Shown here: positions 1 to 64,000 of the stretch, piece after piece
How positions within the stretch are numbered: the first letter of the stretch is position 1
Layout of the letters: each line of letters starts with the position of its first letter
Origin: Chloroherpetonaceae bacterium
Lineage (GTDB): Bacteria; Bacteroidota; Chlorobiia; Chlorobiales; Thermochlorobacteraceae
DNA length: 64,000 nucleotides
Reading direction: 5' to 3'
Assembly (NCBI GenBank): GCA_033763895.1
Contig: JANRJQ010000010.1
Coordinates: 562,146 to 626,145, forward strand
Program-made: the position numbers and the translations under genes
Notes under the pieces: generated by a model
Told to the model about the DNA's origin: nothing
Seen by the model: the letters and a program-made list of their open reading frames with translations, nothing else
The model's database searches: none

Positions 1-520
1 TTGATTTTGCATAACTGTAATAGGCAATTTTGATGGAAAGAATTAAGTCGCGCGCTTTTGCTTCAGTATCAGCTTCGGCACTTTCGCGAAGCCGCTCTTT
101 GATTTGGTAATTGAAAAGAACTTTCGGTTGAAAAATTGGCTGTCTGATTTGAACAGTGGTTTCACGTTGTAACGGTAATCGAATATCCAAATCGGTTGGA
201 AATGCATTTGAGGAAGTGACTTGATTTAACGCAGCATAAGCGGGATTAATAAATGCACCTAAATTGATAACATTCCCATAAAGCTCGGTTGCACGAGCGT
301 TTAAGGATATTGAAGGAAGGAACGCTCCGCCTGCTTCTTTAGATGCAAATGAGGATTTCTCAGCTAAAAGCTGCTGTTGTCTGAATGAGAGATTTTGCGA
401 CAGGCCCTCTTTAAGATAGTCTTCAAGCTTTTGGGCAAATAAATGATTCGCAAATAGTGTGGCCGACACAATTGCGATGAAGGAAATCAAGTTTTTATTC
501 CGGTGACGAATTCGGTTCAT
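1..520 (-). CDS. TolC-like outer membrane efflux protein (partial, N-terminal part)
   Basis: The reading frame starts at an ATG at 520 and runs off the left edge, so only about 173 N-terminal residues are present. It opens with a signal peptide (hydrophobic ISFIAIVSATLFANHLFA, then QKLEDYL). The repeat pattern that follows is typical of the TolC/OEP family: LEDYLKEGLSQN, then AGGAFLPSISLNARA. TolC-type proteins form the outer-membrane channel of tripartite efflux pumps or type I secretion. The start lies 12 nt after the stop of the SDR gene, so the two are probably co-transcribed under the TetR regulator. The pump subunits would be expected to the left of the window. Confidence 0.8.
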   Translation of the reverse strand, partial: MNRIRHRNKNLISFIAIVSATLFANHLFAQKLEDYLKEGLSQNLSFRQQQLLAEKSSFASKEAGGAFLPSISLNARATELYGNVINLGAFINPAYAALNQVTSSNAFPTDLDIRLPLQRETTVQIRQPIFQPKVLFNYQIKERLRESAEADTEAKARDLILSIKIAYYSYAKS

Positions 521-531
521 AATCACTCCAT

Positions 532-1392
532 TTATTTATGTGTAGATGTTCTGGTTTCTTTTGTCATTTCGCCCATTACGGCTTTCATGATTCGGATTTT
601 CCCCCATCTTGGTACGCTACTTAAACCAAGCATTAACACCTTGGATAGCCACCCGGGATGAACCGTGCTTGCTTTTCCAAGAGATTTCAAAATGGAAGTG
701 GCGACACTCTCGGCTTCGAGCGCGTTTGTCATCGTCATTTTTGCACGAGGTCCGAAACCGGTCTTGACCGGTCCCGGTGCGGCAACGAGTACATCAACAT
801 GAAAAGGCTTCAATTCTAAGGCTAATGCCTCACCAAGAGACTGGATATAAGCTTTGGTTGCGGCATAATGAGCCGCAAAAGGAACGCCTTGAAACCCAAC
901 AAGAGAGCCCAGCAAAATGATACCCCCTCTTCTTTTCATGCTAAAACGATGGGAAAAATAATGGGCAAGTGTTAGCGTTGCATTGCAATTCAAAGCAAGC
1001 ATTTCGCGTTCATCATTTAATGAGGCATTTCGGAATTCACCGGAAGTACCAAATCCTGCGTTGAGAACGGCAAGTCCAAATTCATCGGAGGTTCCAGTTA
1101 TGGCACTATTATCCTGTTCAATTTTTTCGATTTTATACTTGAGTGCTTCCAAGTCCGCTTCTTTGGTTAAGTCAGCTTGAAATGGAATAGCTTGGACTTT
1201 GAAATCAACTGCGAAGTGATAAGCAAGTAACTTTAGTTTATCATTGTTTCTTGCCACCAAGAGAAGATTAAAACCAAGCGCAGCTAAGTGTTTTGAAATT
1301 GATTCTCCGATTCCCGAAGATGCGCCGGTGACCAATGCCCATTTACCATAACGATTTATAAAACGGTTTTTTTCTTTATTGCTGTAGTTCAT
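532..1392 (-). CDS. Short-chain dehydrogenase/reductase (SDR) family oxidoreductase
   Basis: This 286-residue protein has the classical SDR layout. The dinucleotide-binding TGASSGIG lies at residues 22-29, NAG follows the fourth strand, a serine sits in LLGSLVG, and the catalytic pair is in YAATKAYIQ. The C-terminal part (PGPVKTGFG, then a basic tail) resembles the SDR subgroup often annotated as YqjQ/DltE-like reductases. The substrate cannot be told from sequence. It lies 12 nt downstream of the DUF2147 gene and 11 nt upstream of the TolC-like gene, so it belongs to the same transcription unit. A role in lipid or envelope metabolism would be a guess from context. Confidence 0.88.
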   Translation of the reverse strand: MNYSNKEKNRFINRYGKWALVTGASSGIGESISKHLAALGFNLLLVARNNDKLKLLAYHFAVDFKVQAIPFQADLTKEADLEALKYKIEKIEQDNSAITGTSDEFGLAVLNAGFGTSGEFRNASLNDEREMLALNCNATLTLAHYFSHRFSMKRRGGIILLGSLVGFQGVPFAAHYAATKAYIQSLGEALALELKPFHVDVLVAAPGPVKTGFGPRAKMTMTNALEAESVATSILKSLGKASTVHPGWLSKVLMLGLSSVPRWGKIRIMKAVMGEMTKETRTSTHK

Positions 1393-1404
1393 CGTATTGA
1401 AGAT

Positions 1405-1860
1405 TTAATTTTTTTCGGTAGAAATCACTCGCGTCCATTTTTCGCTTCGTCCAAAAAGTGATATGCCGATATAACCACGGACATTCAGCACATTTTCTTT
1501 TTCAAGGGTTAAGATGCATTTGTAGTCATTTCCGTCTTGTGGGTCATAAATTTTTCCACCTCGCCATTCATTGTCTTCGTCATATTTGAAACCTCTTAAA
1601 ATGGTAAGCCCTAAGCGTGGACGAGAGCGAAGAGATGGGTCAGGGTTTTTCGTGTCCAATGTGTCTTCGCCCGGTGCAGGAACCCCCCAAATAACCGTTC
1701 CTTCGAAAGTTCCATCGGCAACTTTTTTGATTTCTATTTTGGCGTTCTTTTTTGCGGTCAACCAAACCCCGCAAAGGGCATCGCTTTCTTGGGCAATTAA
1801 AGATTGACCCAATCCTATGGTGAGTAAAAGAAACCCAAGTAAAATCTGTTTGTAAGTCAT
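1405..1860 (-). CDS. DUF2147 family exported protein
   Basis: The 151-residue product starts with a signal peptide (ILLGFLLLTIGLGQSLIAQ) and continues with the DUF2147 pattern: GVWLTAKKNAKIEIKK near the N-terminus, LRGFKYDEDNEWRGGKIYDPQDG in the middle and LNVRGYIGISLFGRSEKW near the end. DUF2147 proteins are small periplasmic or exported beta-rich proteins of unknown biochemical role. The gene is first in the run DUF2147-SDR-TolC, downstream of a TetR regulator. A 17-bp imperfect palindrome about 42 nt upstream could be an operator. Family assignment is fairly sure; function is unknown. Confidence 0.8.
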   Translation of the reverse strand: MTYKQILLGFLLLTIGLGQSLIAQESDALCGVWLTAKKNAKIEIKKVADGTFEGTVIWGVPAPGEDTLDTKNPDPSLRSRPRLGLTILRGFKYDEDNEWRGGKIYDPQDGNDYKCILTLEKENVLNVRGYIGISLFGRSEKWTRVISTEKN

Positions 1861-1901
1861 TTCTAATCTTAATTTGAAGTTTTTTTAAGTCTTGTAAGAA
1901 A

Positions 1902-1918
1902 ATTGAACGATGTTTAAT
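1902..1918. promoter_or_regulatory. Imperfect palindrome upstream of the DUF2147-SDR-TolC unit (possible TetR operator)
   Basis: The 17-bp sequence ATTGAACGATGTTTAAT pairs at six of eight positions around a central base. It lies in the 160-bp gap between the TetR gene and DUF2147. TetR dimers bind short palindromes in such gaps. Assignment rests only on symmetry and position. Confidence 0.25.
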
Positions 1919-2020
1919 TATAGTGTAAAGTGAAGTCCATCAAATGTACGAGTGTAATCTAATTTGGATGTTTTGTTTTGAATAAACGGTTCAAATTTCG
2001 GATAGACGGTAGAAAACGCG

Positions 2021-2653
2021 TTACGAACGGTTGTGATTGGAAGTTGATTTTTCGGCAAGAGACCGAATCATATAGGTCATCCCATCGTGCATCGCGGTTT
2101 TGGTTTCTTCAAAGGTTCCGATGTAACGGTCTCGCAAAAGAAGGGAAGCAATTCCGTGAACATTTGTCCACAGCATCATGCTTGCAGCTTTTGGATCGCC
2201 GGTGGGGATGTAACCTTCATCCATTGCCAATTTTACTGTGGCGTGTAGCAATTCAAACGATTTCTCACCCACGTGCCAACCTTTGCTTTCTGAAATTTTT
2301 TTTCCAGAAGCTGCTGAAATAAACATTAAATCATATCGTTCGGGATTTTCAAAGGCAAAAGAGAGATAAGCCTCGCCAATTTTTTGCAATCGCTCAATCG
2401 GACTGCCAAAGAGTGCGGCATTTTGTAGGACTTCATAAAAATCTTCAAATACTTTCAGGTGTAAAGTGTAAAAGATTTCTTCTTTGTCTTTGAAATAAGA
2501 ATAAATAGCGCCCGGGGTGTATTCGACAAGGTCGGCAATGTGCCGTATCGTAACCGATTCGAATCCCTTTTCTATCCACAGTTTCATTGCTGCATCAAGA
2601 ATCAGCTGACGAACCGCTTCTCGCTCTCGATTTCTTCTTTCTTGGCTTCCCAT
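2021..2653 (-). CDS. TetR/AcrR family transcriptional regulator
   Basis: I chose the ATG at 2653 (210 residues) over the TTG two codons upstream. The N-terminal 60 residues form a TetR helix-turn-helix: LILDAAMKLWIEKGFESVTI, then RHIADLVEYTPGAIYSYFKDKEEIF. The C-terminal ligand and dimer domain is typical in length. TetR proteins are usually repressors that release DNA when they bind a small molecule, and they often control efflux genes. Here the genes immediately downstream on the same strand end with a TolC-like channel, which supports that role. Palindromes lie just upstream of this gene and upstream of DUF2147. Confidence 0.9.
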   Translation of the reverse strand: MGSQERRNREREAVRQLILDAAMKLWIEKGFESVTIRHIADLVEYTPGAIYSYFKDKEEIFYTLHLKVFEDFYEVLQNAALFGSPIERLQKIGEAYLSFAFENPERYDLMFISAASGKKISESKGWHVGEKSFELLHATVKLAMDEGYIPTGDPKAASMMLWTNVHGIASLLLRDRYIGTFEETKTAMHDGMTYMIRSLAEKSTSNHNRS

Positions 2654-2676
2654 AATCAAATAAAAATTAAACGCCG

Positions 2677-2697
2677 TTCAATTTATTAAAATTTGAA
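2677..2697. promoter_or_regulatory. Candidate autoregulatory operator of the TetR gene
   Basis: A 21-bp near-palindrome (TTCAATTTATTAAAATTTGAA, eight of ten pairs symmetrical) sits 24 nt upstream of the chosen TetR start, between TetR and the end of the ROK gene. Position and symmetry fit a TetR-dimer site. The AT-rich core makes chance symmetry possible. Confidence 0.35.
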
Positions 2698-2725
2698 GAA
2701 CCGTCAAATTTTTATTGAGAAAAGC

Positions 2726-3709
2726 TTAAAATGTTAATGCAGCCGAGCCGAGGACGCCTGCTTGGTTGCCAAGAGCGGCGGGGAGGATTTCGATATCGTC
2801 GTGCATTTCTTTGAGCGTGTAGGAAAGAATGGCTTTTCGAGCGGGTTCAAAAATGAATTCACCAGCACCAGAAACCCCACCACCGATAATAAATTTTCGG
2901 ATGTCTAAAACTGAAAGAATGTTCGCAAGACCCGTCCCTAAAATGGTGCCAACATAAGTCCAAACCTCAAGAGCTAATGGATCATCAAAGCGGGCGGCTT
3001 CTGTGAGAATTTTTGGCTCAAGCCGGTCAAGATTTCCTTCTGAGAGTTCTAAAATTTTCGAATGAGGGTATCGGGAGAGAAGCGTTTTAGCGAATTCTGA
3101 AATTTGTTTCTGACCAATTTTTCCTTCTATTGAACCCCGAATCCCAGCGTAAAGTGTTGGGCTTGTGTAATCAATTGTGATATGACCTAATTCACCGGCT
3201 GCACCGTTGGCACCACGAAATACTTTTCGATTCCAAATGATTCCACCACCAACACCGGTGCCCAGCGTGATCATCACAAAATGATGAAGATTTTTTCCGG
3301 CACCAAAGAATGCTTCACCCAAAGCCGCGGCATTGGCATCATTTTCAGATAGAATTTTGAAGCTATTGCCAATCATTGTAGCGGAGCCCAAGGTGGTCAG
3401 TTTATCTCTCAAAACCACTTCAACATTTAAATGCTGCCAACCTTTAATTTTATCGCTGTGAATCGAGGAAAGTCCGTCTAGATTGACCGGTCCCGGAATG
3501 CCAATGCCAATGCCGCTAAAATCAGCGGATGGGTTTGCTTGGATTACTTTTTTGATTAACTCAGAGCACCCGATAGCAATTTGCTCAAGGCATCGCTCTG
3601 CATTTGCATCTGTAGGGAGATGATGGGTCAGCAAGATTTCGCCAACAGTTGAAACAGCAGCGAACTTAATATAAGTACCGCCAAAATCGACTCCGATTCC
3701 AAACTTCAT
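2726..3709 (-). CDS. ROK family sugar kinase (glucokinase-like), zinc cysteines replaced
   Basis: This 327-residue protein has the ROK/ASKHA kinase fold: phosphate-1 loop VDFGGT near the N-terminus, the catalytic Asp in SENDANAAALGE (D124), GTGVGGGII for phosphate 2, and GGGVSGAGE near the end. ROK kinases phosphorylate glucose, mannose or N-acetyl amino sugars. H176 in GELGHITID is kept, but the usual CxCGxxGCxE zinc motif reads LYAGIRGSIE (186-195): all three cysteines are gone while both glycines and the glutamate stay. No DNA-binding domain is present, so it is a kinase rather than a ROK repressor. A good Shine-Dalgarno AAGGAG (3716-3721) precedes the ATG. Confidence 0.88.
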   Translation of the reverse strand: MKFGIGVDFGGTYIKFAAVSTVGEILLTHHLPTDANAERCLEQIAIGCSELIKKVIQANPSADFSGIGIGIPGPVNLDGLSSIHSDKIKGWQHLNVEVVLRDKLTTLGSATMIGNSFKILSENDANAAALGEAFFGAGKNLHHFVMITLGTGVGGGIIWNRKVFRGANGAAGELGHITIDYTSPTLYAGIRGSIEGKIGQKQISEFAKTLLSRYPHSKILELSEGNLDRLEPKILTEAARFDDPLALEVWTYVGTILGTGLANILSVLDIRKFIIGGGVSGAGEFIFEPARKAILSYTLKEMHDDIEILPAALGNQAGVLGSAALTF

Positions 3710-3793
3710 ATTATACTCCTTGATTCAACCCTTGGCGCTTATCCCAAAGAAAGTCTTCATGCAGAATTTCAAATTCAAATTTTTTTTAATCAC

Positions 3794-4609
3794 TTATTCA
3801 CTTCCACCGGCACGGTGAGGGGAGCGAAGTAATTTCCGTTTCCCAAGTTTGTGAAGAAATCCTAAAATTTCTTCTCGTTCATCGGATTGAGGGAATTCAT
3901 GTTCGATTTTTTCGATCGCGTTTTTGATCAAAAATCCGGATTGAAAAACCAAACGGTAAATATCCCGAATCGTACGAATTGCCTCTGCTGAAAAGCCCCG
4001 GCGCTTTAAGCCAACTAGATTTAATCCCTCATATCGAAATGGCTCCCGGCCTGCCATCACATAGGGCGGGACATCATAAACCACACGAGAGGAACTCGCA
4101 AGCATTGTGTGTTTGCCTATCCGTGTAAATTGATGAATCCCGCAAACCCCTCCAATGGTCGCATGATCTTCAATTTCACAATGTCCGGCAATTTGAGTTG
4201 TGTTTGATATAATCACATGATTTCCGATTCGAACATCATGCGCGACATGAACATAGGCCATTATAAGGCAATGACCTCCAATTTTGGTAACGCCGTTTTC
4301 TCCTGTTGCACGATGAACTGTAGCGTACTCCCGAATGGTGGTGTAATCTCCAATTTCTACAAAGGTTCTTTCTTCGGCATATTTCAAATCCTGCGGACGA
4401 ATTGCGATCACCGCACCCGGAAAAATCTTGCAATTCTTTCCAATTCTGGCGCCATTATAAATCAAAGCATGCGGGTAAATCTCCGTGCCTTCACCAATCG
4501 TCACATCATCTTCTAAAATAGCATATGGACCAATTCTTACCCCTTTACCGAGTTGAACATTGTGCCCTACGATGGCAGTCGGATGGATTTGAGTCTTTAA
4601 GTTGTCCAT
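3794..4609 (-). CDS. lpxA: Acyl-[ACP]-UDP-N-acetylglucosamine O-acyltransferase
   Basis: LpxA carries out the first committed step of lipid A synthesis, transferring a 3-hydroxyacyl chain from ACP to UDP-GlcNAc in the cytosol. The 271-residue length is normal. The N-terminal part is a left-handed beta-helix of hexapeptide repeats (IHPTAIVGHNVQLGKGVRIG). The catalytic-histidine segment HVAHDVRIGNH is present, as are the family blocks TTIREYATVHR and GLNLVGLKRRGFS before the helical C-terminus. It is separated from lpxD/fabZ, which do not occur in the window. The upstream DUF2723 gene is 25 nt away on the same strand. Confidence 0.95.
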   Translation of the reverse strand: MDNLKTQIHPTAIVGHNVQLGKGVRIGPYAILEDDVTIGEGTEIYPHALIYNGARIGKNCKIFPGAVIAIRPQDLKYAEERTFVEIGDYTTIREYATVHRATGENGVTKIGGHCLIMAYVHVAHDVRIGNHVIISNTTQIAGHCEIEDHATIGGVCGIHQFTRIGKHTMLASSSRVVYDVPPYVMAGREPFRYEGLNLVGLKRRGFSAEAIRTIRDIYRLVFQSGFLIKNAIEKIEHEFPQSDEREEILGFLHKLGKRKLLRSPHRAGGSE

Positions 4610-4634
4610 TCAATTTTCCTTTGCCAATTCAAGA

Positions 4635-7328
4635 TTACTTTGCCGAATCAACAGCGATTCCAGCAAGTGCGGCAACTTCATCGGATTCCTTTTTGAGCTG
4701 AGGGTCTTGGGGATACAGTTTCCTCACACTTTCAAACAATCGGTAGGCGTTCTTATAATCACCTATTTGCCGATAGGTTTGAGCCAAATAATAATTTGGC
4801 AAAACATCGGCAGGATTTTCATCGGATTGCTTTTGAACTTTATCTTCAAGTTTCGGAAGCATTGCTTTTGCGCGATCCATTCCACCGGAACGAATGTACA
4901 TTGAAATCATACTTTGCATTAATCGGAAATCCATATCATAGAGCTCTGTCGGTAAAATTTCTTCTGCTTTATCAAGCACATTTAGCGCGAGCGCTTTATT
5001 TGAAATGGTATTCAATTGCCCTGTCGAATCTTTCACCGAGGTTGATTCATTTTCATGTTCAATTAAATCAGCAGCTAATCTTAAAAAGACATTTTTATAG
5101 TTTGAAACCAACCTACGGCTGTTTTCATCCAAATACACGGAAGGGTTATTGAGGTTGCGGTATTTGAATTCATACATCAACTTATGATACATAATTTGAC
5201 GGTCAATTTTCCCGTACCCACCTTCATCGCTCGCAATCGGCACAACTTTATAGGCAAAACCATCCATCCGCAAATATTTATCAATGCCAATGCGATTGGA
5301 TTCTGAAACGGTAATCGCAAAGTACACCGGCCGCTCCCAAAGGTTATTGTAAATCGTTTCATAAACCACACGGTCTTGTGCGCGGATGAACCCTCTTCCC
5401 CCGCCAGCATCAAGAGTCGGGTTAAAGCGCCAACGAATCGTATCGACTATCGTTTCCGGTTGAAGACCACCTTCAGTTAAGCGAAGTCTGTCTCGCATTT
5501 GATATTGTTCTTTGATGCCCTCGGGAACCGGCATGACAACTTCACGAGCCGGCCATTCTTCATAATTTAATCGCTTAATGGCGGCATCGCTTAGAGAAAA
5601 TTTCACTGGCTGAGCTTCTCTAGGAGATTCATTTTTAAGTTGAAGTATGTACCAATCTGTATTGGCTAAACTGAGATTAACGACTCGTACATCCTGACGA
5701 ACACCCGCAACTTCCTGCATATACCATAAAGGAAATGTATCATTATCGCCGTTGGTAAAGAGCACGCCGTTGGGTTCGCAACTGTTGAGAAGGTTATAGG
5801 CATAATCATAGGGCACATAGTTCCCACTTCGATCATGCATGTGATAATTGACTTGCAGCATTCGGGCATTAATGAAAAGTAATCCGAAAGCGGCGATACC
5901 AATCGCTCCAAACTTTAACTTTGTTTCGTCTTCAATGGATTCGCGAATAGTTTCGAAAAGCGCATCAATCCCTATTCCAATCCAAATTGCAAAAGCAAAA
6001 AAACTACCGACAAATACATAGTCTCGTTCACGAGGTTGAGGCTCCGCAGGGTTTGTATAAATACTTATAAATACGCCGGTAAGTAAAAAGAGAGCGGTTA
6101 TGGCAAGTGCCATATTCCACTGCTTTCTGAAATGAAAAATCATCCCAAAAAGACCTATGATTAGCGGGATTCCGAAAAGTTTCTTAAAGTCTGCCCCATC
6201 ATCTTGAACATCACCGGCTCTCCCTGCAAAATTCCAAAGGAAATACCGACCCCACATGTGTCCTATTTGATACTTGACAAAGAAATCCCAATCGCTAGTA
6301 TACTTCTCATAATTTTGTTGATGATCCGGGTCTTGTGACCAGCGACGGTTGAGCAAGGGCAAATCACCGTACTGCTCACGATTGAGATAAGAATACAGCT
6401 TCTCCATTGTGTTTGGAGAGTTTTCATTAATTGGGGTTTTGTGATTTGACCGAATGTAAACTGTTGTAAAGCTTGTGTAAGCAATGACTATGAAAAACAT
6501 CCCGATTGCAGCGGTATTCCACATCCGCATTTTATTAACATGTGTGTAATAAATTGCATACACAAGTCCCAATAAAATGAGAACACCAACCCAAGGGGTT
6601 GTATCACGCATTAAAGCAGGGATTCCTTTCACAACACCCGGATACATCAATAAAAAAATTCCTGAAGAAACCACCATTAATACAATAAAGCTCTGCAATG
6701 AAAACGTATATCGGCGGTTATAATAAATAATGGCCAAAGAAAAGAAAGCAAGAATAGATTGAAGGTGAACGCCAATCGCTAACCCAAATGTATAGGCAAT
6801 GAGAATCAACCACTTTTCGTTACCACTTTCATCAGCGACTTCATTCCACTTCAAAATCAACCAAACAACGGCAGTATTAAGTATCATAGAAAAGCCATAA
6901 ACTTCCGATTCAACAGCATTAAACCAAAAGCTATCACTAAAAGCCAAAGCAAAACCGGAAATAATACCGGCGCTATAAGCAGAAATTTTTTCTGAAAGGC
7001 TCCACTCATCAGCCTTCCGAACGCGATAGAGTTCAATAAATTGAATTGTAATAAGGGAGCAGAACATCGCCGCAATCGAACTGCAAAGGGTTGAAACCAA
7101 ATTGACGCGCGCGCCAATATCACCAAACGGAATTAAGGTGAAAATCCTACCAACCATTGTAAAGATTGGGGTTCCGGGAGGGTGAGGAATTCCCATCGTA
7201 TAAGCAACAGCCGTAAACTCGCCGCAATCCCAAAATGAAAAAGTAGGTGCCATTGTAAGGAGATAGATAATCTCCGAAACCAAAAATACAAAGAGGCCCA
7301 CAAGGGCATTAAGTCTTTTATGTGTCAT
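4635..7328 (-). CDS. DUF2723 family multi-pass membrane protein (GT-C glycosyltransferase-like) with TPR tail
   Basis: The ATG at 7328 gives 897 residues; a TTG seven codons upstream is the alternative. The N-terminal half has many transmembrane helices. The first loop carries FSFWDCGEFTAVAYTMG and HPPGTPIF, the hallmark of DUF2723, in which the acidic motif resembles the catalytic loop of GT-C glycosyltransferases. The middle is an extracytoplasmic region (NGDNDTFPLWYMQE, AQPVKFSLSD). The last 150 residues look like TPRs (NYYLAQTYRQIGDYKNAYRLFESV). DUF2723 proteins are common in Bacteroidota. A role in protein or lipid glycosylation is predicted from the fold only. Neighbours are lpxA and a Wza-like exporter. 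Confidence 0.85.
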   Translation of the reverse strand: MTHKRLNALVGLFVFLVSEIIYLLTMAPTFSFWDCGEFTAVAYTMGIPHPPGTPIFTMVGRIFTLIPFGDIGARVNLVSTLCSSIAAMFCSLITIQFIELYRVRKADEWSLSEKISAYSAGIISGFALAFSDSFWFNAVESEVYGFSMILNTAVVWLILKWNEVADESGNEKWLILIAYTFGLAIGVHLQSILAFFSLAIIYYNRRYTFSLQSFIVLMVVSSGIFLLMYPGVVKGIPALMRDTTPWVGVLILLGLVYAIYYTHVNKMRMWNTAAIGMFFIVIAYTSFTTVYIRSNHKTPINENSPNTMEKLYSYLNREQYGDLPLLNRRWSQDPDHQQNYEKYTSDWDFFVKYQIGHMWGRYFLWNFAGRAGDVQDDGADFKKLFGIPLIIGLFGMIFHFRKQWNMALAITALFLLTGVFISIYTNPAEPQPRERDYVFVGSFFAFAIWIGIGIDALFETIRESIEDETKLKFGAIGIAAFGLLFINARMLQVNYHMHDRSGNYVPYDYAYNLLNSCEPNGVLFTNGDNDTFPLWYMQEVAGVRQDVRVVNLSLANTDWYILQLKNESPREAQPVKFSLSDAAIKRLNYEEWPAREVVMPVPEGIKEQYQMRDRLRLTEGGLQPETIVDTIRWRFNPTLDAGGGRGFIRAQDRVVYETIYNNLWERPVYFAITVSESNRIGIDKYLRMDGFAYKVVPIASDEGGYGKIDRQIMYHKLMYEFKYRNLNNPSVYLDENSRRLVSNYKNVFLRLAADLIEHENESTSVKDSTGQLNTISNKALALNVLDKAEEILPTELYDMDFRLMQSMISMYIRSGGMDRAKAMLPKLEDKVQKQSDENPADVLPNYYLAQTYRQIGDYKNAYRLFESVRKLYPQDPQLKKESDEVAALAGIAVDSAK

Positions 7329-7403
7329 TGTTAAGTTGATTCGATGCAAAAAAGCCCATTAAAACTGGAAATCTCCCCAAGAGGGTAAAAAAAGAGCGGT
7401 AAT

Positions 7404-9119
7404 TTAACGAACATTTTGAATAACAAAGTATGTCGTGGCAATTGCCCCAATAATTCCACTTATTTGAAAAAAAATGGTCACAAAATCTTTCCAAAATGTT
7501 GATTTCATTTTTTCCTGAACAAGGATAATATCTGAAGGTTCTATTTCCCCAACAGCATCTCCCTCTAGCAAATCTCCCGTATTGGGTTTGAGAACCAAAA
7601 CTTCGTCTTTGAGCGCGCGCTTTCCATATCCACCAGCAGCTTTAATGTAGTCATCGATAGTTTTACCTGAGTGAAAAGGGATATTACCGGGATATAATAC
7701 TCTTCCAATAACATTGACATATGGTTTGTAGTACGGAATTTCAATGATGTCTCCGGGTTCAATTAAAATGTTTTGTGTGGTGTCATTATCTTGGAAGAGC
7801 TTCTTGAAATTTACGGTCATTTTACCTTTAGGCTCGCGCTTTCTTGCGGCAAGGTATTGCACCTCTTCATTTTCCAAATCTGCTTTTTCGCCAAGTGATG
7901 AAATTTCAACATCACCTCTCATCACTTTAGGCCGATAAAGTGAGGCCTCTTCCAATGAGCCGTCAGGTCGGATACCACCTGCGAGTTGGAGCGCTTCTTT
8001 GAGAGTGGTTTTTCCTTTTTCAATCCGATATGTCCCCGGTACAAATGCATAACCTTTTATCTCGATGGTTTGCTCTGGAAATAACAAGGGCAAGCGCCGA
8101 ACGATAACAATGTCATTTCTTTCAAGCGGGAGATTTTGTTCAATATTCCAACCCCGAATTGAAACAAAAAGTGATCGCGTGGTTCTTCTATCAGAATTGA
8201 AACGGATAATCTCAACGCTATCTAAGTTCGCGGTAGATTCCAAAACGCCACCGGCTAATCTTAGCAAGGTAAAAAGGGAATCACCCGGTACAAATTCGTA
8301 TCGATCCGGATATTTCACATCTCCTAAAACTGAAATTACATCTTCAACACGCCGCTCAACAAGAAGCACATCACCTTCGCGCAAATACATGTTATCGCGA
8401 TTATCTGTAAGTCTATAAAATCGGAAAATGTCAAGTTTGTGAATCGTATCGGGATTGCTACGGCGAAGTTTCACTTGACGGAGAGACGCTTTATCCAGCA
8501 AAGCAGGGCTTCGAGTAATGGCATCAGAAACACGGTCTGCAGCGCTTACCCGAATTTTTGAGGGCAAAGAAACTTCTCCTAAAACATCAATTTCAAAAGT
8601 CCTCATAGTAACAAGTGAAACGGAAATCTCTGCTTTTCGATAAGTCTTTAAGAGTGTGCGATGCACTGAATCACGAACCTCAGGGATGGTAAGCCGCTTC
8701 ACTACAATTTCGGCAAGCCTTGGTAAAATCAGTTTCCCTTCAGGTGTTATTGCAACTTGAAATGAAGAATACGTTTGTGAAAATATACTAATGAAAAGCA
8801 CATCGCCGGGGCCTACGATATAGGTTTCAGGCGCAAATGATTGAGTGAGTGATGAATAAGCACTGTTTTGAAGCATATTCAGTTGATAATTCGTGGGACT
8901 TGGCTGTGCAACCGAATTTCCTTGAATCGGGGAAGGTGAGCCGGGAAGTGCTTGAGCGCTTAAAACTTTAATAAAAAGGTTCGGAGCGAAAAGGATGAGA
9001 ATAAACCCAAATAAAAAATAGAAATTTCTGAACTTCTCAAACAAATTATCATCCGAAGAGATAGAACGATTTGCAACGAATTTTTGCAAGGCTATCAAAT
9101 TCAAAATATGAGAATTCAT
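7404..9119 (-). CDS. SLBB-domain polysaccharide export protein (Wza-like)
   Basis: I use the ATG at 9119 (571 residues). The longer version from 9179 would overlap the divergent small ORF and put 20 residues before the export signal. After a hydrophobic signal region (FGFILILFAPNLF) comes the Poly_export domain (YIVGPGDVLFISIFSQTYSS, LPRLAEIVVKRLTIPEVRD). Several SLBB repeats follow (VSVLGDVKYPDRYEFVPGD, IEIKGYAFVPGTYRIEKGKT, VNVIGRVLYPGNIPFHSGKT), and a C-terminal transmembrane segment ends the protein. Such proteins form the outer-membrane or periplasmic channel for capsule or exopolysaccharide export. The rest of an export locus is not adjacent, apart from the DUF2723 protein. Confidence 0.88.
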   Translation of the reverse strand: MNSHILNLIALQKFVANRSISSDDNLFEKFRNFYFLFGFILILFAPNLFIKVLSAQALPGSPSPIQGNSVAQPSPTNYQLNMLQNSAYSSLTQSFAPETYIVGPGDVLFISIFSQTYSSFQVAITPEGKLILPRLAEIVVKRLTIPEVRDSVHRTLLKTYRKAEISVSLVTMRTFEIDVLGEVSLPSKIRVSAADRVSDAITRSPALLDKASLRQVKLRRSNPDTIHKLDIFRFYRLTDNRDNMYLREGDVLLVERRVEDVISVLGDVKYPDRYEFVPGDSLFTLLRLAGGVLESTANLDSVEIIRFNSDRRTTRSLFVSIRGWNIEQNLPLERNDIVIVRRLPLLFPEQTIEIKGYAFVPGTYRIEKGKTTLKEALQLAGGIRPDGSLEEASLYRPKVMRGDVEISSLGEKADLENEEVQYLAARKREPKGKMTVNFKKLFQDNDTTQNILIEPGDIIEIPYYKPYVNVIGRVLYPGNIPFHSGKTIDDYIKAAGGYGKRALKDEVLVLKPNTGDLLEGDAVGEIEPSDIILVQEKMKSTFWKDFVTIFFQISGIIGAIATTYFVIQNVR

Positions 9120-9157
9120 TATCTTACAAATAGCGTAATAAAGTAAATTTCGTTCCA

Positions 9158-9355
9158 ATGTCAACTCTTTCGATTTCAATACTTCTCATTCTCTTTGGCA
9201 GCGTAATTTCAATCTATGGATTTATTAATTATCGCAAAGCGGGAGAATGGGAAATGTGGGCTCCCAAACTCAAGGCAATTGCTACGATGATCATCGGTGA
9301 ACTGATGTTTGTTTCAGGTGCCGGATTATTGATTTACTTTTATAATTTTCAGTAA
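9158..9355 (+). CDS. Small two-helix membrane protein (hypothetical)
   Basis: The ATG-started 65-residue frame encodes two hydrophobic helices (residues 4-23 and about 43-62) around a short polar loop containing YRKAGEWEMW. The composition looks protein-like rather than random, and it fills the gap between the SLBB gene and pyrH almost exactly. Its stop TAA is immediately followed by the reverse-strand stop of pyrH. No good Shine-Dalgarno precedes it. I do not recognise the family, so this is a plausible but unproven gene. Confidence 0.5.
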   Translation: MSTLSISILLILFGSVISIYGFINYRKAGEWEMWAPKLKAIATMIIGELMFVSGAGLLIYFYNFQ

Positions 9356-10069
9356 TTATTGAACCACCGAGCCGATTTCCTCACCAATCGCAAGCCGCTT
9401 AAGATTTCCGGGCGTATTCATATTCATCACAACAATGGGAAGAACATTTTCCTGACATAAAGTGATAGCGGTTAAATCCATCACTCTGAGATTCTTTTTT
9501 AGAACATCGAGATAAGAAATATTTGGAAATAAAGTTGCTGCCGGATTTTTCTCAGGGTCTGAGTCATAAATCCCATTCACACGAGTGCCTTTTACAATAA
9601 CACTCGCTTCTATTTCAATTGCTCTAAGCGCAGCTGCGGTATCGGTGGTGAAATAGGGGTTTCCTGTCCCTGCACCAAAGATGACAATTCTCCCTTTTTC
9701 TAGATGCCGGATTGCACGGCGGCGAATGTAGGGCTCGGCGATTTGTTCCATCTTAATTGCGGTTAATAGCCTTGTGAATACTTCAATTCGCTCAAGGGCA
9801 TCTTGCATTGCAAGAGAATTAATGACTGTCGCTAACATTCCCATATGGTCGGCTTGAACGCGATCCATTGTTTCTGCCGCTTTTGAAACCCCTCGAAAAA
9901 TATTTCCCCCCCCAATAACCAACGCAACCTCAACGCCTAATTCGTGGATTTCCTTGATTTCTAGAGCAAATTTATTTAAGGTTTGGATATCAATGCCGTA
10001 GCCTTGACTGCCCATTAAAGATTCTCCGCTTAGCTTAAGAAGCATGCGTTTATACTTGAGTGCGCTCAT
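9356..10069 (-). CDS. pyrH: Uridylate kinase (UMP kinase)
   Basis: PyrH phosphorylates UMP to UDP in pyrimidine biosynthesis and forms hexamers in the cytosol. The 237-residue protein shows the amino-acid-kinase fold: [14 protein letters not shown] at the N-terminus, [48 protein letters not shown] and [13 protein letters not shown], with MDLTAITLC near the end. It is last in the rplM-rpsI-rpsB-tsf-pyrH run, but a strong terminator precedes it, so part of its expression may be independent. It ends back to back with the small membrane protein gene. Confidence 0.96.
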
Positions 10070-10090
10070 GAATTGCTTTCAAAATTGGTC

Positions 10091-10122
10091 AAAAAAAAAG
10101 GTCTTGACTTGCAAGACCTTTT
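10091..10122 (-). terminator. Intrinsic terminator between tsf and pyrH
   Basis: On the minus strand the sequence AAAGGTCTTG, a 5-nt loop, then CAAGACCTTT forms a 10-bp hairpin followed directly by a run of T. It lies 5 nt after the tsf stop and upstream of pyrH, so it should end or attenuate ribosomal-operon transcription before pyrH. Confidence 0.85.
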
Positions 10123-10126
10123 ACAA

Positions 10127-10993
10127 TTAACGATCACCGAGCTGGAATCGAACGAAGGACTTTACTTCTACTTTACCAACGGAATCAGAAGCTTCCTTAA
10201 GTAAATCTGAAATTGCCTTGGTATTATCCTTGAAGAATTGTTGTTCTAAAAGAACAACATCTTGATAAAACTTTTCAATTCGGCCTGCAATGATTTTATC
10301 CATCATTTTTTCAGGTTTTCCTTCGCGGAGTGCTTGTTGCTTGAAAACTTCTTTTTCTTTCTCAAGCATCTCTTCTGTCACGCCTGTACGATCAATCGAA
10401 ATCGGTGCATTGGCGGCAACTTGCATCGCAATATCTTTGCAAAGTTGAAGTGTTTTTTCATTTGAAGCTCCGCTTAAAGAGGCCATAGAAGCAAGCTTTG
10501 CACCGGGGTGAATATAGGTAACAACAACCCCATCGGTGGATTTAATGTAAGCATATCGACCAAATTCAATCTTCTCCCCGATTTTTCCTACGAGGGTCTC
10601 AACTGCTTTTGAAGCGGTAATATTGTCGTATGATGCACCAAGGTTAAGATTGAGAACATCTTCGAGCGAATTGCATTTGTGAGCTAACGCTAAAGTCGCG
10701 GTATGGTTCAATAGCTTTAAGAAGTCATCGGCTCGGGCTACAAAATCGGTTTCGCAGTTTAATTCCAATAAAAGAGCTTCTGTTTTTTCGTTGTTGAACG
10801 CGGCGGCAATGGCGCCTTCCTTCGCTTCACGATCTGCGCGCTTGGCTGCTGCTACAGCTCCTCGTTCACGAAGCCATTGAACAGCAGTTTCCATATCACC
10901 ATTATTCGCTTCCAAAGCCTTTTTACAGTCGCCCATTCCGGCTCCTGTCTTATCACGAAGTTCTTTAACGAGTTTTGCAGTTATTTCTGCCAT
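10127..10993 (-). CDS. tsf: Elongation factor Ts
   Basis: EF-Ts recycles EF-Tu by catalysing GDP release. I use the ATG at 10993 (288 residues) because the family begins with the UBA-like domain AEITAKLVKELRDKTGAGMGDCKKAL; the longer frame adds 12 residues without a counterpart. The core pieces are present: LLELNCETDFVARADDFLKL and ANAPISID, then a second core and a C-terminal coiled-coil module. It lies downstream of rpsB, as in most bacteria, with a terminator hairpin in the 90-nt gap. Confidence 0.96.
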   Translation of the reverse strand: MAEITAKLVKELRDKTGAGMGDCKKALEANNGDMETAVQWLRERGAVAAAKRADREAKEGAIAAAFNNEKTEALLLELNCETDFVARADDFLKLLNHTATLALAHKCNSLEDVLNLNLGASYDNITASKAVETLVGKIGEKIEFGRYAYIKSTDGVVVTYIHPGAKLASMASLSGASNEKTLQLCKDIAMQVAANAPISIDRTGVTEEMLEKEKEVFKQQALREGKPEKMMDKIIAGRIEKFYQDVVLLEQQFFKDNTKAISDLLKEASDSVGKVEVKSFVRFQLGDR

Positions 10994-11027
10994 TTTCAAA
11001 ATGAGTTGTAGGTTAAAAATGCGATTC

Positions 11028-11056
11028 AAAAAAGAACCGTGAGTTGCTCACGGTTC
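11028..11056 (-). terminator. Intrinsic terminator/attenuator between rpsB and tsf
   Basis: The minus strand reads GAACCGTGAG, a CAA loop, CTCACGGTTC, then six T: a perfect 10-bp stem with a U-tract. It sits 27 nt after the rpsB stop and 34 nt before the tsf start. Since tsf must still be expressed, it probably acts as a partial terminator, or tsf has its own promoter. Confidence 0.85.
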
Positions 11057-11083
11057 AAGTAATGTTTATCGTATGGATAAAAA

Positions 11084-11812
11084 CTAATTTTTTCCTGAAG
11101 CGGCAACATCCATCTCTTGCTGCTTATCGTTTGCCGTTCTGGCAGCAATAATAACATCCGCTGCTGCTCCGATGATGAGTTCAATTGAACGAATGGAGTC
11201 ATCATTTCCCGGAATAATATGCGTAACAGTATCAGGGTCGCAATTCGTATCAACTACTGCAAAGGTGGGAATACCTAAATTGGTTGCTTCTGCAACGGCA
11301 ATATGCTCCTTGCGAATATCAACCAAAAAGAGAGCTGCAGGAAGGCGTGTCATGTGCGAAACCCCGCCAAGAACCTTAACGAGCTTTTCCTTTTCACGGG
11401 AAAGCATTAACCGTTCCTTTTTGGTAATAATATCAAAGGTGCCGTCGTTTTCCATTCGTTCAATTGAATTTAATCGGCGAACGCTTTGTCGAATGGTGGA
11501 AAAATTGGTCAGCATTCCGCCTAACCAACGCTCGGTTACGTAAGGCATCGAGGCACGCTCGGCTTGCTCACGAATGATTGATTTGGCTTGTTTTTTTGTG
11601 CCTACAAAGAGAATCTCTTTGCCGGTAGAGGCGATGTTTTCGAGCGCATTGAATGCGTCTTCTGCCATTGTGACTGTCTTTTTGAGATCAAGAATATGAA
11701 TCCCATTTTTTTCCATAAAGATGTATGGCTTCATCTTTGGATTCCACCGGCGGGTCAAGTGCCCGAAGTGAGCACCTGCTTTAAGGAGCTCTTCAATTAC
11801 AAGTTTTGGCAT
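11084..11812 (-). CDS. rpsB: 30S ribosomal protein S2
   Basis: This 242-residue S2 protein has the expected start ([20 protein letters not shown]), [45 protein letters not shown] and [14 protein letters not shown]2 binds late in 30S assembly near the 16S rRNA central helices and helps recruit S1. It is preceded by a 117-nt gap holding two hairpins that could be an S2 autoregulatory leader. The tsf gene follows after a terminator. Confidence 0.97.
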
Positions 11813-11848
11813 TGTTTGATGTGTTTAGTTTAACCGCTACACCACCTC

Positions 11849-11903
11849 GGTTCGGGATTGCTTAGCAACACTTCCGAACCGATTGGCTTACAAACCGCAA
11901 GCC
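11849..11903 (-). promoter_or_regulatory. Paired hairpins in the rpsI-rpsB gap (candidate S2 leader)
   Basis: The gap upstream of rpsB contains an interrupted stem: GGTTCGG at 11849-11855 pairs with CCGAACC at 11874-11880, enclosing TTGC/GCAA at 11858-11868. A second 5-bp stem, GGCTT/AAGCC, spans 11885-11903. No U-tract follows, so this is not a terminator. In other bacteria S2 represses its own mRNA through leader structures; a similar role here is inference. Confidence 0.4.
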
Positions 11904-11929
11904 GGTGATGTATGTGTATTGAAAAAAAA

Positions 11930-12319
11930 TTAACGCTTCGAGAATTGGAAACGGCGTCGAGCTTTGCGTCGGCCGTACTTCTTACGCTCAACCATTCTCG
12001 GGTCACGCGTCAAAAGCTCGTCTTTGCGCAGTGCTGGACGAAATGTTTCATCCATTTCAACAAGGGTCCGTGCAATTGCAAGGCGAACTGCACCAACTTG
12101 ACCATTGACGCCGCCACCTTTAACTGTCACATAAAGATCGTATTTCCCAACACCATCAACTGCAACAAAAGGACGCATCACATCCTGACGGTGCAATTCG
12201 CTTGGAAAATAAACTTCAAGCGTACGGTCATTGATCACGATTTTTCCGGTACCCGGCTTAAGAAAAGCACGCGCCACGGCTGTTTTTCTTCTTCCGGTTG
12301 AGACAAGTGTTTCAGACAT
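11930..12319 (-). CDS. rpsI: 30S ribosomal protein S9
   Basis: This 129-residue S9 begins with [20 protein letters not shown] and contains [20 protein letters not shown]. It ends with the conserved [17 protein letters not shown]...FSKR tail, whose C-terminal residues reach the ribosomal P site. It follows rplM at 28 nt, the standard L13-S9 pair. Confidence 0.97.
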
Positions 12320-12347
12320 TGAATCGAAATAAGTTTAGTGTTTTGAA

Positions 12348-12803
12348 TTATCCGAGTGTAACGGGAGCCGGGCTTTGTGCTGTATGCGGATGATCAGCAT
12401 TCGCATATACTTTAAGCTTCCCATAAATTTTTCGACCCAAGTTATTCTTAGGTAGCATTCCCCAAACGGCATCTTCTATGACGCGTTCTGGCTTCTTATT
12501 AAATACATCCGCAAACTTTTCGTAGCGACCGCCACCCGGATAAAGCGTATTGTGGAAGTAAACTTTGTTTTCTTCTTTAGCACCCGTAAGCTTTACCTTT
12601 GAAGCGTTGATCACAACCACAAAATCGCCGGTATCAATATGAGGCGTAAATTCAGGCTTGTGTTTACCTCTTAAAAGTGTAGCAACTCTTGTTGAAAGCC
12701 GACCTAAGGTTTGCCCTTCAGCATCAACAAGCAACCACTTGCGTTCCACTTCGTTCGGCTTTGCCGAGTATGTTTTAAAACTGATGTTGTCTTTCTTTTT
12801 CAT
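12348..12803 (-). CDS. rplM: 50S ribosomal protein L13
   Basis: This 151-residue L13 shows [41 protein letters not shown] and [21 protein letters not shown], all family landmarks. L13 is an early 50S assembly protein and starts the L13-S9 operon. A promoter-like pair lies about 190-220 nt upstream, leaving a leader of roughly 180 nt in which autogenous control is possible. Confidence 0.97.
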
Positions 12804-13145
12804 CGATCGATTTGAGATAAATAAATTGGATTCTTATATCTAACAGGCGATTCCGGAATGGACGGCTTATTTTCACATTCAGTATTTGCGCAAGACTCGG
12901 GATCTCAAGCAGCCCTAAACTTAGAATTCTCAACGACCGACTCCCACCTCAGCCGCAAAACTTCCTAAGATTAGATACCCAAAAAAGGTCACAAAAGTAC
13001 GGCTATTCAGCCATTTATGCAAGAAATAATTGAATTTTTTGATTGATATTTTCTTTCGATTCATAGTTTACTGTGCAGATTGATAAACCAAAAGAAAAAA
13101 GGGATAATTTGTTTGGGTCCAATTGTAAAATGGGGAATATTTTCT
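12804..13145 (-). other. 342-bp gap: long 5' leader of the rplM operon plus cupin-gene downstream region
   Basis: No open frame here looks like a gene. Reading toward rplM, the right part carries promoter-like boxes (12992-13022), and the following roughly 180 nt up to the rplM start would be an untranslated leader. The left end of that leader is AT-rich and the middle is more GC-rich (around 12850-12960), as expected for a structured RNA. No obvious terminator for the cupin gene was seen. Confidence 0.5.
12992..13022 (-). promoter_or_regulatory. Bacteroidota-type promoter of the ribosomal operon
   Basis: On the minus strand TTG (13020-13022), a 20-nt spacer and TACTTTTG (12992-12999) match the -33 TTG / -7 TAnnTTTG pattern of Bacteroidota housekeeping promoters. 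It points at rplM and would start transcription near 12986. Confidence 0.5.
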
Positions 13146-13784
13146 TCAAGGTTTAACGGGTAAAAAGAGAGGTTTTGAGGTTGAATCAAGAAATCTTGTT
13201 AGCATTGGCCCGATGCCGTGGATTTGAAGGACAGTTTCACCTACAAAGAATTCAAAGTGAGGCGCCCCGGGTTCAAAAGTATAAGTTTGCCCGGGTAAAA
13301 TCTTTTTTAGCTTTTTGTCATCCCATTTTTCTCCCTCACCAATACAAAGCATACCGGATAAAACCATCGTACTAATCACATTGGGGTGTGAATGTGGCAA
13401 TAAGGTTAATCCGTTTGGATATTTCACTCTTAAAACAAAAAATCCAGATTTAGATCGGTCTCCGTAAAGTGGCATCGAAGCGATTCCGGGAAGAACCGGT
13501 GAAGGAATCCAAATCCCAAGTGATGTGATACTATCTTGAGGAATTGTAAGTATCGGGTTCGAAGATTGAGGTACTTTCGTTTCAGAAGGCGTTGAAGCAC
13601 CAATACTTACAGGGCTACTTTTACCAGACTGTGCCAATGAAATTGTGGTGCTGTTGAATAACACGAAACAAAGTAAGATTAACCAAAATCCGGTTTTCCC
13701 GGCAGATTTATGAAAAAGGCGAACTCTAGAGATCACCCTAAAATTCGCCTTAGCGCTTGAAAAAGAAGTTGATGCTGTGCTCAC
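13146..13784 (-). CDS. Exported cupin-domain protein
   Basis: The only reasonable start is a GTG at 13784 (212 residues). A membrane or signal segment (FWLILLCFVLFNSTTISLAQ) precedes a serine-rich linker and a single cupin barrel. The barrel shows the metal-binding pattern LLPHSHPNVISTMVLSG with a later PGQTYTFEPGAPHFEF. This matches cupin_2 or ChrR-type proteins that bind a metal by histidines and handle small molecules; the substrate is unknown. It lies 7 nt downstream of the response-regulator gene and is likely co-transcribed with it. Confidence 0.75.
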   Translation of the reverse strand: MSTASTSFSSAKANFRVISRVRLFHKSAGKTGFWLILLCFVLFNSTTISLAQSGKSSPVSIGASTPSETKVPQSSNPILTIPQDSITSLGIWIPSPVLPGIASMPLYGDRSKSGFFVLRVKYPNGLTLLPHSHPNVISTMVLSGMLCIGEGEKWDDKKLKKILPGQTYTFEPGAPHFEFFVGETVLQIHGIGPMLTRFLDSTSKPLFLPVKP

Positions 13785-13791
13785 AAAAGAG

Positions 13792-14769
13792 TTAATAGGT
13801 GGTTGAAAGTTTTGAAATTTGACGAGCTTTGTTTAGCGCATCTTCAATATTTTTGGCTTCACCGGAGTTCAGATTCACAAAGCTTCTGTGAAATACTTTG
13901 GAATTTGCTTCAGGTCTCTCGGCACTTTCATGATGCCTCGAAATGGCGAGTTCAATGGTGGTTTTAAGAAGCTCTCGCTTAAAGGGTTTAACGAGATAGC
14001 GAAAAACTTGCGCTTCATTGATTAACCGAATGGCAATATTGGCATCGCGGCTATCACTTAACAAAATGGATACAATATCGGGATATTCGATACTGACGGC
14101 CGCTAAGAATTCGGCACCGCTGATTCCTTCTAAGGCAACTTCAGAAATCAACACTTGGATGCCGTGGGTTAGCAAAATTTCGAAAGCTTCTTTTGGGTTG
14201 AGCGCTGTATAAACTTCGTACTTATCTTTCAATAGCTCGCGATAAGCTTCAAGAAATGATGGTTTAGGATCTACAAATAAGATTTGTGGTTTTGCCTCGC
14301 TCGAGGGAATTCCGTCGATAGCCGAAAGAATGCCAAGTGATGCTGTAGATGCAAAAGATCTTGGCGGTTTGGGTGATGCGGGAGGCGAGTTTTGAACCTT
14401 ATCTGCGAATTGGCAAGCAAGCTTGACGGTATCTTTAAGTTTGGAACTAATCCAAGGCTTATTGACATATCTGAAAATCTCCCCGGTATTTACGGATTCG
14501 ATGACTGCATCAAGATCGGCATACCCGGTCAACAAAATTCGGACAGTGCCGGGAGAAATTGCTTTGACTTGCTGAAGCAATTCAACACCGGTCATTTGGG
14601 GCATTCGTTGGTCACTTATCAAAACATCAATTTTAACCCCTTTTTTGAACAGATTTAATGCTTCTAAGCCACTACCAGCGGTGTAAACTTTGTAGTCATC
14701 AAAGAGGAGAGAGAGCGATTGAACGATGTTCGGTTCGTCATCAACGAAAAGTAGCGAATGGTTTGTCAT
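13792..14769 (-). CDS. Response regulator with two receiver domains, the second lacking its phosphoacceptor Asp
   Basis: I use the ATG at 14769 (325 residues), which places SLLFVDDEPNIVQS at the N-terminus; the longer frame adds 34 unrelated residues. Receiver 1 (about 4-120) has D10/D11, phosphoacceptor D53 in LISDQRMP and K104 in VNKPW. Receiver 2 (about 161-280) has D167, but the phosphoacceptor position is E210 in LISEVALEG; KPF is kept. No DNA-binding or enzymatic output domain follows, only about 45 residues. It may signal by protein contact in the manner of CheY-like or RpfG-type receivers without the HD-GYP part. No histidine kinase is adjacent. Confidence 0.88.
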   Translation of the reverse strand: MTNHSLLFVDDEPNIVQSLSLLFDDYKVYTAGSGLEALNLFKKGVKIDVLISDQRMPQMTGVELLQQVKAISPGTVRILLTGYADLDAVIESVNTGEIFRYVNKPWISSKLKDTVKLACQFADKVQNSPPASPKPPRSFASTASLGILSAIDGIPSSEAKPQILFVDPKPSFLEAYRELLKDKYEVYTALNPKEAFEILLTHGIQVLISEVALEGISGAEFLAAVSIEYPDIVSILLSDSRDANIAIRLINEAQVFRYLVKPFKRELLKTTIELAISRHHESAERPEANSKVFHRSFVNLNSGEAKNIEDALNKARQISKLSTTY

Positions 14770-14902
14770 GATCGTATAAAGTAAAAAGTCGATTGAAAAA
14801 TCGGATATCCGACAAAAAAAATTAGAAAGCAGTGACCTGCTACAACGAAATAAAAGAACAAAAGGAATCAAAGTAGAAAATAAGAAAACGATAATTTTCT
14901 GC

Positions 14903-14910
14903 TAACTTTG
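14903..14910 (+). promoter_or_regulatory. -7-like box upstream of rsfS
   Basis: TAACTTTG matches the TAnnTTTG consensus and lies about 93 nt before the TTG start of rsfS. No TTG is seen at the expected -33 distance, so support is weak. Confidence 0.3.
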
Positions 14911-15002
14911 CATGTTCCTGAATCACTGAAAAAAAGGATTCAAAATGAAAATGAAATTAAAAAGAATAAAAAGAAATCGAAAAATTCTAAATCGAATAAC
15001 AC

Positions 15003-15632
15003 TTGCCAAAAAAAGAAACGACGAATAAAGTCAAAAAAACGATCTCCGCTAAAAGTGCTTTAAGTACGGAAGAAAACTTGAAAGCAACCTCCAAAAAAAG
15101 GAGCACAAAAAAAGAAACACCATTAAAGGAAACATCGGTTAAAAAAAAGAAAAGCGAATCACTGAAAACGCTTCAAAAGCCGAAGCTCACCAAAACGCCA
15201 AAAAAGAAACCAATAACAAAAAAGAAAACAGAAAAAAGCGATACAAAATTTTCATCATCCAAGAAAGTTACATTATCCGAAGCTGAGAAATTGGCTCGAA
15301 AAGCAGCCGAATTTGCTCTTTCGAAAAAGGCGACGGATGTTGTTCTACTTGATGTCAGAAAAATTTCAGGAATAACCGATTTCTTCCTTCTTTGTACGGC
15401 TGATTCCGATAGGCAAGTTAAAGCCATTGCGGAAGAAATTGAAAAGGGCTTAAAAGACGAAGGCGATTACCCAAGCTATGTCGAGGCCAAAGAATTAACT
15501 TGGGTTGTAATGGATTATTTCAATGTGATCATTCACATTTTTGTTAAGGAGAAAAGGCATTTTTATGCTTTGGAAAAGTTATGGGGCGATGCGCCGATTT
15601 ATCATATTCAGGAGGAATCAAAAAAAATCTAA
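15003..15632 (+). CDS. rsfS: Ribosomal silencing factor RsfS with long lysine-rich N-terminal extension
   Basis: The C-terminal 115 residues are a complete RsfS/Iojap domain (AEKLARKAAEFALSKKATDV, ISGITDFFLLCTADSDRQVK, EAKELTWVVMDYFNVIIHIF, LEKLWGDAP). RsfS binds L14 on the 50S subunit and blocks subunit joining when nutrients are scarce. The first 90 or so residues are an unusual, low-complexity Lys/Ser/Thr tract. No in-frame ATG exists before the domain and stops crowd the frame upstream, so the TTG at 15003 is the likely start (209 residues). The rlpA-like gene follows at 28 nt. Confidence 0.88.
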   Translation: MPKKETTNKVKKTISAKSALSTEENLKATSKKRSTKKETPLKETSVKKKKSESLKTLQKPKLTKTPKKKPITKKKTEKSDTKFSSSKKVTLSEAEKLARKAAEFALSKKATDVVLLDVRKISGITDFFLLCTADSDRQVKAIAEEIEKGLKDEGDYPSYVEAKELTWVVMDYFNVIIHIFVKEKRHFYALEKLWGDAPIYHIQEESKKI

Positions 15633-15660
15633 CGCATTTCGGGGAGGCAAAACCATTAGG

Positions 15661-16254
15661 ATGTTATACAAAAAGCTCGCGATTTCCCTTTTTTGGGGCT
15701 GTTTCATAATACTTCAAAGTGCGGCGAGTTGTAACTCAGTAACGCGGTATCAGTCTGAAACTATCCAACAGCCAAAATCGCTTTCGAATACAACGACTGC
15801 TCAAATTGAAAGTGCTAGGGATTCATCGAAGCAAGATCAAAGACTGGAACCAAAGCCGGCGGTTATCCAACCTTCGCTCAAAATATCTGCCGATACGGCG
15901 GTTCGAGAAACTGCAATTGCTGGTTATCTCGCTGAGGGTTTTGCGACTTATTATGCGGAGGAATTTCACGGCAGAAAAACCACGAATGGTGAAATCTATG
16001 ATATGAATGGTATTTCTGCAGCGCATCCGAATTTACCAATGGGAACTTGGCTTCGGGTTACCTATCTAAAAACCGGAAAAGCAATTGTCGTGCGTGTCAA
16101 TGACCGAATGCCGCCGAACGAGAAGGGTAGAATCATTGATCTCTCGCTTGGTGCAGCAAAGCTTTTAGGAACTGTCGCAGAGGGTGTTGCCAAAGTTCGT
16201 TTAGAAGAGCTTAGCGAAGAAGAAGCGAAAAACGACGCTCTCAATTCAAAATAA
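15661..16254 (+). CDS. RlpA-like septal/envelope lipoprotein (double-psi beta-barrel)
   Basis: The ATG at 15661 gives 197 residues beginning with a lipoprotein signal (LAISLFWGCFIILQSAASC); the longer frame from 15541 overlaps rsfS. The C-terminal half is an RlpA-type DPBB domain: GFATYYAEEFHGRKTTNGE, AAHPNLPMGTWLRVT, VVRVNDRMPPNEKGRIIDLS. RlpA proteins are outer-membrane lipoproteins that bind or cleave naked glycan strands in peptidoglycan. The SPOR domain found in many RlpAs is absent. It is placed between rsfS and a flippase with short gaps. Confidence 0.88.
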   Translation: MLYKKLAISLFWGCFIILQSAASCNSVTRYQSETIQQPKSLSNTTTAQIESARDSSKQDQRLEPKPAVIQPSLKISADTAVRETAIAGYLAEGFATYYAEEFHGRKTTNGEIYDMNGISAAHPNLPMGTWLRVTYLKTGKAIVVRVNDRMPPNEKGRIIDLSLGAAKLLGTVAEGVAKVRLEELSEEEAKNDALNSK

Positions 16255-16280
16255 GTTTCTCAAATCCACCCGCTGATTCA

Positions 16281-17894
16281 ATGCTTGCTAAGCTGAAACT
16301 TCTCTTAAAAGATACAACGATTTATGGTGCAAGCACCATTTTGGCAAGCGGGTTGAATTATCTTCTTGTTCCATTTTACGCCAATTTGCTCACCTTGGAA
16401 GAAAATGGTATTCAATCGATAATTTATTCTTCAATTACTTTCGCTTCGGTTATCTATACTTTCGGTCTCGAATCGGCGTACTTAAAATTTGCGGCCGATA
16501 AAAAAGTATTGGAAAAGCGTCAGTTAGAAGAATCGACGAAAGAAACCACGGTAGTCACTAATAAAGTCTTTTCCCCATCTTTAAGTGGATCAAATGAAAA
16601 CCACCCAAAATGGGGCGAATCAATCTTTTCTACACCCTTTATTGGGCTTTTTTCATCATCCCTTTGTTTTACGGTTTTCATTTTTATCTTTTCTTCACGC
16701 ATCGCAGAAGTACTTGGTTTAAGCGGTGCTGAATCAGGCTATGTCCAATTTGCAGCGGTGATTTTGTTGATTGATACGATGTCAACATTGCCTTTGGCTT
16801 GGCTAAGAAGTGAGCGTAAGGCGGGGATTTTTAGTTCAATAAAACTTGTCAATGTTCTTGTTACGATTGCAGTTTCTCTTTGGCTTGTCGTTGTTGAAGA
16901 TTTGGGTGTACGCGGAGTTTTCTATGGAAATATTGCAGGATCAATAATTTCGCTTGGTTTGGCGAGCTCCTATACAATAAAATTTTCTGCTTTTGTTCCA
17001 CTTCGATTTTCAAAAAACTTGTTCCGTCAGATGATGCGGTACGGTTTGCCCTTGGTTCCGAATAGTATCGCTATGATGTTGATTGATTTTGTTGACCGCT
17101 TGATTTTGATTCGAATTCCGCAAGAAACGATTCAAGAAATTTATGGACAGCAGATTTCGCCAGAGGCGCTCGTAGGTATTTACGGGAGGGTCTATTCGCT
17201 TGCTGTATTGGCGCAACTTTTGGTTAGAATGTTTCGATTTGCTTGGCAACCTTTTTATCTCCAACAAGCCGCAGAGCCCGATGCAAAGGCGCTATTTAGT
17301 AAAGTTCTAACCATCGCAACTGTATTTATTACAACCTTTACTTTATTTGCCTCCTTTTTTGTTCCTCTTGTAATTCAAATTCATTTTTTTGGAAAGTTTT
17401 ATATACTTCCCCCTGCATTTTGGATAGGGCTCTCGGTTTTACCCATACTTTACCTGAGTTATGTTTTTGATGTGATTTCAAGCATTCTATTTGCTGGCTT
17501 GCTCATTGAAAAAAAAACAGAGTTCTTGCCTGTAATCACACTTATTGGCGCAGCTGTTACAGCGATTCTTTGTTTTGCATTGATTCCTTTACCTAACAAA
17601 TGGGGTGCAATGACCGGAGCAGCTCTTGCAACAACAGCGGGTTCGCTTGCAATGGCAGTGGGTGCGTACTTTTTTTCCCAAAAAATTTATCCGAATAACT
17701 TTGAGTGGGGGAAAATTTTGCTCTCACTTTTTTCGGCGTTGTTCATATTTATTTTTTCAAGTTACTTGAGTTTGTTGATGAATTCGTGGATTGTCAATTC
17801 AGTGAGTTTTTCGATTTACACAGGACTAATCCTTTATTTTTTTAGGGTTGAAGCAAAGCAAGTCTTTTATAGGGTGAAAGGAAAGAAAGCCTAA
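16281..17894 (+). CDS. Polysaccharide biosynthesis/flippase family membrane protein (MATE/Wzx-like)
   Basis: This 537-residue protein has about 14 hydrophobic helices and begins with LLLKDTTIYGASTILASGLNYLLVPFYANLL, the usual start of polysaccharide_synt/Wzx-type flippases. A polar insertion lies between helices 2 and 3 (about residues 75-115). Such proteins move lipid-linked oligosaccharides across the inner membrane. It ends 3 nt before the MFS gene, so the two are probably translated from one mRNA. The cargo is unknown, as no glycosyltransferase genes adjoin. Confidence 0.85.
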   Translation: MLAKLKLLLKDTTIYGASTILASGLNYLLVPFYANLLTLEENGIQSIIYSSITFASVIYTFGLESAYLKFAADKKVLEKRQLEESTKETTVVTNKVFSPSLSGSNENHPKWGESIFSTPFIGLFSSSLCFTVFIFIFSSRIAEVLGLSGAESGYVQFAAVILLIDTMSTLPLAWLRSERKAGIFSSIKLVNVLVTIAVSLWLVVVEDLGVRGVFYGNIAGSIISLGLASSYTIKFSAFVPLRFSKNLFRQMMRYGLPLVPNSIAMMLIDFVDRLILIRIPQETIQEIYGQQISPEALVGIYGRVYSLAVLAQLLVRMFRFAWQPFYLQQAAEPDAKALFSKVLTIATVFITTFTLFASFFVPLVIQIHFFGKFYILPPAFWIGLSVLPILYLSYVFDVISSILFAGLLIEKKTEFLPVITLIGAAVTAILCFALIPLPNKWGAMTGAALATTAGSLAMAVGAYFFSQKIYPNNFEWGKILLSLFSALFIFIFSSYLSLLMNSWIVNSVSFSIYTGLILYFFRVEAKQVFYRVKGKKA

Positions 17895-17897
17895 TCA

Positions 17898-19241
17898 ATG
17901 GAATCATTTCAAAAGGAAAAGGGAGAGAAGTATGAAACAAGAAAAAGCGGAATCAGGATTTGTACCCTTGAAGGGCTATTTGCAAACGCTTTTATTGTTT
18001 TAACTGATGTCCCGGCTTTAACTCAGTTTGCCGTAATTCTTTCTGCAGGGAATGTGCTCACTGCTTTCATTGGCGCACTCCCTTACGGATTGCGAGCATT
18101 TCAATTATTGGGTGCTTTTATAGTTGAACGCGTCGGAAGAAGAAAATTTTTGAGTATTCTATTTGGCATATTCAACCGAGAAATTTGGATTCCTTTTATA
18201 ATATTGGCACTCATTTTTTACGGTCACCCTGAAATTATTCTCCCGCTCTTTGCGATTACAGTATTCATTTCACAGTTTTCAAATAATCTATTGGCGGTGA
18301 CTTGGATGTCTTGGTTTTCGGATCTTGTACCGCCAAGAATTCGTCCAACTTATTTGGGATTCAGGCTATCGGTGATGGCCGTTGTAAACCTCAGCGTGAC
18401 CTTTCTGATGGGCTTTACGATTGATAGTTTTAAGGGGTGGGGAGGAAAAGAATTTGAAGCCTATGGATACCTGTTCATGCTTGGTATTGCGGCCTTATGT
18501 GGACTAATCACCCTATTTTTATTTTACTATCAATATGAACCTCCTTTTCAAAAATCTGTAAATCAAAATTTCAAGAGCGATGTCTTAATTCCAATCAGGG
18601 ATAAGCGATTTCGGCCGATTCTTGAATATCTATTCTATTGGCATCTTTCTATTGGTGTCAGCGGGGTTTTCTTTACGGTTTATATGCTCAATGTTTTAGG
18701 CTTTAGTTTTACACTGGTATCGATTTACTTTATGATTATGACGGTTGGGAGAATCCTCTTCAATCCGATGTGGGGAAGAATTGTTACGAAAATTGGTGCC
18801 GCTTCTGCATTGAAACTTGCTGCTGCAATTAAAATCATTGAACCCTTGTATTGGATTTTTGCGACACCCGATGCAAGTTGGTTTGTGTGGATTGATGCGC
18901 TGAGCAATGCGATTTCAATTACAGGATTTGAACTTGCAATGATGGATGTTCAATTTTCCGAAAGTTCAGCTAAGGGGCGAAGCTATTATTTTGCTTGGTG
19001 CGGCATCACTGCCGGGCTTGGATTTTTTATTGCCTCCGCGGCTGGTGGAGCCGTTGCGGAATTTGTTGAAGCAATCTCGCTTTCAACACCATTCGCTACA
19101 ATCGAAGGATATCATTGGCTTTTTATTCTTTCGTCAATAGGTCGTGCCTTAAGCCTATTCATATTTATGAGGGCTTGGCATCAATTACATACTGAATTGC
19201 CTTTTTATAAAAAAGCAATCTCACTCATTCGAAAATCTTAA
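17898..19241 (+). CDS. Major facilitator superfamily transporter
   Basis: This 447-residue protein has about 12 transmembrane helices. The loop after helices 2 to 3 contains FIVERVGRRKFLSILFG, a form of the MFS A-motif, and the centre has a cytoplasmic loop (YYQYEPPFQKSVNQNFKSD). Helix-rich C-terminal half: WGRIVTKIGAASALKLAAA. The substrate cannot be deduced. The gene follows the flippase by 3 nt and precedes the YihY gene. Confidence 0.8.
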   Translation: MESFQKEKGEKYETRKSGIRICTLEGLFANAFIVLTDVPALTQFAVILSAGNVLTAFIGALPYGLRAFQLLGAFIVERVGRRKFLSILFGIFNREIWIPFIILALIFYGHPEIILPLFAITVFISQFSNNLLAVTWMSWFSDLVPPRIRPTYLGFRLSVMAVVNLSVTFLMGFTIDSFKGWGGKEFEAYGYLFMLGIAALCGLITLFLFYYQYEPPFQKSVNQNFKSDVLIPIRDKRFRPILEYLFYWHLSIGVSGVFFTVYMLNVLGFSFTLVSIYFMIMTVGRILFNPMWGRIVTKIGAASALKLAAAIKIIEPLYWIFATPDASWFVWIDALSNAISITGFELAMMDVQFSESSAKGRSYYFAWCGITAGLGFFIASAAGGAVAEFVEAISLSTPFATIEGYHWLFILSSIGRALSLFIFMRAWHQLHTELPFYKKAISLIRKS

Positions 19242-19299
19242 GTTAGATCTTCAATGATAGAATTTCCCTCCAATACTTTAGAAAAAAATTTTATTGTCA

Positions 19300-20205
19300 A
19301 TGATCTTTGAGGAAAAGCATTTAAGGAGACTTGTTTTGCAAAAATATGTTCAGACAATTTGGAGTTACTTGACAACGCTTTTTCAAAAGTTTGATCAAGA
19401 TAATGCGTTGCTCTTAGCCTCTGCGATTGCATTCGATATTTTTCTATGTGGATTTCCATTCATTTTGATTCTACTTTCTCTTACTACCGTTTTTTTGGAA
19501 TCCTCACATACTTCCGTCAGTGCCTTGAGCATTTACCTTTCAAAGTTTATGCCGAATGGAAAAGAAATCTTGGATTCACTACTTTCAAGATTAATTAATG
19601 ACCGTCCAAACATCAATCTTTTCGGGGTTCTTGGGCTTTTGTGGACATCAATGTCGCTTTCCTCAACTTTGCGAACGGTACTTTCAATTGTATTTGAGTT
19701 TAAGGAGACACGGTCTTTTTTTAGAACAAGGGCAATCGATTTCTTGGTTGTATTTGCTCAGTTTTTATTCTTAATCCTATCCATTTTGATAACCGGCGCA
19801 ATTTCGATTTCGATGTATTGGATTGAAATGAACGGCGACGTTATCCCTTTTCTTTCTTCGGCATTTGGAAGAGGAATATCAGTTACAGTGGCGATGCTGT
19901 TTTCAATTTTAATGTTTTTTTCAGCGTATCGTTTTTTACCAAATGGAAAAGTTGATATCAGAGCTGCTTTCGCAGGAGCTTTTATTTCCGGTGCTTTGTG
20001 GGAACTTGCCAAATATGGGTTTGATTGGCTCGTGACAAGATTTACTTCAACAGAGAAGATTTATGGTTCATATAGTGTCATCGTGGCGCTTGCGCTGTGG
20101 GTTTATTATTCGGGTATTCTGTTCATTTTAGGCGGGGAAATCGCAAAGATATTTGCTTCACGAAACCATCGGGTTTTGGTGAATGAGCCACGTAATATCG
20201 GTTAA
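19300..20205 (+). CDS. YihY/BrkB-family integral membrane protein
   Basis: I use the ATG at 19300 (302 residues; a TTG two codons earlier is possible). The protein has six predicted membrane helices and the family landmarks LLLASAIAFDIFLCGFPF, ARAIDFL-like RTRAIDFLVVFAQFL, RFLPNGKVDIRAAFAGA and YGSYSVIVALALWVYYSG. The YihY family was once called RNase BN, which is not supported; its present function is unknown, with membrane transport or envelope roles suggested. Confidence 0.88.
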   Translation: MIFEEKHLRRLVLQKYVQTIWSYLTTLFQKFDQDNALLLASAIAFDIFLCGFPFILILLSLTTVFLESSHTSVSALSIYLSKFMPNGKEILDSLLSRLINDRPNINLFGVLGLLWTSMSLSSTLRTVLSIVFEFKETRSFFRTRAIDFLVVFAQFLFLILSILITGAISISMYWIEMNGDVIPFLSSAFGRGISVTVAMLFSILMFFSAYRFLPNGKVDIRAAFAGAFISGALWELAKYGFDWLVTRFTSTEKIYGSYSVIVALALWVYYSGILFILGGEIAKIFASRNHRVLVNEPRNIG

Positions 20206-20351
20206 CGAGAACTTAATACACTCTATTCCATTTCTTCCCTTAGGCTGAACTAACTTTAATCCTTCGCTTTTTAAGAAGTAAAAGTCGATCAAAAAGTTTC
20301 CGAACAGTTTGAACATAAAGAATTGTTCTACAAGCAAATGACTCAAAAAAA

Positions 20352-22577
20352 ATGAAAAGAAGCAATAAAGAGCACGATCGAGACTTGCACGAGAGTATTG
20401 CAAAGGCAGTTCTATGGGTTAACGCGCTCTTTATTTTTTTCTTTCCTTCTCAAGTAGTGGCTTCTCCTGTATTAACCGATTCCATCCCAAGTTATTTAAG
20501 AGCAGATAGTTCAAAACTTGTTGTTTCCGATTCCCTGTTGGGACGGCAACTTATAGATCGTGTTCTTGATCTCTCGGCTGAATCAGCTGATAACAATGAA
20601 TTGCTTGAGCAACTGAATTTGCTTCGACTTCAGAAGATTGACTTAAACACAGCAAGTGTGCTCGAATTTGTAGCTATCCCATTTCTTTCTCCAGATGAAG
20701 CCAAGAAAATCGCTGAGTATCGCTCGAGGTTTGGAAGATTTAGTTCTCTTGACCCGCTTCGTGAAATTTTAGGCGGTGAAAAATTTTTCTACCTAAAAGA
20801 CATTTTTAAGGTTGAAGAAGCAAAAGTTGAATCAGACCCAGATTTGCCTGCATTTTTGAATGATCTTCGTCGCGGAGAGCTTATGAACAGAACGCGAATT
20901 GAAGTGATTTCGAGAGCAATTACAGAAGTGCCTTCACGTTTTGGGTTTGACCCAATGAGTCAAATCGTTATATCTACGGATAGCTTGACGGGGATTCGAG
21001 ATACAACCTTCCGTGCTGCTTATTCAGGAAGTGTTCCTAAAATTTATAATCGAATTCAAATCGCTATTTCGGAGAACTTCTTTCTTTCGGGTTTAGGAGA
21101 AAAGGACAGTGGTGAGGAATCGCTTACAGACTTTCGTTCTGCAACTTTTCAAGTCAAGAATCTCTACAATCTGCGTTCGTTAATTATCGGAGACTATAAC
21201 CTACGCTTCGGACAAGGACTTGTAATGACAACGGGCAGACCCTTTTTCAAAAGTCCAGAAGCTATTCTCTCTTCAAAGCAAACCTCTCAAACCGTTCGCC
21301 CATACACTTCTGTTGCCGAATATGGTTTTTTTCGCGGTGCTGCAACACAAGTGCGTCTCAGCGATTTTGAAGTGACCGGTTTTTACTCCAAAAATCAATT
21401 CTCAACAAGTCAGAGCGATACTTCATTTAGCAGTTTTGATCTTGATGGTTTTTATCGAACAGAATCGGAGCGCCTAAGAAGAGGGAATTTGGAGCAAACT
21501 ACTTTCGGCGGCCATCTTGATTTTGATAAATCTTTCTTCAGCGGTTACTTTCATTTTGGGGTTTCACTTATTCAAACAGAATTTTCAAAGCCGCTTATTC
21601 CGGCAGATGAGTTAAGAAATGTTGGCGCATTTCAAGGTTCACTTGCGACTTCCGGCTCAATCGATTGGGATATCCTTTGGAATAACATCAACTTCTTTGG
21701 GGAACTTGCTTACAGTAAAGAACAAAATGTGTTTTCAACCCTTGGAGGGATTTTATTGAATTTTGGGAATAGTACCCGAGGTGTTGTAATTGGAAGATTT
21801 TTTGATCAAAATTATTATTCTCCTTTTGCAAATGCGTTTGCTGAGCGAGGAAATGACGGCCGTAATGAACGGGGGGTTTACCTCGGTCTCGAGACGTCGC
21901 TCAGCGAGAAAGTTAAAGTGAGAGGATATGCCGATTACTACTATTTTCCTTTCATCAGTTTTACTTCAATTCTTCCAGCAAGCGGGATTGACTTACTTTT
22001 ACAATCTACCTATCGACCTACAAAAAATATTGTGCTTGAAACCCTCGTTCAAAGAAAAACAACTGAAGAAGCCTTGACAATTGAAGACGAGCGGGGGCTT
22101 TCCTTTCGCTCGGCGGTTCCCATTTTACTTGAGAGAATTCGTAATGATTTTATTTTTCAACTGACACCTGAAATTCGATTGCGAACAAGGGTTGAACTGA
22201 AAAATGTCACAAAAGGCACAGAGCAAAGTACGAATAAGTTATTTGGTTGGTTGATTGCACAAGATGTGGGTCTTGATTTGTTAAGAAGGAAATTAAGTGT
22301 TGATATGCGTGTTGCCGTTTACCAAACTGATTCATTTGATGCTGCGATTTACGCATACGAAAATGATTTGCCGCTTCTTGCCACTATTTTCGCGCATAAC
22401 GGTCGAGGAAGGCGATTCTTTTTGAATGCCCGTTATCAAATTATTCGAGAATTTGAAATTGCCTTTCGCTTCGCCAATACCTATCGTGATGATATTACAG
22501 AAAGTGGAAGTGGAAATGATCGTATTTTGACGAACTCGCCAAGCACGGTGAGTTTCGGAATAAGAGCAAATTTTTAA
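20352..22577 (+). CDS. Exported helix-hairpin-helix protein with predicted outer-membrane beta-barrel
   Basis: The 741-residue product starts with a basic region and a signal helix (AVLWVNALFIFFFPSQVVAS). Residues about 90-155 hold a ComEA-like helix-hairpin-helix unit: IDLNTASVLEFVAIPFLS, AKKIAEYRSRFGRFSSL. The remainder is rich in alternating aromatic and polar strands (VRGYADYYYFPFISFTS, LRTRVELKNVTKG) and ends in SFGIRANF with a terminal aromatic residue, the usual outer-membrane assembly signal. Proteins of this design occur in Bacteroidota and Chlorobiota, but their role is unknown. DNA binding or uptake at the envelope is only a hint from the HhH unit. Confidence 0.75.
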   Translation: MKRSNKEHDRDLHESIAKAVLWVNALFIFFFPSQVVASPVLTDSIPSYLRADSSKLVVSDSLLGRQLIDRVLDLSAESADNNELLEQLNLLRLQKIDLNTASVLEFVAIPFLSPDEAKKIAEYRSRFGRFSSLDPLREILGGEKFFYLKDIFKVEEAKVESDPDLPAFLNDLRRGELMNRTRIEVISRAITEVPSRFGFDPMSQIVISTDSLTGIRDTTFRAAYSGSVPKIYNRIQIAISENFFLSGLGEKDSGEESLTDFRSATFQVKNLYNLRSLIIGDYNLRFGQGLVMTTGRPFFKSPEAILSSKQTSQTVRPYTSVAEYGFFRGAATQVRLSDFEVTGFYSKNQFSTSQSDTSFSSFDLDGFYRTESERLRRGNLEQTTFGGHLDFDKSFFSGYFHFGVSLIQTEFSKPLIPADELRNVGAFQGSLATSGSIDWDILWNNINFFGELAYSKEQNVFSTLGGILLNFGNSTRGVVIGRFFDQNYYSPFANAFAERGNDGRNERGVYLGLETSLSEKVKVRGYADYYYFPFISFTSILPASGIDLLLQSTYRPTKNIVLETLVQRKTTEEALTIEDERGLSFRSAVPILLERIRNDFIFQLTPEIRLRTRVELKNVTKGTEQSTNKLFGWLIAQDVGLDLLRRKLSVDMRVAVYQTDSFDAAIYAYENDLPLLATIFAHNGRGRRFFLNARYQIIREFEIAFRFANTYRDDITESGSGNDRILTNSPSTVSFGIRANF

Positions 22578-22603
22578 ATAAAGAAGTTGATGTCAAGGTC
22601 GAT

Positions 22604-23074
22604 TTATAGCCTTCGGTAAGCACTTGCTGTTTCTTCATCCTTTCTGATTAATGAACGAGCAAAACCAAGTAAAAAGGGAATTAGAAGAAGCAAATAAAAT
22701 CCAACTTGCGGAATATGCGAAACACTCCCAGCTCCTAATTTTACAGTTAGCCCAAAAACTGCAAAAAGTGAAAACCCGATAGAAAGAATTGAGGAAATCA
22801 TTGCTAAAGCAGTTAATCGCTCTTGCCATATTCGATTCTTAAAAAAAAGTAGCGCAGAGATAGAGAAAAGAATTAGCAATCCTATTGACCCATTCATTGC
22901 CCAAAATTGCAAGGTTACACTCCCGCCCCCGAACCCGAATCGTCCAAATGCAAAAACCCTCATAAGGCCCTCTGCATCCTCAAAGCGATAATCCCATAGC
23001 GGAAGAGTATTGACATTCAATAGTGCGCAAGTGATTGAGATTGCAAGCAATAAAGACTGTGGTCTTAAAAGCAT
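22604..23074 (-). CDS. DUF4293-like four-helix membrane protein
   Basis: I use the ATG at 23074 (156 residues), which leaves an 11-nt gap to the PAP2 gene instead of an overlap. The start MLLRPQSLLLAISITCALL and the four-helix layout with a short periplasmic loop after helix 1 (PLWDYRFEDAEG) match DUF4293, a family found mainly in Bacteroidota. Helices lie near residues 8-25, 62-80, 92-112 and 123-142. Function is unknown. Upstream on the same strand is the PAP2 phosphatase. Confidence 0.6.
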   Translation of the reverse strand: MLLRPQSLLLAISITCALLNVNTLPLWDYRFEDAEGLMRVFAFGRFGFGGGSVTLQFWAMNGSIGLLILFSISALLFFKNRIWQERLTALAMISSILSIGFSLFAVFGLTVKLGAGSVSHIPQVGFYLLLLIPFLLGFARSLIRKDEETASAYRRL

Positions 23075-23085
23075 TGATTTGTCAG

Positions 23086-23682
23086 TTAAATTTTTGAGAC
23101 CAGTTTCATTTTTACATAAAACCACCAAAGGCCACTTGAGATTCCCCATCCCAAAAGTGCGCCAATAAATACATCAATCGGAAAGTGCGCTCCAACATAA
23201 ATTCTTGATATTCCCACGACAATTGCGACCAGATAAGGCAAGCCTTTCCAGAGAAACATCTGCTCACCCTCTCCGCTCCTTAAAAATACTTTTGAAATAA
23301 AATGTGCCGCCGTGAATGCCGTTTGAGAGTGACCCGAAGGGAATGAATGATAATACAATGGTTCAAACATCACATTAATTGCAACTTGCCCTATTTCTAT
23401 CGATTCCTTAAAAAAAGTTAAAGGACGAGGCATACCAAACATTGCTTTCATAAGATTTAGAACAATCCCTGCAATTGCAAAAGTACTGACTGCAAGAAGC
23501 AGGTACTTTAAAAACTCAGTTCGTCGAAAAAGGAACAATGAAATCACAAGAATCGGAAATAAAAATTTGCCATCACCTAAAAAGGTTGAATAGCCAATCA
23601 AATAGTCATTGACTGGATTTTGAAGTCCATTGTTGATCGTAAAGAATAATGACTCGTTGAGTTCTTGAAGTGGTTCGGGCAT
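23086..23682 (-). CDS. PAP2-family membrane phosphatase
   Basis: This 198-residue integral membrane protein carries the three PAP2 motifs: KAMFGMPRP, YHSFPSGHSQTAF and SRIYVGAHFPIDVFIGA, with the active-site histidines in the second and third. PAP2 enzymes remove phosphate from lipid phosphates such as phosphatidic acid, undecaprenyl pyrophosphate or lipid A 1-phosphate. Envelope lipid recycling is the likely role; the exact substrate is open. It lies 8 nt downstream of the YhcH gene. Confidence 0.88.
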   Translation of the reverse strand: MPEPLQELNESLFFTINNGLQNPVNDYLIGYSTFLGDGKFLFPILVISLFLFRRTEFLKYLLLAVSTFAIAGIVLNLMKAMFGMPRPLTFFKESIEIGQVAINVMFEPLYYHSFPSGHSQTAFTAAHFISKVFLRSGEGEQMFLWKGLPYLVAIVVGISRIYVGAHFPIDVFIGALLGWGISSGLWWFYVKMKLVSKI

Positions 23683-23690
23683 CTTAAATT

Positions 23691-24143
23691 TTATACAGCA
23701 ACTTTAACAATCGCTTTTTTGACATAGTCTTTTGGAGGCTGTGGCGAATGGGCATCAAAGGGATAAAATATGGCGAACTCACCTTCACCAACGGTCATTT
23801 CAAAGGTAGAGTGATCTGAGTAAAGTAAATAGTCATTTTCTTCATTGTATGGTTTATCGAGAGAATTGCAGTCCTCAAGCCCTCGCCAGCCAATCGGAAA
23901 GCTTCCGATGATTGAGAGTTGAATGTCAATATATTTTCTGTGAACTTCTAATTTTTCATTTTGCTTTGTTTCAGGAGTTCTTTTGTCTTCTGCTACGATG
24001 ATAAAAATCTCTTTACCATCAATTTCATGACTACCGGGCGAAAGCGACTTTAAATCGGTCGTAAGAAGATAATCGAAGGCTTGTTTGAGCCTTGGATGAT
24101 ACGAAGTGTAATGATGGCCGTTTCGAAGTTTATCAAGAATCAT
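23691..24143 (-). CDS. YhcH/YjgK/YiaL (DUF386) family cupin-like protein
   Basis: The 150-residue sequence shows the DUF386 pattern: EIDGKEIFIIVAEDKRTPE, LEVHRKYIDIQLSIIGSFPIGW, YLLYSDHSTFEMTVGEGEFAIFYPFDAHSPQ and PKDYVKKAIVKVAV. Members form metal-binding beta-barrels and include the beta-galactosidase subunit EbgC and sialic-acid-locus YhcH. A role in sugar anomer or sugar acid handling is likely, but not specific. It sits between acpS and the PAP2 gene. Confidence 0.88.
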   Translation of the reverse strand: MILDKLRNGHHYTSYHPRLKQAFDYLLTTDLKSLSPGSHEIDGKEIFIIVAEDKRTPETKQNEKLEVHRKYIDIQLSIIGSFPIGWRGLEDCNSLDKPYNEENDYLLYSDHSTFEMTVGEGEFAIFYPFDAHSPQPPKDYVKKAIVKVAV

Positions 24144-24162
24144 CTTTTAAGAAAGTTTTGAA

Positions 24163-24522
24163 TTAAGGAAGAATAATCACAGCCGCAATGGCATATTTAT
24201 GTGTATGAGAAAGGCTCACCCGAACTTTTTCGGGATCAAGATGGGTCAGCGGTGAAAAAAAATTAATCACAGGTTTACCTGAATCATCACGAAGAATTTC
24301 AACAGAGTGCCACCCAAAATGCTCTGTGATTCCGGTTCCGATTGCTTTTGAAAAGGCTTCTTTGGCTGCAAACCTTACCGCAATGCTTTCGAAGGGATTC
24401 TTTTTCGAAAGGCAATAACTTGCTTCTTTTTCAGTAAGTACCTTTCGAATAAATCGATCCCCGTATCGTTGGCAAGCCTCGCGAATACGGGGAATTTCGA
24501 TGATATCGATGCCTAAATTCAT
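24163..24522 (-). CDS. acpS: Holo-[acyl-carrier-protein] synthase
   Basis: AcpS moves 4'-phosphopantetheine from CoA to apo-ACP, needed for all fatty-acid synthesis. The 119-residue length is standard. Motifs: GIDIIEIPRI with the metal-binding Asp, RFAAKEAFSKAIGTGI in the middle, and VSLSHTHKYAIAAVII at the end. Its ATG starts on the base immediately after the gpmA stop codon, so translation is probably coupled. Confidence 0.95.
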   Translation of the reverse strand: MNLGIDIIEIPRIREACQRYGDRFIRKVLTEKEASYCLSKKNPFESIAVRFAAKEAFSKAIGTGITEHFGWHSVEILRDDSGKPVINFFSPLTHLDPEKVRVSLSHTHKYAIAAVIILP

Positions 24523-25158
24523 TTAATTTAGAATCGATTTTGAAGTAAGTTTATCCCCGTCGTATTCGTAAACAATCGGAACACCATTTGGGATATTCAG
24601 TTCTAATACCTCTTCTTTGGAAAGACCATCTAAAGACATTACGATTGCGCGAAGGCTGTTGCCGTGTGCGGAAACAACGACATTTTTGCCCGCCTTGACT
24701 TTTGGAAGAATTTCATCATTAAAGTAAGGAATCGCTCTGGCAGCCGTGTCTTTTAGGCTTTCTGTAAATCCCTCGGGGTTTAAATCGGTTTTATCCGAAG
24801 GAGGAGGAACATCATAACTTCTACGCCAAATTTTAACTTGTTCATCGCCGTAGATTTTAGCCGTTTCAGCTTTATTCAAACCTTGTAAAGCACCATAGTG
24901 GCGTTCGTTCAGAGCTGGATGAAAATAAGTTGGGACATTTAACTGATTGGCCCCTTCTAACGCACGAATTAAAGTTTCGATTGCACGGTATAAAACAGAA
25001 GTATAGGCTAAGTCAAGCGGAATATCCTTAATCTTTTCGCCGGCACTTCGAGCTTCGGCTCTTCCTTTTTCAGTAATTGGAACATCAACCCAACCGGTGA
25101 ATCGATTTTCTAAATTCCATTGAGATTGACCGTGCCGAATAAGAATCAGTTTACTCAT
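24523..25158 (-). CDS. gpmA: 2,3-bisphosphoglycerate-dependent phosphoglycerate mutase
   Basis: This enzyme interconverts 3- and 2-phosphoglycerate in glycolysis and gluconeogenesis. Motifs: [20 protein letters not shown] with the phospho-histidine, [29 protein letters not shown] and [17 protein letters not shown] with the second histidine. At 211 residues it is shorter than the 230-250 residues of the E. coli type, mainly in the segment between the catalytic loop and the last helix. Short forms of this kind are known in other bacteria. A terminator separates it from the peroxiredoxin gene upstream. Confidence 0.93.
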
Positions 25159-25174
25159 AAAAAATTGTTAAGTG

Positions 25175-25204
25175 AAAAAAGGGAGGATAGTACCTCCCTT
25201 TTCT
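25175..25204 (-). terminator. Intrinsic terminator downstream of the peroxiredoxin gene
   Basis: On the minus strand AAAAGGGAGG, a 6-nt loop and CCTCCCTTTTTT form a hairpin with a U-tract between the peroxiredoxin stop (25214) and the gpmA start (25158). Confidence 0.8.
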
Positions 25205-25213
25205 TAGTTCAAA

Positions 25214-25675
25214 TTAATTCAATGCACTTTTTACAGCTTCGAGTAACTCCTCGTTCGTACGGCTGTCTTTTAGCTCCTTTTCAATGTGCATCCACTTTAA
25301 TAAGCCATCTTTTCCAATTAAGAAATAAGCTCTTTTGCTCACATTGAGAGGTTCAAAGAGAATGTCGAATTTTTTTGTCGCATCACGATGGATATCCGAA
25401 AGAAGGTGATGCTGCATGTTATACTTTTCACGAAAGGCTTGATGCGCAAATTTTGAATCTGCGCTGATTGGAAGTACAACGGTATCAAGTTGATCGAAAT
25501 TTGAGTACTCTTGCGAATAGCTGCAGTTTTGAGCCGTGCAGACTGGCGTGAAATCAAGAGGATAGAAAGAAAGTAGGACGTTTTTCTTTCCAATGAAGGA
25601 ACTTAGTTTCACTTTTGACCCGTCTGTGCTATCGAGTTCAAAATCGGGTGCCGGTGATCCGATGGTTAAAGACAT
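25214..25675 (-). CDS. Peroxiredoxin (AhpC/TSA family, BCP/AhpE-like)
   Basis: This 153-residue thiol peroxidase has PDFELDSTDGSKVKLSSFIG, LSFYPLDFTPVCTAQNCSYS with the peroxidatic cysteine in PVCT and a nearby cysteine four residues on, and RAYFLIGKDGLLKWMHIE. It reduces H2O2 and organic peroxides using thioredoxin-type donors. The Shine-Dalgarno AAGGAG (25681-25686) lies 5 nt before the ATG. Both ends are isolated, with a terminator after it, so it is a single-gene unit. Confidence 0.93.
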   Translation of the reverse strand: MSLTIGSPAPDFELDSTDGSKVKLSSFIGKKNVLLSFYPLDFTPVCTAQNCSYSQEYSNFDQLDTVVLPISADSKFAHQAFREKYNMQHHLLSDIHRDATKKFDILFEPLNVSKRAYFLIGKDGLLKWMHIEKELKDSRTNEELLEAVKSALN

Positions 25676-25712
25676 AATTTCTCCTTTTTTAGGTTTGTTT
25701 TTGAAATAAAAG

Positions 25713-26033
25713 TTAATAAGTACGACGAAGCATTAATTTTTTTATAAATAATCTTGAAACAGGATGATCATTGGCTAAGTGTGAGTTTGCAATTTCGTCA
25801 ATATCTGAAGGTTGCACATTTCCATACCAAGTGGTGTCTGTATGAACAAGAATCGTGCATCCATCATTACAGGCACCTAAGCAACCGCTTTCTTGAATTT
25901 CGGCGTCAAGACCATTTTTTTCTACCGATTCTTTTAGTAGTTGAAAAAGGATATTTCCACCACGGGGGTTACAACTTGGTTTTGGAACAACCGGTGGTCG
26001 TTCATTGGTACAAACGTAAACGAGATGTTTCAC
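25713..26033 (-). CDS. Thioredoxin-like [2Fe-2S] ferredoxin
   Basis: I choose the GTG at 26033 (106 residues), giving VKHLVYVCTNERPPVVPKPS; the longer frame runs back over the promoter-like box. The four cluster cysteines appear in order: C in YVCTNERPP, C in PSCNPRGG, and the pair in GCLGACNDGCTILV. This is the fold of the shethna-type or NuoE-like 2Fe-2S ferredoxins. It probably shuttles electrons in the cytosol; the partner is not adjacent. It is transcribed divergently from the tRNA cluster. Confidence 0.85.
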   Translation of the reverse strand: MKHLVYVCTNERPPVVPKPSCNPRGGNILFQLLKESVEKNGLDAEIQESGCLGACNDGCTILVHTDTTWYGNVQPSDIDEIANSHLANDHPVSRLFIKKLMLRRTY

Positions 26034-26054
26034 AAGGATTCTAATTTTTATAGG

Positions 26055-26062
26055 CAAATATA
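26055..26062 (-). promoter_or_regulatory. -7 box of the ferredoxin gene
   Basis: The minus strand reads TATATTTG, a full match to TAnnTTTG, 22 nt before the GTG start. A perfectly spaced -33 TTG is not evident. Confidence 0.4.
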
Positions 26063-26105
26063 CAACGGTCAATGTCTCAATATTCCAATTTACCGTAAAT
26101 TTTGC

Positions 26106-26137
26106 TTTGTGGTTATTCACGAAAAGCCCTATATTTG
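26106..26137 (+). promoter_or_regulatory. Bacteroidota-type promoter of the tRNA cluster
   Basis: TTTG (26106-26109), a 20-nt spacer and TATATTTG (26130-26137) reproduce the -33/-7 consensus exactly. Transcription would start near 26143, about 26 nt before tRNA-Pro. Confidence 0.7.
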
Positions 26138-26168
26138 CGCCCTTATTTCACTACGGTAGTTTTGGTCG

Positions 26169-26241
26169 CGGGGTATAGCGCAGCTGGTAGCGTGCCTGTT
26201 TTGGGTGCAGGAGGTCCCGAGTTCGAGTCTCGGTGCCCCGA
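26169..26241 (+). tRNA. tRNA-Pro (TGG)
   Basis: A complete 73-nt cloverleaf folds from CGGGGTA to its acceptor partner TGCCCCG plus discriminator A. The anticodon stem CCTGT/GCAGG encloses loop TTTGGGT with anticodon TGG. The T-arm is CCGAG-TTCGAGT-CTCGG. CCA is not encoded. Confidence 0.96.
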
Positions 26242-26261
26242 CAAAGTGAATTAAGGGTTTT

Positions 26262-26335
26262 GTGCCCGTAGCTCAGTTGGATAGAGCAACAGCCTTCTAA
26301 GCTGTGGGTCACAGGTTCGACTCCTGTCGGGCACA
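26262..26335 (+). tRNA. tRNA-Arg (TCT)
   Basis: The 74-nt cloverleaf has acceptor GTGCCCG/CGGGCAC with discriminator A, anticodon stem ACAGC/GCTGT around CTTCTAA (anticodon TCT), and T-arm ACAGG-TTCGACT-CCTGT. CCA is not encoded. It follows tRNA-Pro by 20 nt. Confidence 0.96.
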
Positions 26336-26357
26336 CGAGTTTTATAAAAACTCATAT

Positions 26358-26432
26358 GGCGGTTGTAGCTCAGTTGGTTAGAGCGTCAGGTTGTGGCCCT
26401 GAAGGCCGCGGGTTCGATCCCCGTCAATCGCC
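26358..26432 (+). tRNA. tRNA-His (GTG)
   Basis: The 75-nt gene includes the extra G-1 of histidine tRNAs: GGCGGTTG pairs over eight positions with CAATCGCC. The anticodon stem TCAGG/CCTGA encloses TTGTGGC, anticodon GTG. CCA is not encoded. It is the last of the three-tRNA cluster. Confidence 0.96.
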
Positions 26433-26440
26433 CAAGCCCC

Positions 26441-26478
26441 AGATTGAATTCCTTCTTCGCTTTTTTTTCTTTCAATCT
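26441..26478 (+). terminator. Inverted repeat after tRNA-His (possible terminator)
   Basis: AGATTGAA (26441-26448) and TTCAATCT (26471-26478) form an 8-bp stem around a 22-nt, T-rich loop. The U-tract lies in the loop rather than after the stem, so this is a weak terminator candidate. Confidence 0.3.
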
Positions 26479-26540
26479 CCTTCCTTACCTTTTTTAAAAT
26501 CCCTTTTTTAACTTTGATTTTCTTATCAATTACAAAAACT

Positions 26541-27290
26541 ATGGAAATTTCACTTACCGGAAAATCAGCTTTTGTTACAGGCGGAACTCGCGGAATTGGC
26601 CGCGCTATCGTGAAGCGTTTGGCAGAAGCAGGTGCCAATGTGGCATTTACCTATAAAGCGTCTGAAGAAAAAGCTGTTGCTCTTAAAAACGAAATTGAAG
26701 CAATGGGTCGAAAATCTCTCGCAATAAAAGCTGATGCAGCCTCGTTTAGTGAAGCGCAAGTTGCGATTGAATTAGCTGTTAAGGAATTTGGTGCGCTTCA
26801 CATCTTGGTCAATAACGCCGGAATCACGCGCGATACTTTGCTCCTAAGAATGACTGAGGCACAATTTGATGATGTGATCTCCAATAACTTGAAAAGTGCA
26901 TTCAATTATACAAAAGCTGCGGTAAAGCCGATGATGTCTCAGCGTGACGGGCGAATAATCAACATCACTTCAATCATCGGTATTACAGGAAATGCCGGTC
27001 AGGCAAACTATGCCGCATCAAAGGCGGGTATGATTGGGTTTACGAAATCTTGTGCGAAGGAATTGGCCTCAAGGAACATTTTGGTGAATGGCGTTGCGCC
27101 GGGCTGGATTGATACTGAAATGACTGAGGTCTTGACCGAAGAGCAGAAAAAAATGTTTGAGAATGTCATCCCATTAAAGAGAGCAGGAAGCGCCGAGGAA
27201 GTGGCAGATGCAGTTCTTTTTTTTGCATCATCTTTATCTAAATATATAACCGGAGAGACTGTTCGAGTTGACGGCGGAATGGCGATGTAA
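26541..27290 (+). CDS. fabG: 3-oxoacyl-[acyl-carrier-protein] reductase
   Basis: FabG reduces 3-oxoacyl-ACP with NADPH in fatty-acid elongation. The ATG at 26541 (249 residues) begins MEISLTGKSAFVTGGTRGIG; the extra nine residues of the longer frame run into the region after the tRNAs. The catalytic Ser-Tyr-Lys appear in NITSIIGITGNAGQANYAASKAG. VAPGWIDTEMTEVL and ITGETVRVDGGMAM are typical of FabG rather than other SDRs. The gene stands alone and ends with a clear terminator. Other fab genes are not in the window. Confidence 0.93.
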   Translation: MEISLTGKSAFVTGGTRGIGRAIVKRLAEAGANVAFTYKASEEKAVALKNEIEAMGRKSLAIKADAASFSEAQVAIELAVKEFGALHILVNNAGITRDTLLLRMTEAQFDDVISNNLKSAFNYTKAAVKPMMSQRDGRIINITSIIGITGNAGQANYAASKAGMIGFTKSCAKELASRNILVNGVAPGWIDTEMTEVLTEEQKKMFENVIPLKRAGSAEEVADAVLFFASSLSKYITGETVRVDGGMAM

Positions 27291-27313
27291 AGTTGGAAGG
27301 GGTAAAAAATTGG

Positions 27314-27338
27314 AAAGGGTTCGAAAGAACCCTTTTTT
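27314..27338 (+). terminator. Intrinsic terminator of fabG
   Basis: AAAGGGTTC, a GAAA tetraloop and GAACCCTTT form a perfect 9-bp stem followed by further T residues, 24 nt after the fabG stop. Confidence 0.92.
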
Positions 27339-27512
27339 CATAATCGTGTCGCTTCAAAATGAATCAATAGCTTTTTTTTGAAAATGAACTTAGCTGCTCG
27401 CTTTTCCTTGTTCCAATAAAGAATATTGAAAATGGAGTAAAGTATTTCTTCTCTTGTCAGTTGTTTTAGCTTAATGCTTTTGTAATTTTTTTTGGAAAAA
27501 AAATTGGTTTCA

Positions 27513-28997
27513 ATGTCAAATTCAGAATCAAAACCTATCTCACACCCTGTAACAGAATTTAAGAGAGAATTGGGCTTATGGTCATCGACAATGATTGTCG
27601 TAGGTTCAATGGTAGGCTCAGGAATTTTTATAGTAAGTGCAGATATAGCGCGTTCAGTCGGTTCACCGGGATGGCTTTTAATGGTTTGGCTGATAACCGG
27701 ACTTGTTACATTGATTGCAGCGCTATCTTATGGCGAACTCGCAGCAATGATGCCGCACGCGGGTGGGCAGTATGTGTACTTAAAGGAAAGTTATAATCCT
27801 CTTATTGGGTTTCTTTACGGTTGGACTCTTTTCTTGGTGATTCAAACAGGGACAATCGCTGCCGTTGCGGTTGCTTTTGCAAAATTTACTGCAGTATTTT
27901 TTCCTGTTTTTAGCGAAGAAAATATTCTTTTCTCAATCGGAAATATTCGCATTTCCGCTGCACAGATTTTAGCGATTGGAAGTTTGGTACTTTTAACGGG
28001 AATAAATCTTCGAGGAGTCAAAGAGGCAAAGTGGGTGCAGGACACATTTACAGGCGCGAAATCAATTGCCCTTTTCGCATTAATTGTTGTCGGTATTTTT
28101 TTAGGGAAAAATGAAATTGCAGTGAATGCAAATTTTCATGATTTCTGGAGTCCTTCCTCTAGCACGAAAGAAGGCATAGCCTCAGGATTAAGCATTGTCG
28201 CATTGATTTCAGCAATCGGTGTAGCAATGGTCGGCTCACTTTTTTCTTCGGATGCTTGGAATAACATAACATTCACTGCCGGAGAGGTAAAAGACCCCGA
28301 AAAGAATATCCCGCTCTCATTGTTTTTCGGGACTGCAATTGTAACTGCAATTTACATTCTTGCCAATATTGCTTATCTCTTAGTTTTACCACTAAAAGGA
28401 ATGCCTGATGGTGCTACAGTTATTGAAAGAGGAATTCAGTTTGCTACCTCCGAGCGAGTTGCAACTGCGGTCGTAAGTGTCATATTTGGAGATGCTGCCG
28501 TTCTGATAATGGCAGCACTTATAATGGTTTCAACTTTTGGATGTAACAACGGATTAATCTTGGCTGGAGCACGTGTGTATTATGCGATGAGCAAAGATGG
28601 ACTTTTCTTCAAAAAGGCAGGAGAATTAAGCTCAAAGTCAGTTCCTTCTTGGGCTCTAATTGTACAAACGGTTTGGGCTTCGTTGTTATGTTTATCAGGC
28701 TCATACGGTCAACTCTTGGATTACGTCATTTTTGCGGTCTTGCTTTTTTATATCCTTACCATCGGTGGTGTGTTTATTCTTCGAGCGAAACGCCCCGAGG
28801 TACCGCGGCCATACAAAGCATTTGGGTATCCGATACTTCCAGCCATCTATATCATTATAGCGTCAATTATTTGTGTGATTCTTCTGATAAAAAAGCCTGA
28901 GTACACTTTCCCCGGACTTGGCATCGTTCTTCTTGGAATCCCTGTTTTCTATTGGTGGAGAAGTCAGTCAAAATCAACCCAAGCTAAAGCAAAATAA
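27513..28997 (+). CDS. APC-family amino acid permease
   Basis: The ATG at 27513 gives 494 residues; a TTG at 27492 would add seven. The protein has about 12 helices and the APC start LWSSTMIVVGSMVGSGIFIVS with the substrate-binding GSG break in helix 1. Further signs are FSSDAWNNITFTAGEVKDPEKNIP and VPRPYKAFGYPILPAIY, both typical of the LAT/SteT (L-type) branch, which exchanges neutral amino acids. The precise substrate is unknown. No partner gene adjoins. Confidence 0.9.
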   Translation: MSNSESKPISHPVTEFKRELGLWSSTMIVVGSMVGSGIFIVSADIARSVGSPGWLLMVWLITGLVTLIAALSYGELAAMMPHAGGQYVYLKESYNPLIGFLYGWTLFLVIQTGTIAAVAVAFAKFTAVFFPVFSEENILFSIGNIRISAAQILAIGSLVLLTGINLRGVKEAKWVQDTFTGAKSIALFALIVVGIFLGKNEIAVNANFHDFWSPSSSTKEGIASGLSIVALISAIGVAMVGSLFSSDAWNNITFTAGEVKDPEKNIPLSLFFGTAIVTAIYILANIAYLLVLPLKGMPDGATVIERGIQFATSERVATAVVSVIFGDAAVLIMAALIMVSTFGCNNGLILAGARVYYAMSKDGLFFKKAGELSSKSVPSWALIVQTVWASLLCLSGSYGQLLDYVIFAVLLFYILTIGGVFILRAKRPEVPRPYKAFGYPILPAIYIIIASIICVILLIKKPEYTFPGLGIVLLGIPVFYWWRSQSKSTQAKAK

Positions 28998-29405
28998 CTA
29001 AGTTAGAAAGCGTTTAAGCATTATGAGCCAAGACATGATGTTGAATCGCTACACTATTTGTATTTTAAAAGATTTGGGGATTAAAAGCGAAAGAATGTGA
29101 TGAATCTTCAGCCTGTTCCGATAAATTCTTTGTTATTTGTAATCGGTAGGGTTAGAGTATTATTTATCGTTTCACGATTTCAAATTGAAGGAGTTTTGAT
29201 TTCATTCTTTGAAAATTGAGAGAGCTGTTTACCGATGTTTCGCGCTTCAAACCGGTGCCAACATAAAAAAGTTATTTGCAAGGTTTAAGTGAATTCAATT
29301 CGCGAAGTAACATCTGTGACTAAGCTTTTCTGCTTTTAATGGGGAACAATCAATAGCGAACACCCAATTCATAAGAATTTCCACTATAATCTAAATGTAA
29401 AAAGG
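28998..29405. other. 408-bp gap without a recognisable gene
   Basis: Both strands lack a convincing frame, tRNA or terminator. The last 25 nt before the next gene contain TATAAT (about 29384), but this is very close to the start codon and has no clear -35. The stretch may hold the promoter of the ATP-grasp cluster or gene decay too far gone to read. Confidence 0.4.
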
Positions 29406-31460
29406 ATGAATTGTTTTAGAAAATTGCATGCAAGTTTTTTCTCTTTTCTAGGTTTAGGACTCGCGATGATTCTCGCCGCGAACCTTTCTTCTTGCATTAC
29501 TACTCAACCCTTAGAAGAATTTATTGTTTATGAATCGAAACCGACTGCTATTCGTGACACCTTTAATTTCGTCTATCGGAAAGAAAAGTTTGATAGTACA
29601 TTAAGCCCAAAAGCGATTTATACCCTTTCTTTTTGGTCTCCTCAGTTTTATGAATTTGAGAATCCGGTGATTTTTTCGGTTGACCTAAAGCCATACAAAA
29701 ATTCATATTGGGTAGCACGCGTCCCTTTGCCCGATAATGCGAGAATTGTCTCTTATAAGTTGACGGGTGTTTCTCCTGAAGATACTGGTAAGTATCAGCA
29801 TTATCATGTTTTTCTGAACGACGCACCGGTTTCAGAAACTTTCTATCGTTTAGCCCTCGCTAAAAACTTTGCAGGGGAACCCATTGATTCGGTTCTATTC
29901 TATCTTTTAAAAGAGAGAGCACTATACCCTAAAAATTTTTACACTTATACAGCCTATTGGCATTACTTCCATCAGAAATATGGTGGAACTGATTCAATCA
30001 AAGCGGTTATAGCTCAAGACATCACCAATGGCTTCAAGGTTTTTTACAATGATTACGGCTACTTGCAATCCATAGGGCTTACTTATGCATACACACTTAA
30101 CGAAAAGCAAAAAGCCTTTGAAAGTATGAAGCAACTCTATGATAACTTTCTTCACCCGTTGAATCTTGTTACTCGGTTTCAAATTGAATATCAGAATGAT
30201 CGAAAAGAATCAATTTTGAGAATTTTATCAGATAAATATTCCGGATTGAGCCTGACAACGGACTTGCATTTCAAGCAGTTGTATGATTATATGACGGATA
30301 AAAATCCTGATAGTATCACGGTAACAAGACAAAATTTAGGAAAGATTTTTGCTGAAATTACAGCGACCAACCGAAGAACTCCTGCTTTGAAAAACTCCCG
30401 ATTTACATCTATGGCGATTCGTTATCTCTATCGCCGATATGCTGAGGGTGGGTATTCGCGCGTGGTGCCGAATTATGTCAGAGAAGTAATACAACCCAAT
30501 TATGATAAAGACATTTTTGATGTCATTACTTTAATCAAATTAGGATACTTCTTATCCGGCTCTACTGATCTTGCCGGTTTTGCTGTGGAAGAAAGCGATC
30601 GAGCTATTGCTTTGCTTGAGCAACCATCATTTTTGAAATATAATGAAAGCTCGGAAGTCGAAACGATTGAATCTCCTGTATTAAATGAAATACTACGAGA
30701 AGATTTACGGGGGCAAGCCTATTATAATATGTATCGTGCCTACTTTAGATTGGGAGATGTTGTGAATGCGAAATCACGATTTGAATTGGCAGAGAAGTTC
30801 CTTTTTTCGCAAAAGGTTGAACTCTTGAAAGATGCAGCTTATCAATTGGCAAAGGACAGTAAAAAAGCAGATGAAGCTTTTTTACAAATGGCAAAAGCTT
30901 ATGCGTTAAAACCAGACCCAACCATTTTACAATGGCTAAGGGATACAAGCCGTTCAAGATTGAAAAATCAAAAACTTGAAGAGCGCATAAAATCTATTCG
31001 GGAGAAGGAGTCTATGACAATGCCAAGTTTCAGTTTGAAAGGCGTTGATGGGAGAGAGTTTAGCGAAAATGATTTGAAAGGAAAATTGGCGGTCATTTTT
31101 GTTTGGTCAAATCGATCAAGATTAAGCAAAAGTTTTCTTTACGATTTACAGGTTCAATATTCCAAGTTTAGAACACGCGGGGTATCTTTTTATGCGATAA
31201 GTCCTTATTTAATTTCTCTTGGCTCTGAAGGAAATAATTTTGGAGAACAAACACAGTATTCTTATGATTTTTTTCAAGCACCAATTTCCTTTTTTGAAAA
31301 CCTAAAAGCACCCTACCTTCCAAGCGCTTTTATAATAAAAAATGGAAAGGTTATCCTTCGTTTGGATGGATATCAAAAAGGGTTTATTAGTCAACTTGAA
31401 CAAGCTGTGCAATTCTTTTTAAATGATGACTTGTTGGGTACTGGAAAGAAAAGTAACTGA
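29406..31460 (+). CDS. Lipoprotein with helical repeats and a cysteine-less thioredoxin-like C-terminal domain
   Basis: The 684-residue product has a lipoprotein signal ending in NLSSC (C30), so it is probably anchored in a membrane facing the periplasm. Residues about 50-520 are largely helical with TPR-like spacing (LRGQAYYNMYRAYFRLGDVV). From about 540 a TlpA/AhpC-like thioredoxin fold follows: MPSFSLKGVDGREFSENDLK, KLAVIFVW, then SAFIIKNGKVILRLDG. The position where TlpA has WCxxC reads WSNRSRLS, so no redox cysteines remain. It lies 28 nt upstream of the ATP-grasp/alpha-E gene. Function is unknown; the fold may serve binding rather than redox. Confidence 0.75.
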   Translation: MNCFRKLHASFFSFLGLGLAMILAANLSSCITTQPLEEFIVYESKPTAIRDTFNFVYRKEKFDSTLSPKAIYTLSFWSPQFYEFENPVIFSVDLKPYKNSYWVARVPLPDNARIVSYKLTGVSPEDTGKYQHYHVFLNDAPVSETFYRLALAKNFAGEPIDSVLFYLLKERALYPKNFYTYTAYWHYFHQKYGGTDSIKAVIAQDITNGFKVFYNDYGYLQSIGLTYAYTLNEKQKAFESMKQLYDNFLHPLNLVTRFQIEYQNDRKESILRILSDKYSGLSLTTDLHFKQLYDYMTDKNPDSITVTRQNLGKIFAEITATNRRTPALKNSRFTSMAIRYLYRRYAEGGYSRVVPNYVREVIQPNYDKDIFDVITLIKLGYFLSGSTDLAGFAVEESDRAIALLEQPSFLKYNESSEVETIESPVLNEILREDLRGQAYYNMYRAYFRLGDVVNAKSRFELAEKFLFSQKVELLKDAAYQLAKDSKKADEAFLQMAKAYALKPDPTILQWLRDTSRSRLKNQKLEERIKSIREKESMTMPSFSLKGVDGREFSENDLKGKLAVIFVWSNRSRLSKSFLYDLQVQYSKFRTRGVSFYAISPYLISLGSEGNNFGEQTQYSYDFFQAPISFFENLKAPYLPSAFIIKNGKVILRLDGYQKGFISQLEQAVQFFLNDDLLGTGKKSN

Positions 31461-31488
31461 TGTGCTTTTGAATGGAGTAGAATCGTAA

Positions 31489-34179
31489 TTGAATTTGAAC
31501 GATCGATTTGAAAATAATTTCAGAGGCGGCTTTGACTTGACTCGTTACAATGAAGTGCTTGTAAAGCAGCCTGAAATAGAGCAGCCAGACGCATCAACTC
31601 CTTACGATGAAATGTTCTTAGGGGGCCGATTTAATGATGTTTGGCAGCCGTTTCTTTCTTCAATAAATCAAATTGGAATCGAGGAACTTCGGCGACGAAC
31701 GGTGGAGCTTAGGCATCTCCTTCATGAAACAGGGATTACCTACAACATTTATGGTGACCCGCAAGGCCTTGAAAGAATTTGGAAGTTAGATCTTTTTCCT
31801 TTGATTCTCTCAGATTCTGATTGGGAAATCATAGAAAAAGGGATGAAGCAGCGTGCCACTCTCTTGAATATGATTTTGAAAGATCTTTATTCAGATCGAG
31901 AACTCATTAAAAAAGGATTAATTCCACCTGAGTTAATTTACTCTCACGATGGTTTCTTTCGGAATGCGATTTTTCAGTTTCCTACAAAAATTTCAGATTT
32001 GCATATCTATGCCGCAGATATGGCTCGTGGCCCAGACGGAAGAATGTGGGTTATTGCCGATCGAACTCAAGCTCCATCCGGAATTGGGTATGCACTTGAA
32101 AATCGAAGATTGATTGCAAGAGTTTTGCCTGAAGCAGCAAAAGCGTTGCAAATTTCAAAGCTCAATGAATTTGTCAAGCATTTAAGTTCTAGCATCGCGT
32201 CACTTTCTATTAAAGAGAATCCAAGAATTGCCTTATTAACCCCCGGCCCAAGAAACGAAACTTACTTTGAACATGCCTTTTTAGCTTCTTTGCTTGGTTA
32301 CCCTTTGGTACAAGGAGAAGACTTAACTGTACGAGCTGGTGAATTGTGGCTTAAGTCTCTTTCTGGACTTGAAAAGGTTGATATTGTTTTGAGACGAGTG
32401 GATGACTCATTCTGCGATCCGCTTGAACTTTATGAGCACTCTAAACTGGGTGTTCCCGGAATGCTCGAATGCATAAGACGCGGGAATCTATCCGTAGCAA
32501 ATCCAATTGGTGTTGGGATTTTAGAAAATCCGGGATTGTTAGCCTTTCTTCCAACACTTTCAAAGGCCTTATTAAATGAAGAATTGATTCTTCCATCGGC
32601 GGCAACTTGGTGGTGTGGTGGGCAACGAGAATTGGAATTTGTTTTAACGAATATTCCTCGTTTAATTATCAAGTCAATTCATCAATCAAAAAATGGAGAA
32701 GTATATTTTGGTCAGGGGTTAGATAAAAAATCTATTGAGGAGCTGAAAGCAAAAATTTTGAGTCATCCCCATCTTTATGTTGGTCAAGAGCAAATTAGTT
32801 TTTCAACTGCACCTTCGTTCACTGTTGAACATTTGGAACCAAGGCGAACTGTGCTGAGAGCCTTCGGAGTTAAATCGGGAGATTCATATTCGATAATGCC
32901 GGGAGGTTTAACGAGAGCTTCATCAACACGAGATACGATTTCTGTTTCTAATCAAGTTGGTGGCGTTGGAAAGGATACTTGGGTCATCGGAAAAAGGGCT
33001 CAGGAAAATGTTAAAGCAGATGATTCTCAGAGTGTTGTTTATAAAGGAGTTTCAACCATTGATAAAGATATTTTTTCTCTTTCAAAACGAGAGACTTTAG
33101 AAACCACGGTGCTTGCCTCAAGAGCAGGAGAAAATCTTTACTGGGCAGGTCGTTATGCCGAACGCGCTGAATCCTTAGCCACTTTATTACAACACATCCT
33201 TACAATCTTAAATGAAGAGAATCGAAACACACGCCAAACTGATAGCCTCGCTTTTCAAGAATTATTAAAAACCCTAACGCATCTAACTTGTATTTATCCC
33301 GGTTTTGTTGGAGAAGAAGCAGAAATAAAGCTGCGAAACCCCGAAAGTGAACTTCTAAGAATCACGATTGGTAAAGGGATTGAAGGCTCACTGCCATCGA
33401 CTTTAGAGCATTTTATTAATGCATCTTATGCGGTTCGCTCCTATTGGTCTCTTGAAACGTGGAAAATTTTGAATTCAATAAAAACACGGTGGAGTGGAAT
33501 CGATAACTTTTCAAGAATGAATCTTCGTTTGGTTCAAATTGAACTCCAAGAACTGTTGGTTTCACTTTTGGCCTTGAAAGGTTTAAACGGTGAAAACATG
33601 CAGAGAGAGTATGATTGGGTTATGCTTGATAGTGGACGGAGAATAGAAAGAGCCTTACAAAATGCAATGCTCCTCAGGTATTTATTTTCTGATGTTCATC
33701 AAATTGAAGTTGAGGAATCTAAAATGGAAGCCGCACTTACCTTACAAGGGTCTTTGGTTGCTTATAAAAGAAAGTTTCGATCAGTTCTTTCACTTGAAAT
33801 CATTTTTGATTTACTCATCATTGATGAAAAAAATCCACGTTCAATTCTATTCCAAATCTCCGAATTGGTTCAACATTTGAAGAGTTTACCATTTGTAAAT
33901 GCCGATAGTAAGTTTAAGGATATTGATTCACTATTGCTTCGGCTGTTTACAGAGCTGCGCTCGATTAATTCTAAAAAATTGATCGAGACTGAATTCTCGA
34001 ATTGGAGAGGTTCTTTTTGGGAATTTATATTATCAATCGAAAAAAATATTCGGGAATTATCGGACGCGCTTTCCAGAAATTATTTCACCCATACCCCCTT
34101 GCTTCAAAAACAATTGACGGATATCAATGAAGCTATAATTGATTTTCCAACACAAATGAATGAATTAGGTTCACAGTGA
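31489..34179 (+). CDS. Circularly permuted ATP-grasp / alpha-E fusion protein
   Basis: This 896-residue protein starts at a TTG; the next in-frame ATG would cut into the conserved YDEMFLGGRF. Residues about 40-490 are the circularly permuted ATP-grasp type 2 domain (YNIYGDPQGLERIWKLD, IYAADMARGPDGRMWVIADR, RRVDDSFCDPLEL, NPIGVGILENPG). From about 540 the alpha-E domain begins (LASRAGENLYWAGRYAERAE) and fills the rest. In many bacteria these are two separate genes next to a transglutaminase. The set has been predicted to make or attach peptide-type bonds, but no reaction has been demonstrated to my knowledge. It overlaps the transglutaminase gene by 4 nt. Confidence 0.9.
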   Translation: MNLNDRFENNFRGGFDLTRYNEVLVKQPEIEQPDASTPYDEMFLGGRFNDVWQPFLSSINQIGIEELRRRTVELRHLLHETGITYNIYGDPQGLERIWKLDLFPLILSDSDWEIIEKGMKQRATLLNMILKDLYSDRELIKKGLIPPELIYSHDGFFRNAIFQFPTKISDLHIYAADMARGPDGRMWVIADRTQAPSGIGYALENRRLIARVLPEAAKALQISKLNEFVKHLSSSIASLSIKENPRIALLTPGPRNETYFEHAFLASLLGYPLVQGEDLTVRAGELWLKSLSGLEKVDIVLRRVDDSFCDPLELYEHSKLGVPGMLECIRRGNLSVANPIGVGILENPGLLAFLPTLSKALLNEELILPSAATWWCGGQRELEFVLTNIPRLIIKSIHQSKNGEVYFGQGLDKKSIEELKAKILSHPHLYVGQEQISFSTAPSFTVEHLEPRRTVLRAFGVKSGDSYSIMPGGLTRASSTRDTISVSNQVGGVGKDTWVIGKRAQENVKADDSQSVVYKGVSTIDKDIFSLSKRETLETTVLASRAGENLYWAGRYAERAESLATLLQHILTILNEENRNTRQTDSLAFQELLKTLTHLTCIYPGFVGEEAEIKLRNPESELLRITIGKGIEGSLPSTLEHFINASYAVRSYWSLETWKILNSIKTRWSGIDNFSRMNLRLVQIELQELLVSLLALKGLNGENMQREYDWVMLDSGRRIERALQNAMLLRYLFSDVHQIEVEESKMEAALTLQGSLVAYKRKFRSVLSLEIIFDLLIIDEKNPRSILFQISELVQHLKSLPFVNADSKFKDIDSLLLRLFTELRSINSKKLIETEFSNWRGSFWEFILSIEKNIRELSDALSRNYFTHTPLLQKQLTDINEAIIDFPTQMNELGSQ

Positions 34180-35105
34180 AATACAAGGTCACGCATTTAA
34201 CAAAGTATCGATACAGCAATACTGTAAACCTATGCTACAACGAAGCGCGTTTACTCTTAAGAAATACACCATTCCAAAATTGCGTTCAAACGGAACTAAA
34301 AATTTCACCAGATGTTTCGGATTATCGTGAAAGGAAAGATTTTTATGGGAATAAAATCGCATATTTTTCCATTGAAAAACCGCATGATGAGCTTATTGTT
34401 ACTTCAGAAAGTTATGTTGAAACCGTCAATCAATACGGTCGTATTCCCGAAAATCATCAATTGAGATACAAAGACGCGCTTGTGTCACTGAAGGATCAAG
34501 CCCCATTTGATTCTGAATTCTTTAAACAATTTCAACTGCATTCACCTCTGATTCCCGCGCATCCCGAAATAATGAGTTACGCATTACAATCATTTGAGTC
34601 AAATCCTTTGTTGCTTGAGGGTGTAATGGACTTTATGAGACGGATTCACGGTGACTTTAAATTCATTGCCGGTTACACTACTATCGCGACCCCGCTTGCC
34701 GATGTTATCAGAGAAAAAAAAGGGGTTTGCCAAGATTTTGCTCATGTCGCGATTGCAGGACTGCGTTCACTTGGTATCCCAGCAAGTTATGTCAGCGGGT
34801 ATATTGAAACTTATCGAAAAGATACGCCAAACCTAATGCAACCTTTAATCGGTGCCGACGCGTCACATGCGTGGGTTTCAGTTTATTCGCCTGATGTTGG
34901 GTGGGTCGATTTTGATCCTACCAATAATAAAATTCCGATTGGTGAACACATCACAAATTCGATTGGGAGAGATTATTCCGATGTTTCGCCATTAAAGGGA
35001 GTAATTTTCACGAGTGGTCATCATAAGCTTTCAGTTGATGTCGAAGTTAAACGCTTAGAGCAGTTCCCTAAATTTTTCAATGATTCAATTGCCTATCAAT
35101 TATGA
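34176..35105 (+). CDS. Transglutaminase-like protein (Bact_transglu_N + core)
   Basis: The GTG start overlaps the previous stop by 4 nt. The 309-residue protein has the N-terminal Bact_transglu_N domain (KVTHLTKYRYSNTVNLCYNE) and a papain-like core. The catalytic triad is visible: Cys in KKGVCQDFAHVAIAGLRSLG (about 185), His in DASHAWVSVYSP (about 230), Asp in DFDPTNN (about 245). Such proteins next to ATP-grasp/alpha-E pairs are thought to act as peptidases or amide-bond exchangers on the same product; this is a prediction. There is no signal peptide, so it is probably cytosolic. It overlaps prmC by 4 nt. Confidence 0.92.
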   Translation: MKYKVTHLTKYRYSNTVNLCYNEARLLLRNTPFQNCVQTELKISPDVSDYRERKDFYGNKIAYFSIEKPHDELIVTSESYVETVNQYGRIPENHQLRYKDALVSLKDQAPFDSEFFKQFQLHSPLIPAHPEIMSYALQSFESNPLLLEGVMDFMRRIHGDFKFIAGYTTIATPLADVIREKKGVCQDFAHVAIAGLRSLGIPASYVSGYIETYRKDTPNLMQPLIGADASHAWVSVYSPDVGWVDFDPTNNKIPIGEHITNSIGRDYSDVSPLKGVIFTSGHHKLSVDVEVKRLEQFPKFFNDSIAYQL

Positions 35106-36001
35106 CAGAAACCAAGCAATGGGACGTTCTATCGCTCTTAAAAACAACAACATCATTTTTTTCACAAAAAGGGATAGATGAACCAAAGCTTACTACTGAA
35201 CTTCTGCTTGCGGCGGTATTGAACCTAACAAGAATGGATTTATTTCTTTCGTTTGATAGACCAATTAGCCAAAGTGAGCTGGATTTGTTTCGAAGTTATT
35301 GTAAACGCAGACTTCAAGAAGAGCCGGTTCAATACATCTTAGGAACACAAAATTTCTTGGGATTTGATTTTGAGGTCAATTCTTCGGTATTAATCCCACG
35401 CCCTGAAACAGAACTTTTGGTTGAAGAAGTCATTGAGAATTTGAAAACTGAGGGCGCGCAAAATAGTCCTATTAAAATTCTTGATATCGGCACCGGATCC
35501 GGTGTTATCCCGATTTCAATGATTAAAAAGTTAGAATCAGTTTCTGCCGTTGCGATTGATATTTCAAAAGCAGCACTCTTCGTTGCTACTCGAAATGCTG
35601 AAAAGCATAAAGTTGAAAGCCGAATCAGTTTTATTCAGCTAGATGTACTAGATGAATCCTTTCTTTCAACATTAATGGGAAAAGAGGAAAGCCAATTTTC
35701 TGCGGTCGTTTCAAACCCACCCTATATCCCGGTTAAAGAAAAAAATATGTTGGCAGATCATGTCATTAAGTTTGAACCTCACCAAGCGCTTTTTTCGGAA
35801 ACGGGTTTTGAGTTTTATGAAAAGATTTCAAAAGACGCAACCCAACTGTTAAAAACGGGGGGGAAACTTTTTTTTGAACTTCATTCAGATGGCGCAAGTA
35901 CGGTAAGAAAAATTGTTGAGGCTGAGGGTTTTACCAATGTGAAGATAAAAAAGGATTATAGCGGCTTTCAGAGAATCTTAATCGCGGAGAAGCGATTCTA
36001 A
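35102..36001 (+). CDS. prmC: Peptide chain release factor N5-glutamine methyltransferase
   Basis: PrmC (HemK) methylates the GGQ glutamine of RF1 and RF2 using SAM, which speeds termination. The 299-residue protein has the helical N-terminal domain (LLLAAVLNLTRMDLFLSFDR, RLQEEPVQYILGTQNFLG), SAM motif KILDIGTGSGVIPI and the substrate motif NPPYIP near residue 206. It starts inside the end of the transglutaminase gene (ATGA overlap), so it belongs to the ATP-grasp cluster's transcript. It ends back to back with the GT2 gene at a shared TAATTA. Confidence 0.95.
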   Translation: MTETKQWDVLSLLKTTTSFFSQKGIDEPKLTTELLLAAVLNLTRMDLFLSFDRPISQSELDLFRSYCKRRLQEEPVQYILGTQNFLGFDFEVNSSVLIPRPETELLVEEVIENLKTEGAQNSPIKILDIGTGSGVIPISMIKKLESVSAVAIDISKAALFVATRNAEKHKVESRISFIQLDVLDESFLSTLMGKEESQFSAVVSNPPYIPVKEKNMLADHVIKFEPHQALFSETGFEFYEKISKDATQLLKTGGKLFFELHSDGASTVRKIVEAEGFTNVKIKKDYSGFQRILIAEKRF

Positions 36002-36865
36002 TTACTCCTTTAGCTGGTAGTTTTTATATTCTCCAATTCGATGCCCGGTCAATGATTCAATCCAATCTGAAACTTTATGGAGCAATGGCTTTGGCGTTAG
36101 TTTGGCCGAAAATAATTGTGCCCACCGTGCATCATGAGCAATTTTTTCTTGCATGACCATTGGGTGTGTTCCTGTAAATGTGGAGATATCAAAGAGCGGA
36201 CTGTTCCCAAAAGTCCACTCATGCGTAGGGGTTTCTTCATACAATCGGTTAAATGCGTAGAGCTTTAAATCCTGCTCTTGTGGCGGACGAACCCATCCAT
36301 AATGATAAATTTTTGCTTGACTTTGCAAACATTTAATTTTTTCAAATCTTTGAGAGTTGATTTTTTTCCGAAACCCCTGTGCATCGCCCCAAGAAACAAT
36401 GTTTCTATTATTTCGCACAACACGGATTTCATGCCGATACCACTTTCTTCCCGTTGCTAAAGTGGTATAATTCCCATAAAAATGGAGATAATTCAAAAGA
36501 ACGCCTTCAACTGATTGTTGTTCATCACTTCGTGCAATATCCCTTAGTAAAAGCACATAGTCATTTTCATGAATATTTTCATCGCCTTGTAAATACAAAC
36601 ACCAATCGCCTGTGCAATGAGAAAGGGCAATATCTGTTTGAGCAGCAAGGGTCTTTCCTCCTTTTAGGGTTGAATCCCAAACGGTTTCAATAATTTTAAG
36701 TTTTGGCGTCGAGAGTTTTTTAACAGCATCAAGAGTTCCATCTTCGCTTTTCCCAACAGCAATAACAACTTCATCGCAAAGGTTTAAAAGCGTCCTTAAA
36801 GTTTCTTGAAAGGGGTAGGAAAACTTTATTCCGTTTCGGATGAAGGTAAAACCAGAAAGTTTCAT
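36002..36865 (-). CDS. Family 2 glycosyltransferase
   Basis: This 287-residue protein has the GT-A start typical of GT2: FTFIRNGIKFSYPFQETL, CDEVVIAVGKSEDGTLDAV. A DxD-like segment follows in GDWCLYLQGDENIHEND. It lacks membrane helices. It is last in the ABC exporter-GT9-GT9-GT2 run and overlaps the preceding GT9 gene by 4 nt, which points to a role in adding a sugar to the LPS core or another surface glycan. The sugar is unknown. Confidence 0.85.
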   Translation of the reverse strand: MKLSGFTFIRNGIKFSYPFQETLRTLLNLCDEVVIAVGKSEDGTLDAVKKLSTPKLKIIETVWDSTLKGGKTLAAQTDIALSHCTGDWCLYLQGDENIHENDYVLLLRDIARSDEQQSVEGVLLNYLHFYGNYTTLATGRKWYRHEIRVVRNNRNIVSWGDAQGFRKKINSQRFEKIKCLQSQAKIYHYGWVRPPQEQDLKLYAFNRLYEETPTHEWTFGNSPLFDISTFTGTHPMVMQEKIAHDARWAQLFSAKLTPKPLLHKVSDWIESLTGHRIGEYKNYQLKE

Positions 36866-37983
36866 GTTTTAGTGAATATGTTTGTATTCTTAATGTCACT
36901 AATCAGAAAACGCGTTGCCTCCATCACAGGTTTAATTTCGAGATGATTTAAGGGAAAGAATTGTGGTGATTTTACAATTCGATATCGAACGCCGTAAGGT
37001 CGCCAAGATTCAATGTCTCCGCTTTCTGAGATAGAGGCATAAAGTTCAATAACCGCTGTATGAACAGCAGCAGCGGCATGCATAAATCCTGTATCGGGAG
37101 TGATAACTAAAAGTGCGTCTTTTATGATTTCCGCTGTTCTTTGAAACCCGTAAGAATAAGGGAATAAAACAGTGGTTGGAAAAAGCCGGTTTAATTTTTT
37201 TGCAGTTGCAAAATCGGTAGGCGTTGAGAAAATGACAATGGGATAAGGAAACTCCTTTTGATACAGCGAAATGAATTCAGCCCATCGTTCTAAACCCCAT
37301 TTTCGAGAAGCACTTCCGGAAGATAGATTAATTCCAATAAAGTTGTTTTTTTCAAGTTTATGTTTCAAGAAAAACGCACTTCCAAGGTCTGAGGGTTTGA
37401 ATCGAATGGAAAGAGGAAAATGCTTTTCTGCATCTTCTTCTGAAAGTGGTAATTGTGAAAAGGTTTGAACGGCAAGCGATAACCAGCGGGCAGCATAATG
37501 TTTTCCTACCAATTCAGGTGTGAAATCGTAGAATCGAGCATATTTTCGTTTTTCGTGAATGCTACTCAAATAAGAACCACGAGTTTTAGTTAAGGTAGTA
37601 AATAAAATATCTAAGGCGGGTTTCTCTCCAATAAAACTGAAAATCACGTCGTAATTGCGGTATCGCATTTCCCAAACTTCTTTAAGGCTTGAAAACCCGT
37701 TCAGAGATGTAACATTTGAAATACGCTCATCTTCACGAAAAAGAAATTCATTGTTTGGAGAAGCAAGGCAGTCGATTTCAATTTGAGGATTAATTGAGCG
37801 GAGATAATCAATAAGTGGCGTTGTACAAATCAAATCTCCTAATCGGTCGTAACGGAGAAGAAGGATGCGTTTCGTTCGTGAAGGGATAGGATGTTCTTTT
37901 CGCTTTCGAGGGAAAATTTTTAGGAATAACAAAAAAAGTAACACCAAATTGGCAGTTAAATTTAGAAGCCAAGCGTGTTTCAT
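36862..37983 (-). CDS. Family 9 glycosyltransferase (heptosyltransferase-like), copy 2
   Basis: The 373-residue protein has the GT9 pattern RILLLRYDRLGDLICTTPLIDYL, a second half with GINLSSGSASRKWGLERWAEF, and VITPDTGFMHAAAAVHTAVIELY for nucleotide-sugar binding. A hydrophobic N-terminal stretch (LNLTANLVLLFLLFLKIF) may anchor it to the membrane. GT9 enzymes add heptose to the LPS inner core. It overlaps the GT2 gene by 4 nt and follows the other GT9 copy by 13 nt. Confidence 0.88.
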   Translation of the reverse strand: MKHAWLLNLTANLVLLFLLFLKIFPRKRKEHPIPSRTKRILLLRYDRLGDLICTTPLIDYLRSINPQIEIDCLASPNNEFLFREDERISNVTSLNGFSSLKEVWEMRYRNYDVIFSFIGEKPALDILFTTLTKTRGSYLSSIHEKRKYARFYDFTPELVGKHYAARWLSLAVQTFSQLPLSEEDAEKHFPLSIRFKPSDLGSAFFLKHKLEKNNFIGINLSSGSASRKWGLERWAEFISLYQKEFPYPIVIFSTPTDFATAKKLNRLFPTTVLFPYSYGFQRTAEIIKDALLVITPDTGFMHAAAAVHTAVIELYASISESGDIESWRPYGVRYRIVKSPQFFPLNHLEIKPVMEATRFLISDIKNTNIFTKT

Positions 37984-37996
37984 AATTTAAGAGGAT

Positions 37997-39136
37997 TCAC
38001 GATGTGTATATTTTTTTTTCAGTTAAAAATAATTGAAAGCCATTGAAAACCTCTTGTGGCTTCAACTCTGAAACAGGGTCGAATTCATGTGCATAGTGCG
38101 TTCTGAATTCAGTTGAACAAGGTTGCCAAACCGGATGTGATGCAAGAGCAGTGCAAATAATATAGCTTGGGGTATTAAAGGTTGCCGCAAAATGAATGAC
38201 AGCGGTATCGGGCGAAAAAACAACTCGGGCCGATTGAGCCAGTGCCATCACATGAAAAAGCCCAAACGACTCCGGCGTATTGATAATATTCTTACTTCCA
38301 CTATTCTCCTTGATTCTCAAAGCCTCTGAACGATCTTCGGGTGCTGAAGAAATAATCACCGGAACCTTAGGGTATTGAGAAAGAAAAATATTGATGAATT
38401 CAGAATTGTTCGTTTCACCCCATTTTTTATAATCTAAGCGGGCTGAGAGGTTAAAAAGTAAAAACGATTTTGGCTCAATATTGTATTGCTTTAGAAATTG
38501 GTTCATTTCTTTTTCAATTTCAATTGGATAATAAAGGCTTTGCCGAATTTGATTCTCTGGATAAGACACGCCAAAAACAGATTCTCCAAGTGAAATCAAT
38601 TTTTTCCACAAAGGCCACTCCTCGTGCCCAACGGTGATCTGCTGATTAAAGAGAAAGCGGTAATACTCTCGATCTTCCGGCCAACCAATATCATAAGTCA
38701 CCTTAATTGAATTGGGTGCAAGCAGGTTTGCTAAAATTGCATCTCGGCTTACTCCATTGAGCGATAAAGCAAATGTGACACTATACTCACCTCGTGCATT
38801 CATGATGAGTTTAATTAACGAAGAAAGGGTTCGTTCCAAAATAAAAATCTGACTTAAGCGCTTATCATAGCGGAGGACTGGCTCGGCATGAGAGGAAGTA
38901 ACAACGCTGATTTTTAACTTAGGGTTAAAATCAAGTAGAAAGTTTATAAATGCAGTGGTTATCACCATATCGCCAATCACATCGTTACGTAAAATTAAAA
39001 CGTGATTGATTTCAGCGAGTTGAATGGGATTAGGGATGAATTGATTTCGAAAGATGTAGCGAAGTACAAATCGAAAAAGAAATCGCTTATTGAGAGTTTC
39101 AAGTCGCTTGAAAAAAATCTTCAGTGAAGCCCGCAT
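37997..39136 (-). CDS. Family 9 glycosyltransferase (heptosyltransferase-like), copy 1
   Basis: This 379-residue GT9 homologue shows HVLILRNDVIGDMVITTAFINF, FLLFNLSARLDYKKWGE and VVFSPDTAVIHFAATFNTPSY. It differs clearly from the neighbouring copy, so the two probably add different sugars or act at successive positions of the core. The 1-nt overlap with the ABC exporter gene (at 39136) marks one operon. Confidence 0.88.
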   Translation of the reverse strand: MRASLKIFFKRLETLNKRFLFRFVLRYIFRNQFIPNPIQLAEINHVLILRNDVIGDMVITTAFINFLLDFNPKLKISVVTSSHAEPVLRYDKRLSQIFILERTLSSLIKLIMNARGEYSVTFALSLNGVSRDAILANLLAPNSIKVTYDIGWPEDREYYRFLFNQQITVGHEEWPLWKKLISLGESVFGVSYPENQIRQSLYYPIEIEKEMNQFLKQYNIEPKSFLLFNLSARLDYKKWGETNNSEFINIFLSQYPKVPVIISSAPEDRSEALRIKENSGSKNIINTPESFGLFHVMALAQSARVVFSPDTAVIHFAATFNTPSYIICTALASHPVWQPCSTEFRTHYAHEFDPVSELKPQEVFNGFQLFLTEKKIYTS

Positions 39137-41004
39137 TAATGAAGTTCTTGTTTTTCTCTTTGAGCGAATTGCATCATATAAAGGGCATGATAGGCACCGG
39201 CTTTGGTAAGTAGCTCTTGATGTGTTCCTGATTCCAACAAGACCCCTTTTTCAAGAACATAGATACGATTGGCATTTTTAATTGTAGAAAGGCGATGAGC
39301 AATAACGATAGAGGTGCGATCTCTCATTGCATTATCGATTGCATCCTGTACTTTCTGTTCAGAAGCATTATCAAGAGCACTTGTCGCTTCATCAAAAATT
39401 AAGATTGGCGGATTTTTAAGCATTGCGCGGGCTATTGATAAACGCTGCCGCTGACCACCTGAAAGCCTTGTTCCACGATCTCCGATATTTGTTTCATAAG
39501 CGTTGGGGGTTTCATCTAATATAAAGTCATGAGCATTTGCCAATTTGGCCGCTTCAACGACTCGTTCCTGTGTTGTGTGTTCAAGAAGTCCATAGGCGAT
39601 ATTTCCGGCAATTGACTCATTGAAAAGCACAACTTCTTGATTTACAACGCCGAATAGAGCTCGTAAAGAATGGTAATCATATTCCTGAATATCAATTCCA
39701 TCAATTAATATTTTTCCTTTTTCGATGTCATAAAACCTTAAGAGTAAATCGACAATCGTTGATTTACCGGAACCGCTTTGCCCGACCAATGCAACGGTTT
39801 CTCCTTTATGAATCCGAAGGTTAACCCCTTTTAAGATATACTCGCCTTCAGGTGAAGAGGGATAACGAAACCACACCTCTTTGAACAAAATCTCGTGTTT
39901 CAAATCTTTGATTTGAATCGTTCCGTTTTCAATGCTTTGTTTGGTTTCTAAAATCTCAAATACTTTTTCAGCCGCAGGAAAACCTTCCTGTGCCCTTGAA
40001 ACTGTTTCGGCGACGATTTTAATCGGTCCCATCGCGGAAAAAAGTGCAAAAGCAAACACAATCAATTCAATTGATTGCATAGAGCCTTGAAATACCTGCA
40101 ATCCCCCATACCAAAGCACCAAGGCAATCGCACTTACACCAAGAGTTTCGTTAAGTGGACTAATCATTCCTCTCAAGGAAGAAATCTTCACACTTGCTCT
40201 CCGAAAAAGGTCAGTAAACTGACTAAATCTTCCCGTCTCGTAGTTCTCCATAACATTCGATTTAACCACCTTGATTCCACTGAAGACCTCTTGAAGATGG
40301 GAATTAATGTCTCCCATTTTTTGCTGCATAAAATCTGCTTGTTCACGAACCAGCTTACCGATTATCCTAATGAGCAATAAGCTACCAAGCGAAGTAAACA
40401 AAGCAAAAAGAGTCAATTTCCAACTGATAATGAGTAAGACAAGGAAATAAAAAAATGCCATCATTGCATTTCTTAGAATGATAATGAAGCTCGCTCCGAT
40501 TGTTTCACTAATAAAACGAACTTCATTATTGACATAATTCATCAACGTACCTACTCGATGATTATGAAAAAACCCGAGTTCCATTCCAATGATTTTATTG
40601 AAAACATCGTCTCGAAGTTTTTTGGTCGATTTCGTCTCAACTCGATAAACCAATTGATTTGAGAGGTAAATAAAAAAATTTTTGAGTACAAAAATCCCGA
40701 TCAAAAAAAGGCAGATATGCAAAAGGGTATCTTCGCGTGTTTGCCCTTGCATAGTGTTTTGGAAAAATTGAAGGAAGTTGTTTTTAATTTCATCAGTATT
40801 AATGAATGTAGGAGCGAATGTATTTGAAGGGGAAGAATCAGAAATAGGTTTTGATTGCGTATTAAAAACTGTATCAAGTAAAGGAAGGATAATGGAAATA
40901 GAAACAACGCTGAAAAGCGAAGCCAATACACTGACAACAATTGTAAGTGTAAGTTGATAACCCCTCGGTGCGAGATACCGGATGGTTTTAAAGTAAAGTT
41001 TCAT
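39136..41004 (-). CDS. MsbA-like ABC exporter (fused membrane and ATPase domains)
   Basis: The 622-residue half-transporter has six membrane helices in its first 330 residues and a C-terminal nucleotide-binding domain: Walker A VGQSGSGKST, signature LSGGQRQRLS, Walker B ILIFDEATSALD and the H-loop IVIAHRLST. It belongs to the MsbA/lipid-flippase branch; the operon with two GT9 and one GT2 gene suggests flipping of lipid A-core or a related lipid-linked glycan. It works as a homodimer in the inner membrane. Divergent from the TPR-kinase gene after a 98-nt gap. Confidence 0.9.
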   Translation of the reverse strand: MKLYFKTIRYLAPRGYQLTLTIVVSVLASLFSVVSISIILPLLDTVFNTQSKPISDSSPSNTFAPTFINTDEIKNNFLQFFQNTMQGQTREDTLLHICLFLIGIFVLKNFFIYLSNQLVYRVETKSTKKLRDDVFNKIIGMELGFFHNHRVGTLMNYVNNEVRFISETIGASFIIILRNAMMAFFYFLVLLIISWKLTLFALFTSLGSLLLIRIIGKLVREQADFMQQKMGDINSHLQEVFSGIKVVKSNVMENYETGRFSQFTDLFRRASVKISSLRGMISPLNETLGVSAIALVLWYGGLQVFQGSMQSIELIVFAFALFSAMGPIKIVAETVSRAQEGFPAAEKVFEILETKQSIENGTIQIKDLKHEILFKEVWFRYPSSPEGEYILKGVNLRIHKGETVALVGQSGSGKSTIVDLLLRFYDIEKGKILIDGIDIQEYDYHSLRALFGVVNQEVVLFNESIAGNIAYGLLEHTTQERVVEAAKLANAHDFILDETPNAYETNIGDRGTRLSGGQRQRLSIARAMLKNPPILIFDEATSALDNASEQKVQDAIDNAMRDRTSIVIAHRLSTIKNANRIYVLEKGVLLESGTHQELLTKAGAYHALYMMQFAQREKQELH

Positions 41005-41102
41005 CGATCATGATTGTTTAGACGAAGATACAACTTCCTTAAGGAGTAATTTCAATGCTTAAAATGGTGGAGTAAGTCAATTTCTTTATCTTCGGTTAGT
41101 TT

Positions 41103-43205
41103 TTGAATGACCAACCTAATTCGTTTTTTGTACCGATGCGCAACAAAGTGCCAAAAAACCTTGAAGAAGCTAAGGTTGAGATTTCCCGTTTGAACCACTT
41201 TTCTTGGGAAATGAGGCTTGAGTCGCCATTGAAAGGCATTGAGTGTGCTTTAGAAGCTTATGAATTGGCGCTGCAATGGAATCATGTATCCGGTATTGCT
41301 GAATCTCTCCGAAATCAAGGTGTTCTCAGTTGGTTCCTCTCCGATTATAATAATGCCCTTGTAAAACTGTTAAGCGGATTAAACTATGCACAAGCAAGTG
41401 ATGATAAATCGCTTGAATCTTCAATTCTTAACTGGCTTGGAAATACGCATGAGCGCTTGGGAAACAATGCAGCGGCTTTTGACTATCACTTGAAAAGTTT
41501 AAACCTTCGAGTTTTACTTAATGATAAAATCGGTCAAGCGGCTTCCCTCAATAATCTAGGAAATCTGCATTGGAGAATGTCCGACTTCGCAACAGCCCTC
41601 GACTATTATCAACAAGCCTTAAGAATTCGTGAAGTCAGTAATGATAAAATTACCATTGGGGCTTCGCTTAATAATATTACTGTTGTTTACTTTCATTTGG
41701 GGCAATACCAAAATGCCTTAAATTATGCTGAAAGAAGTATCGCTTTTTTTGAAGATTCAATTGATAAACGCGGTTTTGCAAATTCACTTAGCAACTACGC
41801 TCTTTGCTTGCAGAAATCGGGTAAACTTGAAGAGTCTCTTGAATATGCATCCCGTTCTTTGGAATTAAGAAGAGTTATTGGCGATCGGCAAGGTGAGGCA
41901 AATTCCCTCAACAACATTGGGCTTGTTTTGCTTCAGAAAAAACAATTCGATGAAGCACTTGAAAAATTTCAGGAAAGCCTTGCTATCACAGAGAAAATCG
42001 GGGATAGATTTTTTGAGGCAGAAACTTTAATCAATATTGCCTCAGTTTATTCTTCCCGAGCTGCTATATCCTCTGAAATGAAACCCACAAAAGAGTCTTA
42101 TGTGACGGATGATTTAATAGACTTTTCGACCGTCGGCCCTTTAGGACTTTTTGACCATCATCTTTTGAAATTTGCCGTTGAGTATATCGAAAAGGCATTA
42201 AAGGTTGCGGAAGAAATTCAATCCAAGCAATGGATCTATGAATCTTATCTCGCACTCTCAAAATGTTATAAAATGCTCGGCAATACAATGGAGGCTTTGA
42301 GAACTTATAAAGCATATCATGAAGTAAGGGAATTGGTATTTAGTGAGCGAAACGAGGAAAAGATAAAAGTGTTGAACGTGAAGTTTGAAATGGAACGCAA
42401 AAAAAAGGAAGCGGAAATTTATCGACTTAAAAATGTAGAACTTGCCAAAAAGAATTTAGAGTTGCAAAATGCAAAAGCCCTAAGAAGTGAATTTTTGAAA
42501 ATTGCTGCGACTGACCTCAAAGATCCTCTTGCTACTATTACCAGTTATGCTGACATGTTATCAGAGTCGATTGATCAATTCGATCCGAGATACCCCGGCA
42601 GAATCAAGCATTTATCAATCAATATGCTTGATTTAATTAATCGGCTCTTGCGAACCGGAATGCTCGATAGTGGGAACATTTCATTCACTCGAACCCCGAT
42701 CTCGCTTTTTGATTTAACCATCATGATTTTAGAATCTTACCGAAATATTGCGCAAGAAAAAAGGATAGAAATTGAAATAAAAAATTTGACTAAAAATCTT
42801 GCGATTTGCGATGAGGAAAGAACTGCTGAGATTATTCAAAATCTCTTATCGAATGCCATCAAGTTTTCTTATCCCGAAAAAAAGATCCTTTTTGAAATTT
42901 TTGACTTTGATCCCTACCGGCCCGGTGTTCATGCCATAACAAAAATTCTTGCTGATTTAGATTTGATTGCACTTTCAATTACCGATGAAGGTCAAGGTTT
43001 TTCAGAAGAGGATAAAAAAAATCTATTCAAAAGATTCCAACGCCTTTCATCCGAACCAACAGGTGGCGAACCCTCCGTAGGGTTAGGTTTAGCGATCTCA
43101 AAGGAACTTGCAGAAAAACAAGGAGGCACACTTTACCTTTATAGTGAAGGAAAAAATGCTGGCGCCACTTTTACATTGCTCTTGCCAAAATTTCAAACAA
43201 ATTAA
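41103..43205 (+). CDS. TPR-containing histidine-kinase-like protein lacking the phosphoacceptor His
   Basis: The frame begins with a TTG (700 residues); the ATG 11 codons on (41136) is a possible start. Residues about 20-440 carry TPRs (SLNNLGNLHWRMSDFATALDYYQQALRIRE). A coiled coil follows (KKKEAEIYRLKNVELAKK). The dimerisation segment reads AATDLKDPLATITSYADM: T470 takes the place of the histidine in the HDLKNP-type box. The ATPase domain looks complete: N-box NLLSNAIKFS, DEGQGFSEED, FKRFQRLS, GLGLAISKEL. So it can bind ATP but cannot autophosphorylate in the usual way. No membrane helix or signal peptide. The next gene is a paralogue 44 nt away. Confidence 0.85.
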   Translation: MNDQPNSFFVPMRNKVPKNLEEAKVEISRLNHFSWEMRLESPLKGIECALEAYELALQWNHVSGIAESLRNQGVLSWFLSDYNNALVKLLSGLNYAQASDDKSLESSILNWLGNTHERLGNNAAAFDYHLKSLNLRVLLNDKIGQAASLNNLGNLHWRMSDFATALDYYQQALRIREVSNDKITIGASLNNITVVYFHLGQYQNALNYAERSIAFFEDSIDKRGFANSLSNYALCLQKSGKLEESLEYASRSLELRRVIGDRQGEANSLNNIGLVLLQKKQFDEALEKFQESLAITEKIGDRFFEAETLINIASVYSSRAAISSEMKPTKESYVTDDLIDFSTVGPLGLFDHHLLKFAVEYIEKALKVAEEIQSKQWIYESYLALSKCYKMLGNTMEALRTYKAYHEVRELVFSERNEEKIKVLNVKFEMERKKKEAEIYRLKNVELAKKNLELQNAKALRSEFLKIAATDLKDPLATITSYADMLSESIDQFDPRYPGRIKHLSINMLDLINRLLRTGMLDSGNISFTRTPISLFDLTIMILESYRNIAQEKRIEIEIKNLTKNLAICDEERTAEIIQNLLSNAIKFSYPEKKILFEIFDFDPYRPGVHAITKILADLDLIALSITDEGQGFSEEDKKNLFKRFQRLSSEPTGGEPSVGLGLAISKELAEKQGGTLYLYSEGKNAGATFTLLLPKFQTN

Positions 43206-43249
43206 CTTGAGTTTGAAATCTTTCTTTAACATTCGGGAGTACATAATTA

Positions 43250-45112
43250 ATGATAAACGAATTTGACGACCTATCCCCCGAATTTGAGCCTAAAATCCAA
43301 TCAAGAAGTGAAACCGATAAATCAACGGATTCCCAAATAAAATCACTCTTAAAAAAGGCGTGGGAAAATAGAAATCATGATGTGCACAAAGCGCTCCAAA
43401 TTGCAATTGATGCACTTACTCTGAGCGAAAGGTCGAAAGATCAAATGAGTGAAGCCCAAAGCCACAAAATGATTGGTCATTGCAGAATGTGGCTTTCTGA
43501 AAACGAAAATGCCTTAGAAGCATTTGGAAAGGCTTATGCCATTTTTGAAACCCTCTCTGAAATTGAATACACGGCCAATATTCTCTACGAAATGGGCTGT
43601 ATCTATGCCAAGTTAGATGATTTCCCGAATGCACTCAATTGCCACCTTAAAAGCTTTGGAATATGTCAAACCCACCATTTGGCTTCCGGTGAAGCCTTGT
43701 CACTTAGTGGCATCGGTTATGTTTATGAAAACATGAATGATTATGAAAAGGCCATCGACTATTACTCGAGAAGTTTAGACATTTGGGAGCGGCTTGGTGA
43801 TAAATGGGGTCAAGCCAATTCGTTGCAAAACCTTGGCGTTATATTATTTGAGCGGCTTTCTGCACCCGAAGAAGCGTTGTTGAATTTTATGAAAAGCTTG
43901 GAGTTTACACTCGAAATCGGGGATGTTCGTGGCACAGCAAAAGCATTCTTTTTAATTGGTGAAGTCAAAAGAATGCAGTATAAATTTGAGGAAGCCTTTC
44001 AAAGTTATGAACGAGCAACGGTGATTGCTGAAAACTCCGGTGAGCGATTCATTCAAACACAGGTTCAAATCAGTATTGGGAAAACGCATTTGGCCGAAAA
44101 TAATACAGCACAAGCCATTAAGGTTCTAAAGTCGGCGCTTTCAATTGCTGAATCCCTTAAATCAAGAGACTTGAAATCGAAATGTCATAAAACTTTATCC
44201 GAAGCCTTTCGGATTCAAAGTGATTACCAAAAGGCCTATGAGCATTATGTGTCTTATCATACTTTTCGTGACGAAATTCATAGTGAAGAAACGGAACGAA
44301 GAATAAAAAACTTACAAGTAAGACTTGAGACGGAACGAGCGCAACAAAAAGCAGAAGTCTATCGATTGAAAAATTTTGATCTGGCACAAGCAAATTCCGA
44401 ATTACATTTGCTTAAAGAGTCGCTTGAAGAAGCCAATAAAGCGCTTCTCAAAGCATCGAAGCTTAAGACTGAGCTTTTAGGAATTGCCGCAACAGAACTT
44501 CAAGAGCCAATTCATTCAATTTTAAATTTTTCTAAAAGCTTGCTCGAGCCAAGCCAGATTGCGGTGAAAAGAGAACAATTGTTAAAACTGATTTATGATC
44601 TTTCTCTTAGGATGTCTCATATCATCACTAAACTTTTGAATGATGAATCGATTCGTGACGGAACTGTTAAGCTCTCCCTAAGACCGTTAGGAATTTCAAA
44701 TTTACTGAAGCTAACTTACTTGAAATATCAAGCAATTGCTGAAAAGGAAGAAGCCAATGTCATTTTTGAACTAGAACCCGACCTGATGTTGCAAGGTGAC
44801 GAAGATTTAATCAAAGATGCCTTAGAAAGAATTTTGCAAAGATTCACACAGATGTTAAAATTGAAGCAAGTATTAAAAATATCAGCAAAAGAACTGCCTT
44901 CAATGTCCATTCAACTTGGTTTTACGCTTGTGAATTCTATTCGCGGGGTTCATCAAAAAAGTGAAACGAATTTGAAGACGCTTGAGGTTAACCAAGAGTT
45001 CCGTTCCGATGAAGTGACAAAAAGAATCATTTACCTTCATAAGGGAATGATTGAAGAAGGTCAGACCGATGAGGAAATAAAACTTCTCGTTACTTTCCCA
45101 AAATCTATTTAG
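43250..45112 (+). CDS. Degenerate TPR/histidine-kinase-like paralogue (pseudokinase)
   Basis: The 620-residue protein has the same design as its upstream neighbour: TPRs (GIGYVYENMNDYEKAIDYYSRSLDI), coiled coil, dimerisation segment. The histidine position is T415 in AATELQEPIHSIL. The ATPase domain is also degraded: the N-box reads ALERILQRFTQML, no DxGxGF or GLGL motif can be found, and the end is short (KLLVTFPKSI). It is therefore probably catalytically dead and acts as a scaffold or heterodimer partner. Cytosolic by sequence. The bacilliredoxin gene follows after 27 nt. Confidence 0.78.
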   Translation: MINEFDDLSPEFEPKIQSRSETDKSTDSQIKSLLKKAWENRNHDVHKALQIAIDALTLSERSKDQMSEAQSHKMIGHCRMWLSENENALEAFGKAYAIFETLSEIEYTANILYEMGCIYAKLDDFPNALNCHLKSFGICQTHHLASGEALSLSGIGYVYENMNDYEKAIDYYSRSLDIWERLGDKWGQANSLQNLGVILFERLSAPEEALLNFMKSLEFTLEIGDVRGTAKAFFLIGEVKRMQYKFEEAFQSYERATVIAENSGERFIQTQVQISIGKTHLAENNTAQAIKVLKSALSIAESLKSRDLKSKCHKTLSEAFRIQSDYQKAYEHYVSYHTFRDEIHSEETERRIKNLQVRLETERAQQKAEVYRLKNFDLAQANSELHLLKESLEEANKALLKASKLKTELLGIAATELQEPIHSILNFSKSLLEPSQIAVKREQLLKLIYDLSLRMSHIITKLLNDESIRDGTVKLSLRPLGISNLLKLTYLKYQAIAEKEEANVIFELEPDLMLQGDEDLIKDALERILQRFTQMLKLKQVLKISAKELPSMSIQLGFTLVNSIRGVHQKSETNLKTLEVNQEFRSDEVTKRIIYLHKGMIEEGQTDEEIKLLVTFPKSI

Positions 45113-45139
45113 TTTTCTTTAACCAAACCAATTCATTCA

Positions 45140-45568
45140 ATGTTTGATATTATTCAAAGAGACGCAATGATTGACGCAATGCGCCGCGAGCTTACAGATT
45201 ATGGTGTTCGCGAACTTCGTTCACCTGAAGAAGTTGATGCCGTCATCAGTGCTCAAAAAGGTACAATTCTCGTGTTTGTTAATTCGGTGTGTGGATGTGC
45301 CGCCGGTGCCGCTCGTCCGGGACTTAAACTCTCGTTTCGTTCAGAGCAAAAGCCCGATGAAATTGTAACCGTTTTTGCAGGGCAAGATCGTGAAGCGACC
45401 GAACGAGCACGATCATACTTTAAAGGATTTCAACCGTCATCACCCTCAGCATATTTGCTAAAAAATGGTGAGGTTGTTGCAGCACTTCATCGTCATCAAA
45501 TTGAAGGTCGAAATGCGGAACAAGTGGCACTCCAATTAGAGCAGATGTTTGCCAAATTTTGTAACTAA
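45140..45568 (+). CDS. BrxA/BrxB-family bacilliredoxin
   Basis: This 142-residue thioredoxin-fold protein begins MFDIIQRDAMIDAMRRELTD and carries the CGC motif (C51, C53) in NSVCGCAAGAARPG, followed by SPSAYLLKNGEVVAALHRH. Members of this YphP/YqiW family remove bacillithiol or other low-molecular-weight thiols from oxidised proteins, and they also occur in Bacteroidota and Chlorobiota. It lies 27 nt after the pseudokinase gene and ends at a strong bidirectional terminator. Confidence 0.93.
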   Translation: MFDIIQRDAMIDAMRRELTDYGVRELRSPEEVDAVISAQKGTILVFVNSVCGCAAGAARPGLKLSFRSEQKPDEIVTVFAGQDREATERARSYFKGFQPSSPSAYLLKNGEVVAALHRHQIEGRNAEQVALQLEQMFAKFCN

Positions 45569-45570
45569 AA

Positions 45571-45597
45571 AAAACGGGCAAAAGCCCGTTTTTTTTT
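45571..45597. terminator. Bidirectional terminator between bacilliredoxin and pirin genes
   Basis: AAAACGGGC, an AAAA loop and GCCCGTTTT form a stem flanked by A and T tracts, so it can end transcription from both convergent genes. It overlaps the pirin stop codon. Confidence 0.92.
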
Positions 45598-46336
45598 AAT
45601 TCATCGGAACTTCAATTAAAAGAAGTTTAGAGTCCTTTAAGGCCTTAAACGAAAAAGTGTTTTGTCCCGAAACTCCAATAGCATCACGCCTTCCGATAAC
45701 TTGAGAGTCAAACTCAATTTCTCCCTCAATCACAAAAAGATATATCCCATTTCCTGAGTGTTGAAGCGCGTATTCGATCTGACGACCTGTTTCAAAATCG
45801 CCAAGCGAAAATGTTGCATCTTGATTAATCCAAACGCCTCCACTTTCCTGTTTAGGAGAAACGACGGTTTGAAACTTATTGACACGACCGGCCTTATCGA
45901 AAAACTTTTGCTCATAACGCGGTTCAATATTTTGCACTTTTGGAAAAACCCAAATCTGCAAAAACTTGACAAGGTCAGACGTTGAATGATTGTATTCTGA
46001 GTGAGAGATTCCTGTCCCAGCCGACATAATTTGAACCTCGCCTTCTCGAATGACTTCTGCCCGACCGGTACTGTCTTTGTGCGAAAGCGCACCCTCCAAA
46101 GGAATGGAAACGATTTCAAAATTTTGATGCGGATGTGTCCCAAATCCATAACCGGCTTCAACGGTATCATCATTAAGGACACGAAGCAAACCAAAATTTG
46201 TTTTTTCAGGGTTATGATAGCTGCCAAAACTAAAACTGTGAAAACTCTTTAGCCAACCGTGGTTTGCAAATCCACGTTCTGAAGCAGGATAAAAGATTTT
46301 TTTACGTTCAACGGTCGAATCATTATAAACCATCAT
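45596..46336 (-). CDS. Pirin-family cupin protein
   Basis: The 246-residue protein shows the pirin N-terminal block RGFANHGWLKSFHSFSFGSY and the metal-binding set GFGTHPHQNFEIVSIPLEG ... GTGISHSEYNH, in which three histidines and a glutamate hold iron. Some pirins act as quercetinases or protein regulators, but the substrate of bacterial ones is often unknown. It stands as a single gene between two terminator/AT-rich gaps. Confidence 0.92.
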   Translation of the reverse strand: MMVYNDSTVERKKIFYPASERGFANHGWLKSFHSFSFGSYHNPEKTNFGLLRVLNDDTVEAGYGFGTHPHQNFEIVSIPLEGALSHKDSTGRAEVIREGEVQIMSAGTGISHSEYNHSTSDLVKFLQIWVFPKVQNIEPRYEQKFFDKAGRVNKFQTVVSPKQESGGVWINQDATFSLGDFETGRQIEYALQHSGNGIYLFVIEGEIEFDSQVIGRRDAIGVSGQNTFSFKALKDSKLLLIEVPMN

Positions 46337-46427
46337 AGGAATTTTTGTTTTTCGTTAGAAAATTTTTCATTTAGAACGAAGATTAAAAATATATGTTACA
46401 ACACATAACTATTTATTCAAAAAAAAT

Positions 46428-47042
46428 TTAATGCGGAAATCTTTCAAACATCATTCCAAATGCAAGAAATGAAATCCCGCTCATTAAAACCAAAATGGTA
46501 TCGCGAAATTGCAGTTTGATGACTTTGGTAAGAAACCATATCATCAAAAAAGCAAAACCTACAATAACAATTTGACCAAGTTCGAGACCAAGATTAAAAG
46601 AAAACAGTGGGAGAAATAAGTTTTCTTCCTGCCCCAAAAGTTGCCTTAAAAAATTAGAAAAACCCAAGCCGTGGATAAGCCCAAAAAAAACTGTTGTCGG
46701 GTAAAGAAGCTTTGTTTCACTTGCCACCTGCATTGCGTCTGGAATTGCTTGAAGTGGTAATTGAGAAGTGATAAAGACTTGGTAAACCGCTGTCACAAAA
46801 ATGGTAAGTGGAATCAGAAACTCAATCCAATCACGTGAAACAGTAAGGATTTGCAATGTCGAAAGGGCTAAGGTGATGCTATGGCCTACCGTAAATGCCG
46901 TAACAAGGTATAACAATTTTTTCCAAGCTTTTGTTGGGAAACCAGCAGTTAGAGCTACAATAAAAAGAATGTGATCGTACCCTTTGACATCAGAGATATG
47001 TTCAAATCCTAATCTCAGAAAAATTTCAAATTGCGAAGTCAT
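46428..47042 (-). CDS. HupE/UreJ-like membrane protein
   Basis: With the ATG at 47042 this protein has 205 residues. It has about six helices and the family start LRLGFEHISDVKGYDHILFI, then YLVTAFTVGHSITLALSTL and TVFFGLIHGLGFSNFLR. HupE and UreJ proteins are nickel/cobalt-type permeases, and the histidines in these helices would bind the metal. This branch (HupE_UreJ_2) also occurs without hydrogenase or urease genes, as here, so the metal is uncertain. It starts 2 nt after the NADP-oxidoreductase stop. Confidence 0.85.
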   Translation of the reverse strand: MTSQFEIFLRLGFEHISDVKGYDHILFIVALTAGFPTKAWKKLLYLVTAFTVGHSITLALSTLQILTVSRDWIEFLIPLTIFVTAVYQVFITSQLPLQAIPDAMQVASETKLLYPTTVFFGLIHGLGFSNFLRQLLGQEENLFLPLFSFNLGLELGQIVIVGFAFLMIWFLTKVIKLQFRDTILVLMSGISFLAFGMMFERFPH

Positions 47043-47044
47043 TA

Positions 47045-47680
47045 TCAACCTCGGTAAAATTTAAACCCGACGGGCACTTTATTTTTAGCCCCATAAATGA
47101 TAAACATCATTGCAAGTGAATCCATCCAAAAAGCCATATCCAATCGTCCCAAATCAACCACATCCCAACCGAAGGATTCGGCTAATTTGGTAACTACAGA
47201 TTTACTTTCGGCATGATTACCACAAATGGGCAAACTCGCCTTTCCTTCTTGATAAACCGGCTTTGTCATTTGGTGAACAGAAACTGTATTAAAGGCTTTA
47301 ACCAAATGCGAATCAGGGAGATAAGCTTGTATGGCTTCAGTTAATGAAGCATTTTGAATTGAATTCAACTTTGGTGGAAATCCCTTTGAAAAATCAATGG
47401 GATTAATCAAATCAATGACGGTCTTTTTCGAAAAAAATTCTTTTCCAGCGATATCAATCGCTTGGTAAACGGCTGCGGATGAAACAGAAAGAATAATCAC
47501 CTCTCCGAAATTAGCCGTTTCTGAAAAGGAATCGATGTTGATGTTTTTATGTTGCCGTGCAGCCCAGTCGGTCAATTTTTCAGGATGCCTTGTTCCGAGC
47601 ATCACATCATGACCCTTTAGCAAAAAGCCTTCTGCCAATGTTTGTGAGACAATTCCCGAACCGATTATTCCGATTTTCAT
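47045..47680 (-). CDS. NADP oxidoreductase, F420-dependent-type Rossmann protein
   Basis: The ATG at 47680 (211 residues) gives MKIGIIGSGIVSQTLAEGF directly; the longer frame adds eight residues. The Rossmann glycines GSGIVS are followed by VMLGTRHPEK, the NADP-binding arginine region of the F420_oxidored family. Further family signs: VKAFNTVSVHQM and DLGRLDMAFWMDSLAMM. The reaction is unknown; without F420 genes in view it may be an NADPH-dependent ketone or metal reductase. It is followed closely by the HupE/UreJ-like gene and preceded by the tryptophan dioxygenase. Confidence 0.83.
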   Translation of the reverse strand: MKIGIIGSGIVSQTLAEGFLLKGHDVMLGTRHPEKLTDWAARQHKNINIDSFSETANFGEVIILSVSSAAVYQAIDIAGKEFFSKKTVIDLINPIDFSKGFPPKLNSIQNASLTEAIQAYLPDSHLVKAFNTVSVHQMTKPVYQEGKASLPICGNHAESKSVVTKLAESFGWDVVDLGRLDMAFWMDSLAMMFIIYGAKNKVPVGFKFYRG

Positions 47681-47736
47681 GAGTTCAAAGTTAATTGGTT
47701 TCAAAAATTGAAGTGAGAATGTTATTGAAATAGTTC

Positions 47737-48837
47737 TTATGGTGTATAATAGAATCCAAGCTCGCGCTCAACTTCTAATGGCAAAGTGGGTAATTCTGAA
47801 GAAGGAAGCAAGTAAGTGGAAAGATTAAAGAGATCGCTAAAAATACGATGCGCATCGACAGTTGTCTTTAAATAGTGGTGACCCGAGGAGCCACCTGTTC
47901 CAATCTTAGTTCCGATCATCCGATGAACCATTTGAAAATGGCGATATCGCCAAGTAGCAAATCGTTCATCAATTTCGATGAGTGCTGTGAGCAATCGGTA
48001 GGGAAGGTGCAAAATGGGTTTTTCCTTGTAAAGTAAAATGAGAAGTGCCGCTTTTGAAGCTCGATGAGATAGCCTACGCTGGCCATTCTGAATTAAAGCA
48101 AGATGTTTTTCTGAATCGAAAATTGCTTCAAAATTTTCGCGAGTCATTTTAAGATTTTTCATTTCTTTCTCTCGAGCTTCCGGCGAAAGAAAAGGATTGG
48201 CTTCAATAACCGATTGATCTCGCGCCAGATTTTTTTCGATGACAGATTGATACAACACCCAAAAATCAAACCCCTTAAATTCTAAAAAGGGCGTGCGTTC
48301 AAGCCATAATTCAATCAGTTCAAAAAGAGTTCGGCTTTGCTCACTTGGCAATACTTTGGCTAAGTCAGACTTTGAGAGTCTTTCAGAGTATTCTTTTCCA
48401 CCAAACCCGATTCGTTCAATTTTTCTTAAGCCCATTTTATTTTCAATTAATCGAAATTGTGCGCTCTGAAAACCTGAGGCGGGTGACAAAGCCTCTCGGA
48501 AATCGAGAAAATCGCCCGGCGCCATTGTTTCTAAAACACGCAATTGATCAATCATTACAGACTGAATCTCAGTGATTCGAATTAAGCGAGAAACCGCTAC
48601 GCCAATGTTTGGTTCTAAAACATAATCACGTTGAAAAAAATCGAGCACTGAATCAAGTTCATGCAAAATTTGCTTAAACCACAGCTCATACACTTGATGA
48701 ATAACGATAAAAAGCATTTCATCATGAGCCGGTTTTCCTTTGACTTTGCTTAGTGGCGTTTGTGCATCAAGAATTTTTTCAAGTTGAAGGTACTCGCCGT
48801 AATAGACCCCTGAGGTAGCATTATTTTTTTGTGTCAT
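47737..48837 (-). CDS. Tryptophan 2,3-dioxygenase
   Basis: The ATG at 48837 (367 residues; a TTG lies two codons earlier) starts MTQKNNATSGVYYGEYLQLE. The haem enzyme opens the indole ring of L-tryptophan with O2 to N-formylkynurenine. Landmarks are FIVIHQVYELWFKQILHELD, the RFATWRYRHFQMVHRMIG block with the proximal histidine and GTGGSSGHHYLKTT. Length is longer than the 280 residues of many bacterial TDOs, closer to the eukaryote-like form. No kynureninase or formamidase gene lies nearby. Confidence 0.93.
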   Translation of the reverse strand: MTQKNNATSGVYYGEYLQLEKILDAQTPLSKVKGKPAHDEMLFIVIHQVYELWFKQILHELDSVLDFFQRDYVLEPNIGVAVSRLIRITEIQSVMIDQLRVLETMAPGDFLDFREALSPASGFQSAQFRLIENKMGLRKIERIGFGGKEYSERLSKSDLAKVLPSEQSRTLFELIELWLERTPFLEFKGFDFWVLYQSVIEKNLARDQSVIEANPFLSPEAREKEMKNLKMTRENFEAIFDSEKHLALIQNGQRRLSHRASKAALLILLYKEKPILHLPYRLLTALIEIDERFATWRYRHFQMVHRMIGTKIGTGGSSGHHYLKTTVDAHRIFSDLFNLSTYLLPSSELPTLPLEVERELGFYYTP

Positions 48838-48852
48838 ATTCAAAATGAAAAT

Positions 48853-48880
48853 AAAAAACCCGCTTGTGGCGGGCTTTTTT
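48853..48880 (-). terminator. Intrinsic terminator of the outer-membrane barrel gene
   Basis: CCCGC (48859-48863) and GCGGG (48869-48873) form a stem with A and T tracts on either side. On the minus strand it lies 18 nt after the barrel gene and before tryptophan dioxygenase. Confidence 0.8.
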
Positions 48881-48897
48881 GCTTACTAAAAAGTAGA

Positions 48898-49686
48898 TTA
48901 AAAACGGCGCCCTATCGAGAAATAAGCCCCTGTTGTTCCTGTGCCAACAAATTGAAAGTAACGAATATCAACACCAATGGTCATATTTTGTAGCAATGGG
49001 ATACGACCAAATTGATAGAAGAAGGTATTTCCAAAGGTTAAATATTGACTTGTCGGCGAGGAAGGTTGAGAATCTTCAATGATTCGACCAAAGCCATAAA
49101 CAAAGCCACCGCCAATATAAATTCGACTGAATAAATTTTCCGAAATGGCTTTGAATTTCAGTTCATATCCGATGTCCGCGCCGGCAGATCCTGCAAAGAC
49201 TGAACTACCCAAATTATTTTGCTGGTTAATATCTACCCCAAAGGCAGGGTTAACAGGCACACCGCTATTAAATTGATTAAAAAGCAAACCGCTTGTACCA
49301 AGGTATAAACCGAATGGGAAAGTGTATCCCATTTGAAACATCCCACCAACATTAAAAACACGGCTAAAGGCCATCCCGAAAGAAGCCATTGTTGAAAATC
49401 CGAAAGGCTTGAGGTCACCGCTCTGAACAGCGGTTGGCAAAATAAAACGACTTTCCGGTTCAACTGTTTTCTTACTTGTTTGTGATGATTCAGACGATGA
49501 TTGATTTGAAAATGATTCTTCGGAAATCGTTTGAATAAGCCGGTCATTGACAACCGACGCCGTTTTTTTCCCTCGAAGCACCGGCTTTTCGGGGAATTGT
49601 GATTGAGACTGCAAATCCGTGTGGGTTAAGAATAATAAAATGGCGACTAAAAGGCCATAAGCGCGTGTTAAAGGGTTATTTCTCAT
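48898..49686 (-). CDS. Predicted outer-membrane beta-barrel protein
   Basis: The 262-residue product has a signal peptide (LTRAYGLLVAILLFLTHTDLQSQ) and a Ser/Gln-rich linker. The following domain, from about 90, is built of amphipathic strands: MFQMGYTFPFGLYLGTSG, IYIGGGFVYGFGRI, GAYFSIGRRF. The last residue is phenylalanine, as in barrel proteins recognised by BamA. No close family is recognised. It lies 48 nt downstream of the LptF/G gene; a GGAG Shine-Dalgarno precedes the ATG. Confidence 0.75.
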   Translation of the reverse strand: MRNNPLTRAYGLLVAILLFLTHTDLQSQSQFPEKPVLRGKKTASVVNDRLIQTISEESFSNQSSSESSQTSKKTVEPESRFILPTAVQSGDLKPFGFSTMASFGMAFSRVFNVGGMFQMGYTFPFGLYLGTSGLLFNQFNSGVPVNPAFGVDINQQNNLGSSVFAGSAGADIGYELKFKAISENLFSRIYIGGGFVYGFGRIIEDSQPSSPTSQYLTFGNTFFYQFGRIPLLQNMTIGVDIRYFQFVGTGTTGAYFSIGRRF

Positions 49687-49734
49687 CGGTTTCTCCGCTC
49701 GAAAGAATTTATACGAAATAAAAAAGTTTGTATG

Positions 49735-51291
49735 CTATTTCCTACGAAATATCTTTTGTATGAAATACGAAATCGATTTGAATTTTTCAACACCAATTTG
49801 GGTAAGTCTTGATGTCCTCTTAATAAAATCAAATTGATAACTAAACTTATACCTCAAGTTACGAAAAGGAGTTGCTAAAAATTTTGGAATATGAAAACCT
49901 GACATTTTCCAGATAAAAAAAATTCCAATGATTAATAAGAGTGAGTTTCCAATCCACATTGACACAAAAGGAGGAATAATATCTCGATCGGCGAGTTTTT
50001 CCCCTGAAATCAACGAACCCCAATAAATCATAAAGAATAGTAACGAGAATCCGGCTCCAACACCCACTCCGCCTCGCCTTGCAAGTACGCCGAGCGGCAT
50101 CCCCACAAAAACAAAAAATAAACATGCGAAGGGAATGGAGTACTTCTTATGGATTTCAACCAAATATCGATTGATTTGATTTTGTGTTGATTTATATGAA
50201 TAACACTCCCCATCAATTTGTGATAGCAAGCTTCCAACTTGTGAAGATACCGCATCGATATAAGTGGGGTAACTCTTAAAAGGAACCTTTGATAAAATAA
50301 AACCAAGTGAACTGCTTTGTTTCTCGGGGCTTGGCAGGTTTTTGCGAAAGTAAAGTGAATCCAATCGGGCGTAAGTTGCGATGCTTTTGGCAGTGTCACT
50401 AGAGTGAAGCAGTAAATGAGATGCCGCAGTATTCATCGCAATGGTCGTAAGTCTTCGATAAGTTTGAGGGTATTGGCGTTTAAGACTATCACAAATTTGC
50501 ATCATATTATTTGCTGAGAGCTCGCGGTCGCTTCGGCTCACGGTGCTTTCATCGGAGCGTGAAAATCCAAACCCATCGCCATTAAAGAGAATGACATGCT
50601 TGTCAAATTTGATTCGTTTGTAACCTGTTTGAGTATCACGGTCTAATTCATGCATCTCACCAGTATCAAGAGTCATGATGAGGTAACGATTATCTCGGCT
50701 AAACGCGAAGTCTGCTGTTTTTGCTCGAATCACTGTGTTTTTTTGAGGCGTGGTATAATCATAAATAATTATCCCATCGACCTTTGAACTGTTTTCGTAT
50801 GTTTTTTGAACAAGAATTGAATACCCTTGAATCATATCCGAAAAAACATTTTCTTCCAATCCGAAGGAAGGTTTTTTCTTGGTGATATCCATCGTCAATA
50901 CTTTTGCTAAATGATTGGCCTCGGGAAGCACCTCATTTCCAAATCGCTCAACCCCAAAAGCCAAGAGTAACCCGGCAAACAAAGGCGGAAGCATTAAACG
51001 AATGGGTGAGATCCCACCGGCTTGCATTGCCGTGATTTCAAGTGCTCCAGAAAGATTCCCAAATGCCATTAAAGAGGAAGACAGCATCCCGATTGGCGCA
51101 GCAACGACAACCATCCAAGCAAGTTGTAAAGAGAGTAATTCGATGATTAATTGAATTTCAATCCCCTTTCCAACCAATCGATCTAAAAATCTGGTCAAAT
51201 AATTGATCAGAAAAACAAACATCACAGTGAAAAATGCAAAAAGAAAAGGAGGCAATTGGGTACGAAGCAAATATCGATCGAGGATGGTCAT
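49735..51291 (-). CDS. LptF/LptG-family LPS export permease
   Basis: The 518-residue protein begins with TILDRYLLRTQLPPFLFAFF and ends with a helix pair plus cytoplasmic tail, as in the YjgP/YjgQ family. Helices lie at the start and near residues 360-450; a large periplasmic beta-jellyroll region sits between. LptF and LptG form the inner-membrane part of the LptB2FG complex that extracts LPS. The LptB ATPase is not in the window. The jellyroll is longer than in E. coli (insert around 250-340). Its start overlaps the kinase stop by 4 nt, so the two are co-translated. Confidence 0.9.
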   Translation of the reverse strand: MTILDRYLLRTQLPPFLFAFFTVMFVFLINYLTRFLDRLVGKGIEIQLIIELLSLQLAWMVVVAAPIGMLSSSLMAFGNLSGALEITAMQAGGISPIRLMLPPLFAGLLLAFGVERFGNEVLPEANHLAKVLTMDITKKKPSFGLEENVFSDMIQGYSILVQKTYENSSKVDGIIIYDYTTPQKNTVIRAKTADFAFSRDNRYLIMTLDTGEMHELDRDTQTGYKRIKFDKHVILFNGDGFGFSRSDESTVSRSDRELSANNMMQICDSLKRQYPQTYRRLTTIAMNTAASHLLLHSSDTAKSIATYARLDSLYFRKNLPSPEKQSSSLGFILSKVPFKSYPTYIDAVSSQVGSLLSQIDGECYSYKSTQNQINRYLVEIHKKYSIPFACLFFVFVGMPLGVLARRGGVGVGAGFSLLFFMIYWGSLISGEKLADRDIIPPFVSMWIGNSLLLIIGIFFIWKMSGFHIPKFLATPFRNLRYKFSYQFDFIKRTSRLTQIGVEKFKSISYFIQKIFRRK

Positions 51292-53423
51292 GAAAGGGAT
51301 TCGTTAAGACTTAAATTAGTTGGCAATTCGATGGTAAAAACAGAGCCTTTACCAATTCCTAAAGACTCCGCCTGAATCGTTCCACCGTGTAATTCAACAT
51401 AAGATTTGATAATCGAGAGCCCAAGCCCTGTAGAAATCTCCCCACCTGTCGGTTTTGCAGAAAGCTTTTGAAATTTTTTGAAAAGCAGCTCTTTTTCTTG
51501 ATGTGAAAACCCTTGACCCTCGTCTTGAACTGAAAAATAAAGGCTTTCAGATGTACGAGAAAGCCGAATGGTAATGGTTTGGTTTTCGAAAGAATACTTA
51601 ACGGCATTCGAGATGAGATTTTCAATTGATTCACGGCACTTTGATTCGTCCGCTACAATCTCGTAGGATAAGGAGGGTTCAATTATTAGAACAAGTTTCT
51701 GAGACTTCCGATCCAAAAGGATTCGATTGGTTTCAATGACGGAGTGCATCAGTGAAAGAAAATCAAATCGATTAAGAGTCAGCTTAAATACTTTATCCTT
51801 ACCATTTTGAGACTTATTGATTTCAAGTAGCGAGGAAATTAGCATTACAACATGATCGGTTGCCAATTTCATTTTCTTCAAGTAATCAAGAACTTCTTTG
51901 TCTTTAATTCGAAAACTAATCAAATCGGCATAACCTTTAATCACTTGCAATGGGTTTTTTATATCATGAATTGCGACCCCAAGAATGGCATTTCGCATTG
52001 TGTCGGTTTCAAGTAACTGAGAATTCACGGCAATGACATCTTGATAAGAGCGAAGCAAGTTTTCGTTTCGTTGACGGTAAATTTCAGCTTCTTTACGGAC
52101 TTTTTCCGTTTCAAGTTCAACGATTAGTTGTTGCGTTGACCCATTTGTGCCATTGTTCGAAAGTTCTTCTTTGAGTTGGTGATACATTTCATAGAGTAAC
52201 AATGCCTGCTCAAAATCTCCACGCATTTTTTGAATGGAATAAGCCAAGTAATAGACTTCAATTTGGAGGGGGGCAAGAGCTAAATCTGCGGAGAGATCGA
52301 GCGCTCGTTTTAGGAATAAGTTATTTTCGGATAAAAGGGTAGAATCATTTTTGTGGAGATAGATGTTGGCAAGCCCGATCAAGCTTAAAACAACCGCCTT
52401 TGTATCAAAGATTGACTCATTGATCTGCAAGCTTTGACGGTAACATTCATAAGAAGCATCGAATTTTTTTTCAAGAAAGAATACTTTTCCCAAACCAAGC
52501 AGACTTTTTCCCTCAAGTTGCAGATTACCAATTTTGCGAGCTAAACCTAAGCTTCTTTCAAAGGCAAGCTGTGCATTAAGTTGTTCTCCTAAGCCTATAT
52601 AGGCATTTCCTGTATGAAGAATGGATTGACATATTCCATACTGATGATCCAATTGTTCGAATACACTTCGGCTTCGATCATAATAGTTAATGGCATTTTC
52701 AAATTCCTTTTGCGATTCAAAGACTTCACCAATAAAACTAAGAACCTGAGCAATTTTAGATTTATAATCAACTCCCTCGAAATATTGCAGGGCTTGAATA
52801 AATGAAGCCAAGGCAGAAGAAAAATGCCCTTGAAGAAACTGAATTCTGCCAATGCCTATGCGTGCTAAAGATTCAATTTCTCGATTGCCAATACTTTTTC
52901 CAATTGATAATGCTTCAGAAAAATACTGCAACGATTCTCGATATTGGTGAAGTCGTTTCCTTACGAATCCCAATTGGATATAAGCCAACGCTACGCCGGA
53001 TTCAGAATTCGATTCTGATGCAAGGTCTTTTAATTCTAAAGCAATTTTTTCGGATGAATCGTATTCCAAAAGCATGAATTTTGTTTCGGAAATTCCCCAT
53101 AGTGCCAATAGCTGATCTTCTTTGGCGTTGCATTGTTGGAAGATAAAAAGTGCTTCATTAAAGAGTTTTAATGCCTTAAGAAAAGATCCTGTTTGTAAAT
53201 GTGATTTTGCGGAGAAGAAAAGGGCAATACCTTTACCGTATTCATATCTCAATCGGTTGGACTCTTCAAGATGGAGCTCCGATAAAAGAACCGCTTCGCG
53301 AGGGTCCGAGAGGCTTAGCAGCGAAATTAAATTTGAAATAATATCAATTTTTTCGACTTGAGTAATAGAATGGGAAGAAGGCGACTGATGGGAGAATTGA
53401 AGAGAATCAATGTTTCTTTCCAT
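51288..53423 (-). CDS. TPR-containing histidine kinase (histidine present)
   Basis: This 711-residue cytosolic protein shares the layout of the two proteins at 41-45 kb: TPRs (ALAYIQLGFVRKRLHQYRESLQYF), coiled coil (KEAEIYRQRNENLLRS), HisKA segment and ATPase domain. Here the phosphoacceptor is kept, H486 in AIHDIKNPLQVIKGYADL, and all ATPase motifs are present (ENLISNAVKYS, DEGQGFSHQE, FKKFQKLS, GLGLSII). It is therefore the candidate active kinase of the set. It overlaps the LptF/G gene by 4 nt. No response regulator adjoins; the two-receiver protein at 13.8 kb is the only one in the window. Confidence 0.88.
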   Translation of the reverse strand: MERNIDSLQFSHQSPSSHSITQVEKIDIISNLISLLSLSDPREAVLLSELHLEESNRLRYEYGKGIALFFSAKSHLQTGSFLKALKLFNEALFIFQQCNAKEDQLLALWGISETKFMLLEYDSSEKIALELKDLASESNSESGVALAYIQLGFVRKRLHQYRESLQYFSEALSIGKSIGNREIESLARIGIGRIQFLQGHFSSALASFIQALQYFEGVDYKSKIAQVLSFIGEVFESQKEFENAINYYDRSRSVFEQLDHQYGICQSILHTGNAYIGLGEQLNAQLAFERSLGLARKIGNLQLEGKSLLGLGKVFFLEKKFDASYECYRQSLQINESIFDTKAVVLSLIGLANIYLHKNDSTLLSENNLFLKRALDLSADLALAPLQIEVYYLAYSIQKMRGDFEQALLLYEMYHQLKEELSNNGTNGSTQQLIVELETEKVRKEAEIYRQRNENLLRSYQDVIAVNSQLLETDTMRNAILGVAIHDIKNPLQVIKGYADLISFRIKDKEVLDYLKKMKLATDHVVMLISSLLEINKSQNGKDKVFKLTLNRFDFLSLMHSVIETNRILLDRKSQKLVLIIEPSLSYEIVADESKCRESIENLISNAVKYSFENQTITIRLSRTSESLYFSVQDEGQGFSHQEKELLFKKFQKLSAKPTGGEISTGLGLSIIKSYVELHGGTIQAESLGIGKGSVFTIELPTNLSLNESLS

Positions 53424-53514
53424 TCATTCAATACATAATCGTGAAATGCAGCTAATCAGCCAATATGAAAATGATAAAAATCAAACGAAGTGCTTAAGGT
53501 CACAAGTATCACAT

Positions 53515-54675
53515 TTACATATAAGCTTCAAGTTGTTTGCGTTTCAAGGTATCAACGGAGTGTTTCACATCTTGAGAATGGCCTCGTCGGCAAATGAGGA
53601 GTGCGTCAGGTGTATCAACAACAATTAAATCCTCAACACCAATCAACGCAATGGTTTTTGTCTTAGGTTTCAAAACCATTACTTTCTCCGTTTTTTGAAG
53701 AAGAAGGTTATCATGAATTTCATTTCGGTCGTTTTGCAACCTAAAATTCATGATTTCATCCCAACTTCCAGCATCTGACCAATCAAATTCACCCTGCATC
53801 ACATACACAGATTCCGCTTTTTCCATTACGCCATAATCAATCGAAATCGAATTGGTGCAGCTGTAAACTTGTGCAATCACTTCCTTTTCCTTTCTTGTGC
53901 CACATGCTTGAAATATAAGTTCCATATCTTTGTAAAGACTCGGCATACATCGCTGAAACTCACGATAAATTGTGGAAAGTTTCCAGATAAAGACACCGCT
54001 ATTCCAAAAGAAATCCCCACTTTCTAAAAATTTCTTGGCGGTTTCAAGATCTGGTTTTTCTGCAAATGTCTTAACGGGATTGGCCGTAATTCCAAAACGA
54101 ACTTTAATTGAGGTTGTGATTTCATTTGAAATTTGCTCTGATTGAATATACCCGTAGCCGGTTTCTGGTCGATTCGGACGGATGCCAATCGTAACCAGCG
54201 AATCGGTTTTCTCAGCAACTTCTACTGAGGCTTTTAAGGTCTGCTGAAAAAGGGCCACATCATTAATAACATGATCGGCAGGAAGCACAATCATTGAAGC
54301 ATGCGGGTTTCTTTTTTTTATGATTGCAGCTGCTAAAGCAATACAAGGGGCCGTATTTTTTCCGACAGGCTCAACCAAAATATTTTTGGGCGATAATGTC
54401 GGAAGTTGCTTTTTTACCAAACTCTTTCCCTTTTCGTTGGTCACGACAAAGATATTCTCGATTGGAACCACGCCACTCAAGCGAGACACCGTTTTTTCTA
54501 TCATTGTCCCGTCGCCAAAAAAATCAAGGAATTGCTTAGGCTGATTTTTTCTCGAAAGTGGCCAAAGTCGTGAACCAACGCCTCCGGCCATTATGACGGC
54601 AAAAATATTTTTATCGAGTTGCTCTTGAGTGGTGGCTAAATCGGGGTTTGGTTCATGCATTTGAAATACTTCCAT
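53515..54675 (-). CDS. Mannose-1-phosphate guanylyltransferase (ManC-type, transferase domain only)
   Basis: This 386-residue enzyme makes GDP-mannose from mannose-1-phosphate and GTP. It has IMAGGVGSRLWPLSRKNQPKQF, the signature of the family, and VIVLPADHVIN-like IVLPADHVINDVALF, PETGYGYIQSEQ, FAEKPDLETAKKFLESGDFFWNSG. The mannose-6-phosphate isomerase domain of the bifunctional ManC is absent; length fits the single-domain form. GDP-mannose feeds polysaccharide or glycan synthesis. Next to the TPR lipoprotein gene upstream by 29 nt. Confidence 0.9.
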   Translation of the reverse strand: MEVFQMHEPNPDLATTQEQLDKNIFAVIMAGGVGSRLWPLSRKNQPKQFLDFFGDGTMIEKTVSRLSGVVPIENIFVVTNEKGKSLVKKQLPTLSPKNILVEPVGKNTAPCIALAAAIIKKRNPHASMIVLPADHVINDVALFQQTLKASVEVAEKTDSLVTIGIRPNRPETGYGYIQSEQISNEITTSIKVRFGITANPVKTFAEKPDLETAKKFLESGDFFWNSGVFIWKLSTIYREFQRCMPSLYKDMELIFQACGTRKEKEVIAQVYSCTNSISIDYGVMEKAESVYVMQGEFDWSDAGSWDEIMNFRLQNDRNEIHDNLLLQKTEKVMVLKPKTKTIALIGVEDLIVVDTPDALLICRRGHSQDVKHSVDTLKRKQLEAYM

Positions 54676-54704
54676 TGATAAGTGTTTCGAAAAAGTTGAT
54701 AAAA

Positions 54705-55787
54705 TTATTTCTTTACAGGTTTCTTTTTTTGAGAAAGTGCCGCTTCAGCATCTGTTTTAATTGACAAAGCAAGGGTATTATCCGCTTCTTGTTTCAGGAT
54801 AATAGTTGCAATTTTTAGTGCTTCTTCGAAGTTCTTCGCCTCTAAGAAGCAAATCCCTAAGTTTAAGTTTGCAACCACAAAATCTTTTTTAAGCTGTCTA
54901 GCTTTCTGAAATAAAGACTGAGCAGATAAGGTGTTACCAAGTTTATATTCAAGAAATCCTAAGTTGTTAAACGCTTCTGCATAGGAACTATCTCTAGAAA
55001 CTAGATGAAGCAATGTTTCCTTCGCCTTCAAAGGTTCATTGCTTTGGTAATAAGCAATTGCCAAAGCGTTTTCAGCCTCAGAAAAATTTGGAGAAAGAGT
55101 TAAAGCGTGGGTGAGGAAATCAATTCTTTCTTGAAGATTGCTTGTGTTTTCACCTTTTAATCCTAAAGCATAAGATTCAAGTGAAAATCTACTTGCCGCG
55201 ATATCCTTCGCTATTCTTGCGTTATCCGAAGCAATCACAAAATTAGGATTGAGACGAACTGCTTCCGAAAAGTATTGCAAAGCTCTCTCCGTATCGTTTT
55301 GCAAAAGATATATAAAACCAGCGTTGTTGAAGGCTTCAGCTTGGCTGAAATCATATCGGATGGACTCTTGGTAAGCGAAAAGTGCCGAATCTTTGATTCC
55401 TAATCCAAAATAAGCGTTCCCGAGCTTTAGTAAAATGAGCCCCTTATCTATAGCATTGAATCTCTTTGAATTCTGAATTACAGGCTGCGCATTTCGAAAA
55501 TGAAAAATGGCTGATGAATACTTTTGGGAATCGAGTTTCATGATACCTTCTTGAAATTCACGGATCGCTAAAGCAGCGTTGAGCGAATCGATTCGCTCAT
55601 TTTCAATTTTCACTGTTTCTATTTTTGCAGAATCTAATGAGACATTCTTTGGTAATCTTTTTTGAACGATTCCTCGTGAAACATCTTCTGTTGACGCCGT
55701 CGAGCCCGTTCCGCAAGAAAAAAAAGTGAATGAAAGAATAAAAACGATTCCACTCAAAAAAACCCGATTGAGAGTGCGTTTTTTCAC
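54705..55787 (-). CDS. TPR-repeat lipoprotein
   Basis: I favour the GTG at 55787 (360 residues), which gives a compact lipoprotein signal (KKRTLNRVFLSGIVFILSF, lipobox TFFSCG); the TTG at 55808 would add seven residues. From about 60 onward come TPRs: AIFHFRNAQPVIQNSKRFNA, AFNNAGFIYLLQNDTERALQYFSEAVRLNP, AFNNLGFLEYKLGNTLSAQSLFQKARQL, ending in a lysine-rich tail. The lipid-anchored TPR protein probably scaffolds an envelope complex. It is followed by manC on the same strand and divergent from rsmG. Confidence 0.82.
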   Translation of the reverse strand: MKKRTLNRVFLSGIVFILSFTFFSCGTGSTASTEDVSRGIVQKRLPKNVSLDSAKIETVKIENERIDSLNAALAIREFQEGIMKLDSQKYSSAIFHFRNAQPVIQNSKRFNAIDKGLILLKLGNAYFGLGIKDSALFAYQESIRYDFSQAEAFNNAGFIYLLQNDTERALQYFSEAVRLNPNFVIASDNARIAKDIAASRFSLESYALGLKGENTSNLQERIDFLTHALTLSPNFSEAENALAIAYYQSNEPLKAKETLLHLVSRDSSYAEAFNNLGFLEYKLGNTLSAQSLFQKARQLKKDFVVANLNLGICFLEAKNFEEALKIATIILKQEADNTLALSIKTDAEAALSQKKKPVKK

Positions 55788-55957
55788 TTGGGTAAATTTG
55801 TTACGCAAAGCACGGTTTAATTAAATTCAATTAACTTACGAATGCATCGATTAAAAAGAGTAATAAAGATATTGATTTGATGATGATTTTTTGATTTCTC
55901 TCTTTTAACCTTGCTTTTTTATCGACGAAACACTTTTTCGAATCTATCAATTTACCT

Positions 55958-56611
55958 GTGACAAAAGAAGATTTACTTCTCATAGAAGAATGGCTCCCCA
56001 AAAAAAATTTAATGGTTACAAAGGAGCAGTTGCAAAGCTATTGGAGCTATGGAGAAATGATTTTGGAGTGGAATCAGAAAGTAAATCTTATCAGCCGAAA
56101 AGATGAAGAGGCCGTGCTTTCAAAGCATATTTTTCATTCACTTGTTATCGCCTTTTTTCATTCGTTCAAACCAAAAGAAAAAGTGTTGGATTTGGGAACA
56201 GGGGGCGGTTTACCCGGAATACCACTTGCCATTCAATTTCCAGATACTTATTTCCTCCTTATTGACTCCACAGGAAAAAAGATTACAGCTTGTGCTGATA
56301 TGATTTCGCGATTGAAACTAAAAAATGCGGTTGCTAAAAAATCGCGTGCGGAGGAACTTCGAGGAACTCAATTCGATACAATTGTTAGTCGGCAAGTGGC
56401 AGAGATGAAAAATCTTACAAGATGGGTCAGACCTTTAATCAAGCCCGGTGGCGAGTTGCTTTGCTTGAAAGGGGGTAATCTTGAAGAGGAAATTGGAACA
56501 GCATTGATTGAAAGTGCAGACACGCTCTCGTTCCCGGAAACCATTAGAACAGAACCGATTGACTTCTTAGGGGAAAAGTTTGCAGAAAAATTTGTCGTTA
56601 TTGCCCATTAA
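55958..56611 (+). CDS. rsmG: 16S rRNA (guanine527-N7)-methyltransferase
   Basis: RsmG (GidB) methylates G527 of 16S rRNA using SAM. The GTG-started 217-residue protein shows WNQKVNLISRKDEEAVLSKHIFHSL, the SAM motif KVLDLGTGGGLPGIPLAI, IDSTGKKITACADM, then DTIVSRQVAEMKNLTRW and KPGGELLCLKGG. It converges with the RluE-like gene. It is not next to mnmG, its frequent neighbour in other bacteria. Confidence 0.94.
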   Translation: MTKEDLLLIEEWLPKKNLMVTKEQLQSYWSYGEMILEWNQKVNLISRKDEEAVLSKHIFHSLVIAFFHSFKPKEKVLDLGTGGGLPGIPLAIQFPDTYFLLIDSTGKKITACADMISRLKLKNAVAKKSRAEELRGTQFDTIVSRQVAEMKNLTRWVRPLIKPGGELLCLKGGNLEEEIGTALIESADTLSFPETIRTEPIDFLGEKFAEKFVVIAH

Positions 56612-56630
56612 CTAAATCTTTGTGTTCAAA

Positions 56631-57206
56631 TCAGCGCATTCTTTTGGAAAAAAGTTGATCAATTTCTTTTGAAGTTAATTTTCGCCAAGTTCCCAAAGCC
56701 AAATCCCCAATCGTAAAATTGCCAATCTTTACTCGAATAAGCCGAAGGGTTGGATGACCAATGTGAGCGGTCATTTTACGAACTTGACGATTTTTACCTT
56801 CAATCAATTCCAACTGTAACCAAGCCGTAGGAACGGATTTTCGAAAGCGAACGGGAGGTATCCTTTCCCAAAGCCATTCAGGTTTATCAATAAGAGTTAC
56901 TTTGCAGGGCAAGGTTTTTCTAGATTCAATTATTATCCCCGTTTCCAATTGGTGAAGTTTAAATTGCTCTGGAACTCGTTCGACTTCTGAGATGTATCTT
57001 CGGGGATGTTGATTCTTTGGATTTAAAAGTTGATCAGTTAATCCAATTTCATCTGAAAGAAGTAGAAGTCCTTCGGAGTCCGAATCCAAACGCCCAATAG
57101 GATAAACTTCTTTGGGAAGTGAAAATTCAGACAAAGGCCGATTTCCACTTCCATCTGAAGTGAATTGAGATAAAACGCCGTAAGGCTTATTAAAAGCGAT
57201 GACCAT
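56631..57206 (-). CDS. RNA pseudouridine synthase (RluE-like)
   Basis: The 191-residue protein has the RsuA/RluB/RluE-type active-site segment PIGRLDSDSEGLLLLSDE with the catalytic Asp, and LELIEGKNRQVRKMTAHIGHPTLRLIRVKIG. There is no S4 RNA-binding domain at the front: the chain starts at MVIAFNKPYGVL. That makes RluE, which modifies U2457 of 23S rRNA, the closest match. It follows kdsB by 3 nt. Confidence 0.9.
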   Translation of the reverse strand: MVIAFNKPYGVLSQFTSDGSGNRPLSEFSLPKEVYPIGRLDSDSEGLLLLSDEIGLTDQLLNPKNQHPRRYISEVERVPEQFKLHQLETGIIIESRKTLPCKVTLIDKPEWLWERIPPVRFRKSVPTAWLQLELIEGKNRQVRKMTAHIGHPTLRLIRVKIGNFTIGDLALGTWRKLTSKEIDQLFSKRMR

Positions 57207-57209
57207 TAA

Positions 57210-57983
57210 TTATCGCTTTTCCTTTTTTGCTTTTAGAATCTTTAAAACCTTTTGGGCATCGTTTAGTGTATCCACAGCTTGGGATGGGTAAGGTGTTTTG
57301 ACACAAAAAATCTTAAATCCATTTTCCAATAAACGAAGTTGCTCTAAACTTTCAGCCATTTCAAGTCGCGAAGGTTTAAGTCTTGTAAATTCAAGTAAAG
57401 TCTCGCGCTTGTAGGCATACAGGCCTATGTGTCGAAATGCAGTTTCTTTTTGAGTTAATTCACCAATTCCGGTTCTGAAAAACGGTAGTGGAGAGCGTGA
57501 AAAATAGAGCGCATATCCGTCCCTTCGAATCACGCACTTGACAGTGTTCGAATCTTTATATTCTTTTGAGTATGAAAAGAATGGCGTGTAGAGCGTTGTG
57601 CAATCAGGCATCATGTCCATTGTCAGCATTGGGTGAATGGCAAAATCGATAGAACGAGGATCGATCAAAGGTTCATCACCTTGAACATTAACAATAACTT
57701 CCTGCTTGAGATTCAGTTTACGAGTTGCAAATGCAAGTCGGTCCGAACCGCTCTTTAAAGATTTTGGGGTCAGAATGGCTTTGCAGTTGAATTTCTCTAC
57801 AGTTTTAAGTATGCTTTTATCATCGCATGCAATAATGACATCCTCCGCCAATTTAGATTGGATTGCTTGTCGGTAAGTGCGAACCACCAAAGGTACACCT
57901 AAGAGATCAAAGAGCATTTTTTGGGGCAAGCGGGTTGAATGAAGTCTTGCCGGAATAATAATTATCGCGCGTCGGGTTATCAT
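57210..57983 (-). CDS. kdsB: 3-deoxy-manno-octulosonate cytidylyltransferase
   Basis: KdsB activates Kdo as CMP-Kdo for the LPS inner core. The 257-residue protein begins AIIIIPARLHSTRLPQKML and carries VIIACDDKSIL, GSDRLAFATRKL, NVQGDEPLIDP, RHIGLYAYKRETLLEFTRL and ESLEQLRLLENGFKI, all family landmarks. The start is ATG at 57983. It belongs to the lipid A/core pathway also represented by lpxA and the GT9 genes. Confidence 0.95.
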   Translation of the reverse strand: MITRRAIIIIPARLHSTRLPQKMLFDLLGVPLVVRTYRQAIQSKLAEDVIIACDDKSILKTVEKFNCKAILTPKSLKSGSDRLAFATRKLNLKQEVIVNVQGDEPLIDPRSIDFAIHPMLTMDMMPDCTTLYTPFFSYSKEYKDSNTVKCVIRRDGYALYFSRSPLPFFRTGIGELTQKETAFRHIGLYAYKRETLLEFTRLKPSRLEMAESLEQLRLLENGFKIFCVKTPYPSQAVDTLNDAQKVLKILKAKKEKR

Positions 57984-58153
57984 ATAGTCAATTGTTCTCT
58001 AGGCGAGAATGTTTCAAGCCCTTTTTATTATCTTAAAATTACAATTTGGCAAATCAATATTCATGTCAAGTTGATTCATGATTATTTTTTAAGCATTTGC
58101 AACAGGCTTACTCAAGCTTTTATCATCAGAATAAATTTCGAAAAGACGAATTT

Positions 58154-59818
58154 ATGAAGGGATTTGGATTTGTATTACTCATCATTGCTGTATTGATTTT
58201 TGGATTAATTGTTGGAACACGGCTGCCTGATTTTATTGGTTCTGGCTTAAGTGCTAAAAACACACAAAAGTTTAATGAAGCCTTTCGATTGGTTTCGGAG
58301 CATTATGTTGATAATGTGGATAACAATGCCATTTCTGAGGGTGCAATAGAAGGAATGCTTCAAAGGCTTGACCCACACTCAGTGTATCTTTCGCCTGAAG
58401 AAGCGCGTCGCTCAAGAGAAGAATTTCAAGGCAGTTTTGAGGGAATTGGAATTCAATTTGAAATGATAAAAGATACGCTTGTCGTTATTGCCGCTTCTTC
58501 GGAAGGGCCAAGCGAAAAAGTAGGAATTCAATCCGGAGATCGAATCATCTCAATCAATGACACGAATGCTGTTGGTCTAAAAAATGATGAAATCATTCGA
58601 CGGCTTCGTGGTCCAAAAGGATCTATTGTGAAAGTGACAATCAAGCGTTCAGGTTATGATGAAGCATTGATATATAACATCAAAAGAGATAAGATTGCGA
58701 CCTACAGTGTCGATACCTACTTTATGCTCGATTCCCAAACAGGGTACATAAAAATTTCACAATTTATCGAAACAACGCATAGCGAATTTTTACAAGCTTC
58801 AACAGCGCTTAAAGAGCGAGGTATGACGCAATTGATTCTTGATCTTCGCAATAATCCCGGTGGCATTTTGCAACAAGCAATAAAAATATCAGATGAATTT
58901 TTAGGTGCTTCACAAAAAATTGTATCACAAAGAGGGCGAAGTATTCCAGCGCAAACGGATTACTCCGAGGCAGGGCAAGCATTTGAATCGATTCCATTGA
59001 TTGTACTTGTTAATCGTGGAAGTGCTTCAGCTTCTGAAATTGTGGCCGGAGCAATTCAAGATCACGACCGCGGGTTGATTGTCGGTGAAACGACTTTTGG
59101 CAAGGGGCTCGTTCAAAGACCCTATGAATTGACCGATGGTGCGATTTTGCGCGTAACCATCGCAAAGTATTATACGCCATCAGGAAGGCTAATACAGCGA
59201 CCGTTTTATGAAGGTGAGAGCCGCCGTGATTATTACGAAGAAGCAGATCGCTATGCTAAAATTGATGAACAAGCGATTGCGATTGCAAGAAATCAAAATT
59301 TGGAATTGATTGAATCGGCACCTCTAATTGTCCCTGATTCTGCCCATAAAGCCTATCGTACCGACGCAGGGCGGCTCGTTCTTGAAGGTGGTGGCATTAC
59401 CCCGGATTACTTCGTTTGGTCGGATTCCATTACAAGGTTTTATCAGGCAGTTCGGTCGAAACGCTTGTTCAGTGAATTTGCGCTTTCTTATTTGGAGAAG
59501 TATCCGGAATTGCGAAAAAAATTTATGGCCAAATTGCCATCAAAAATAGAAGAGTTCTCTAACGAATTTGTTATTGAAAGTCAAGATATTCAATCATTTC
59601 TTTCACTGACAACCGACAATGGAATTGCTTTTGATTCTACTGAATTTGTGAAAGATGAGCGTTATTTGTTGGGGGCAATAAAATCTGAAATAGCCGGTCA
59701 AATTTGGGGTTCAAAGGCAAGAGCCGAACTCCTCATCCGAAACGACAATGTGTTAAGGTCTGCGATGACCCTATTTCCAAAAGCAACCGCGTTTGCCCAA
59801 AACTCAAGAACTAAATGA
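58154..59818 (+). CDS. C-terminal processing peptidase (S41 family)
   Basis: I use the ATG at 58154 (554 residues), which puts a signal/anchor helix (GFVLLIIAVLIFGLIVGTRL) at the N-terminus. A PDZ domain (about 80-165: IVIAASSEGPSEKVGIQSGDRI) is followed by the protease core: VLVNRGSASASEIVAGAIQD with the catalytic Ser and TTFGKGLVQRPYE with the catalytic Lys. The last 150 residues are a family-typical extension. Ctp enzymes trim periplasmic proteins, and in phototrophs the D1 protein. A sigma70-like TTGCAA-18-TATCAT lies upstream. It ends 8 bp into the convergent kinase gene. Confidence 0.93.
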   Translation: MKGFGFVLLIIAVLIFGLIVGTRLPDFIGSGLSAKNTQKFNEAFRLVSEHYVDNVDNNAISEGAIEGMLQRLDPHSVYLSPEEARRSREEFQGSFEGIGIQFEMIKDTLVVIAASSEGPSEKVGIQSGDRIISINDTNAVGLKNDEIIRRLRGPKGSIVKVTIKRSGYDEALIYNIKRDKIATYSVDTYFMLDSQTGYIKISQFIETTHSEFLQASTALKERGMTQLILDLRNNPGGILQQAIKISDEFLGASQKIVSQRGRSIPAQTDYSEAGQAFESIPLIVLVNRGSASASEIVAGAIQDHDRGLIVGETTFGKGLVQRPYELTDGAILRVTIAKYYTPSGRLIQRPFYEGESRRDYYEEADRYAKIDEQAIAIARNQNLELIESAPLIVPDSAHKAYRTDAGRLVLEGGGITPDYFVWSDSITRFYQAVRSKRLFSEFALSYLEKYPELRKKFMAKLPSKIEEFSNEFVIESQDIQSFLSLTTDNGIAFDSTEFVKDERYLLGAIKSEIAGQIWGSKARAELLIRNDNVLRSAMTLFPKATAFAQNSRTK

Positions 59819-60503
59819 ATTGAGACGCGAGAATCACTGCCCCCGGGATTAAAAAATTATCCACTTCCTTGGGGCTAACAGCTTCTGCAATTGTGGCGAT
59901 TAGTGTGATGAAACAAATTCGTATTAGATTGAAATCAGTTGGGATAATCCACCACACAAAAAATAACGCTGCCCCAAAACCAAAAAGAAAAACTGACAAA
60001 CTTCCTTCAATACTTTTTGGGCTTAATATTGCGTATTTCATTTTTCCATAGCGAGACCCGATAAGCGGCGCTACTCCGTCTCCCCAGCCAAGAACAGCCA
60101 TTGCCACAACGCCTTCAAAAGACTTATAAAAAAAAGTTCCGCAAATTGTTCCTACAATAACAAAGAAAAGAGGGCCTTTCAAGAGTTCATGTGGGTTTCC
60201 GGTGCGGGTCATCGTTCGAACGGCTTCATCGTCGGGGCCGGCCGTCAATCCTTTTAAGGTTAAAAGTACAATCCATAGCACATAGATGCCGACATTGAGA
60301 TATTTAGTCCAATGACCATCATCAAAAAAAGGGATAAAGATGATCAATGTTCCCGCGCCAATATGTGTGATTTTTCGACTGATATCTTGAGGCAAACCAT
60401 AACGCTTTACCAAAAAATCCATCAATGCCACAAGGCTAAACACATAAATGAATGTTATGGTGCAAAACAGCACGTTATTCCATAATGGCGATATCCCTGT
60501 CAT
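59811..60503 (-). CDS. Isoprenoid-alcohol kinase-like membrane protein (phytol/farnesol/dolichol kinase family)
   Basis: This 230-residue protein has about seven helices and the CDP-alcohol/dolichol-kinase pattern: YGLPQDISRKITHIGAGTLI, GLTAGPDDEAVRTMTRTGN-like loop, AVLGWGDGVAPLIGSRYGK and KSIEGSLSVFLFG. These are the marks of the VTE5/VTE6/farnesol-kinase branch, which makes phytyl or farnesyl phosphate. It follows the BChl-synthase homologue by 22 nt, so a role in supplying or recycling the chlorophyll side chain is likely but not proven. A CDP-diglyceride synthase is the other possibility. Its 3' end overlaps the protease gene. Confidence 0.7.
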   Translation of the reverse strand: MTGISPLWNNVLFCTITFIYVFSLVALMDFLVKRYGLPQDISRKITHIGAGTLIIFIPFFDDGHWTKYLNVGIYVLWIVLLTLKGLTAGPDDEAVRTMTRTGNPHELLKGPLFFVIVGTICGTFFYKSFEGVVAMAVLGWGDGVAPLIGSRYGKMKYAILSPKSIEGSLSVFLFGFGAALFFVWWIIPTDFNLIRICFITLIATIAEAVSPKEVDNFLIPGAVILASQFI

Positions 60504-60525
60504 TGATGAGAATAGAATTGGTTAA

Positions 60526-61527
60526 TTAACGTTGAGCAATAAAAATTGAAGCACCTATCACATTGAGCACATAAAGCCCATTATTTACAACCAAATATCG
60601 AAGAAAAGTATTGTGTTCTTTACGGTCACTTTTACCAATGACATTTCTTAATCCGGTTTGATGAACGGCCGCATTAATGGCTTGAGCGCCGTTTTGAGGG
60701 TCTCGGTAAAGAAGGACTTGCATGATAAATATTAGGATGAAAGAAACTAGAGAAAACCAAAACATAAAGGTAAATCCCCATTGATGCATTAAGGTGACGA
60801 ACCAAATCAAAGGGATATCGATTATTAAAAAAGAAACGAGGTAAGTGTTTTTAACACCGATCATTATTGGAAGCGATTTCAATCCTTGCGATTTATCTCC
60901 TTCAATTGATTTGAAATCATTCAAGAATATCAATCCAATTGCGACAAAGGTATTGATTAAAGCCATTGCCAAAACCTCAGTTCTTAATTCCGTGTAAATC
61001 AGATTGCCCGAAACCCAAGTGATAAAGCTATAACTCAAGCCTACAGCCGGAGCGGAAGTCAGAACATTACGCTTTAATTTGAAGGGGGGGGCAGAATAAA
61101 TGAATCCCATTAATAAGCCCAATGAGAAGATAAAAAATAGTGTGATACCGCGCCTACCGCCAATTAATATCGATAAATAAATTCCTAGCGCTACCGAAAT
61201 CGCTGCTACAATGCACCAATTCCAAAATGCTTCTTTGGGAGTTAACCTGCCGGAAGGAATAGGACGAGAGGGTTCGTTGATTTGATCAAGATCGCGGTCA
61301 AAATAATCATTGACAGATTGGCTAAAGCCTGTGCCTAATGGGCCGAAAAGCAAAGCCAAAAGGGCTAAATATCCTAAGTGTTCCGTTGTAAGTGCCATTT
61401 GACCTGAAGCGATCGCACCGCAAATAATACCTTGTAATACACCAACCCAAGTGATTGGATCTAAAAGTTCAATATGGGCTTTTAGTTTTTCGGTAAATCC
61501 ACCGGAACTTCGGTTGATTTGGTTCAT
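60526..61527 (-). CDS. Bacteriochlorophyll/chlorophyll synthase-like prenyltransferase (BchG/ChlG/BchK type)
   Basis: The ATG at 61527 (334 residues) is preferred to a TTG seven codons before. UbiA-type enzymes attach polyprenyl chains inside the membrane; this one has about eight helices and both Asp-rich motifs: NDYFDRDLDQINEPSRPIPS with the chlorophyll-synthase INEPxRPIPSG signature and NDFKSIEGDKSQGLKSLP. These pieces are specific to BchG/ChlG/BchK, which esterify chlorophyllides with phytol, geranylgeraniol or farnesol. Which of the three it is cannot be settled by reading. It implies a phototrophic host. Same transcript as the kinase-like gene. Confidence 0.85.
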   Translation of the reverse strand: MNQINRSSGGFTEKLKAHIELLDPITWVGVLQGIICGAIASGQMALTTEHLGYLALLALLFGPLGTGFSQSVNDYFDRDLDQINEPSRPIPSGRLTPKEAFWNWCIVAAISVALGIYLSILIGGRRGITLFFIFSLGLLMGFIYSAPPFKLKRNVLTSAPAVGLSYSFITWVSGNLIYTELRTEVLAMALINTFVAIGLIFLNDFKSIEGDKSQGLKSLPIMIGVKNTYLVSFLIIDIPLIWFVTLMHQWGFTFMFWFSLVSFILIFIMQVLLYRDPQNGAQAINAAVHQTGLRNVIGKSDRKEHNTFLRYLVVNNGLYVLNVIGASIFIAQR

Positions 61528-61688
61528 TTTTGAATTCTCACTGAGCAAGGATGTTGGGTAATCACGTTCTAAAATTAAATCCCTATACCCTCATTTTACC
61601 GAAAGTTACAAATATGACGGGCAATCAAAAAGGAAAATTTACAGTGTGTGCAAGTTGATTTGGTAAAGTAAAGGCTTTTAAAACGTAG

Positions 61689-61696
61689 TATATTTG
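61689..61696 (+). promoter_or_regulatory. -7-like box upstream of the glycosyltransferase gene
   Basis: TATATTTG fits TAnnTTTG and lies 41 nt before the GTG start. A -33 TTG at the right distance is not seen. Confidence 0.3.
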
Positions 61697-61737
61697 ATGA
61701 AGCACTTAAATTTTGAATTTCTAAAAGAAATTTCTTT

Positions 61738-63054
61738 GTGAAAACTTTACTCATTATTGCATATTACTTTCCACCCTCGGGTGGTCCGGGAGTTCAGCGG
61801 GTTTTGAAGTATGTCAAGTATCTCCCACAGTTTGGAATTAAGCCAATTGTTCTAACCGTTGAAAATGGTGATTTTCCCGTTCGAGACGAAAGCTTGATGA
61901 AGGAAATTCCAAACGATGTAAAGGTTGTGCGTACGCCAATTTTCGAGCCTTATACATTGTATCGAAAATTAACGGGTAAAGCCCCCGGAACCCCAGTTGA
62001 TGTGAACAATATTCCGAAAACGGGTGAAAAGAAAGGGTTCAATGAGAGTGCTGCCGATTTTATCCGAAGTAATTTTTTTATCCCCGATGCAAGAATGTTT
62101 TGGCAATTGACGGCTGTTCGTGAGGGGATAAAGGTTATCAAAACGCATCAAGTGGATGCAATTTATTCGTCGTCGCCACCCTATACTGCTGCGCTCATCG
62201 CAAGAAAATTGAGTAAGAAATCCGGATTGCCTTGGATTGCCGGATTTCGAGACCCTTGGCGAGGATTCCTCTCTGCTCCGAATCGGAGCGGAATTGCAGA
62301 AATGATTGATACTTATTTTGAACGCTCGGTTTACCAAGAATGTGATCGAATGGAAGTCGCTTGGAAAGGAATCGCAAAAGATTTTCAAGCCAAATATCCT
62401 AAGATCAATTCGGAGAAAGTAATTCATATCGAAAATGGCTTTGATGAAGCCGATATTCCTTCTCTTGATTCCCCACGAAACCAAGTATTTACAATAACTT
62501 ACACAGGGTCGATGTATGGAAAAAGAACACCGGAGAAATTTTTAAATGCTATTGAAAAGCTGATTCAAGAAAAAAAAATAGAAATTGAGAAGATCAAACT
62601 TCGATTTGTCGGCAGGTTTGGTTCAGAAATTCATCGGTATTTCGAAAACCCAATTTATCACTCGGCAATTGAGGTAAAGCAGTATGTTCCGCATCACGAA
62701 AGCATCAAACTTTTGCTGGCTTCAGATGCGCTACTTTTAATTGTTGATGAAACTGAGGGAAGCAATGAAATCGTGCCCGGAAAAGTTTATGAGTATATCG
62801 GAACATCAAGACCAATCATTACGATTGCTCCGGAAGGTGCAATTTCAACCTTAATCAAAGAAACGGAAAGTGGATGGGTTGGTGCGCCAGATGACCCTGA
62901 GAAAATTCAATCTGGAATTCTTAAGCTTTATCAAGATTTTTATAGCGGAAAGAAATTGTGGAACGGAAACCCTCAAGAAATTCAAAAGTACACCCGCCGT
63001 GAATCAACCCGCAAACTTTCAGAACTAATTTTTGAAGTTTGCCGAAATCGGTAA
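61738..63054 (+). CDS. Family 4-like glycosyltransferase
   Basis: The GTG start gives MKTLLIIAYYFPPSGGPGVQRVLKYVKYLP, the typical opening of GT4-like proteins with an N-terminal Rossmann half that binds the acceptor. The second half shows ITYTGSMYGKRTPEKFLNAI, LRFVGRFGSEIHRY and KVYEYIGTSRPIITIAPEGA, the donor-binding region. The 438-residue protein lacks membrane helices. Its product is unknown; the gene stands alone between the BChl-synthase and MiaE-like genes. Confidence 0.85.
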   Translation: MKTLLIIAYYFPPSGGPGVQRVLKYVKYLPQFGIKPIVLTVENGDFPVRDESLMKEIPNDVKVVRTPIFEPYTLYRKLTGKAPGTPVDVNNIPKTGEKKGFNESAADFIRSNFFIPDARMFWQLTAVREGIKVIKTHQVDAIYSSSPPYTAALIARKLSKKSGLPWIAGFRDPWRGFLSAPNRSGIAEMIDTYFERSVYQECDRMEVAWKGIAKDFQAKYPKINSEKVIHIENGFDEADIPSLDSPRNQVFTITYTGSMYGKRTPEKFLNAIEKLIQEKKIEIEKIKLRFVGRFGSEIHRYFENPIYHSAIEVKQYVPHHESIKLLLASDALLLIVDETEGSNEIVPGKVYEYIGTSRPIITIAPEGAISTLIKETESGWVGAPDDPEKIQSGILKLYQDFYSGKKLWNGNPQEIQKYTRRESTRKLSELIFEVCRNR

Positions 63055-63084
63055 AAAGTTTACTGAGAAAGAGCCGTCGCTCAA

Positions 63085-63735
63085 TTACGAATGAATCCCT
63101 GAATGCATTGAATAACCAAAAGAAAGTTTGGAGATAATATCTGATTCCAAATCAAGAAAGTATTGCCATCGTGAAGCCATTTCTTCAGAAACCCCGATGC
63201 TTTCAGCTAAGTCGAGAAAAATTTTATAATGACCAGATTCCGAAGCGACAAGCTTTTGATAAAAAAGTGCAAGATCTTTTTCAATCGGAAGTGAAGTAAG
63301 AAGAATGAATCGCTCACAAGACCGAGCCTCAATTAATGCTGAAACCAAGAGTCTATCCAAAGTATCAAGTACTCCTTTGCCACTTCGAACATGTTTTCTT
63401 AATTCTTGTGCGTAAGGGTTGTGGTGAATGCGGCTTAAAACTCCTCCCCGATTTTTTAGCATCTTTAATACCATTTCCAAGTGTAGGGATTCATCCTTTG
63501 CAACAGCTGCCAAGGAATCGCACCAAAAAGATTCTTGTTGAATAGATCCCCATCGATTCAGCAATTCTAAGGCATTAAGAGCTGCTTTTTTTTCAAGATG
63601 AGCGTGGTCTGAAAGAAGTTCAAGTGGCTTTTGAGAAACGCGAAAAGCCCATTCTTCTGGAGTTTTCCAAATGAGTGGAAGTGCATTGAGATGTTTTTCC
63701 AATAATGGGGAATAGCTTGTATCACGACTAATCAT
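63085..63735 (-). CDS. tRNA-(ms2io6A)-hydroxylase (MiaE-like)
   Basis: The 216-residue protein has the ferritin-like four-helix bundle with the di-iron ligands: KKAALNALELLNRWG, AVAKDESLHLEMVLKML, LVSALIEARSCERF and LVASESGHYKIFLDLA. The line of Glu and ExxH matches MiaE, which hydroxylates the isopentenyl group of ms2i6A37 in tRNA using O2. The conserved block HNPYAQELRKHVRSG also fits. Converges with the glycosyltransferase gene; the aldehyde dehydrogenase lies upstream on the same strand. Confidence 0.88.
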   Translation of the reverse strand: MISRDTSYSPLLEKHLNALPLIWKTPEEWAFRVSQKPLELLSDHAHLEKKAALNALELLNRWGSIQQESFWCDSLAAVAKDESLHLEMVLKMLKNRGGVLSRIHHNPYAQELRKHVRSGKGVLDTLDRLLVSALIEARSCERFILLTSLPIEKDLALFYQKLVASESGHYKIFLDLAESIGVSEEMASRWQYFLDLESDIISKLSFGYSMHSGIHS

Positions 63736-63770
63736 TGAGCGAATATGATGATGTAAAGAAAAAGAATAAA

Positions 63771-64000
63771 CTATTTGATAAATACCGTCTTGGCATTGAC
63801 AAACTCTCTCATTCCGAATTCACCTAACTCTTTTCCAATTCCGGAATCTTTGATTCCCCCAAAGGGTAAACGAGGGTCTGATTTGACCATTGCATTAAAA
63901 AAGCAATTGCCTGCTTCAATTTTTGAAGCTAAACTTTCAAAACGGATTTGATCTTTTGTGAAAATCGTCGTTCCTAACCCGTAAATCGAGTCATTGGCAA
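63771..64000 (-). CDS. Aldehyde dehydrogenase (succinate-semialdehyde type), C-terminal end, partial
   Basis: The frame enters from the right edge and stops with TAG at 63771-63773, leaving 76 residues. They read NDSIYGLGTTIFTKDQ, then the C-terminal ALDH block LPFGGIKDSGIGKELGEFG and VNAKTVFIK. This end is typical of NAD(P)-dependent succinate-semialdehyde dehydrogenases (GabD/SSADH), which make succinate. The catalytic cysteine lies outside the window. Its stop is 36 nt from the MiaE-like start. Confidence 0.85.
   Translation of the reverse strand, partial: ANDSIYGLGTTIFTKDQIRFESLASKIEAGNCFFNAMVKSDPRLPFGGIKDSGIGKELGEFGMREFVNAKTVFIK

Follow-up and report, generated by a model that had tools for sequence, protein, structure and literature searches.

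The minus-strand gene pair at 59811 to 61527 of the window (the whole stretch of 64,000 nucleotides analysed here) raises the question of whether the bacteriochlorophyll (BChl) c synthase of green bacteria is accompanied by an enzyme that activates free alcohols for esterification with the pigment. Exogenous alcohols are incorporated into BChl c by C. tepidum and Chloroflexus (PMC7242693, PMC9316378), and in C. tepidum the fed alcohols that turn up as tails are very diverse, with diols and halogenated or perfluorinated chains among them (PMC7242693, its references 345-349). (B)Chl synthases, however, take prenyl diphosphates, and free alcohols are used with the kinase of plant etioplasts and not in E. 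coli lysates (PMC9066304). Since fed alcohols nevertheless reach BChl c, something must phosphorylate them twice. The open-access reviews consulted name no activating kinase and put the use of fed alcohols down to a broad specificity of BchK.

The gene pair and its products

Both minus-strand ORFs were found where an earlier note on this DNA had placed them, with the synthase ORF ending at 60526 and the ATG of the kinase gene at 60503. The features of the locus are:

60526..61527, minus strand: bchK, BChl c synthase (UbiA family), assigned by NCBIfam NF009058 and by its tree clade with other Chlorobiales BchK
60504..60525, minus strand: intergenic gap of 22 nt from the bchK stop to the kinase start, without terminator
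59811..60503, minus strand: predicted VTE5/FOLK-type CTP-dependent prenol (alcohol) kinase, 230 aa, probable multi-helix membrane protein, assigned by its orthologues, the RKxxH clamp and its distinctness from CdsA
61549..61737, minus strand: region upstream of the pair, presumed promoter region

Two starts are possible for bchK, TTG at 61548 or ATG at 61527. The pair is flanked upstream by a divergent glycosyltransferase-like gene (61738 onwards, plus strand) and downstream by a convergent gene for a CtpA-like protease (58097-59818, plus strand), which overlaps the end of the kinase gene by 8 nt. Because both neighbours are oppositely oriented, a unit that includes the pair can hold no more than these two genes. 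The minus strand showed neither a terminator-like site at the pair nor a sigma-70 match in the upstream region; bchK and the kinase gene presumably share a transcript.

The synthase matches the NCBIfam model of BChl c synthase (NF009058) with 467 bits (E 2.3e-140), slightly under the curated cut-off of 494 bits, versus 250 bits for ChlG (NF005742) and 246 bits for BchG-type synthases. In the tree it (P0002) groups with the BchK proteins of other Chlorobiales (98/98), and the genome's two remaining (B)Chl synthases (L002/L003) stand apart. Judged by these matches, the product of 60526-61527 is BchK, not BchG or ChlG, and its predicted role is the esterification of BChlide c with a prenyl diphosphate. 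The chlorophyll-synthase signature that the earlier note had read in this UbiA protein is thus borne out and sharpened to one enzyme. Overall, 8 UbiA proteins are encoded in the genome: besides BchK, two are ChlG/BchG-type (B)Chl synthases, and the remainder include heme o synthase and MenA. The same complement of three (B)Chl synthases is reported for C. tepidum (PMC7242693). BchK of Chlorobaculum tepidum belongs to the same family and clade and is about 50% identical to that of the window. The genome further encodes FMO (675 bits) and chlorosome protein CsmA (Bac_chlorC, 91 bits), which identifies it as the genome of a chlorosome phototroph within the Chlorobiales; the absence of any photosynthesis gene, which the earlier note had considered, does not hold.

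The kinase-like protein of 230 aa is recognised by no Pfam or NCBIfam family. Its orthologues across the Chlorobiales are 54-66% identical, and the clamp R43-K44-x-x-H47 is kept without exception, by 66/66 orthologues, by 20/20 cyanobacterial relatives and by 6/6 fusion-protein domains. Further residues are almost invariant among the orthologues (D142/G149, the motif KSxEGS, E207 and DN215-216), with D142 retained in 65/66 and G149, E166, G167, E207, D215 and N216 in 66/66; the putative catalytic-type residues of the window kinase are intact. An AlphaFold2 model consists mostly of long helices and is of medium confidence (pLDDT 71.6, alignment of only 5 sequences), and its Foldseek comparison with the PDB yielded no significant match; for these two reasons no claim on the fold is made. 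A PDB sequence search gave no relevant match, and no relatives were found in the viral contigs searched. By sequence, the product of 59811-60503 is a VTE5/FOLK-type putative prenol kinase, an enzyme class that is already known. The VTE5-type phytol or farnesol kinase homologue that the earlier note had recognised 22 nt downstream of the synthase is thereby upheld by the ORFs, the invariant clamp and the separation from CdsA. Its activity, its substrate, its nucleotide (CTP, by analogy with the family), the order of the two kinases discussed below and the physiological role are inferred.

Conservation of the pair and occurrence outside it

Among 61 Chlorobiales genomes surveyed, with BchK counted by full-length score, BchK and the kinase were each detected in 59, and in 58 the two genes are adjacent on the same strand with bchK first. 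The 23 genomes in which bchK is duplicated nevertheless carry a single kinase gene, adjoining one bchK. Two of the three deviations are draft artefacts: a bchK fragment (84% identical) at a contig end marks an assembly break inside the pair in G202, so that joint loss of both genes was rejected there, and in G205 a contig begins inside the kinase gene. The pair is also carried by a genome of 2,154,946 bases (G106), presumably Chlorobaculum tepidum TLS, with a gap of about 130 nt compared to 22 nt in the window. As the gap measures about 130-150 nt in some Chlorobiaceae, co-transcription is unsure in these. The pair, which the earlier note had treated as a trait of this bacterium, is indeed present there but is general in Chlorobiales and not special to the organism of the window.

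The pair belongs to a long conserved block, MiaB-bchK-kinase-LpxH-like-HisG, in families f2 and f3. This block by itself would prove little on coupling, and its being kept whole would suit an adjacency passively inherited in a slowly rearranging region, without functional meaning. Such passive inheritance is very improbable, since in family f1, which includes the window, the block has been dissolved in several ways and the pair has stayed. Its settings there comprise the glycosyltransferase and CtpA-like genes of the window, TGase-like, Uma2-like and MiaE genes (G079, partly G204 and G205), a MenA-like neighbour (G133) and others. The adjacency is far beyond chance and is seen in several unrelated neighbourhoods; its persistence while the flanking genes change completely between families is good evidence and argues for a functional coupling of bchK and the kinase. 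Conservation of a passive block was rejected on the same grounds.

The sole real exception is the finished, single-contig genome G005 (3,293,456 bases), which we take to be Chloroherpeton thalassium. It has bchK and no kinase; the order MiaB, BchK, LpxH-like, HisG, Mog, ArsA is kept with only the kinase missing, and tblastn found no remnant of a kinase pseudogene in this genome. The clean absence between bchK and the LpxH-like gene (L126:6903-7053) amounts to a natural knock-out. BchK hence does not need the kinase, which is dispensable for BChl c-type pigment, as would be expected of an accessory route.

Orthologues also occur apart from bchK. In family f9 of the same phylum they are 46-53% identical, and both loci read are away from bchK; FMO was not found in the two f9 genomes tested. 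The two orthologues (L045:6055-6738, L048:6473-7153) lie beside ssb and a gene for a SPOR-like lipoprotein, and neither has a UbiA gene next to it. Occurrence in relatives without FMO implies that the role of the kinase extends beyond pigments. A few cyanobacteria (Mastigocoleus, an uncultured one) hold copies nested among the Chlorobiales sequences; this nesting suggests transfer, by which the Chlorobiales-like kinase probably reached them. An alpha/beta hydrolase gene and a DUF2358-type gene lie near the kinase in 3/3 of the cyanobacterial loci (L009, L011, L012), and one may guess that this hydrolase is a tail-releasing esterase.

Related kinases and the proposed second phosphorylation

Four VTE5-like groups were distinguished: the window subfamily, the common cyanobacterial group, the N-terminal domain of a DUF92 fusion protein, and a distant relative of 234 aa (L053). 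A 100/98 split in the tree sets the window subfamily off from both the cyanobacterial and the fusion group. The common cyanobacterial group, to which the Synechocystis phytol kinase (ScVTE5, P74653) presumably belongs, is homologous to the window kinase and has the same catalytic-type residues; it is mostly about 24-36% identical to the window kinase and falls, together with the fusion-protein domain, in a well-supported separate group. The plant VTE5 (phytol kinase) and FOLK (farnesol kinase) share superfamily and RKxxH clamp with the window kinase. As a lead only, because the plant sequences used are unverified, VTE5/FOLK fall on the side of the window subfamily (100/98), with 117.7 and 97.4 bits against it versus 60-68 bits against the cyanobacterial type. 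If these plant sequences do group with Chlorobiales kinases and not with the common cyanobacterial group, the plastid enzyme would have an unexpected origin.

In plants, the alcohol is converted via monophosphate to diphosphate and passed to a membrane prenyltransferase, with VTE6 as second kinase (PMC9782597, PMC4737080). The plant kinases serve tocopherol or quinone synthesis, whereas the window kinase is tied by gene order to BChl c synthase. The Arg-Lys-His charged clamp was described for Plasmodium PfPolK, an enzymatically tested farnesol/geranylgeraniol kinase and multi-helix membrane protein (PMC10849223), and R43-K44-x-x-H47 of the window kinase matches it (PMC10849223). Unlike the window kinase, PfPolK is eukaryotic, divergent and without pigment context.

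VTE5-type kinases catalyse the first phosphorylation and VTE6 (COG1836/DUF92) the second (PMC9782597). Since a VTE5-type kinase makes the monophosphate only, a second kinase is needed, and the activation for BChl esterification that the earlier note had ascribed to the paired kinase could not be accomplished by this enzyme on its own. A VTE6-like candidate is encoded elsewhere in the genome, outside the bchK-kinase operon: a fusion protein of 539 aa (G000:C10:259587-261206; L049:14588-16207) combining a VTE5-like kinase domain with a DUF92 domain (PF01940, 226 bits), the single DUF92 in the genome. It differs in this architecture from plant VTE5/FOLK plus VTE6, the VTE6-like domain being part of a separate fusion protein. 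Long VTE5-like relatives of fusion size (mostly open frames of 520-590 aa) are present in almost all sampled Chlorobiales. The fusion may make prenyl diphosphates within one protein. Together with the bchK-linked kinase it provides the genome with candidates, by domain content, for both phosphorylation steps.

Proposed role in BChl c tail supply and competing explanations

On balance we favour the view that the two-gene unit couples the activation of tail alcohols to BChl c synthesis, with the DUF92 domain completing the diphosphate; this is a reasonably probable reading of the gene order and of the plant analogy. The bchK-linked kinase would phosphorylate free prenols, farnesol first and probably other long-chain alcohols, to the monophosphate, using CTP by analogy with the family. 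Conversion of the monophosphate to the diphosphate would fall to a second kinase, for which the DUF92/VTE6-like domain of the fusion is the likeliest candidate, and BchK would then esterify the diphosphate to bacteriochlorophyllide c (or d/e). Such a route might draw on alcohols in the environment and reclaim farnesol set free when pigment is turned over or FPP is hydrolysed. The usual tail added by BchK in green sulfur bacteria is farnesyl (PMC7242693), which makes farnesol or other exogenous alcohols likelier substrates than phytol. Of the phytol or farnesol salvage proposed in the earlier note, it stands that a phototroph pairs a VTE5/FOLK-type kinase with an enzyme that esterifies (B)Chl, and phytol becomes the less likely substrate. 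It counts against the coupling that the second VTE5-like domain, in the fusion, could do the job of the bchK-linked kinase and that DUF92 lies outside the operon, as do the f9 orthologues away from bchK and the lack of the kinase in the genome taken to be C. thalassium.

The kinase could instead be a general prenol or polyprenol salvage enzyme that feeds more than one isoprenoid pathway (menaquinone, carotenoids, BChl a tails), placed beside bchK because the antenna is the largest consumer of farnesyl or for shared regulation, with no dedicated hand-over to BchK. This is a serious rival, as the f9 orthologues, which occur in FMO-less relatives and at a distance from bchK, indicate a function broader than pigment synthesis, and the copies in a few cyanobacteria, probably gained by transfer, agree with it. 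It is nonetheless considered unlikely in view of the strict pairing with BchK, and not with BchG, ChlG, MenA or CtaB, across rearranged neighbourhoods. The same partner bears on a distinctly less probable option, a lipid kinase with a non-prenol substrate (diacylglycerol or long polyprenol): the CTP-dependent lipid kinases of the superfamily use varied lipids, the conserved motifs are superfamily-wide and no family model calls the substrate, but BchK consumes a prenyl diphosphate, and the nearest placement in the tree is with plant VTE5/FOLK (again with unverified plant sequences, hence a lead only). An identity as CDP-diacylglycerol synthase (CdsA) or as cytidylyltransferase for phospholipids, the grouping against which the earlier note had weighed its own assignment, is already disfavoured and almost certainly wrong. 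A distant likeness at fold level to 4q2e (TM 0.35, E 1.6) is not significant, and a weak PF01148 match (E 0.03) was obtained in one kinase orthologue and none in the window kinase. The true CdsA of the genome is encoded by a separate gene elsewhere (PF01148, E 8e-58), and profile comparison (hhalign) gave a probability of 0.3%, on which the CdsA identity was rejected.

Returning to the coupling of tail activation and BChl c synthesis, a wider version is advanced only tentatively and is itself rather unlikely: that a dedicated operon-encoded alcohol kinase and the DUF92 kinase let BchK of the Chlorobiales use free alcohols for antenna pigments, with C. thalassium as the natural knock-out, and that plant VTE5/FOLK descend from or are sister to the window subfamily and not the common cyanobacterial one. 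No prior report of a link between bchK and the kinase was found in the part of the open-access literature searched, and an earlier mention elsewhere is possible; likewise, no mention of the locus tags CT1991/CT1992 or of the motif ELLKGPL was found there. A link from the bchK-associated prenol kinase to alcohol incorporation into BChl c thus appears to be unreported and is easily tested, the gene beside bchK being a concrete candidate for a single-gene knock-out in a naturally transformable model organism. The proposed kinase would account for the unassigned activation that the established use of fed alcohols requires and, if the proposal is true, would explain the steering of tails and offer a handle for designed chlorosome pigments.

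Apart from the pair, the window encodes three long proteins (41103-43205, 43250-45112 and 51288-53423) in which apparent tetratricopeptide repeats precede a histidine-kinase-like C-terminus. A tandem arrangement is seen for two of them, and the ATPase part of the middle one (43250-45112) looks degenerate by eye.
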